Positions 1-29,919 of a stretch of 29,919 nucleotides of DNA are shown here, piece after piece. Origin of the DNA: a virus; the IMG/VR virus record IMGVR_UViG_3300047546_000412, positions 1 through 29,919 of that record, one strand, 5' to 3'. Under the pieces are notes generated by a model. It saw nothing but the letters and a program-made list of their open reading frames with translations. It ran no database searches and was not told the origin of the DNA. The first letter of the stretch is position 1. Every line of letters begins with the position of its first letter. Both the position numbers and the translations under genes were made by a program.

Positions 1-239
1 TATTTGGCAACACATCTGTAACTGCTCCAGATGCAACAAGCATTACAAAGGTAGGAATTGAAGTTACTGCAGGTGCTGGCGGACCAGCTACTGTATATTT
101 TGATGGACTTAGAATTAATGATGAGGATACATTTGATCCACAATATGGACTAATTGCTAGAAGTGTTTTAACAACACCGCTTCAAAAGCCTTCTGGACGT
201 CCAGTAGATATCGAGTATAAATTAGAATTGGTGTTCTAA
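1..239 (+). CDS. C-terminal fragment of a phage tail/minor structural protein (cut by window start)
   Basis: An open frame enters from the left edge (first full codon at base 3) and stops with TAA at 237-239, directly before the ATG of the next gene. The visible 78 residues read as a beta-rich segment with a VYFDGLRINDED stretch, like the edge of a concanavalin/LamG-type carbohydrate-binding fold. They end in a PVDIEYKLEL tail rich in charged residues. Many phage baseplate and tail-tip proteins end in such a fold. Being immediately followed by two giant FN3 tail proteins supports a tail or adsorption role. The N-terminus is missing, so the full function cannot be judged. Confidence 0.7.
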   Translation, partial: FGNTSVTAPDATSITKVGIEVTAGAGGPATVYFDGLRINDEDTFDPQYGLIARSVLTTPLQKPSGRPVDIEYKLELVF

Positions 240-3083
240 ATGGCAGACACACTAGAATTATCTGGTCAATATATACCAAAAGATTTGAGAATTACATCTC
301 AACCTGATGCGGTAGATAAAAATAAATTTCAAGTAGTTATTGCAAATTTAAAAATTGATAAATCATTAGTTTTTCAATTTCAATATGTTTTCCCAGACGG
401 AGAAGTAAGTGAATGGTCTCCAGGATATAATTTAAATACATCTACCGAGCAAGTTCCTGGCGCACCTGCCGCAACAGTTCCTTTAACAGCTATAGGAAGT
501 ATTCCTGTTACACTTTCTGCATTTCCAGCAAATGCGAAGCGTGTAGATATTTATATTATTGGTGGAGTATATGGAACTGGCAAAGTTGCTGATAGTTTTT
601 TTGGAGCGGGAACAAAAAATATACCAGTAGTTGCTGGCGTATACCAAGTAAGTCTTATAACAGTAACTCCTTCTGGTATAAATGGAGATCCTACAAATAC
701 TTTTACAATTACTATTTCTAATGTTGCTTCAGAAGATTCTACTGCTCCAGACCCAATAGCAAATGGAATAGTTACTGGAGGAGTTCATCCACAAGACCCT
801 AGTGGACAATTAGGATATTTAAATATTGCAGTAACAAATACGACAATCCCAGCGGACTTTGCAGGATATATTGTAAAAATTGTCGGCGGAACAAATACTT
901 GGAATCAAACATTTGATAGTAAAGTTGCTCTATCTAATTTGTATATAACTGGTGGACTATTTGTAGGACAGTCCTATACTTTGTCAGTTGCAACTACTGA
1001 TGGTAAAAATGTATCTAACTATGTAACATGTACTCCAGCGCCATATACAATTACAGATACAAGATCAAATTCTAGTACGGTAACTGGTTCGTTATCCTTT
1101 TCAGCAACAGACTCAATTCTTACAGTTTCATGGACAGCTTCTACAGATGCATATGTAGATTCATATAGAGTTCAATTAACTTCAAATGCCGATACAACAT
1201 TTGCTACACCACTTCAAACTGTATACAGTAAAGGTACTACTGCCACATTTGGAGGCTTAGATGCAGGAACAACATATCGCATTAGAGTAACAACTAAATA
1301 TGGAGGATCTACTGGAGCATTAAGTACATCTCACACAACTGGAACAGTTACATTAGATGCTTCTGGAGCAATTAGTGATGGGATAGCTCCAACAACAAAT
1401 CCAGCGCTCACATCTAGCATGGTTAAATCTTTGTTCGGCGCTTTTGCAATAACGTTTCCGCCAATAACAAACTCGGATGCAGTAACATATGAAGTATTTA
1501 TTAAGCCTACAAATTCTACTGGAATTGTAGATAATGCCTATAAAGTTTTAGAAGTTGGCGGCACATTTGCAGTAGTTAAAACTCTTGCTGATAGAACAAC
1601 AGCTCTTTCATATGGTACAGATTACTATATTGCAATTCGAGCCAAAGATAATGATGGAATATCAACAGGCACTGTAACTCCAGTTGGTCCAATTCAAACA
1701 CTTCAGGTTGCAAACGCAGATCTTGCAGCAGATTCAGTATATGCAAATAATATTAAGGCTGGAGAAATTGATGCTACTAAGCTAGTATCTGATGTAGTTC
1801 TTGCAAGTCAAAAAATTACAGTTGGTTCAAATACGGCTTTAGATCGTGTTCGGCTAGATGCTACAAATGCAACAGTTTCTGGGCAAGCAGTAAGTTCAAG
1901 AATTTATATTGGCGGAGGAAATTATTATGATACTGCCAGCCCATTCTATGCTGATAATCTTGGAAGACTCAGTATTGGTCAAGCATTAAAATTTGAATCT
2001 GGTGCATTAACAATAAATGGTTCTGGAACATTTACTGGAACAGTAACTGCAGGTGCTGGACTAAATATAGTAAAACTAGGTAGCGATGTAAATGGAACTA
2101 ATGATGGTATTTATATTGGAGCTACTGGAGATTATATTTATGCTGATGGAACATTAAGATTAGGTAATGGAAATATTACTTATTCAAATGGCACATTAGC
2201 AGTACAAGGAAATATTACAGCTAATTCAATAGCTGCTAACACCAGCCTTGCTGGATTAAGTATTACGGGAACTACAGGGACATTTGGTGGGGTTACAATA
2301 AACTCATCAGGTATAACTTCAACTAATTTTAGTGTAACCTCTACTGGTATTCTTAGTGCAGCTGCAGGAAATATTGGCGGATGGACAATCAATTCCACAC
2401 AATTAAGAAGTAATGCTGCAAACTATATTTCATTAAATCCATTAACTCCAAAAATAGCTTTAGTCCAGGGTGGAACATTAAATCCTACAACTGGTCTTTA
2501 CGAAGGCGGAACAGAAAAAATAATCATTGATCCAGTAGAAGGAATTAAAGATTCTGCTGGAAATTTCACCTTAACTCCTTCTGGTAATTTAACATTAAAA
2601 GGATCTATTCAATCTGGATCTACTATTACTGGAGCTATTATTCAATCTTCTGGAAATACTTATGTAAAAATTGATGGAGTAAGTTATCCTGGAACAGTAC
2701 AGCTTTATGCTAATGGATATGCAAATCCAGGAATTATAGATGTTAGCGGCAGCTACCCAACAAATCAGTATGTTCTTGGACAGTTAGTTATAAAGCCACC
2801 AATTGCTACTGGACATAGTGCTCCAACATTTAGAATGTTTTCAGGATCTTCTGGAGGATTTGTTTATTTAGAATCAGGGGCTACAACTATTGGGGATGTC
2901 AATAGTGCAACATCAAATGGAGTTTTGGCTGGCTGGTGGAAATTAAATAATACTGGCGGTCTTGTTCCAGATTTAAGTGGATTAAAAAATATTGCAGCTT
3001 TTCAAGGTTTTGGACCACCAATTAGTGGTTCACTAGCAGATTCTGGCACTCAAGTCGGAGACATAGTTTTATACTACACATAG
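240..3083 (+). CDS. Large tail appendage / tail-tip protein with fibronectin type III domains
   Basis: 947 residues, starting at the base after the previous stop codon. The first half is a run of beta-sandwich modules of FN3 type, with alternating hydrophobics, W/Y cores and YRIRVTTKYG- and YYIAIRAKD-like strands (about residues 280-375 and 385-490). Around residues 490-530 is a segment of the form ADLAADSVYANNIKAGEIDATKL, seen at the junction of FN3 and C-terminal fibre regions in many siphophage tail-tip (gpJ-like) proteins. Beyond about residue 530 the chain is a Gly/Thr/Ser-rich fibre with repeated GxLTxxGxI strands. Expected role: part of the distal tail contacting the host envelope. The tail identity is firm; the exact part is inferred. 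Confidence 0.8.
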   Translation: MADTLELSGQYIPKDLRITSQPDAVDKNKFQVVIANLKIDKSLVFQFQYVFPDGEVSEWSPGYNLNTSTEQVPGAPAATVPLTAIGSIPVTLSAFPANAKRVDIYIIGGVYGTGKVADSFFGAGTKNIPVVAGVYQVSLITVTPSGINGDPTNTFTITISNVASEDSTAPDPIANGIVTGGVHPQDPSGQLGYLNIAVTNTTIPADFAGYIVKIVGGTNTWNQTFDSKVALSNLYITGGLFVGQSYTLSVATTDGKNVSNYVTCTPAPYTITDTRSNSSTVTGSLSFSATDSILTVSWTASTDAYVDSYRVQLTSNADTTFATPLQTVYSKGTTATFGGLDAGTTYRIRVTTKYGGSTGALSTSHTTGTVTLDASGAISDGIAPTTNPALTSSMVKSLFGAFAITFPPITNSDAVTYEVFIKPTNSTGIVDNAYKVLEVGGTFAVVKTLADRTTALSYGTDYYIAIRAKDNDGISTGTVTPVGPIQTLQVANADLAADSVYANNIKAGEIDATKLVSDVVLASQKITVGSNTALDRVRLDATNATVSGQAVSSRIYIGGGNYYDTASPFYADNLGRLSIGQALKFESGALTINGSGTFTGTVTAGAGLNIVKLGSDVNGTNDGIYIGATGDYIYADGTLRLGNGNITYSNGTLAVQGNITANSIAANTSLAGLSITGTTGTFGGVTINSSGITSTNFSVTSTGILSAAAGNIGGWTINSTQLRSNAANYISLNPLTPKIALVQGGTLNPTTGLYEGGTEKIIIDPVEGIKDSAGNFTLTPSGNLTLKGSIQSGSTITGAIIQSSGNTYVKIDGVSYPGTVQLYANGYANPGIIDVSGSYPTNQYVLGQLVIKPPIATGHSAPTFRMFSGSSGGFVYLESGATTIGDVNSATSNGVLAGWWKLNNTGGLVPDLSGLKNIAAFQGFGPPISGSLADSGTQVGDIVLYYT

Positions 3084-3092
3084 TGAGAATTT

Positions 3093-6000
3093 ATGTATAT
3101 TAGAATAAATAACTCTTCAAACATGTCCAGCCGATGGAAAGCAATTTCACAATTTTATATTAAAAGAGCGGGACAATGGGATCGCATACGTCAAGGATAT
3201 ATTAGAGTCAATAATTCATCAACCATGTCTAGCAGATGGAAAAGATTTTATTACGAAGCCAACTTGCCTACACAAACAACTGCTCCTACAATTAGAACAA
3301 CAAATAATTCTGGCACTGGAACGATATATGATGGGCCAGTAGCAACAAGTCCTAGGTATTTAAATGACGACCTTTTTGGAAAAGATGGAACGTATTCAAA
3401 CTATACTTCTATATATGGAAGAAGATTTAGTAGAGGATCTACATCCGATGCTACTTCAAGAACAACAATTGTAAATGATGATAGGTTTACATCTGCTGGT
3501 GGAGTTACTACAGCAATGCGTACCGCATGCGATGAACAGTTTTTATTTTATGAATTAACAGTTTCAAATGGTGGAGATGATCAAATTTATCCAGTTTCTA
3601 GTCCAATTAAAATGATTAAAAACTTTCCTAATTTAATAGATTGTGGGTGGACAGATGTAGAACAAGTAGGAACACAGTTAAATTTTAATTATAGTATAGA
3701 AAATTATTATTATAATAGTATAGAGCCTAGCTCTTCTTATATAAGATGGTGGAGGTCTACCAATACAAATCCTGGAGGCACACTATTAAAAGAAGAAACA
3801 ATTACTGCCACTACTACTGGAACTCCAAGTTCTACGTCTAGATCAGGAACAAGTTCTTATACCCCGACTTCTTCCGACCTTGGATATTACATAGTAGCTG
3901 AAATTATTGCAGTAAGTTCATATACCAGACATAACGGTTATACCGATAATTATTCCCTTGCCTCTTTTCCAACAGGTGGAGTTATAACTGGTCCACTAGA
4001 ATTTTCTAGCATTGCAGTAAAAGATTATTATGGAAATAAAGGTTTGGATAATAGAGATAGATGGCCAACTGGAACTTTAAATCAATATACTGGAACTGTT
4101 AGTGGATGGAATTCAGGCACTGTTTTAAGAATTAGATATAGAATATATAATTTTGATACTGGATTATATTGGAAACCGTCTACTGGGACTCAGACTACTG
4201 CATCTGCTGCATGGGATTCATGGAATAGTGATGGAAGCGGTAATGGATATATAAGCAACGTTTCTGTTAGCGGTGGAACTGCAACATTTTATGATTATTT
4301 TAGTCTAGATCAAACTAAATTTAATGGTGGAGGTTCTGGACCAACATGGTGGCTTGAAATAGAATTAAGTGCATTAAGAAACGGAACAAGAATATTCTAT
4401 AATAGTAGCAATCTAATTCCAGAAACATATTATATTTCAAAAAGAATTGATCCTACAGTTTCAGTAAGTCCATCTACTGTTGGATTAGATACAAATGTAA
4501 CTATATCTGGAACATTTGCTGGATTTCCAGCAACACCATCTACAAATGCTTATCCAAGACAATATAGGGTGGATTATGGAGACGGAACAGATAGCGGTTG
4601 GTTGCCTGTAGGAGAATGGACAAACGGAACATTAAACCCTACGTATAGTTTAACAAAATCATATAGCACTGCTGGAACATATACCATAAGAACACGCTCT
4701 ATTCCTTTTGGTACAGAAGCAACAACAACTGTTACTGTTGCAACAACTCCAACAAATACAGTTGCTCCTACATTAACAACAGATACTGGAAATTTTTCAG
4801 CTGGATCAGTAATTACAATAAACCCTGGAACATGGACTGGAACTAATTCATACGGATACCAATTGCTTGTGTCTACATCCACGCCAGTACCAGATGGGTC
4901 TAGTACAAAAACTCTTACTGGAACAAATTTAAATCAATATACTATTACTTTAAATGATGCTAATGCTTCATCTTATTATTTTAGAGGTATAGTAACTGGA
5001 TATCAAAATTCAAATAAAACAGGACTTTCAGCAAGTGCATCGACTGCTACATCTGCAAGATCTACAATTAATCCAAGCACTACTATTTCAGTTGGAACCG
5101 CCACATCTAGCGGATTTACAATTAGTGGAACTGCATCTCCAGCATCATATACTGCCATTACTGAAATACAAATTTGGAATTCGTCGCAAACATCTCAAGT
5201 TGCTACTATTACAACAAGTCTTCCTACAATAAATACAACAACAGGAGCATGGTCATATGTCTGGACTGGCGGATCTGCCTCAACAACTTATTATGCAAAA
5301 GTAAAAATAAGATCTACAGATTCTGATCAAACTACTATTACAACTGGATTTGCAGGCCCTATTGCAACTTCGGCAGCTCTTACTACACCAACATCTTTAA
5401 CAGCAACAACTACTGATAGTAGTAAAATAAGATTAGAGTGGAGCGGTGGCGCTGGAGAAACATACATGCTATATTATCTTGGTAGCTCTAATTCTTGGCC
5501 ATCACAAGCATATACTGGTGCAGATTTTACAAGTACTTCATCTCCTTATGATTGGACCACAATGAGTAGGGGAACAGATTATTACTTTTGGGTAAGAGCA
5601 AGAAATGGTACAAGTCCTAATTTTACATATTCATCAAATTGGTATCCAGCACAAACAACTGGTATAAAAGGTAGGGCTCCATATTATGCTCCAGGAACCC
5701 CAACAGATTTTGCAACCACTGCAATTAAAGCAACTCAAGTTGATTTGAGTTGGACAGCTCCAACTACTTCTAGTACTCAAGATGCTGCAAGTGGTTATGA
5801 TATATATTATACTACTAGTACTACAGCTCCAAATGCTAATACTGCTGCAACTACTACATCAACAACTACTACAAAATCTATAACCAGCTTGACTTCAGAT
5901 ACAACATATTATTTTTATATACGAGCAACAAATGCTGACAATAAAAGCGGCTGGACTTCAGCACTTGAAGTAAAAACTAGATTAGCTATACCAAGTCCTT

Positions 6001-6554
6001 TATCGCATGTTAAAAGATATGTTTATAATTCTGACTTATCAAATACTTTAACAAGAGTTACATCTTCTCAAAAAAGACAGGATTGGTCGTATAGTGCCAG
6101 GGTTTGGTACGATTTAACTTGGGGTCCATCAGCAAATTCAACAGAGTATCAAATATACTTTGATACATCAACAGCATCACCACCAACAGATTCAAGCACA
6201 GAAGACTATACAAGTACTACTACTTCATATAGTGATTATTGGGATCAATATGATAGAGGAACAGTGGTATATTATTATTGGGTACGTGCAGTTAAAAGAC
6301 AAAGTGGTACTATTGTAAATACAAGTGAGTGGTCAAGTAGCACTGGAGGAGTATCTACAGCTACAGTTGTATCAGGACTTACTATCACACTTGTTAATAA
6401 TAGCACTGGTGCTACTTCTTCTGCTTCTCCAGGAAATACTGCTTTAACTTATTTATGGACTGGAGTATCAACTACAGCTTTACATTACTCTAGAATATCA
6501 GCAACAATTGCTGGAACTGCTTCTGGTACAGTAAGAAGCCCAGGAGCTGTATAA
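3093..6554 (+). CDS. Giant tail fibre/adhesin-like protein with PKD and FN3 domains
   Basis: 1153 residues, very rich in Ser, Thr, Asn and Gly. The N-terminus carries two copies of an RxNNSSxMSSRWK motif (about residues 4-16 and 38-50) flanking a GQWDRI segment. Similar short Trp motifs occur at the N-termini of phage tail proteins and may dock to the tail. A PKD-like domain lies at about residues 453-549 (YGDGT and YSTAGTYTI landmarks). FN3-like domains follow at about 766-860 and 867-962 (VDLSWTAP, TTYYFYIRATN), and another Trp/Tyr-rich module near 980-1100. Such multi-domain adhesins bind surface glycans. It sits 9 bp after the other tail protein and shares one base with the next gene (TAATG). 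Confidence 0.8.
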   Translation: MYIRINNSSNMSSRWKAISQFYIKRAGQWDRIRQGYIRVNNSSTMSSRWKRFYYEANLPTQTTAPTIRTTNNSGTGTIYDGPVATSPRYLNDDLFGKDGTYSNYTSIYGRRFSRGSTSDATSRTTIVNDDRFTSAGGVTTAMRTACDEQFLFYELTVSNGGDDQIYPVSSPIKMIKNFPNLIDCGWTDVEQVGTQLNFNYSIENYYYNSIEPSSSYIRWWRSTNTNPGGTLLKEETITATTTGTPSSTSRSGTSSYTPTSSDLGYYIVAEIIAVSSYTRHNGYTDNYSLASFPTGGVITGPLEFSSIAVKDYYGNKGLDNRDRWPTGTLNQYTGTVSGWNSGTVLRIRYRIYNFDTGLYWKPSTGTQTTASAAWDSWNSDGSGNGYISNVSVSGGTATFYDYFSLDQTKFNGGGSGPTWWLEIELSALRNGTRIFYNSSNLIPETYYISKRIDPTVSVSPSTVGLDTNVTISGTFAGFPATPSTNAYPRQYRVDYGDGTDSGWLPVGEWTNGTLNPTYSLTKSYSTAGTYTIRTRSIPFGTEATTTVTVATTPTNTVAPTLTTDTGNFSAGSVITINPGTWTGTNSYGYQLLVSTSTPVPDGSSTKTLTGTNLNQYTITLNDANASSYYFRGIVTGYQNSNKTGLSASASTATSARSTINPSTTISVGTATSSGFTISGTASPASYTAITEIQIWNSSQTSQVATITTSLPTINTTTGAWSYVWTGGSASTTYYAKVKIRSTDSDQTTITTGFAGPIATSAALTTPTSLTATTTDSSKIRLEWSGGAGETYMLYYLGSSNSWPSQAYTGADFTSTSSPYDWTTMSRGTDYYFWVRARNGTSPNFTYSSNWYPAQTTGIKGRAPYYAPGTPTDFATTAIKATQVDLSWTAPTTSSTQDAASGYDIYYTTSTTAPNANTAATTTSTTTTKSITSLTSDTTYYFYIRATNADNKSGWTSALEVKTRLAIPSPLSHVKRYVYNSDLSNTLTRVTSSQKRQDWSYSARVWYDLTWGPSANSTEYQIYFDTSTASPPTDSSTEDYTSTTTSYSDYWDQYDRGTVVYYYWVRAVKRQSGTIVNTSEWSSSTGGVSTATVVSGLTITLVNNSTGATSSASPGNTALTYLWTGVSTTALHYSRISATIAGTASGTVRSPGAV
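3099..3242 (+). repeat. Imperfect 42-bp direct repeat encoding the duplicated RxNNSSxMSSRWK motif
   Basis: Bases 3099-3140 and 3201-3242 align over 42 bp without gaps. They begin ATTAGA and end AGATGGAAA or CGATGGAAA, with changes mainly at third codon positions. The copies are 102 bp apart and in the same frame. The divergence pattern suggests an old in-frame duplication kept by selection on the protein motif. Confidence 0.75.
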
Positions 6555-6742
6555 TGATAAATAAACAAGATAAAGAAAAATTAATCAATTTAAAAATTGT
6601 TAAATTAAACAATTTTAAAAATCAAATATCTGAATCATTATTAGAAGATCCATCAGAGGGCAGAGCCTTAATGGCATCAGAAAGAATTAATGAATTAGAT
6701 AGACAAATTGAAGCATTGACTAATGCTTTAAAAATGCTATAA
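6554..6742 (+). CDS. Small coiled-coil protein of the tail-gene block
   Basis: 62 residues; the ATG shares one base with the stop codon of the giant tail gene (TAATG), so the two are probably translationally coupled. The protein is charged and almost wholly helical. Heptad-like spacing is visible in the second half (ERINELDRQIEALTNALKML). It has no Cys, no membrane segment and no motif I recognise. It is the first of three consecutive tiny helical proteins and resembles the second in layout: an N-terminal EK helix, a short D/P/S break, then a coiled coil. A small virion or assembly factor is plausible, but the function is unknown. Its TAA stop lies inside the -10 box of the next promoter. Confidence 0.7.
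   Translation: MINKQDKEKLINLKIVKLNNFKNQISESLLEDPSEGRALMASERINELDRQIEALTNALKML
6711..6728. promoter_or_regulatory. Dyad over the -35 region upstream of the 6761 gene (possible operator)
   Basis: A perfect 7-bp inverted repeat (AAGCATT / AATGCTT) separated by GACT, centred on the TTGACT -35 box. Read on the - strand it contains TTAGTCAA, also found in the dyad at 22583-22600. It could be a repressor or activator site. It lies inside coding sequence, so chance cannot be excluded. Confidence 0.35.
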
Positions 6743-6743
6743 T
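6716..6743 (+). promoter_or_regulatory. Sigma70-type promoter with extended -10
   Basis: TTGACT at 6716-6721, a 16-bp spacer ending in TGC, and TATAAT at 6738-6743. Both hexamers are near consensus. The predicted start is near 6750, leaving a leader of only about 11 nt that contains GGAGG of the strong AAAGGAGG ribosome site (6747-6754). The -10 overlaps the TAA of the upstream gene. Confidence 0.6.
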
Positions 6744-6760
6744 ATGAAAGGAGGCAAAAA

Positions 6761-6985
6761 ATGACCACATTGTTAAGTAATGAAGAAAAATCTAATATAG
6801 TTAATCAACATATTAAGTCTGTAGATTATTCTATATACGGTTATGAGCTTGATTTAATTCAAGCAAATGCTGTATCTTCACCAGATGCAGGACAAATTGC
6901 TGCTATCAATGAAAAAATCTCTGAGGCTAACGCTAAAAGAGCAGCATTAGTTGAAGAAAAAGATTCTTTAACTATAACAGAATAG
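6761..6985 (+). CDS. Small coiled-coil protein with a strong ribosome binding site
   Basis: 74 residues, predicted mostly alpha-helical. AAAGGAGG at 6747-6754 lies 6 bp before the ATG and is among the strongest ribosome sites in the window. With a near-consensus promoter just upstream, this suggests high expression. The C-terminal half (AAINEKISEANAKRAALVEE) has coiled-coil spacing. The overall plan resembles the preceding 62-residue protein, suggesting divergent paralogues. It has no membrane segment or cysteine. High expression and position at the end of the tail block fit a small virion-associated or host-directed protein. I do not recognise a family. Confidence 0.7.
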   Translation: MTTLLSNEEKSNIVNQHIKSVDYSIYGYELDLIQANAVSSPDAGQIAAINEKISEANAKRAALVEEKDSLTITE

Positions 6986-6993
6986 GAATATAA

Positions 6994-7179
6994 ATGGCAG
7001 ACAAAGCGGAATTAGTTATTACCGCCCTACAACAGCGCATAGGAGAGATTGTATCTAATTATGAAACTCAGATTGCAATTTTACGGGCAGAAATTACTAA
7101 GCTTATGGAAGAGAAGCAGGCAAAGGATGAGGCTGTTCAAAACTACGAAGAGCACCTTAACAATATCGCAACCAACTAA
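6994..7179 (+). CDS. Small coiled-coil protein (third of a trio)
   Basis: 61 residues, starting 8 bp after the previous stop with GGAATA as a modest ribosome site. Nearly all of it is one amphipathic helix with regular hydrophobic spacing (LVITALQQRIGEIV, then YETQIAILRAEITKLMEEK), so a parallel coiled coil is likely. It overlaps the start of the next gene by about 53 bp in the +1 frame. Function unknown. Its place between tail proteins and a surface-type repeat protein suggests a small structural linker. Confidence 0.65.
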   Translation: MADKAELVITALQQRIGEIVSNYETQIAILRAEITKLMEEKQAKDEAVQNYEEHLNNIATN

Positions 7180-7525
7180 TTTCCCATCTGGTCTAGCAGT
7201 TAAGACTGACAAAGGCACATATTGGATTAAAGATGGAAAGCGCTATAAATTGATTTCAGATAGAGCCGCCCAGTCTTGGTGCTTTACCACGGTAAATGCA
7301 ACTGAGGCGGCTTTGTCAGGAATTAAACTAGTAGGCAAACTAGGATTTCGAGACGGTACTTTGATCAAGAACATAGCAGATGGTAAAATGTATCTAGTAT
7401 CTCAGAATAAACTAAGGCACATAGTTGACCCAGATATATTTGACCGCTATGGATTAAATAGATCTAATCTAGTTGAAGTATCTGAAACAGAAATAAAAGC
7501 ACACGATATAGGAGAAGCACTTTAA
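7127..7525 (+). CDS. Small appendage-type protein with a surface-protein KRxI/FxxYG repeat
   Basis: About 132 residues from the ATG at 7127, chosen because the frame upstream only mirrors the previous gene. The ribosome site is weak (AGG at 7118-7120). The core has two related units: one with TYWIKDGKRYKLISDRAAQSW, and one with MYLVSQNKLRHIVDPDIFDRYGL followed by VSETEIKAHDIGEAL. The pattern xYLIxxGxxRxI...FxxxG...V.xV...L....G..L recurs in bacterial cell-surface proteins. In a phage tail block it probably marks a small beta-rich tail or adsorption component. TAATG coupling links it to the next gene. A start further upstream cannot be excluded. Confidence 0.65.
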   Translation: MRLFKTTKSTLTISQPTNFPSGLAVKTDKGTYWIKDGKRYKLISDRAAQSWCFTTVNATEAALSGIKLVGKLGFRDGTLIKNIADGKMYLVSQNKLRHIVDPDIFDRYGLNRSNLVEVSETEIKAHDIGEAL

Positions 7526-7929
7526 TGGGAGCATTTGATGACGGTACACCACTAGATGCCGCTGCATTGCAGGATCTAGATAGAAGGCTAACAGAGGTAA
7601 AGTCTAGTATTCCCAAAATTGGACAGACAGTTATTAATAATAATACATCTGTTACAGAAGTAAAAGCTAAGCACATCTTTGGAGGACTTGCTCCTTTAAC
7701 TGGTAAATTAACTGCTGGCGGAAGAACTGGATTTTCTATTGAGTGGAAAGCAGACTCACAACCAATTTCAGTAGTAATTACACCGATGCTTGCTGGCGGT
7801 GCAAAGGCAAGCCTTACAGTTTATGTTGAAAGCATGAATCAAAATGGATGTAAGGGTTACGTATATACAGCAAAGGGAGATACTCCCCCAACAAATCTAG
7901 GGCTACAATATTTAGTAATTTGCTCTTGA
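7525..7929 (+). CDS. Probable small virion structural protein (last gene of the tail block)
   Basis: 134 residues; the ATG shares one base with the previous stop. The N-terminus is helical (DAAALQDLDRRLTEVKSSIPK). It is followed by a Thr/Val-rich segment (about 38-50) and a beta-sandwich-like C-terminal half rich in Gly, Val and Thr (about 52-134). A helix joined to a beta sandwich is common in small phage tail or capsid decoration proteins. I do not recognise a family. Its TGA stop lies inside the TTGACA -35 box of the promoter for the replication block, so this is the boundary between virion genes and replication genes. Confidence 0.65.
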   Translation: MGAFDDGTPLDAAALQDLDRRLTEVKSSIPKIGQTVINNNTSVTEVKAKHIFGGLAPLTGKLTAGGRTGFSIEWKADSQPISVVITPMLAGGAKASLTVYVESMNQNGCKGYVYTAKGDTPPTNLGLQYLVICS

Positions 7930-7953
7930 CAGCATAGTTCAATATGCTACAAT
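7926..7953 (+). promoter_or_regulatory. Consensus promoter at the virion/replication boundary
   Basis: TTGACA at 7926-7931, a 16-bp spacer ending in TGC, and TACAAT at 7948-7953. The spacer is itself an imperfect dyad (GCATA...TATGC, 7932-7947). The predicted start is near 7960. It faces the whole replication block and is the strongest match to consensus in the window. Confidence 0.7.
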
Positions 7954-7965
7954 TCAATTTATACT

Positions 7966-7989
7966 AGGTCATGACAACATGACCTTTTT
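7966..7989 (+). terminator. Hairpin with T-tract between promoter and first replication gene (terminator or attenuator)
   Basis: A perfect 8-bp stem (AGGTCATG / CATGACCT) with loop ACAA, followed by TTTTT at 7985-7989 (the first T is the last stem base). It would terminate readthrough from the tail genes. Because it lies just downstream of the predicted start site near 7960, it would also sit in the leader of the replication transcript. Confidence 0.6.
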
Positions 7990-8004
7990 GACATAAGGAT
8001 TTAA

Positions 8005-8811
8005 ATGACAAACGATTTAAGGTGGATGCTATCATCCGACCAGCAATTCCCGTACCAAGATGATAAAATGATTAAGCTTTGGTTCGAGGTTATGAAGTGG
8101 TGGCAACCACATGTCGTAGATATTCTTGGCGACACTGACGATCAGGCATGCTATAGCAAATATACTGAAGGCAAATCTGCAGAATTTCTCAAAATGTATA
8201 AGGACCAAAATGGCGCAGCAATTGTTCCACTTATGCAACATGAGGCAAAGGGCGCAAGAGAATTCTACGCAATGAATCGAGAAATTGCAGGATCGGAAGC
8301 AGAATTATTTACTGCTCTAGGTAATCATGATATTCGTATCTTTAATTATATGGATGCTAAGCTTCCTGAATTTATGAATATTGTAACTCCAGAAGCGTTA
8401 TGGAATTTAGATTCTTTAGGATATAGTTATATTTATTACGATGCCCTTCCTAAGAAACGCTACGGAGATATCCATGTTCATCATGGTCTATCAGTAGCAG
8501 ACACGGGCGCAGTTCGTAAGGATATGAACGACCTACAGATATCTTTGATTCGTGGTCATTCACACAGAATGGCTGCACATTTCCAAACATATGAATTAAG
8601 AAATAAAGGTAAGGGTGAAACAATTCGTGGCTATGAAATTGGACACATGTGCGATCCTAAATCTCCTGGAATGAAATATTCTCAGCATCACGATTGGCAA
8701 AGAGGTTTTGCCGTAGCCCATATTGAGGGTGGTAAGTGGCCACACATTCAGTTAATTGAAGTGTCTCCAGATTACTCATGCGTTGTAGATGGGAAGTTCT
8801 TTAAAGTATGA
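8005..8811 (+). CDS. Calcineurin-like metallophosphoesterase
   Basis: 268 residues, with the full set of two-metal phosphoesterase motifs in order: SSDQQ (D12), GDTDD (42-46), GNHD (106-109), VHHG (158-161) and GHSH (184-187). The spacing matches the calcineurin-like family, so it is probably an active hydrolase of phosphodiesters, nucleotides or phosphoproteins. D-x-Q in place of the usual D-x-H at the first motif is a variation seen in some branches. The ribosome site AAGGA (7995-7999) is 5 bp before the ATG. It is the first gene after the boundary promoter and so probably expressed early. In phages such enzymes may act in DNA processing or nucleotide turnover; the substrate here is not known. 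Confidence 0.85.
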   Translation: MTNDLRWMLSSDQQFPYQDDKMIKLWFEVMKWWQPHVVDILGDTDDQACYSKYTEGKSAEFLKMYKDQNGAAIVPLMQHEAKGAREFYAMNREIAGSEAELFTALGNHDIRIFNYMDAKLPEFMNIVTPEALWNLDSLGYSYIYYDALPKKRYGDIHVHHGLSVADTGAVRKDMNDLQISLIRGHSHRMAAHFQTYELRNKGKGETIRGYEIGHMCDPKSPGMKYSQHHDWQRGFAVAHIEGGKWPHIQLIEVSPDYSCVVDGKFFKV

Positions 8812-8996
8812 TGAAGTGTCAGAAATGCGGTGGCAGAGTATTTGTGGACAGAGTATTCTCGCAGAAATTACACGTAGAATTGTTTTGCATCCTATGCGGA
8901 AAGCGTTGGATGATTAATAAGGAGACTAGCGCTTTCGGCAAATGGCTAGAAAAAACAGACAGCGATCACGCAAAAAGTTACAGTATTTCTTCATAA
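8808..8996 (+). CDS. Small zinc-ribbon protein
   Basis: 62 residues. Two knuckles, CQKCGG (about residues 4-9) and CILCGK (about 27-32), form a four-cysteine zinc ribbon of rubredoxin or transcription-factor type. The C-terminal part is charged and Ser-rich. The ATG overlaps the TGA of the phosphoesterase gene (ATGATGA), and the gene overlaps the next by 55 bp. Small zinc ribbons often bind nucleic acid or a larger partner. No specific role can be assigned. Confidence 0.75.
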   Translation: MMKCQKCGGRVFVDRVFSQKLHVELFCILCGKRWMINKETSAFGKWLEKTDSDHAKSYSISS

Positions 8997-9424
8997 ACGG
9001 AAAAATACATAAGGTAATTAAATCAACTCGTGCTAAAGACGAATTGATAGCATGGTGCTATCCAGACAAAAAGCGCATGCTATATTCTTATCATTTAATT
9101 GAAAAGAATATGGAAAATGCTTATAGCGTTAAAGATGCAGCAGCTTTACTAAATAGACATAAGGTTACGGTAGAGGAGTATATTTTGGCGGGTAAAATAA
9201 AAGAACCCCAGAAGGTATATCCAATTAGTAATCCTGAAAGTAAATGGTTTAAGTTTATGTTGAGCGAATCGGACATATTGGACATACATCAGTTTATTTT
9301 AGATGCTGGCTATATTCGAGATTTGCCTTCAAGAACTGAGTTGCAGGCTATTCTCAAACACAATTTAATATTGTATACTAAGACCAATGACGGTTCGTTT
9401 GTACCTGTGTGGAAGGCTGAATAA
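8942..9424 (+). CDS. Basic protein with a helix-turn-helix-like segment
   Basis: 160 residues. The first 12 residues are strongly basic (MARKNRQRSRKK). Around residues 60-85, AYSVKDAAALLNRHKVTVEEYILAGKI resembles the MerR/excisionase winged-helix fold used for DNA binding. The C-terminal third is helical. It overlaps the zinc-ribbon gene by 55 bp in another frame, an unusually long overlap here. An overlap kept by an intact basic N-terminus argues for this start. DNA binding is likely; the role (regulator or accessory replication factor) is inferred. Confidence 0.65.
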   Translation: MARKNRQRSRKKLQYFFINGKIHKVIKSTRAKDELIAWCYPDKKRMLYSYHLIEKNMENAYSVKDAAALLNRHKVTVEEYILAGKIKEPQKVYPISNPESKWFKFMLSESDILDIHQFILDAGYIRDLPSRTELQAILKHNLILYTKTNDGSFVPVWKAE

Positions 9425-9627
9425 TGGAAACAAGAGTTAAGGTGGATCTTTCGTTTACCCGCAACTTAGGAAACTATGAGAGTATTAAGATTGGTATTGG
9501 CATAGAAGACTGGGTTCGTGATGGAGAGAATGCGGATACCGCTACAGAGCGTGTCTATAAGTTTGTAGAAGATAAGCTTATTCAAAAGACTCGTGAAGTG
9601 GAAGAGGAATTAAAGAGTGGCAAATGA
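9424..9627 (+). CDS. Conserved small protein of unknown function upstream of the helicase genes
   Basis: 67 residues; the ATG shares one base with the previous stop (TAATG). It opens with a beta-strand-rich VKVDLSFTRNLGNYESIKIGIGIEDWV stretch and ends in a charged helix. The order beta-beta-helix and the acidic turn suggest a compact alpha/beta domain. The text resembles small proteins I associate with actinophage replication regions, but I cannot name a family. It overlaps the next gene by 11 bp. Confidence 0.6.
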   Translation: METRVKVDLSFTRNLGNYESIKIGIGIEDWVRDGENADTATERVYKFVEDKLIQKTREVEEELKSGK

Positions 9628-9934
9628 GAAAGAGCCTTATGTACTAATTGGGCTATACGAATCCTTGTATAAGGAGAAGTATGGAAAAAAGCCACGCCTA
9701 AATAAATTCCGTGAGAAGTGGGCTATGCAAGATGTCATAGATAGTGTAGGATATGAACGTGCCAAAGATCTATTGGTATATTATTTCCGAACCAATAAGT
9801 CTGGGCATCCGATTCAGTTCTTCTTCTATAATTTTGACAAGATAGACTTTTTGAAGACAGAGATTGATAAGGATAAAGAGAATCGTCGCATACTGCGAGA
9901 GGCTACAAAGAAGATGGTGGAAGGCGGAGAATGA
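9617..9934 (+). CDS. Possible helicase loader/accessory replication protein
   Basis: 105 residues starting with GTG at 9617, inside the end of the previous gene; AGGAAT 6 bp or so upstream may serve as ribosome site. It is helical and basic, with aromatic-rich segments (LLVYYFRTNKSG and IQFFFYNFDKID). It sits directly before the DnaB-like helicase and overlaps it by 4 bp (ATGA). Small helical proteins in that position are often helicase loaders or primosome parts. This is an inference from place and fold only; no ATPase motif is present, so it is not a DnaC-type AAA+ loader. Confidence 0.6.
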   Translation: MANEKEPYVLIGLYESLYKEKYGKKPRLNKFREKWAMQDVIDSVGYERAKDLLVYYFRTNKSGHPIQFFFYNFDKIDFLKTEIDKDKENRRILREATKKMVEGGE

Positions 9935-11181
9935 ATACCGAAGCAGAACTATTGTCTGCCGTATGCAAGAACAAGGATATAAGCACACTTCTTGCTGACA
10001 ATGTTGACGATATATTTACATCGCATGCTGATATATGGAATAGTTTAAAGACATACTATTATAAGTTTAAGGCTGTGCCAGAAGTTGGCATTCTTATGGA
10101 ACGCCACAAAGACTTTGAACCAGTAGAGACTAAGGCTCAGACTGGTTATTACTTAGATAAACTAAAGAATGAATACCTAACAAATAGACTAAAGTCTATT
10201 ATCATTCAGTCTGGATCATCTCTTAAGGAAGATGCCGCTTCTCGTGTTCTTGCCGACATGCAATCAAAGCTTGCTGGCCTATCTAAGTTTACAAATAACG
10301 TTCGTGATATTGATGTAACTGACCTAGAAGCAGCAGAGAATCACTTCTTAGCAGTTAAAGATCGTTCTGTAGCAATGGGCGGAAGTCCAGGAATTCTTAC
10401 TGGATTTGATGCAATCGATAAAGCATATCCTACAGGTATGGCTCCAGGACATTTAATTGTTGCTATTGGTTGGCCAGGAAAAGGTAAGACTTGGTTTACT
10501 TCATATCTTGCATGTAAGGCATGGGAGCAAGGTTTCAAGCCAATGATTATCTCTCTAGAAATGTCTCCAGAGAATATGCGTGACCGTATCTATACAATGC
10601 TTGGTTCTGGTTTATTCCGTGCCAGCGATTTATCTAAGGGTGATATTAATATAGACGACTTTAGGTCTTGGGGCAAGAAGAAGTTTGAGAATAAGAATAG
10701 TTTTATTCTTATCTCTAATGAAGGTACTGCAGAAGTTACGCCAGCAACTGTACAAGGTAAGATTGATCAGCATAAACCAGACCTAGTAATTCTTGATTAT
10801 CATCAGTTGTTTAATGATAATAAGCGTAGTCATTCAGAAGTAGAACGTAACAGAAATATTTCTCGTGAGTTCAAGCTTTTGGCTGTGGCTAACAATATTC
10901 CAGTTATTGATATTACAGCAGCAACGGCAGATGATATATCAGATCAAGATGAGCCACCTATGATGTCACAAGTAGCATGGTCTAAGGCAATTGAATATGA
11001 TGCTGATATGGCAATGGCTATCCACAGATATCCAGGAACTAATATGATTGAAGTTGTATCTAGAAAGAATCGTCATGGTCAGGAGTTTGACTTCTACTTA
11101 GATTGGGATATCAATAGAGGTATTATCAAACCAATTTATGAGAATTTGCCGAGCATGAAGAATGACTCACAAAACAATTAA
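9931..11181 (+). CDS. dnaB: DnaB-like replicative DNA helicase
   Basis: 416 residues. A short N-terminal helical domain (about 1-120) is followed by a RecA-fold SF4 helicase core. Walker A is GWPGKGKT (about 180-187), then the SLEM motif characteristic of DnaB (IISLEMSPENM), Walker B LVILDYHQLF, and a C-terminal SRKNRHG arginine-finger-like segment. It should be the ring helicase that unwinds the fork. The usual SQLNR sensor is replaced by DITAAT, an odd feature for the family. Helicase and primase are separate polypeptides, as in bacteria. The gene couples to its neighbours by ATGA upstream and a 20-bp overlap downstream. Confidence 0.9.
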   Translation: MNTEAELLSAVCKNKDISTLLADNVDDIFTSHADIWNSLKTYYYKFKAVPEVGILMERHKDFEPVETKAQTGYYLDKLKNEYLTNRLKSIIIQSGSSLKEDAASRVLADMQSKLAGLSKFTNNVRDIDVTDLEAAENHFLAVKDRSVAMGGSPGILTGFDAIDKAYPTGMAPGHLIVAIGWPGKGKTWFTSYLACKAWEQGFKPMIISLEMSPENMRDRIYTMLGSGLFRASDLSKGDINIDDFRSWGKKKFENKNSFILISNEGTAEVTPATVQGKIDQHKPDLVILDYHQLFNDNKRSHSEVERNRNISREFKLLAVANNIPVIDITAATADDISDQDEPPMMSQVAWSKAIEYDADMAMAIHRYPGTNMIEVVSRKNRHGQEFDFYLDWDINRGIIKPIYENLPSMKNDSQNN

Positions 11182-11452
11182 AAGATTTCAGATCCGTGTT
11201 GAATTTCTAGATGATTCGGATATGATAAGGGTAAGGGCTCAGTATGAGTCCTTGCTTACGCAGGATATGCGGTCTAAAGGATATGTCAGGGTACTTGACA
11301 TAGACCCCGCCTTTTCTGTAGAATTCACAGGCGAGACATGGAAGTTCTTAATGACTATCCATGGTGTATATGTAGGAAAGAAAAAGGCATGGCAATACGA
11401 GGGTTGGACACAAGGAAAACTGATACCACGACGTACACTCCAGCACACGTAA
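11162..11452 (+). CDS. Conserved small protein between helicase and primase
   Basis: 96 residues. The mixed alpha/beta sequence has a strand-rich centre (YVRVLDIDPAFSVEFTGETW) and a basic, aromatic C-terminus (GKKKAWQYEGWTQGKL). It starts inside the helicase end (20-bp overlap), and its 3' end overlaps the primase start by 64 bp. Both overlaps imply a compressed primosome operon. No motif is recognised. A replication accessory role is suggested by position only. Confidence 0.6.
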   Translation: MTHKTIKRFQIRVEFLDDSDMIRVRAQYESLLTQDMRSKGYVRVLDIDPAFSVEFTGETWKFLMTIHGVYVGKKKAWQYEGWTQGKLIPRRTLQHT

Positions 11453-12387
11453 AGTCCGTAATTAAATCTTTAGGGCTTGAGATAGTTGGAGAAACTGGTA
11501 ATGACTTCCTATGCTTCTGCCCATTTCATTCTAATAGGCATACATCAAGCTTTAGCGTGAGTCGTGAAAAGGGTGCTTACATTTGTTTCAATCCATCATG
11601 CGGTGAGGCTGGCACACTACAAGAATTAGTTAAGAAGATCCTAAGCAAGAATGAATTTGAGTCTTTGCGATATATTGCTTCTAAGGAAGCAGAATCAGTA
11701 GAAAACTTTGATGAAGTTCTTAAGGATATGTTTGAAGATAAGCCAGACTTTGTAGAGTTTCCACAACAAACTTTAGATGACTTACATAATAATTTAGCAT
11801 CTAATCCTCATGCCAAAGAATATTTTAGGCATCGTGGTATACAAGATGAGGCTATGGAACATTTTAGATTAGGCTATTCATCTAATATGGGTATGGTTAT
11901 TGTTCCTGTTCATAGTCCAGACGGATTACCAGTAGGACTTGTAGGTAGATCTATATCCGAAAAGAAGTTTAAGAATAGTACTAATCTGCCACGTAGCAAA
12001 ACAATGTTTAATATTCACCGTGCTAAAAAGATTGGTAGTCAAGTAATTGTGGTTGAATCTACATTCGACGCCATCCGTGTTCATCAGGCAGGTTTTCCAA
12101 ACGTAGTGGCTACTCTTGGCGGACATATATCGCATGACAATTTAAATTTGCTCAACAGATACTTTAATCGTATTATTCTTATGACTGATGCGGACCTAGC
12201 AGGGCGGGAATTAGGAATGACAATTGCTAATAAACTTCGTAATAAAGACATCTTGTGGGCTTCGCATAGTTATGGTAAGATATATCCTAATAATGCAAAA
12301 GATGCAGGTGACATGACCGATCAGGAAATTGCCACATGTATTAAAAATTCTGTATCCGATATTGAATACAGAACCTGGAATCCATGA
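11389..12387 (+). CDS. dnaG: DnaG-like DNA primase (CHC2 zinc finger plus TOPRIM)
   Basis: 332 residues from the ATG at 11389, chosen because AGGAAAG (11374-11380) sits 8 bp upstream and the family N-terminus begins shortly after; the frame is open from 11338. A CHC2-type zinc finger uses C44, H47, C66 and C71. The catalytic core follows, with TOPRIM residues E223 (VVESTFDAI), D267 and D269 (MTDADLAG). It should make RNA primers at the fork. It is shorter than bacterial DnaG (about 600) and has no C-terminal helicase-interaction domain, as is common in phages. Its TGA stop forms the TGn of the next promoter. Confidence 0.9.
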   Translation: MAIRGLDTRKTDTTTYTPAHVKSVIKSLGLEIVGETGNDFLCFCPFHSNRHTSSFSVSREKGAYICFNPSCGEAGTLQELVKKILSKNEFESLRYIASKEAESVENFDEVLKDMFEDKPDFVEFPQQTLDDLHNNLASNPHAKEYFRHRGIQDEAMEHFRLGYSSNMGMVIVPVHSPDGLPVGLVGRSISEKKFKNSTNLPRSKTMFNIHRAKKIGSQVIVVESTFDAIRVHQAGFPNVVATLGGHISHDNLNLLNRYFNRIILMTDADLAGRELGMTIANKLRNKDILWASHSYGKIYPNNAKDAGDMTDQEIATCIKNSVSDIEYRTWNP

Positions 12388-12393
12388 TATAAT
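12385..12393 (+). promoter_or_regulatory. Extended -10 promoter of the ssDNA-binding protein gene
   Basis: TGATATAAT at 12385-12393, where TGA is also the stop codon of the primase gene. No good -35 is seen at 17 bp; TTGAAT at 12362 has a 20-bp spacer. The predicted start is near 12400. It would give the ssDNA-binding protein extra transcription beyond the upstream operon. Confidence 0.5.
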
Positions 12394-12403
12394 GAAAAAT
12401 ACA

Positions 12404-12420
12404 GACGGATCTATACCGTC
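12404..12420 (+). other. Hairpin at the 5' end of the ssDNA-binding protein mRNA
   Basis: GACGG / CCGTC form a 5-bp GC-rich stem with a 7-nt loop (ATCTATA), starting a few bases after the predicted start of transcription. There is no T-tract, so it is not a terminator. AAGGAG (12427-12432) and the ATG at 12440 follow. Confidence 0.45.
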
Positions 12421-12439
12421 AACTATAAGGAGAAAATAA

Positions 12440-13108
12440 ATGGGTATCGTAAAAGGACTAAAAGGCTTGAACGCAGTTATGGACAAGCCACAGTCAAATT
12501 CAGAAGGTAGCAAGGCTCGTTGGGTTAAGCTTGAAGATGGAGAAAGCGTAAAGATTCGTTTCCTTCAAGAACTAGATCCAGATTCACCAAGTTATAATGA
12601 TAAGCTAGGACTGGGCTTTATTGCAGTCGAACACACAAATCCAAAAGATTATCGTCGCAAGGGTCTCTGCTCAATGGATGACCAAGGTAAGTGCTATGGT
12701 TGTGAACAACACCGTAAGGACTACAAGGCAGGCTGGAAGGGTCGCACACGACTCTACATCAATGTCTTGGTAGACGATGGCAAAGAAGAGCCGTTTGTTG
12801 CAATTCTTTCACAGGGTTCAAGTGGCAAGACAGTTACACCTACACTAATTGAATACGCAGGAGAAATGGGTTCAATCACAAATCTCGTATGGCGTATTAA
12901 GCGTACTGGTACAAAGACAGACACCAGTTACACCATCATCCCTCTAGGTAAGGATGAAACTCCATTCGACGCATCAGCGTTGGAGCTATACAAGTTGGAA
13001 GAGACAGCAGTTCGTGATCTTCCATACACAGAGCAAGAAGCTTTCTTTAATGGAGAAGGCGGAAGTTCAGAGTCGGATTCAGCAACTAGTAGCAATCTCG
13101 ACTGGTAA
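12440..13108 (+). CDS. Single-stranded DNA-binding protein, gp32-like
   Basis: 222 residues. An N-terminal beta-rich core has a cysteine cluster (C at LCSMDD, then CYGCEQH), like the zinc site embedded in T4 gp32-type OB folds. It is followed by more strands (TRLYINVLVDD, EEPFVAILSQG). The C-terminus is acidic and Ser-rich and ends in SNLDW, the kind of tail ssDNA-binding proteins use to bind partners. The ribosome site AAGGAG is ideal and the gene has its own promoter, fitting a protein needed in high amounts. It sits between primase and polymerase. Sequence identity to gp32 is not claimed; the call rests on fold pattern and place. Confidence 0.75.
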   Translation: MGIVKGLKGLNAVMDKPQSNSEGSKARWVKLEDGESVKIRFLQELDPDSPSYNDKLGLGFIAVEHTNPKDYRRKGLCSMDDQGKCYGCEQHRKDYKAGWKGRTRLYINVLVDDGKEEPFVAILSQGSSGKTVTPTLIEYAGEMGSITNLVWRIKRTGTKTDTSYTIIPLGKDETPFDASALELYKLEETAVRDLPYTEQEAFFNGEGGSSESDSATSSNLDW

Positions 13109-13132
13109 TATCTAATTAAAGGCGGAGAGTTA

Positions 13133-16100
13133 ATGTCATTCACACACTTACATGTGCATTCATATTATTCATTAATGGATGGCCTTAACTCTCCTGCCGA
13201 ATTAGCGCAGGCAGCAAAAGATGCTGGTCAAACAGCATTAGCAATTACAGACCACGGAACTCTTGCATCACACCGTGATATGCAGATAGCATGTAAAGAA
13301 ATAGGAATTAAACCAATACTTGGGGTTGAGGCATATATATCCCCCACAGATAGATTTGATCGTTCATCTAAAACAGATAAATCAATTCAGGCATATAATC
13401 ATATTATCCTTCTGGCAAAAAATCAGACTGGTCTTAATAATATTCATACGCTTCAAGAGTTGGCATGGAACGAGGGCTTTTATCATAAGCCACGTATTGA
13501 TAGAGAGATATTAAATGAATACTCCGAAGGCATTATTGTTTTGTCTGGATGCCTCAACGGCATTGTTAGCAAGGCTATTGAAAAAGAAGATTATGCAGAG
13601 GCTAAACTTCTGCTCAAGAATTTTAAAAAGACTTTTCTGGATGATTTTTATGTTGAGGTACAATCTCACAATCCGAAAGAAATAAACGCAAAGCTTTTAG
13701 AACTAGCAGACGAATTAGGAATTAAAGCGGTGGCAACAGGAGACGCACACTTTGCTAAAGGCGAAGATAGAATTCTAGAAGAAGCCATGCTCATATTATC
13801 TACATCCCCTAAAGCGGATAAAGAAGCAGACTTTGAAATGTCTCGAAATATGAAGGACATGCTAGATAGATTTAATTATTTATATCCTGACCGTAGAATA
13901 TCATTCCAAGACTATAATTTATTTATTCAAAACCGTGAGGAAATTGAGGCAGACTTTAATAAGGCTGGCATAAATAGAACTGATATATATGATAATACTA
14001 TGGAGATAGCCTCCAAAATTGAAGAGTACGAGTTTCATAGGGGTCTAGACCTGCTTCCAGTCCCTAAGACCAATGCTGATAAGAAACTGGCTGAGATGGC
14101 CTCTGAAGGCCTTAAACGCCTATCCCTAGATCAGGATGAGGTCTATGTTGACAGACTTGCAGAAGAGTTATCTGTAATTAAAGATAAGAAGTTTGCATCC
14201 TATTTTCTAGTTGTAGCAGATATGATTAATTGGGCTAAACAAAATAATATTACTGTAGGGCCTGGTCGTGGTTCCGCTGCAGGTTCTCTAGTCTGCTATA
14301 CCCTAGGAATTACAGATGTAGATCCAATTAAATATGACCTACTGTTCTTCCGATTTATTAATCCAGAACGTAATGACTTCCCTGATATCGATACAGACTT
14401 TGAAGACCGCCGTCGTAAAGAAGTCAAGGATTACCTGAAGAAGAAGTTTAAGCACGTTGCATCTATTTCTACATTTACTTATTTCAAGGATAAGGGTGTG
14501 GTTCGTGATGCTGCTCGTGTATTTATGGTTCCGCTTGGAGAAGTTAATAAGGCATTGAAGTCTGTAGATACATTCGAGGATTACCTTGAGTCTCCGAATA
14601 CAAAAGAATTTAGAATGAAATATCCAGAAGTAACATGGCTTGCAGAAAGACTACGTGGCAAGATCCGAAGCGTAGGCGTACATGCTGCAGGTGTTGTTGT
14701 TGCTAAAGATGATATTAGAAAGTATGCACCTATTGAATCTCGTGAAGATGCACAAGATAAGGTGTCAGGAAGAATTCCCGTTGTTGCATATGACATGGAT
14801 ACCGTAGCAGATATTGGTCTGATAAAGCTTGATGCTTTGGGCCTAAAGACCTTATCTGTTATTTCGGATACCATTAAATCAATTAAGGATAGGTCTGGTA
14901 AAGATATTAACCTTTCTCAGATTCCACTAGACGATAAGAATGTTTTTGGAATGCTAAGCGAAGGTTATACAAAGGGAGTATTCCAGGCTGAAGCAACTCC
15001 CTACACAAATCTACTTATGAAAATGGGCGTTAGTACATTTGAAGATTTGGCAGCATCAAACGCTCTTGTTCGCCCAGGAGCTATGAATACAGTTGGAGCA
15101 TCATACATTAATCGTAAGCATGGCAATGAAGCCATCAAGTATGTTCATCCGATCATGCAGCCCTTTACGTCAAACACATATGGCGTTATTATCTACCAAG
15201 AGCAGGTTATGCAGGCTTGCGTACATCTTGGTGGAATGACTTGGTCTGAGGCAGACAAAGTTCGTAAGATTATTGGAAAGAAAAAAGATGCAAAAGAATT
15301 CGACCAGTTCAAGGATCAATTTATTGCTGGGGCTGAGAAGCATATTAGTAAAAAAGAGGCGCAACATCTTTGGCATGATTTCGAAGCCCACGCAGGGTAT
15401 TCGTTCAATCGTAGTCATGCCGTTGCTTATTCTATGCTTTCTTATTATACCGCTTGGCTTAAGTTTTATTATCCTCTTGAATTTATGTTTGCGTTACTTA
15501 GAAATGAGGGAAACAAAGACACCCGAACAGAATACTTAATTGAAGCAAAACGGCTGGGGCTAAAGATTAGATTGCCACATGTCAATGAGTCTGATATTAA
15601 TTTCTCTCTAAAAGGAGACGCTATTATATTTGGACTAGCAGAAGTTAAGTTTATTTCTGACAGTATTGCAAATAAGATTATGGATCAGAGGCCATATAAA
15701 AATTATAAAGACTTTATAGATAAGGCTTCTAAAAAGGGTAGTGGAATTAACTCTCGTGCTATATCTGCATTGAATGCAATTGGAGGCGCAGCATTTGAGG
15801 ATAATCCTAGGAGCGGAACAGAAAAAGATAATTACTATGAGTATCTAGGTATACCTACATTTAATCTAGACCTGCCTCCAAGAATTAAAGCGCAGGCTAG
15901 ACCAATTGAAGAATTTGATGAATTAGGTTCATTCGTAATGTTTGGTATGGTTAAAAATATCAAACGTGGAAATGGGTGGGCACGAGTAGAACTAGTAGAT
16001 GAAACTGGATCTATTGGACTATTCCATAATGAGCAGACCCCAATTGAAACAAATCAAATGTATTTTATTCTTGTAGGAGATAATCGTATTGCTAGATATA

Positions 16101-16399
16101 TTAAGGTTAGTGAAATTAGTCCAGACTCTAAAGATTTATTCGTAGAGTATTTATATCGAAAGCAGTATGACCTTGCGGAGAACGAATATTATGTGATAAA
16201 CTTTACTCCGTATCAGACAAAGGCTGGCAAAATGATGGCTCATATTGTTATGACAGATAAGGATAAAAACCTTACACGAGCTATTGCCTTTCCAACTATG
16301 TATAAGATGTCTCTCGCTAAAATGCGTGAGGGCATGAAGTGCCAAGTAATATTAAAAGAATTAGACGATGGCACATTAAATGTTAAGGAAATAAAATGA
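13133..16399 (+). CDS. dnaE: DNA polymerase III alpha subunit (DnaE type, C-family)
   Basis: 1088 residues. The N-terminal PHP domain has HLHVHS (5-10), ITDHG, FYHKPRI and ATGDAHF, a set of metal-binding residues that looks complete. The C-family polymerase core has GPGRGSAAGSLV and the catalytic aspartates at about D418 and D420 (PDIDTDF) and D567 (IKLDALGL). A helix-hairpin-helix region and OB-like folds (about 925-990 and the C-terminus) complete it. It should be the phage replicase. No epsilon-type exonuclease gene is seen in the window. The ribosome site is AAGGCGGAG. It couples to the next gene by ATGA. Confidence 0.95.
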   Translation: MSFTHLHVHSYYSLMDGLNSPAELAQAAKDAGQTALAITDHGTLASHRDMQIACKEIGIKPILGVEAYISPTDRFDRSSKTDKSIQAYNHIILLAKNQTGLNNIHTLQELAWNEGFYHKPRIDREILNEYSEGIIVLSGCLNGIVSKAIEKEDYAEAKLLLKNFKKTFLDDFYVEVQSHNPKEINAKLLELADELGIKAVATGDAHFAKGEDRILEEAMLILSTSPKADKEADFEMSRNMKDMLDRFNYLYPDRRISFQDYNLFIQNREEIEADFNKAGINRTDIYDNTMEIASKIEEYEFHRGLDLLPVPKTNADKKLAEMASEGLKRLSLDQDEVYVDRLAEELSVIKDKKFASYFLVVADMINWAKQNNITVGPGRGSAAGSLVCYTLGITDVDPIKYDLLFFRFINPERNDFPDIDTDFEDRRRKEVKDYLKKKFKHVASISTFTYFKDKGVVRDAARVFMVPLGEVNKALKSVDTFEDYLESPNTKEFRMKYPEVTWLAERLRGKIRSVGVHAAGVVVAKDDIRKYAPIESREDAQDKVSGRIPVVAYDMDTVADIGLIKLDALGLKTLSVISDTIKSIKDRSGKDINLSQIPLDDKNVFGMLSEGYTKGVFQAEATPYTNLLMKMGVSTFEDLAASNALVRPGAMNTVGASYINRKHGNEAIKYVHPIMQPFTSNTYGVIIYQEQVMQACVHLGGMTWSEADKVRKIIGKKKDAKEFDQFKDQFIAGAEKHISKKEAQHLWHDFEAHAGYSFNRSHAVAYSMLSYYTAWLKFYYPLEFMFALLRNEGNKDTRTEYLIEAKRLGLKIRLPHVNESDINFSLKGDAIIFGLAEVKFISDSIANKIMDQRPYKNYKDFIDKASKKGSGINSRAISALNAIGGAAFEDNPRSGTEKDNYYEYLGIPTFNLDLPPRIKAQARPIEEFDELGSFVMFGMVKNIKRGNGWARVELVDETGSIGLFHNEQTPIETNQMYFILVGDNRIARYIKVSEISPDSKDLFVEYLYRKQYDLAENEYYVINFTPYQTKAGKMMAHIVMTDKDKNLTRAIAFPTMYKMSLAKMREGMKCQVILKELDDGTLNVKEIK

Positions 16400-16599
16400 C
16401 AGAGAATGTTGAAGGCTTAGTACAGTCTATTAGCATTAATCAGATATTGGTTTCTATATTAGAAGAGCATGGCAAAATTACAGTGCCTACTCTTAAATTT
16501 CTAGAAGCCGCAAATATTGATAAGGAATTAGTTATTGATTATGACGAGGATGGCCCGTCATTTACTTTTAGTTTAAGGGATAAGAATGAACAGCAATGA
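16396..16599 (+). CDS. Small acidic protein of unknown function
   Basis: 67 residues, ATGA-coupled to the polymerase gene. The first half is a helix (VEGLVQSISINQILVSILEEH). The second has two short strands around an acidic turn (LVIDYDEDGPSFTFSLRD). No family recognised. It overlaps the MazG-like gene by 14 bp. Position suggests a polymerase- or nucleotide-related accessory factor; nothing in the sequence proves it. Confidence 0.6.
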   Translation: MTENVEGLVQSISINQILVSILEEHGKITVPTLKFLEAANIDKELVIDYDEDGPSFTFSLRDKNEQQ

Positions 16600-16933
16600 T
16601 ATTGTTACTGAATATGGACTAGACGCCCTTGCAGCAGTCCTGCATGAGACGGCTAAAGAAAAAGGATTTTGGGATGGAGATTATACTCATGACAAAGTTG
16701 GAAATAAACTAGCTTTAGTTCATTCCGAAGTAACAGAAGTATTAGAAGCAATTAGAAAGTCTCATGGATCAGAAAAGGTTGTAGAAGAAATGGCGGATGT
16801 AATTATTCGTCTTCTAGATGTTTATGCAGCAATGAGAAATGAAGAAGCAGTATTGCACAGCCTTGATGAAATATTGCATAAGAAAATGGAGAAAAATAAA
16901 ACACGTCCAGCACTTCACGGCAACCTATTCTAA
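16586..16933 (+). CDS. MazG-like nucleotide pyrophosphohydrolase
   Basis: 115 residues, all helical. It shows the MazG/all-alpha NTP-PPase signature: ExxE at E48-E51 (SEVTEVLEA) and ExxD at E68-D71 (EEMADVIIRLLD), which bind magnesium. The length fits single-domain phage members. The expected reaction is NTP or dNTP to NMP plus pyrophosphate. In phages such enzymes may clean the dNTP pool or lower alarmone levels. It overlaps the previous gene by 14 bp and is followed by the promoter of recA. Confidence 0.85.
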   Translation: MNSNDIVTEYGLDALAAVLHETAKEKGFWDGDYTHDKVGNKLALVHSEVTEVLEAIRKSHGSEKVVEEMADVIIRLLDVYAAMRNEEAVLHSLDEILHKKMEKNKTRPALHGNLF

Positions 16934-16934
16934 A

Positions 16935-16943
16935 TGGTATAAT
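16935..16943 (+). promoter_or_regulatory. Extended -10 promoter of recA
   Basis: TGGTATAAT at 16935-16943, right after the MazG-like stop. No clear -35 is seen. The predicted start is near 16950, giving an 18-nt purine-rich leader before the ATG at 16968. Confidence 0.5.
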
Positions 16944-16967
16944 GGGAGAAAGAGAAAAGATAAATAA

Positions 16968-17972
16968 ATGACAATTGTATTAGACGAAGTATTAGCAAAA
17001 TTAGATCCAAAGACAAGAGCAAGAGTTCAATCAGCACAAGATGTTCAGGTTCATAAGCAAAAGACACCTAGCATTGGGTTGAACATGGCGTTAAAAGGCG
17101 GGTTGCCTTATGGTCGTCAAGTTCTTATCTGGGGAAATAAGTCTGCTGGCAAGTCCTCTTTCTGCCTACAAATGATTGCAGAAGCACAAAAAGAAGGAAA
17201 GACATGCGCTTGGATTGACGCAGAAGCCTCATATGATCCTAAATGGGCAGAGCAGTTAGGCGTAGACTCAGAAAAATTAATTTACTCACCAGCCAAAACA
17301 GTTAATGACATGGTTGATGTAGCAACAAAACTTATGGAGGCTGACGTAGATTTAATTGTTGTTGACTCTATTTCTGCATTGCTTCCAGCCATCTATTTTG
17401 AAAAAGATGGAAATGAATTAAAAGATCTGCAAGATACAAAGCAGATTGGCGCTGAAGCAAAGGATATGACCCACGCAGTCAAAATGTTAAACTATGCAAA
17501 CAAAAACACATTACTTGTTCTCATCTCACAACAACGAAATCAGTTTGGATCTATGCATGCTAGTCACATCCCAACAGGTGGCATGGCAGTCAAGTTCTTT
17601 TCTACAACCGTCATTAAGCTCTGGTCTTCTGAGGCTGAGGCTAATGCTATTAAGGCTGGCGTTAAAGTTGGCGACAAAATTATCGAACAAAGAGTCGGAC
17701 GACCAGTTAATTGGATTGTTGATTACAGCAAAGTCTCACCCCCAAATTTATCGGGACAGTACGACTTTTACTACCAAGGGGAAGTTATTGGTGTAGATAA
17801 TGTCGGAGAAACTCTTGATGTTGCAGAAATGTGTGGGGTCGTGGAAAAAGGTGGTGCTTGGTACACCGTGGATGGGGAACGGTTCCAGGGACGTGCGAAA
17901 GCGGTGCAGCACCTTCGTGATAATCCAAAAGTAGTTAAAAAGTTAATCGGAGAGATTGATGCCAAATCTTAA
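16968..17972 (+). CDS. recA: RecA-family recombinase
   Basis: 334 residues. Walker A is GNKSAGKSS (56-64), the catalytic glutamate is in WIDAEASYD (E86) and Walker B is LIVVDSIS (D133). The L1/L2 region contains LVLISQQRNQFG and HIPTGGMAVKFFS. It is close to the bacterial RecA length, with a reduced, divergent C-terminal domain. It should form filaments on ssDNA for recombination-dependent replication or repair. The nearby Cas4/RecB-like nuclease and RuvC-like resolvase make a recombination set. The gene has its own promoter and overlaps the next gene by 14 bp. Confidence 0.92.
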   Translation: MTIVLDEVLAKLDPKTRARVQSAQDVQVHKQKTPSIGLNMALKGGLPYGRQVLIWGNKSAGKSSFCLQMIAEAQKEGKTCAWIDAEASYDPKWAEQLGVDSEKLIYSPAKTVNDMVDVATKLMEADVDLIVVDSISALLPAIYFEKDGNELKDLQDTKQIGAEAKDMTHAVKMLNYANKNTLLVLISQQRNQFGSMHASHIPTGGMAVKFFSTTVIKLWSSEAEANAIKAGVKVGDKIIEQRVGRPVNWIVDYSKVSPPNLSGQYDFYYQGEVIGVDNVGETLDVAEMCGVVEKGGAWYTVDGERFQGRAKAVQHLRDNPKVVKKLIGEIDAKS

Positions 17973-18150
17973 TGAGTTTATTGGCCCAAAGCCAGAACAA
18001 ATACACAAAGCAGAACTAGAAAAAATTGGTGGCGCAAAACCATGCGCTAAATGTGATGCTGATTCAGAAGAAACATTCTGGGATCCACTTAGTCTTATCA
18101 TGTCTTGGACATGTACTAACGGACATCCAAATACATTTAAGGTGAACTGA
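17959..18150 (+). CDS. Small zinc-binding protein after recA
   Basis: 63 residues from the ATG at 17959; GGAGAG (17949-17954) lies 4 bp upstream, and the TTG at 17956 is less likely. CAKC at about 29-32 and CTNGH at about 51-55 form a C-x2-C...C-x3-H zinc site around a WDPLSLIMSW stretch. It could bind DNA or the RecA machinery. No family recognised. It overlaps recA by 14 bp and abuts the next gene with a one-base overlap (TGATG). Confidence 0.7.
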   Translation: MPNLNEFIGPKPEQIHKAELEKIGGAKPCAKCDADSEETFWDPLSLIMSWTCTNGHPNTFKVN

Positions 18151-18458
18151 TGTCCGAAAGATCGGAAGCGAAACGAGATGGCGCAAAACAACAGAAAAAC
18201 AGTGGACGTGGTGATTATCAGAAGGGTGACGCTACGTGGAAATCTTTCGTGGTGGATTATAAAGAATACGAAAGGTCGATCTCTATTTCGCAAGATATTT
18301 GGGCTAAGGTTTGTACAGACACTTTTAAAGTTAGTAGGGATAAGTATCCTGTACTCAAACTCATCCTTGGCAAGGACAATAGCAAAACGAGGCTTGCGGT
18401 GATTGAATGGTCATTGCTAGAGCAATTGATAGAAGAATGGGAGAAGAAAGATGTCTAG
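18150..18458 (+). CDS. Possible PD-(D/E)XK nuclease (Holliday-junction-resolvase-like)
   Basis: 102 residues. After a basic N-terminus, a GDATWKSFVVDYKEYERSIS segment resembles the GD...(D/E)xK core of archaeal-type resolvases and related PD-(D/E)XK enzymes. A helix (WAKVCTDTFK) and a strand pair (YPVLKLILG, TRLAVIEW) follow in the right order. The catalytic triad is read as D at GDA and D-x-K at DYK; the D in place of E is allowed in the family. The protein is short, so it may be a minimal or inactive version. Position beside recA supports a role in recombination. Confidence 0.5.
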   Translation: MSERSEAKRDGAKQQKNSGRGDYQKGDATWKSFVVDYKEYERSISISQDIWAKVCTDTFKVSRDKYPVLKLILGKDNSKTRLAVIEWSLLEQLIEEWEKKDV

Positions 18459-18591
18459 CGGTAGCAGAAACAATAAGCATCCATTTAATCCTACGCAGAT
18501 TAAAGATGGAAGAATTGTTAGGCTTAGAAAAGATGGAACCGTAAAGGCCGATCTTGGCCCTTACAAAGTAAAACACAAGAAGGCAAAATAA
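18451..18591 (+). CDS. Tiny basic protein
   Basis: 46 residues, Lys/Arg-rich (pI clearly basic). A beta-hairpin-like centre (GRIVRLRKDGTVKADLG) is flanked by basic tails. The ATG lies 8 bp inside the previous gene, and GGGAGAAGAAAG just before it is a purine-rich ribosome site. The TAA overlaps the next ATG by one base. Nucleic-acid binding is a reasonable guess. No family recognised. Confidence 0.6.
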   Translation: MSSGSRNNKHPFNPTQIKDGRIVRLRKDGTVKADLGPYKVKHKKAK

Positions 18592-18746
18592 TGAAAGATG
18601 TATTATATACAACATTAACTGGCGTGGCGGTAGGCGGAGTATTTAGTTTACTTAAGCTTCCAATTCCAGCACCTCCAGTATTTGCAGGTCTTATGGGTAT
18701 TGTCGGATTATGGATTGGCTATGCTCTAGTTACGAGGTTCATCTAA
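18591..18746 (+). CDS. XapX-domain (DUF1427-like) small membrane protein
   Basis: 51 residues with two hydrophobic helices. The pattern GxxFSLLKLPIPAPP...AGLMGIVGLWIGY matches the XapX/DUF1427 family of bacterial micro-membrane proteins, whose mark is a conserved P(I/S)PAPP loop between two membrane helices. Family members in bacteria lie near transporters such as xanthine permease, with no proven mechanism. It is one-base coupled on both sides (TAATG), so it is a real part of this operon. It belongs to neither the lysis genes nor the known replication genes, so its job here is unknown. Confidence 0.75.
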   Translation: MKDVLYTTLTGVAVGGVFSLLKLPIPAPPVFAGLMGIVGLWIGYALVTRFI

Positions 18747-18859
18747 TGACTACATTTGCAGTATTTATGATGGGTATAGGATTAGGTTTTGTTATAGGAT
18801 ACCCATTTGGTTTGTTTATAAATAAATTAGATAAGAGGTACAAAGATGGCGGAAGATAA
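18746..18859 (+). CDS. 37-residue single-span membrane protein
   Basis: One hydrophobic helix (about residues 4-25, with a small-residue GxGxGxxxG-like face) is followed by a basic tail (NKLDKRYKDGGR), giving an inside C-terminus. The ATG overlaps the XapX stop by one base and the 3' end overlaps the next gene by 14 bp. Coupling suggests it works with the XapX-like protein, perhaps as a two-part membrane complex. No family recognised; reality is supported by position and the clean membrane profile. Confidence 0.55.
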   Translation: MTTFAVFMMGIGLGFVIGYPFGLFINKLDKRYKDGGR

Positions 18860-19184
18860 AAATTCTTTACAGTTAATTAGCGATATAACAGAATTCAATG
18901 ACCTTCATGAGTATATGAAGGATGAACAGTTGGATAAAGCACTTGCAATTGTGGTAAAGCTTTTAATGAATCCAGATGTTCCTGCTGCTAAAGCACCTAA
19001 TCTAATCATTGAACTACAGGCTATGTCCACAAAGTTTTCTATGCTTGCTGCTGTATACTCTACTATAGCTAAAGATAAGGCTGGTACGGTAAACAATAAT
19101 AAGAAGAATGTATATTATTCAGCAAAGGAGTCGATAGATAAACTTGTGGATGCCCTCAAGTATGTCGTTCGTTATAATGGCTAG
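18846..19184 (+). CDS. Helical protein upstream of the Cas4-like nuclease
   Basis: 112 residues, predicted all-helical (LHEYMKDEQLDKALAIVVKLLM, LIIELQAMSTKFSMLAAVYSTIA, SAKESIDKLVDALKYVV). No cysteine or enzyme motif. The ATG lies inside the 37-residue membrane protein gene, and the stop overlaps the nuclease start by 8 bp. It may be a partner of the nuclease, as a small helical gene is tightly coupled to it. Family unknown. Confidence 0.65.
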   Translation: MAEDKNSLQLISDITEFNDLHEYMKDEQLDKALAIVVKLLMNPDVPAAKAPNLIIELQAMSTKFSMLAAVYSTIAKDKAGTVNNNKKNVYYSAKESIDKLVDALKYVVRYNG

Positions 19185-19980
19185 AGATATAGTAAAGAAC
19201 CTAAAATTTAAAAAGTATGAAGGCAAATTTAATGTAGCAGAATTTGCACAGATGCTAGATGATGCGTATATGGCAACCAAGAGGCCAGATGGCGATATGA
19301 CTAAAAAATCATTTAGTCCAAGTAGCCTAGGTTATGGCAATGGAAATTGCCCACGATATTGGTATATGGCATTTAGTGGTGCACATTTTGTTGATAATAA
19401 TGATGCAACTGCTGTTGCCAATATGGCATATGGAACACAGGCTCATGAGAGATTGCAGAAGTTAATTGCTGGTCAATCTTCTGATCTATTTAAGACTAAC
19501 TCTATGAAGTCAGTACAGACAGAAATAGAAATTACTAATGAGTATCCGCCAATTCGTGGCTTCATTGACCTTGTAATTAATTGGGATGATGAAGAAGTAA
19601 TTGGTGAAATTAAAACAGCCAAGCAGGAAGTATGGGATACAAGGCAGGCAGAGATGAATCCTTCTGCTAATCATATGCTACAACTTTTAACTTATATGAA
19701 GTTACGTAATGCTAAAGAGGCTTTCTTCCTATATGAAAATAAGAATACTCAGGAGATCTTGCTTATTCCAATCCAAATGACTGCTAAGAATAAGAAGATT
19801 ATAGATGAATTATTTGTATGGATGTGCGAAGTTTGGGATAACTTTAAAGAAGGCGATCTTCCTATGCGACCATTTCTTAAAACTAGTTATGCCTGTAAAG
19901 GTTGCCCTATCAAGAAAGAATGTTGGGCGGGAGAAACAGGAACTATTCAAATAGAAGCCTATGAGGTTCCAAAACTGTGA
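19177..19980 (+). CDS. Cas4/RecB-like PD-(D/E)XK nuclease with predicted Fe-S cluster
   Basis: 267 residues from the ATG at 19177; a frame open further upstream would run deep into the previous gene. Nuclease residues: H90, D131 (GFIDLVI) and E144/K146 (GEIKTAK). Four cysteines, C58 (NCPRYW) and C240, C243, C249 (CKGCPIKKEC), match the 4Fe-4S site of Cas4 and AddB-type nucleases. It is likely an exonuclease producing recombinogenic ends for RecA. No Cas1, Cas2 or repeat array is present, so this is a phage recombination nuclease rather than part of a CRISPR locus. No Shine-Dalgarno is seen; translation is probably coupled. Confidence 0.88.
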   Translation: MARDIVKNLKFKKYEGKFNVAEFAQMLDDAYMATKRPDGDMTKKSFSPSSLGYGNGNCPRYWYMAFSGAHFVDNNDATAVANMAYGTQAHERLQKLIAGQSSDLFKTNSMKSVQTEIEITNEYPPIRGFIDLVINWDDEEVIGEIKTAKQEVWDTRQAEMNPSANHMLQLLTYMKLRNAKEAFFLYENKNTQEILLIPIQMTAKNKKIIDELFVWMCEVWDNFKEGDLPMRPFLKTSYACKGCPIKKECWAGETGTIQIEAYEVPKL

Positions 19981-20255
19981 TATGTGCCAATAAAGAATGC
20001 GCTAAAGAGTTTGAGCCTAAGACCCATAATCAAAAATATTGTAATGATGAATGCTGCCGTATTGCGACAAATAGGCGGATCATGGAAAAATATTATGAGA
20101 AAAAGGCAATTCGAAATGGGGCTAAACGTGGATGCGATAAATGTGGAGCACAATTAAGTAGATATAATGAATCTAATTTATGTTCATCATGCACAAAAGC
20201 TCGTAATGAACAGAATAGAAAGAAGTTATTGGGGTTAATAAGTGAGATTAGCTGA
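19977..20255 (+). CDS. Small protein with two zinc-finger modules
   Basis: 92 residues starting with GTG (GTGA overlap with the nuclease). The first module is C-x4-C...YC-x3-C (CANKECAKEFEPKTHNQKYC...CC), like treble-clef/HNH-type fingers that read QKYCNDEC. The second is C-x2-C...C-x2-C (CDKCGAQL, LCSSCT). A basic helix lies between and after them. It probably binds DNA or RNA and may guide the flanking recombination enzymes. No catalytic His-Asn-His is complete, so an endonuclease is not claimed. Confidence 0.7.
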   Translation: MICANKECAKEFEPKTHNQKYCNDECCRIATNRRIMEKYYEKKAIRNGAKRGCDKCGAQLSRYNESNLCSSCTKARNEQNRKKLLGLISEIS

Positions 20256-20808
20256 ACTAGTTAAGACTAAGGCGAATCGTGTATTAGGTATAGATGCCTC
20301 TACTAATTCCGTCGCATTTTGTCTCATGGAAAATGATAAGCCATTGAAGTGGGGAAAAATAGAATTTACAGGAGCAGATATATATGAAAAGATATATGAC
20401 GCTAAAGTAAAGATGCATGCAATGCTAGATGAATTAAAGTCTGATTATATTGCAGTAGAGGGCGCAGTCCTTGTCAGATCCCCTGATGCCGTGATAAAAT
20501 TATCCTATGTCTACGGTGTTGTCATTGCTGAGCTTATGTCTACTGGCGCTAGTGTTATTACTATATCTCCTACATCTTGGCAGGCATATATTGGAAATAA
20601 AAACCCAACAAAGATGGAGAAGGACAAACTTAGGTTTGAAAATCCAGGATATGCTGACTCTTGGTACAAGAACAAGATGCGTCAAATTAGAAAACAAAGA
20701 ACTGTGGATTACTTCAATAAAAAATATGGACTAGAACTAGAAGATTTCGATGTAGCAGATGCATTCGGCATTGCTCATTATTCAAATACGGTGTTAACAG
20801 AGCGATGA
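20242..20808 (+). CDS. ruvC: RuvC-like Holliday junction resolvase
   Basis: 188 residues starting with GTG at 20242. The RNase H-fold residues are VLGIDAS (D18), AVEGAVL (E73), and D170 and D173 in DFDVADAFGIAHY, the four acids of RuvC. Lys/Arg-rich residues 120-155 form an insertion that may contact DNA. It should cut four-way junctions made by RecA or stalled replication, before packaging. It overlaps the zinc-finger gene by 14 bp and the next by 4 bp (ATGA). Confidence 0.88.
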   Translation: MRLAELVKTKANRVLGIDASTNSVAFCLMENDKPLKWGKIEFTGADIYEKIYDAKVKMHAMLDELKSDYIAVEGAVLVRSPDAVIKLSYVYGVVIAELMSTGASVITISPTSWQAYIGNKNPTKMEKDKLRFENPGYADSWYKNKMRQIRKQRTVDYFNKKYGLELEDFDVADAFGIAHYSNTVLTER

Positions 20809-20951
20809 AATTATATGAAAGTCAAACGTGGTTGTACCGTAGATATGTGGTACAAAAGAAAACTGTAACAGAAATTGCGGAAGAGTGCAAGGTCTCTGCT
20901 ATGACTATTCAGAGGCATTTAGAAAAATTTGGGTTGATAAGAAAGCGATGA
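20805..20951 (+). CDS. 48-residue helix-turn-helix protein
   Basis: Residues 8-45 read WLYRRYVVQKKTVTEIAEECKVSAMTIQRHLEKFGL, a clean trihelical HTH of the kind found in transposases, homing-endonuclease tails and small regulators (IAEECKVSAMTIQRHL as turn and recognition helix). It is complete: ATGA overlap upstream, and its TGA overlaps the next ATG. Being only the DNA-binding unit, it may be a regulator or a relic of a homing endonuclease. Confidence 0.7.
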   Translation: MKLYESQTWLYRRYVVQKKTVTEIAEECKVSAMTIQRHLEKFGLIRKR

Positions 20952-21628
20952 AGTTTACACATAAAGTATTCCATTTAGATAAAGATATTGATCGTACTCA
21001 CCTGTATTTGTCTATGAATAAATATATGAATCAATATTCTGATGAATTAGATAGCCCCACAATAAGTATATCTAACCAAGAGGAATTAAATAGCTTTTAT
21101 ACCGACAATCCTCTAGTCAAATTTTACAATGACGGATATGAGTTTAATAATGAACTTGGATGGCGGTACGGAGAACTAGGAGTTTGGGCAAGTAATATAA
21201 CTGCTTATAAAAATTTCCTACGATCAGACTCTGATTATTTAATTTTAATGGAAGATGATATTGTTTATAAGGAAGGTTTCTTTGATAATCTATTAGATTA
21301 TTTAGGTCAGTTACCAGAAGACTGGGATGCTTTCTTTTACTATGCCCCACAAAATATAATTCCACCAGATATTAATTCAGAAGCTAAAGATATATGCAAG
21401 GCCTACCAAGATTGGTCCTGTCTTTGCTATGTAATAAATAGAATTACAGCCAAGCGAGTTATAGATGATATTTATAATAATCCTATTACTCTTCCGATAG
21501 ACTATTACTTTCTAAAACAAAGTAAATATAATTGTTATACAGTAAAACCAAACTCTAGATTTTATTGTGAAATTGCAGATATTGAATCTACATTTCAAAC
21601 TAAACAACAAAGAAAGGTTCTAGTATGA
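20948..21628 (+). CDS. Glycosyltransferase, family 25-like
   Basis: 226 residues from the ATG at 20948 (ATGA overlap). The frame is open back to 20885, but that part lies within the HTH gene. It begins HKVFHLDKDIDR, like the VINLDRR start of GT25. It has GELGVWASN (about 75-83), comparable to the family GE.GC..SH motif, and a LMEDDI acid motif (about 100-105) for nucleotide-sugar and metal binding. Likely it transfers a hexose to a glycan or protein. In this setting it may modify phage tail proteins or the host surface glycan. The next gene, a methyltransferase, is coupled by ATGA, suggesting a two-step modification. Substrate unknown. Confidence 0.75.
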   Translation: MKFTHKVFHLDKDIDRTHLYLSMNKYMNQYSDELDSPTISISNQEELNSFYTDNPLVKFYNDGYEFNNELGWRYGELGVWASNITAYKNFLRSDSDYLILMEDDIVYKEGFFDNLLDYLGQLPEDWDAFFYYAPQNIIPPDINSEAKDICKAYQDWSCLCYVINRITAKRVIDDIYNNPITLPIDYYFLKQSKYNCYTVKPNSRFYCEIADIESTFQTKQQRKVLV

Positions 21629-22242
21629 GCAGAGAACTAGCAGAAAAATTACCAAACTGGTTTTTAGGAAATAAAACGCAGGAAGACTTTGACAGGCTTC
21701 TCGATGAGTTTAGAGGAAAACCAAACCTAAGATTTCTTGAGATAGGATCATTTTGTGGGAATAGCGCAGCATGGACAATTGAGAATATTCTGACAGATAA
21801 GACTTCTACATTGACATGCATAGATCCATGGAATGGAAATATTGTCCACGAAGACTTTGACTTTGCAGATGTTGAAGCAGCATTTGATCAACAGTTAGAA
21901 CCATTTAAAGATCAACTAATTAAACATAAATCTTATAGCGATGAATGGCTAATGAGTAATCGTTCAATTAAATATGATTTTATTTATATTGATGGAGACC
22001 ATATGCCACAAGCATTTATGACAGATGCCCTACTATCTTGGGAACTACTTAAGCCAGGCGGTATTATGGCAATTGATGATTATGGGTGGACACATCCTAG
22101 GGGAGTAAGGTATAATCCTGGTCCAGCCATTGATATGTTTGTTAGCATGTATTCAGAACATATAACTGTTTTAGAAAAAGGCTGGCAGGTATGGATAAGA
22201 AAGAATATTGATTATGTTCGTCCTGAACATATTCATGAGTAG
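21625..22242 (+). CDS. Class I SAM-dependent methyltransferase (Methyltransf_24 type)
   Basis: 205 residues. Motif I is FLEIGSFCGNSAAW (37-50), the acid after strand 2 is CIDPWNG (D67), and FIYIDGDHM (119-127) and LLKPGGIMAIDDYGW (141-155) follow, as in methyltransferases that act on sugars or small molecules and often sit in glycan clusters. Coupled by ATGA to the GT25-like gene. Probably caps or decorates the same glycan; a DNA methyltransferase is unlikely as no (D/N)PPY is present. Confidence 0.85.
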   Translation: MSRELAEKLPNWFLGNKTQEDFDRLLDEFRGKPNLRFLEIGSFCGNSAAWTIENILTDKTSTLTCIDPWNGNIVHEDFDFADVEAAFDQQLEPFKDQLIKHKSYSDEWLMSNRSIKYDFIYIDGDHMPQAFMTDALLSWELLKPGGIMAIDDYGWTHPRGVRYNPGPAIDMFVSMYSEHITVLEKGWQVWIRKNIDYVRPEHIHE

Positions 22243-22253
22243 AAGGCGGAAAC

Positions 22254-22589
22254 ATGTTAGAACCAGTATTTGAAGATGTAGGAGAATTTAGATGCGAGGA
22301 CTTGTATTTACTAACGGTAGGTACAGAAGCAGGTAAAGAAATTTGGGCTACCTGCCATGAAATTGCACACATGTTGGTTAAAAAGAATATTGCCTACGGC
22401 AACTCAGCCCTTGACCCTGTGCGTATATTTTCAAAGGCGGGACCAAGAGAACAGCTTCATGTCCGTATAGATGATAAATTAAATAGATTAATGAAAGGTA
22501 CAGAATATCCAGGAGATAATGATATTGACGATTTAATTGGATATTTAGTCCTGCTTAAAATAGCTAAATTGAAATCCAATCAATCTTAG
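22254..22589 (+). CDS. DUF1599-like protein (nucleotide-modification-associated family)
   Basis: 111 residues with ribosome site AAGGCGGA (22243-22250). A mostly helical domain carries KKNIAYGNSALDP, IRIDDKLNRL (here VRIDDKLNRL) and DIDDLIGYLVLLK, which match the DUF1599 pattern (KNxDYG...RxxDKxxRL...D.L.D...Y). Members occur in phages and have been linked by others to nucleotide modification; the reaction is not known. It follows the sugar-modifying genes and precedes the terminase promoter. Its stop codon lies in the dyad at 22583-22600. Confidence 0.7.
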   Translation: MLEPVFEDVGEFRCEDLYLLTVGTEAGKEIWATCHEIAHMLVKKNIAYGNSALDPVRIFSKAGPREQLHVRIDDKLNRLMKGTEYPGDNDIDDLIGYLVLLKIAKLKSNQS

Positions 22590-22600
22590 TCAACTAAGAT
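22583..22600. promoter_or_regulatory. Perfect dyad upstream of the terminase -10 (operator candidate)
   Basis: ATCTTAG / CTAAGAT, 7 bp each, spaced by TCAA. It occupies the place of the -35 and spacer of the following promoter. There is no T-tract after it, so a terminator is unlikely. It could be an operator for a phage activator or repressor of packaging genes. Confidence 0.45.
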
Positions 22601-22608
22601 GGTATAAT
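22600..22608 (+). promoter_or_regulatory. Extended -10 promoter of the terminase genes (leaderless)
   Basis: TGGTATAAT at 22600-22608. The start of transcription expected about 7 bp further on falls at 22614-22617, at or next to the ATG at 22617. No Shine-Dalgarno is present, so translation is predicted to be leaderless. Confidence 0.55.
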
Positions 22609-22616
22609 ATCTATAT

Positions 22617-23156
22617 ATGGACATTGAATTAGCAGATCATTATGATCGCATGAATAAGGTAGTCTCAGAACTACTTAAGGGTAATAACCCCACCCAGATT
22701 GCCACCCTAACGGGCTTTAAACGGGCAGAGGTCTTAGAGTATATAGAAGAGTGGAAGCAGGTCGTCAGAAGCGATTCTGGGGCTCGTGAGAGGGCTAAGG
22801 AAGCCATCTCTGGAGCAGACCAACACTATGCTATGCTCATTAAAGAGGCCTGGAAGACCGTAGAGGACGCAGACGGCGCAGGACAATTAAATGTAAAGGC
22901 TACAGCCTTAAAGCTAATTGCAGATATTGAAGGTAAGCGTATAGGCATGCTTCAAGAAGTTGGTCTATTAGATAACGCAGAACTTGCTACTCAATTGGCG
23001 GAAACAGAGCGGAAGCAAGATATCCTTGTAAAGATTTTAAAAGAAGTAACTGCAACCTGTCCTAAATGTAAAATGGAAGTTGCAAAACGACTATCTCAAA
23101 TTACTGGAATAGTTGAACCAGTCGTAATAGATGCAGAGCAGGTAAGTGGATCTTAA
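22617..23156 (+). CDS. Putative small terminase subunit / DNA-binding protein
   Basis: 179 residues. The N-terminal helix-turn-helix (LLKGNNPTQIATLTGFKRAEVLEYIEEW, about 18-45) is followed by a long helical region (50-150) with an ELATQLAETERKQDIL coiled segment, and a CPKCKMEVAKRL zinc-like knuckle near 147-158. An HTH plus oligomerising helices, placed directly before and overlapping terL by 11 bp, is the usual small-terminase arrangement. It would recognise packaging sites and regulate TerL. Sequence alone does not fix the family. Confidence 0.7.
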   Translation: MDIELADHYDRMNKVVSELLKGNNPTQIATLTGFKRAEVLEYIEEWKQVVRSDSGARERAKEAISGADQHYAMLIKEAWKTVEDADGAGQLNVKATALKLIADIEGKRIGMLQEVGLLDNAELATQLAETERKQDILVKILKEVTATCPKCKMEVAKRLSQITGIVEPVVIDAEQVSGS

Positions 23157-24933
23157 TTTCAATGATCTGATAGACATACTCGATGGCGAAGAATTTGATG
23201 AGAGGCCAGTCGATCTACAGACGTTTGTAACAAGTCCAGACTATCTTGGATTACCACCGCTTTCAGATAATCAATATACCCTAATCGAAAAGTCTTCTCA
23301 AATTTATAAAGAGTCTACTCTAATTAAATTATTTGGTGAAGAAGAAGGTCAGCGTAGATTTAAACAAACTTGTAATGAGGTTATTGCACAATTAGGAAAG
23401 GGTAGCGGTAAGGATTACTGTTCTACTATCTCAGTATCATATATAGTATATTTACTATTGTGCCTTAAAGACCCAGCAACATATTATGGTAAGCCTCCTG
23501 GAGATACAATTGATATTATTAATATTGCTGTTAACGCACAGCAGGCTAACAATGTTTTCTTCAAAGGATTTAAAACACGTATAGATAGATCTCCATGGTT
23601 TATTGGAAAGTATGATCCAAAAGCTTCTGAAGTTAGATTCAATAAGAATGTTAACGTATATTCAGGTCACTCTGAGCGTGAGGCATTCGAAGGTTATAAC
23701 GTAATTGCAGTCATTCTTGACGAAATCTCAGGCTTTGCTACAGAAAATACTACTGGTCATGACCAAGCTAAGACGGCAGACGCTATATATGACATGTATC
23801 GTGGATCTGTTGTATCTCGTTTCCCAGACTACGGTAAGGTTATTCTGCTTTCATTCCCCCGCTTTAAGAATGACCCTATTCAAAAATTCTATGACTCTGT
23901 GGTGGCGGAGAAAGAAACTATTATTAGAAGCAAGACAATGAAGATGGATGATAACCTTCCAGACGGAACAGAGGGAAATGAGATAACAGTTGAATGGGAA
24001 GAAGACCACATCATATCTTATACTATACCTAAAGTCTATGCCTTGAAGCGTCCTACATGGGAGATTAATCCAACTAAAACAATTGAGAATTTTAAGGTAG
24101 AGTTCTATAAGAATATGCCAGATGCTCTTAGTCGTTTTGCTTGCATGCCACCAGAAGCAGTAGACGCATTCTTTAAATCTCGTGAAAAGATTGAAAAGGC
24201 ATTTGGTAATATGGCTCTAGCAATTGACTCATTCGGCAGACTTGAGCCATGGTTTGCGCCAGATCCAGATAAAGAATATTTTTTACATGTTGACTTAGCG
24301 CAAAAACATGACCATTGTGCAGTAGCCATGTCTCATGTTAATAAATGGGTTAACGTAAAAGTAACAGATACATACTCTCAGGCTGCTCCAATTGTAGAAG
24401 TAGATGCAGTTAGATATTGGACTCCTACTGCAGATAAGTCTGTAGACTTTACAGAAGTTAAAGATTATATATTAAGTTTAAGATCTGCTGGATTCAATAT
24501 CCGTGTCTGCACGTTTGATCGATGGAATTCACATGACATGATGCAGCAATTAAAACAATATGGAATTAATACAGAAACATTGTCAGTAGCAAAGAAGCAT
24601 TATGATGACATGGCTATGGTTGTATTAGAGGAAAGATTAACTGGACCACACATACCTTTGCTAATCGATGAATTGCTTCAATTAAAAATTATGAGAGACA
24701 GAGTTGATCACCCACGTAAAGGTTCCAAAGACTTGGCAGATGCCGTATGTGGATCTATTTATAATGCTATTAGCCGAACAAGGACTGATAGTATAGGAGA
24801 AATAGAAGTTCATACCTACGATAGTTTGAAGCGAGATAACGAACCAGAGTATGGTAGAAGAATGAATGTTATTGATCCTCCCCCTATGCCTAAACATTTA
24901 GCAGACGTAATAGAAGGAATGGAAATATTATGA
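23146..24933 (+). CDS. terL: Terminase large subunit (DNA packaging ATPase and nuclease)
   Basis: 595 residues; GTG start with GCAGG just upstream, overlapping the previous gene by 11 bp. The ATPase domain has Walker A GKGSGKD (84-90) and Walker B VIAVILDE (D192, E193). The RNase H-like nuclease domain has D383 (FLHVDLAQKHD), D458 (CTFDRW) and D529/D532 (KDLADAV). It should drive DNA into the prohead and cut concatemers. Full length for the family. ATGA coupling links it to the following zinc protein. It marks the beginning of the packaging/head module; portal and capsid genes do not follow within the window. Confidence 0.95.
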   Translation: MDLNFNDLIDILDGEEFDERPVDLQTFVTSPDYLGLPPLSDNQYTLIEKSSQIYKESTLIKLFGEEEGQRRFKQTCNEVIAQLGKGSGKDYCSTISVSYIVYLLLCLKDPATYYGKPPGDTIDIINIAVNAQQANNVFFKGFKTRIDRSPWFIGKYDPKASEVRFNKNVNVYSGHSEREAFEGYNVIAVILDEISGFATENTTGHDQAKTADAIYDMYRGSVVSRFPDYGKVILLSFPRFKNDPIQKFYDSVVAEKETIIRSKTMKMDDNLPDGTEGNEITVEWEEDHIISYTIPKVYALKRPTWEINPTKTIENFKVEFYKNMPDALSRFACMPPEAVDAFFKSREKIEKAFGNMALAIDSFGRLEPWFAPDPDKEYFLHVDLAQKHDHCAVAMSHVNKWVNVKVTDTYSQAAPIVEVDAVRYWTPTADKSVDFTEVKDYILSLRSAGFNIRVCTFDRWNSHDMMQQLKQYGINTETLSVAKKHYDDMAMVVLEERLTGPHIPLLIDELLQLKIMRDRVDHPRKGSKDLADAVCGSIYNAISRTRTDSIGEIEVHTYDSLKRDNEPEYGRRMNVIDPPPMPKHLADVIEGMEIL

Positions 24934-25181
24934 GTATATATCAAGATAAAGCTAAGGAATGTAAGTGCTGTGGAAAACACGTTCCACTTCCTACAACCCT
25001 AAAGGAGTATAATGGTACTATGCTCTGCCCCACGACGTTTTCAAATGTTGTGGAATATAAAAGAATATGGAAGGCTTCTGGATCTAGACCACCTGGAAGT
25101 ATTAGAAAACACTTCTCTGATTATGTACAACAATTAGTTGAAGTAACCATTGACAAGAACGATGATGGCACAATACAATAG
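24930..25181 (+). CDS. Small zinc-binding protein after terL
   Basis: 83 residues, ATGA-coupled to terL. An N-terminal KECKCCGKHVPLP knuckle and a later C (LCPTTF) give three or four possible zinc ligands. The rest is helical, with a TID-KNDDGT acidic end. Small cysteine proteins in this place may help packaging. No family recognised. A TATAAT at 25008 inside the gene is not counted as a promoter. Confidence 0.65.
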   Translation: MSIYQDKAKECKCCGKHVPLPTTLKEYNGTMLCPTTFSNVVEYKRIWKASGSRPPGSIRKHFSDYVQQLVEVTIDKNDDGTIQ

Positions 25182-25188
25182 ACTATTG

Positions 25189-25262
25189 GCAACAGTAGCC
25201 AAGTTGGTTAAGGCCCCGAACTCATAATTCGGTTATCGTCAGTTCAAGTCTGACCTGTTGCA
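25189..25262 (+). tRNA. tRNA with CAT anticodon (elongator Met, or Ile with modified C34)
   Basis: A full cloverleaf can be drawn: acceptor GCAACAG (25189-25195) pairs with CTGTTGC (25255-25261), discriminator A at 25262. The D arm has a GCC/GGC stem. The anticodon stem is CCGAA/TTCGG (25216-25220, 25228-25232) with loop CTCATAA and anticodon CAT at 25223-25225. The variable loop is TTATC and the T arm GTCAG/CTGAC with loop TTCAAGT. CCA is not encoded. The paired 1-72 end and the lack of GGG/CCC in the anticodon stem argue against an initiator. Met and Ile-CAT cannot be separated by eye. Confidence 0.9.
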
Positions 25263-25273
25263 CGGGAGGCAAG

Positions 25274-25597
25274 ATGGAAGATTACGAAGATTCAGATGAC
25301 GCCAGAATGGCACACTATCTTGAGATAGGTGCAATAGAACTTGCTGGCGTAGATGAAAATGGAGAAATGATATTTGCTATAAACGAAATAGCAGAAGAAA
25401 TAGCTCCTGAATTATGGCAGGCTCATATGAACTATGTAGATAAAAATTTAGTTGAGCTATACGAAGAAGGATATATTCAGGTTGAATATGATGAGAATCT
25501 AGAGGCCATGATAAGTTTAAGTAAAGAAGGTTTACAAATTGCAAAAGAAAGAGGGATACTTCCAATAGATATGGAATTAGATATCCCTAATGACTAG
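25274..25597 (+). CDS. Acidic helical protein, possible winged-helix fold
   Basis: 107 residues, very acidic (many Glu/Asp). GGGAGG (25264-25269) lies 4 bp before the ATG. The second half (VELYEEGYIQVEYDENLEAMISLSKEGLQIA) has the helix-wing-helix rhythm of winged-helix proteins such as MarR-type or DnaD-like folds, with a two-strand wing. The acidity speaks against direct DNA binding, so it could bind a partner or mimic DNA. Family unknown. It follows the tRNA by 11 bp. Confidence 0.6.
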   Translation: MEDYEDSDDARMAHYLEIGAIELAGVDENGEMIFAINEIAEEIAPELWQAHMNYVDKNLVELYEEGYIQVEYDENLEAMISLSKEGLQIAKERGILPIDMELDIPND

Positions 25598-25605
25598 GAG
25601 GAAAC

Positions 25606-25782
25606 ATGCCATATAACGTAAAGCAAGGCGCAGCGGGTTGCAAAGGCTGGGCGGTTGTAAATGATAAGGGAGAACTGAAAGGTTGTCACCCATCAAAATC
25701 AAGAGCAGCGGCACATCAAAGAGCCCTATATGCAGCCACAGCAAATGAAGAAAAAATGAAGGATAAAAAGCGTATCTTGTAA
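25606..25782 (+). CDS. Small phage protein with GCH...A..Q..ALYA motif
   Basis: 58 residues, strong ribosome site AGGAGG (25597-25602) 3-4 bp before the ATG. It has G-C-KGWAVVNDKGELKGCHPSKSRAAAHQRALYAA, the pattern FAVV...G...GCH.....A..Q..ALYA seen as a short module in phage proteins, including the ends of actinophage protease or portal-related proteins. The two cysteines and a histidine may bind a metal. Function unproven. It ends in a basic tail, and its TAA is part of the -35 of the next promoter. Confidence 0.7.
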   Translation: MPYNVKQGAAGCKGWAVVNDKGELKGCHPSKSRAAAHQRALYAATANEEKMKDKKRIL

Positions 25783-25805
25783 TCTAAAAAACACTTTGAT
25801 ATAAT
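25777..25805 (+). promoter_or_regulatory. Promoter of the hsp20 gene
   Basis: TTGTAA at 25777-25782, a 17-bp spacer ending in TGA, and TATAAT at 25800-25805. The predicted start is near 25812, inside the dyad at 25806-25836. The -35 includes the TAA stop of the upstream gene. Confidence 0.65.
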
Positions 25806-25836
25806 ATATGTGGGTCGCCAACAGGGGCCCACATAT
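25806..25836 (+). other. 9-bp dyad spanning the predicted hsp20 transcription start
   Basis: ATATGTGGG (25806-25814) pairs with CCCACATAT (25828-25836) around a 13-nt loop containing a GGGG run, followed by TAATTTATT. The 5' arm lies partly upstream of the predicted start. It therefore fits either an operator read as DNA, or a weak terminator for incoming transcription from the genes before it. Only GGG/CCC of the stem would be inside the hsp20 mRNA. Confidence 0.5.
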
Positions 25837-25864
25837 TAATTTATTCGCTTGAAGGAGGAATAAA

Positions 25865-26284
25865 ATGGTAACAACATTTGCTATGGATCTATTCAGAGAT
25901 CCATTTTTTATTGGCTTCAACCGTGAAGTAGAAAGACTAAATAATATCCATCGTGAGGCTACGGCCCAGTCTTTCCCGCCATATAATATTGTCAAGGTAA
26001 ACGATGACTCATATCGTGTATCTTTGGCAGTGGCAGGATTTGATAAGAAGGATATTGAGGTATCAGTAGATAATCAAACTCTTATTGTTAAGGGTGAAGT
26101 TACTACAGAAGATACTGGAGAAATTCTTCACAAAGGAATTGCTGCCCGTAAATTCACACGCACATTTGCGCTTGGTGAATATATGGAAGTAGTTGGAGCC
26201 GAATTCAAGAACGGTATGCTACATATTGATGTAGATCGTATTGTTCCTGAAGACAAAAAGCCAAAAACAATCAAAATTAAATAA
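25865..26284 (+). CDS. Small heat shock protein, Hsp20/alpha-crystallin family
   Basis: 139 residues. An N-terminal segment (MDLFRDPFFIGFNREVERL) is typical of IbpA-like proteins. The alpha-crystallin domain (about 40-130) has YNIVKVNDDSYRVSLAVAGFDKKDIEVSVDNQTLIVKGE and NGMLHIDVDRIVPEDKKPKTIKIK, including the I-x-V/I C-terminal tail (IKIK). The ribosome site AAGGAGG (25852-25858) is ideal. It is an ATP-independent holdase that would keep host or virion proteins soluble during infection. Such genes are best known in cyanophages and are less usual in actinophages. Own promoter plus strong ribosome site imply high expression. Confidence 0.93.
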   Translation: MVTTFAMDLFRDPFFIGFNREVERLNNIHREATAQSFPPYNIVKVNDDSYRVSLAVAGFDKKDIEVSVDNQTLIVKGEVTTEDTGEILHKGIAARKFTRTFALGEYMEVVGAEFKNGMLHIDVDRIVPEDKKPKTIKIK

Positions 26285-26286
26285 GG

Positions 26287-26292
26287 TATAAT
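26287..26292 (+). promoter_or_regulatory. -10 element upstream of the structured leader
   Basis: TATAAT at 26287-26292, just after the hsp20 stop codon. Unlike most others it lacks a TGn extension, and no clear -35 is seen. The predicted start near 26299 coincides with the first stem of the folded leader. Confidence 0.45.
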
Positions 26293-26296
26293 AGAG

Positions 26297-26376
26297 ATCT
26301 GCACCCCGTCACTGGGGAGTCGCAGATGCGGGCATAGTTGCCTAGGATACACCTGAGCATGTGTATAAACTGCTCA
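26297..26376 (+). ncRNA. Structured 5' leader: two hairpins and a predicted H-type pseudoknot (riboregulator candidate)
   Basis: Hairpin 1: ATCTGC (26297-26302) with GCAGAT (26322-26327), and inner CCCC/GGGG (26304-26307, 26314-26317). Hairpin 2: GGCA (26331-26334) with TGCC (26339-26342). Pseudoknot: stem 1 ATACAC (26347-26352) with GTGTAT (26361-26366); stem 2 TGAGCA (26354-26359) with TGCTCA (26371-26376). Its crossing loops are 1 nt and AAAC, lengths that suit a compact H-type fold. AGGAG (26386-26390) and the ATG at 26395 follow. It may sense a ligand or protein and control the FmdB-type gene. No known riboswitch consensus was recognised. Confidence 0.5.
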
Positions 26377-26394
26377 TCTAACTTTAGGAGAAGA

Positions 26395-26577
26395 ATGCCA
26401 AACTATGATTATAAGTGTGTGATTTGTAACTACACAAAGGAAATACCAAAACCATTCTCACAAGCAGATATGGTTGAACTTTGCGAAAAATGCGGTGCTG
26501 CAATGGTTAAACAGTTTGGTACATTTGGCATTCAGTTTAAAGGTAACGGCTTCTACAAAACAGATAACGCTAAGTAG
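26395..26577 (+). CDS. FmdB-type zinc-ribbon protein
   Basis: 60 residues from the ATG at 26395; AGGAG lies 4 bp upstream. The frame is open back to 26338, but that part is the structured leader. MPNYDYKCVICNYTKEI and CEKCGAAMVKQFG form the CxxC...CxxC ribbon of the FmdB family (N-terminal MPxYxYxC is its mark). The end reads FKGNGFYKTDNA, as in family members. Bacterial relatives are called regulators of amidase genes; the biochemical role is open. In a phage it may bind nucleic acid or act in regulation. Confidence 0.85.
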   Translation: MPNYDYKCVICNYTKEIPKPFSQADMVELCEKCGAAMVKQFGTFGIQFKGNGFYKTDNAK

Positions 26578-26582
26578 TCCAA

Positions 26583-26591
26583 TGATATAAT
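26583..26591 (+). promoter_or_regulatory. Extended -10 promoter of the PA14 surface-protein gene
   Basis: TGATATAAT at 26583-26591, 6 bp after the FmdB-type stop. No strong -35. The predicted start near 26598 falls at the foot of the hairpin at 26597-26617. Confidence 0.55.
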
Positions 26592-26596
26592 TAACT

Positions 26597-26617
26597 AAGC
26601 AAACAAAGTGTTTGTTT
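26597..26617 (+). other. Hairpin at the 5' end of the PA14-protein mRNA
   Basis: AAGCAAACA / TGTTTGTTT form a 9-bp stem (one G-T pair) with loop AAG. It starts at the predicted first bases of the transcript. AGGAG (26618-26622) follows immediately, so the ribosome site abuts the stem. It may protect the 5' end or tune translation. Confidence 0.5.
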
Positions 26618-26628
26618 AGGAGTTATAG

Positions 26629-28632
26629 TTGACTAGGACTAAGTTATGGAGATTATCTTTAGCCGCCATTTTAGGGTTTGGTTGGCTATTTCTCACACCC
26701 GCTTCCTATAGTGATGATCCATTAAGTATAGCCGCTCAAGAGATAGCAGAATTAAATGAAAAAGTCGGCAAACTTAATGAAGAGCAGGCTACACAAGATT
26801 TAATAGATATAGCAGAATCTAAGTATGACGCAGCAGTTGCTGCAAAGACAAATAGAGATAACAAAATAGCTGCTTATGATGCTGCAGTTCAGGCAGAAGC
26901 AACAGCCTTATCTGAAAAAACAGCAGCACAAAATGCAGTAGATGGTCAAACCGTAACAGTTGCTACTGCTTTAACAAATAAAAACAATGCTCAGGATCAA
27001 TTAGATATAGCACAAATCAATTTAAATACTGCAAACTCTAATTTGCAAACTGCACAATCTGCAGTTCAAAATTCTGGCGGAGCAGGATTACAATATACTG
27101 TATATAGTTTAATTAGAACATCACAAGGTGCTACTCCTAATCAAATTTTGTGTACTGGTACATGGAATTCAAACTCAATGCAATTGCCTGTTTGCGGTAA
27201 TAGATATGAAAATTTTGTTGTTAAATTTACTGGTGTAATTACAGCTCCTTCTTGGTTCACATCAACATATTTTGCAGGATATACAGATGATGGTTTTAGA
27301 ATGTATGTGAATGGTCAATTAGCTGTGAACAACTGGCGAGAGCAAGGCGCAACATGGAGCAACTATTCTCCAATATATGATGTTAGCGAAGATAAAACAT
27401 TAGATGTAGAAATATGGTGGTATAACGGTGGAGGACCAGGATCCTATCATCTTGGATGGGCTATCCCTGGAGGATGGACTGGGGCAGGGTGTGACTATGC
27501 TGGAAATCCAAGAGTATGGGGACAAAATTTTAGTTGCAATCTTAATACATTTTCTTCTGGATCTGCTCCTACACAGCAACAAATAGATGCGTATAATGCT
27601 GCAGTAACCGCACAGGCGGCGGCGCAAACAGAATATAATAATAAGCTAGAAGTACGTAATGATAAATTATCTGTTTATAATTCTGCCGCTTCTACTTTAA
27701 ATACATATAATCAAACTTTAACTACAAAGACTGCTACATATGATACTGCGGTTTCTAATACTGCCACCGCATTAACTAATAAGAATAATGCAATGACAGC
27801 TTACAATCAAGCAATTGTAGATATGAATGATGCAATAGATGATGCTTGGGATTCATATAATTCTACTTGGCAATTTGAAGAACAGCAACGAGTTGCCGCA
27901 GCTATTGCTGCTGCAATGGCAAATCAACCACAACCTACACCAAAACCAACAATTGCTCCTACGCCTGAGCCTTCTACAAAGCCATCACCTGAGCAAACTC
28001 AACCAGTCGATCCCACTCCAGAGCCAAGTTCTGATACCACAGATGAACCGAAGCCAGAACCAACTGTTGATCCAGAGCCCACTGTTGAGCCTTCACCAAA
28101 GCCTTCACCTCTGCCATCGGATATAGATCCAGAGCCAACTCCTGAACCAGAGCCAACTCCTGCTCAACCTTCTCCAAAACCATCACAAGCTAATACTATC
28201 ACAGAAGAGACGGCAAACCTAATTGCAGATTTAACAAGCAAAGATACATTAACTAAATTAAGTCCAGAGCAAAAGGCGGCGGTAGCACAAGGTCTTGGAA
28301 TTAAAACATCAGAATTAGCAAAGGTCGCAGTATTAGCAGCATCAGAACCAACAGTTGCAAAAGCCCTTGAAGAATTTGGTGATAGAATTAAAGAAAATGT
28401 AAATGCTCCAATGCCTTATACATTGGCAGATGCTACAACTGAAGTAGCCACAGAAGCATTTTTGGCAGATCCTATAGGAGCATTAACAAGTATAGATTTA
28501 GATAAATTATTTGATATTTCAAATTGGGGCTCAGATATGACTGATGACCAAAGAGAGAAGGCACAAGAAGTAATTGTGCCAGTAGTTATTGCAGCGAATA
28601 TTGTGGCAGCAGCCATGACAAGGAGGACATAA
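26629..28632 (+). CDS. Secreted surface protein with coiled coil, PA14 domain and Pro-rich spacer
   Basis: 667 residues, TTG start with AGGAG 6 bp before. The signal peptide (basic start, then LAAILGFGWLFLTPAS) is likely cut near residue 26-28. Then come Ala-rich helices with heptads (about 35-145), a PA14-like beta domain (about 150-315; YTDDGFRMYVNGQLAVNNW, four Cys able to form two disulfides), a second helical part (320-435), a Thr/Pro/Glu-rich spacer (about 436-522), a helical domain, and a hydrophobic VPVVIAANIVAAAMTRRT end that may anchor it. PA14 domains bind sugars. A phage protein with a signal peptide acts on or beyond the host membrane: surface masking, adhesion or lysis control. 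It precedes the lysis genes. Confidence 0.75.
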   Translation: MTRTKLWRLSLAAILGFGWLFLTPASYSDDPLSIAAQEIAELNEKVGKLNEEQATQDLIDIAESKYDAAVAAKTNRDNKIAAYDAAVQAEATALSEKTAAQNAVDGQTVTVATALTNKNNAQDQLDIAQINLNTANSNLQTAQSAVQNSGGAGLQYTVYSLIRTSQGATPNQILCTGTWNSNSMQLPVCGNRYENFVVKFTGVITAPSWFTSTYFAGYTDDGFRMYVNGQLAVNNWREQGATWSNYSPIYDVSEDKTLDVEIWWYNGGGPGSYHLGWAIPGGWTGAGCDYAGNPRVWGQNFSCNLNTFSSGSAPTQQQIDAYNAAVTAQAAAQTEYNNKLEVRNDKLSVYNSAASTLNTYNQTLTTKTATYDTAVSNTATALTNKNNAMTAYNQAIVDMNDAIDDAWDSYNSTWQFEEQQRVAAAIAAAMANQPQPTPKPTIAPTPEPSTKPSPEQTQPVDPTPEPSSDTTDEPKPEPTVDPEPTVEPSPKPSPLPSDIDPEPTPEPEPTPAQPSPKPSQANTITEETANLIADLTSKDTLTKLSPEQKAAVAQGLGIKTSELAKVAVLAASEPTVAKALEEFGDRIKENVNAPMPYTLADATTEVATEAFLADPIGALTSIDLDKLFDISNWGSDMTDDQREKAQEVIVPVVIAANIVAAAMTRRT

Positions 28633-28829
28633 TGAAAATAATTAAAGGCTTTATAAATTGGATTTGGGAAGCCGTTAAGGAGAGTATAGCCCAAGTTTGG
28701 ACCCTTCTTGGATTCTTTATTGCTTGGCTTACCCTTACAGGAACAGCCCAAGACGTAGTTGGAATAGCTACTATTTTAGCCACTATTATATGGCTTATTA
28801 CAATACCACTTCGAAAAGAAGAAGACTAA
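28632..28829 (+). CDS. Small two-span membrane protein, holin-like
   Basis: 65 residues, TAATG-coupled to the PA14 gene. An amphipathic start (IIKGFINWIWEAVKESI) precedes two hydrophobic helices (about 20-37 and 43-58) with a short TGTAQD turn, and a charged KEED-type end. Two spans and a charged tail resemble class II holins. Proximity to an endolysin fits. A second candidate lies at 29060, so which one forms the lysis pore is open. Confidence 0.65.
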   Translation: MKIIKGFINWIWEAVKESIAQVWTLLGFFIAWLTLTGTAQDVVGIATILATIIWLITIPLRKEED

Positions 28830-28830
28830 A

Positions 28831-28839
28831 TGCTATAAT
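28831..28839 (+). promoter_or_regulatory. Extended -10 promoter, leaderless lipoprotein gene
   Basis: TGCTATAAT at 28831-28839, right after the holin-like gene stop. The start expected about 7 bp downstream is at 28845-28847, on the ATG at 28846. AGAGG is too close to the ATG to serve as a normal ribosome site. Confidence 0.55.
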
Positions 28840-28845
28840 AGAGGC

Positions 28846-29067
28846 ATGAGAAAAATCAAAGCCTCATTGGCAAGTTTGATGTTAGCCATTACCCTCACAT
28901 CTTGTGGGTATCAAGGCAGCTATCGCTATCCTTGCCAAGATTCAGCAAATTGGGATAAGGTAGAATGCAATCCACCAATTTGTGAGCCAACAGGAACATG
29001 CTCAAAGGATCTAGTAGGAAAAACTACATGGGACGAATATCAGAAATCAAAGGTAAAGAATGGCTAA
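28846..29067 (+). CDS. Phage-encoded lipoprotein
   Basis: 73 residues. A signal sequence (MRKIKASLASLMLAITLTSCG) ends in a lipobox LTSC, with C20 as the lipidated residue. The mature part is small and has four more cysteines (at PCQD, ECNP, ICEP and TCSK), probably two disulfides. It would sit on the outer face of the host membrane. Phage lipoproteins of this size are known to block superinfection or adjust lysis; which applies here is unknown. The gene overlaps the next by 8 bp. Confidence 0.8.
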   Translation: MRKIKASLASLMLAITLTSCGYQGSYRYPCQDSANWDKVECNPPICEPTGTCSKDLVGKTTWDEYQKSKVKNG

Positions 29068-29503
29068 AGAAAGATTAACCCCTCAAGATCTAGATGCTAG
29101 ATTAAAGTTTTTATTGGGTATTACATTAGGTTCAATTTTATTCCTTACAACTATTGGAATTTTGTACGGACTACTATTTGTTACGCAACCAGTTGGAGCA
29201 CAATCAGAAAACGATAAAATGTTTTTCAATGTTTTAGGTAGCGTTGCAACATTTATTACAGGAACTTTGGCGGGTCTATTAATTGGACAATCAGGTGCTA
29301 AAGATATTATGAAGGCACAACTTGATAATAAAGAAATAGATGCAAAAAATACACAAGCAGATAAAAAGCTTGAATCAGAATTGGCAATTAACGAATTAAA
29401 GGCTGATGTAGAAGCAGATGCAGTTCGTGCACGTTTGGCTAATAAGCCAGATGGTGCAATGCCTGCAGAACAGCCAGTTGACACAGATTGGGATAAGAAT
29501 TAA
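29060..29503 (+). CDS. Two-span membrane protein with helical tail, probable holin
   Basis: 147 residues. Membrane helices at about 17-40 (FLLGITLGSILFLTTIGILYGLLFV) and 55-76 (NVLGSVATFITGTLAGLLIG) are followed by a long charged helix (80-132) and an acidic end (PVDTDWDKN). It lies directly before the endolysin gene, so a holin or holin-like role is favoured. The cytoplasmic helical tail is longer than in simple holins and could oligomerise. Starts 8 bp inside the lipoprotein gene. Confidence 0.7.
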   Translation: MAKERLTPQDLDARLKFLLGITLGSILFLTTIGILYGLLFVTQPVGAQSENDKMFFNVLGSVATFITGTLAGLLIGQSGAKDIMKAQLDNKEIDAKNTQADKKLESELAINELKADVEADAVRARLANKPDGAMPAEQPVDTDWDKN

Positions 29504-29504
29504 T

Positions 29505-29919
29505 ATGACAGACTTTCCAGTACCAGCAGAAACAGCGAAAGCACCTCATGGAAGTGCTGCTCGCTTAATTCAAGTTGCTAAGTCTCAGGTAGGATATATC
29601 GAGGGACCAAAAGACAACGAGACAAAATATGGAGCGTACACCAAGGCAAATTTCCAACCTTGGTGTGGAAGTTTTGTAATGTGGTGTGCAAACGAAGCAG
29701 GCGTCAAGATTCCAAACACAGTTTATACACCAGGTGGCGCAGCAGCGTTCAAGAAAGCTGGTGCTTGGATTGACGGAGATCTTGCTGATCCTGAGCCAGG
29801 AGATATTGCTTATTTTGATTTTCCCTCAGATGGCGTTGATCGCATATCTCATGTCGGAATTGTTATCGAAGATAATGAGGACGGGACAGTTTGGTGCATT
29901 GAAGGTAATACTACTGGAG
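29505..29919 (+). CDS. CHAP-domain endolysin (cut by window end)
   Basis: 138 complete codons are visible from the ATG at 29505, one base after the previous stop; the frame is still open at the edge. It starts AARLIQVAKSQVGYIEGP and has the CHAP active-site set: C54 (QPWCGSFVMWC), H116 (ISHVGIV) and N135 (EGNTTG). It is a cysteine peptidase or amidase cutting peptidoglycan cross-links or stems. A cell-wall binding domain probably follows outside the window. No signal peptide, so a holin is needed. Confidence 0.9.
   Translation, partial: MTDFPVPAETAKAPHGSAARLIQVAKSQVGYIEGPKDNETKYGAYTKANFQPWCGSFVMWCANEAGVKIPNTVYTPGGAAAFKKAGAWIDGDLADPEPGDIAYFDFPSDGVDRISHVGIVIEDNEDGTVWCIEGNTTG

Follow-up and report, generated by a model that had tools for sequence, protein, structure and literature searches.

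The REP/BIME repeats of enterobacteria are structured intercistronic elements, often located just behind stop codons, which protect the upstream mRNA from 3' exonucleases and differentiate the mRNA levels of genes. In plant and animal viruses, the xrRNAs are compact pseudoknots that leave stable RNA ends, their ring fold stopping 5'-to-3' enzymes. The translational operator of T4 gene 32 is a pseudoknot in phage mRNA, upstream of the gene that gp32 autoregulates, and is found in one phage group. Widespread RNA elements that combine covarying stems with a near-invariant core are rare, and among those known many turned out to be riboswitches, ribozymes or RNAs related to the ribosome.

The phage element that we describe here shares with the REP/BIME repeats its location between genes, just behind stop codons. 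The repeats, however, are hairpins of unrelated sequence on bacterial chromosomes and contain no pseudoknot, whereas the phage element has 28 nt and fixed loop bases. Like the xrRNAs it is a compact viral pseudoknot, but it matches them neither in sequence nor in size, and its resistance to nucleases is only proposed. With the luteovirus-type frameshift pseudoknots (BWYV) it has in common the H-type fold, a very short first loop with a C, a one-base U junction and an A-rich last loop; yet it lies in non-coding RNA behind stop codons, its second stem is longer than its first, and the reading frame closes about 30 nt after the stop. In size, topology and, in the window, its occurrence as a single short element before a ribosome-binding site, it is similar to preQ1-I, SAM-II and other small pseudoknot riboswitches, from which it differs in having no Rfam match and in not being tied to one pathway. 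The T4 operator serves one gene, whereas the phage element adjoins unrelated genes.

A sequence-only reading of the locus had recognised no known class, and neither did Rfam 15: at gathering and relaxed thresholds (E≤5 for the window, E≤1 for 13 other loci), the only matches were to tRNAs, apart from one chance match below its gathering score. The published literature that we searched by concept and by sequence letters, which did not extend to subscription papers, preprints and supplementary catalogues, yielded no description of the element, so that an unnamed listing is possible. A catalogue of candidate structured RNAs from viruses and phages by Fremin and colleagues (2023), reportedly with more than ten thousand entries, might include the motif unnamed. 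There is almost certainly a real, uncatalogued and widely distributed class of phage RNA here.

The window, by which we mean the whole stretch of viral DNA that was analysed, comprises positions 1-29,919 of IMG/VR record IMGVR_UViG_3300047546_000412 (29,919 nt) and contains one copy of the pseudoknot. The gap that holds it, 26285-26394, separates an Hsp20-type gene from an FmdB-type zinc-ribbon gene. The layout given by the sequence-only reading, with two hairpins followed by interleaved stems and a knot that ends 9 nt before AGGAG, is correct. The features of the locus are:

25865-26284, plus strand: upstream gene for an Hsp20-type small heat-shock protein (open reading frame; homologous upstream genes match HSP20/phrog_432)
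26282-26284, plus strand: hsp20 stop codon TAA (open reading frame)
26287-26292, plus strand: promoter-like -10 hexamer TATAAT, after the hsp20 stop and before the leader (sequence)
26297-26327, plus strand: leader hairpin 1, module TCTGCACCCC..GGGGAGTCGCAGA (MFE fold; module swapping among relatives)
26330-26343, plus strand: leader hairpin 2, GGGCA/TGCCT (MFE fold; variable in relatives)
26349-26376, plus strand: conserved pseudoknot element ACACCTGAGCATGTGTATAAACTGCTCA (pattern across IMG/VR and phage records; covariation)
26386-26390, plus strand: Shine-Dalgarno sequence AGGAG of the FmdB gene (sequence)
26395-26577, plus strand: downstream gene for an FmdB-type small zinc-ribbon protein of 60 residues (open reading frame; homologues; Zn_ribbon_8 matches among downstream genes)

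The MFE fold of the whole leader has z = -2.24. A tRNA gene is located at 25189-25262, upstream of the hsp20 gene.

Geometry alone is weak evidence for such a knot. Pseudoknots with two 6-bp stems and the same geometry occur about 0.6 times on average in shuffled windows (range 0-3), and a second one is found on the minus strand of the real window. The pseudoknot is significant because it is conserved across phages. When cultured phages were searched with the leader by blastn, the unrelated roseophages SIO1, P12053L and ICBM1/2 matched it, with the pseudoknot at the centre of the match and genes for ribonucleotide reductase and glutaredoxin on either side; matches in Crassvirales were weaker. 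A first scan of IMG/VR with the core returned at least 120 stretches, in which the triplet 5' of the core varies in step with the triplet 3' of it, copy after copy; further copies within the same genomes have different S2 stems that nevertheless stay complementary. In a second scan the variable triplets of both stems were left free and the commonest S2 form was excluded. Among the matches listed, 105 were distinct, with both stems paired in 87, S2 in 101 and S1 in 89, where chance would pair about 5% per triplet. A third scan, for S2 forms starting with a pyrimidine, gave 12 stretches, mostly paired, with both C-G and U-A at that position. Sequence and pairing pattern together had no match in 2.86 Mb of reversed sequence.

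The sequence-only reading had proposed to look for compensatory changes in related phages, and these are abundant. Across 150 distinct sequences, 95.3% of cells were paired against 75.3% after shuffling, and 313 cells had changed on both sides against 105. The covariation score was 0.536 (shuffled 0.166), a value reached by none of 500 shuffles, and the signal collapsed when the partner columns were slid by one. Three pairs in each of S1 and S2 covary. G-U combinations outnumber A-C combinations (48 to 19), which indicates that the element acts as RNA of the sense strand; copies share one strand in nearly every genome, with no match to the control pattern. The element is thus, as the sequence-only reading had supposed, a true compact H-type RNA pseudoknot, and both of its stems are kept by compensatory change.

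The consensus of the class, NNNCCUNNNCAUGNNNNUAAACUGNNNA, is 28 nt long and is laid out as NNNC-C-UNNNCA-U-GNNN-NUAAAC-UGNNNA (S1 5' strand, L1, S2 5' strand, L2, S1 3' strand, L3, S2 3' strand). The following parts were assigned in the window, with counts taken, among the matches listed, from the 280 that have both triplets paired:

26349-26352, plus strand: S1 5' strand NNNC, covarying with 26361-26364
26353, plus strand: L1, an invariant C (280 of 280 matches, at a position left free in the search)
26354-26359, plus strand: S2 5' strand UNNNCA, its three middle pairs covarying with 26373-26375
26360, plus strand: L2, U (252 of 280 matches)
26361-26364, plus strand: S1 3' strand GNNN (covariation)
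26365-26370, plus strand: L3, NUAAAC, here AUAAAC (UAAAC in most matches; outer S1 pairs unsupported)
26371-26376, plus strand: S2 3' strand UGNNNA (covariation)

The first base of S2 is U in 278 and L3 has 6 nt, mostly NUAAAC, in 272 of the 280 matches, and about 14 of the 28 bases are nearly invariant. Both stems had been read as 6 bp long, with a single-base first loop and AAAC as the last. This holds for S2 and for the first loop; the conserved S1, by contrast, has 4 bp (26349-26352 with 26361-26364). Two further A-U pairs do form outside it in the window copy, but in 253 sequences the next pair outward is no commoner than in shuffled sequences (0.296 vs 0.377) and the second faces an invariant U. 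As these outer pairs are unsupported, the last loop is AUAAAC and not AAAC. Judged by known H-type geometry, the loop lengths suit groove crossing, with 1 nt (L1) over the 6-bp S2 and, in most copies, 6 nt (L3) over the 4-bp S1. The fixed C, U and UAAAC loop bases would form base triples and so make the small knot mechanically stiff.

The element is spread through tailed phages of many bacterial phyla, almost always between genes. It occurs in hundreds of phage contigs, with one to seven copies per genome among genomes with a match. An exact scan of IMG/VR for one variant found 39 contigs. Scaled by the share of this variant in the first sample, this suggests, as a rough estimate, that between several hundred and about a thousand contigs in IMG/VR have the commonest S2; frequencies in IMG/VR are approximate, being figures from the matches listed, and the gene calls are simple ORF calls. 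Carriers among cultured phages or phage records include phiETA-like phages of Staphylococcus and phages of Lactobacillus, Streptococcus, Anoxybacillus, Moorella, Mycobacterium and Arthrobacter. Further copies are found in the deep-sea thermophilic phage D6E, in phages of Paracoccus, Roseobacter and Vibrio, in a Christensenellales phage, in cyanobacterial phages of Synechococcus, Microcystis and Nostoc, in gut Crassvirales and in one Microviridae record; Bacillus megaterium phage Page and a Rhizobium phage record have variant copies.

In bacterial genomes the commonest form had 11 matches among 84,980 GTDB genomes and none among 5,426 E. coli genomes, so the element does not share the chromosomal location of REP-like stabilisers. 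One of the 11 lies in a CRISPR spacer (L214:212-236) of an assembled Oscillatoriaceae cyanobacterium. The spacer contains the pseudoknot core without a single mismatch, which independently suggests that this is an element of phages and that hosts have sampled it from them. Weak matches were seen in Serratia, Arsenophonus and Rhizobium plasmid records. In Chaseviridae of Erwinia and Pectobacterium (L395:1001-1029, L396:1001-1025), S2 is intact and covaries (GAG/CTC, GAA/TTC) and S1 pairs poorly; these copies are perhaps a degenerate or variant form. A restriction to hosts with RNase J, an idea that came from the absence in E. coli, was dropped, the copy in the Vibrio phage group being good and those in Chaseviridae partial.

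Among the matches listed, the spacing between the upstream stop codon and S1 has a sharp peak at 5 nt (29 of 252), and only three copies come closer. More than half of the matches lie over 25 nt from the called stop. A start codon seldom follows the element at less than 13 nt, and this spacing is most frequent at 19-22 nt. In gaps longer than 120 nt (n = 147), 57 elements are no more than 25 nt away from the upstream stop, 39% where 9.8% would be expected, and 19 within 45 nt of the start (13% seen, 17% expected). This excess near the stop in long gaps indicates that the end of the upstream gene, and not the downstream start, is the anchor. In 12 loci a tRNA starts 2-11 nt after the element, compared with about 0.2 expected and 2 tRNAs upstream; these loci comprise one tRNA-Asp lineage and cases with Asn, Val and Leu, and a tRNA also follows the element in Arthrobacter phage Molivia and Nostoc phage NMeng1. 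After dereplication, upstream families recur among 107 proteins (HSP20 in 11, DUF932 in 8), whereas no Pfam family exceeds three among 87 downstream proteins, which include three glutaredoxins and two zinc ribbons. In Gram-positive capsid operons the element recurs between the minor-head/portal gene and the genes for scaffold and major capsid protein. The strand orientation of the neighbours, from crude gene calls, showed no clear 5' or 3' preference; the distances in long gaps were more informative. The next gene faces the opposite way in 13 of 249 loci, which is no enrichment, so that the element is not a general mark of operon ends. In the first bases after it, G is scarce.

Among the relatives linked to hsp20 there are two layouts. 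At 6 of 57 loci the element follows the stop by 5-16 nt, and in five of these a promoter-like box comes next, which would make the element part of the hsp20 3' UTR alone. At 49 of the 57 the box precedes the element, as in the window, which places it in the 5' leader of the next message. A promoter-like hexamer is also found before the element behind other upstream genes. The leader hairpins before it are exchangeable modules in relatives.

We tentatively propose, at somewhat less than even confidence, that the element is an intercistronic bookend of mRNA, a knot that resists ribosomes and by which mRNA ends are set or protected; the blocking of exonucleases and the effects on expression are inferred. 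The knot would fold just behind the terminating ribosome and stay folded, in the space that lies between the footprint of that ribosome and the one of the ribosome that initiates next. The spacings of 5 nt and 19-22 nt approximate the edges of ribosomes, so the knot could remain folded while both neighbours are translated. By blocking exoribonucleolytic decay it would set or protect the ends of messages. Mainly this would concern the 3' end of the upstream mRNA, whether made by RNase P, an endonuclease or a terminator; at the tRNA loci, RNase P processing would leave the knot as the extreme 3' end of that message. Neighbouring genes of one operon could in this way differ in mRNA lifetime. In the phage group of the window, where the knot lies within the FmdB 5' leader, its stiffness might shield a 5' end. 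The proposal requires neither a ligand nor sequestration of the Shine-Dalgarno sequence by the element. The 3'-UTR layout at hsp20, the anchoring to stops, the tRNAs behind the element and the recurring upstream genes count in favour of the bookend; the placement in a 5' leader at the 49 loci with a preceding promoter-like box counts against it. The position in Firmicutes phages before highly expressed scaffold and capsid genes suits 5' protection and processing equally. The broader picture, in which ligand-free 28-nt knots would serve phages of most major bacterial phyla to stop exoribonucleases, begin or end mRNAs and tune gene dosage within operons as a bacterial counterpart of the xrRNAs, we hold with slightly less confidence still.

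Bases as strongly conserved as these might also reflect the binding of a ligand or protein. The sequence-only reading had compared the leader to small translational riboswitches, but such a switch of FmdB is not supported in view of the unrelated downstream genes, the anchoring to stops, the tRNAs behind the element and the 7 of 48 distinct FmdB upstream regions that are without any such leader. A more general riboswitch, in which the pseudoknot recognises a metabolite commonly present in infected cells and gates the ribosome-binding site that follows, would be in keeping with the fixed geometry and the nearly invariant half of the bases, which resemble compact aptamers, with the position 9 nt before AGGAG in the window and with the redox- or metal-related genes among its downstream neighbours. 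It loses its main support through the absence of a fixed downstream pathway and of overlap with the Shine-Dalgarno sequence and through a position that tracks the upstream stop and not the start; some neighbours are tRNAs, and there is neither a conserved expression platform nor an Rfam relative. We consider it quite improbable. Strict loop bases, the scarcity of G just after the element and the presence of several copies per genome would equally fit a site at which an RNase or RNA-binding protein, of the host or of the phage, separates messages, or a self-cleaving RNA, as would its location where modules with different expression meet, for instance minor head and scaffold/capsid. Any such protein would, however, have to occur in hosts of many phyla, and the element resembles no Rfam ribozyme; we consider this reading unlikely.

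The 5-nt spacing with its sharp lower limit is where a knot would meet the entry channel of a stopped ribosome. The element could be a translational insulator, whose stiffness bars readthrough, scanning after termination or coupling to the following gene, or shields a following tRNA or terminator from unwinding by ribosomes, and copies do precede tRNAs. The large share of copies far from a called stop, and those in 5' leaders behind a promoter-like box, speak against this, and it appears rather unlikely. A pseudoknotted intrinsic terminator is highly improbable: a T-run follows within 14 nt in 16% of the copies close to a stop but distant from a start, compared with 3% of those with a close start, but 84% have none, genes and tRNAs often begin 2-30 nt downstream with no room for a promoter, and in the window FmdB can be transcribed from the TATAAT box only through the element. 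A stimulator of readthrough or frameshifting was rejected, the median in-frame extension past the stop being 30 nt and the distances falling in all three frames.

The element is a precise and easily mutated handle on how phages set unequal expression within one operon, especially where portal, scaffold and capsid genes meet in Gram-positive phages. Should it block RNases, it would also be a ready-made tool for stabilising bacterial mRNAs.

Several further observations concern the surroundings of the element. DUF932 genes (phrog_1221) of dissimilar phages repeatedly precede it (loci L223, L228, L101, L257, L134, L139, L171), and some copies in this group have a tRNA-Asp directly behind them. 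In Gram-positive phages, (U)UAUGCA and a hairpin recur between the pseudoknot and the scaffold ribosome-binding site (L334, L335, L342, L343, L377, L378, L380, L217). In the window, the hairpins before the pseudoknot (26296-26348) correspond to swappable cassettes of the relatives (TCTGCACCCC..GGGGAGTCGCAGA; GTCC..GGACACGGGCTAATAGTTACGCCTTGGGATA), as if the leaders were built from a kit. A second fixed module, GTCGGGGNAGACAGCGACNNNAAATAACTGG, which is not present in the window, directly precedes the pseudoknot in about 91 related contigs (e.g. L009, L013, L057, L080, L117, L129). It resembles a small pseudoknot itself (GTCG/CGAC and CAG/CTG), and each readable case examined has some form of the present element behind it.
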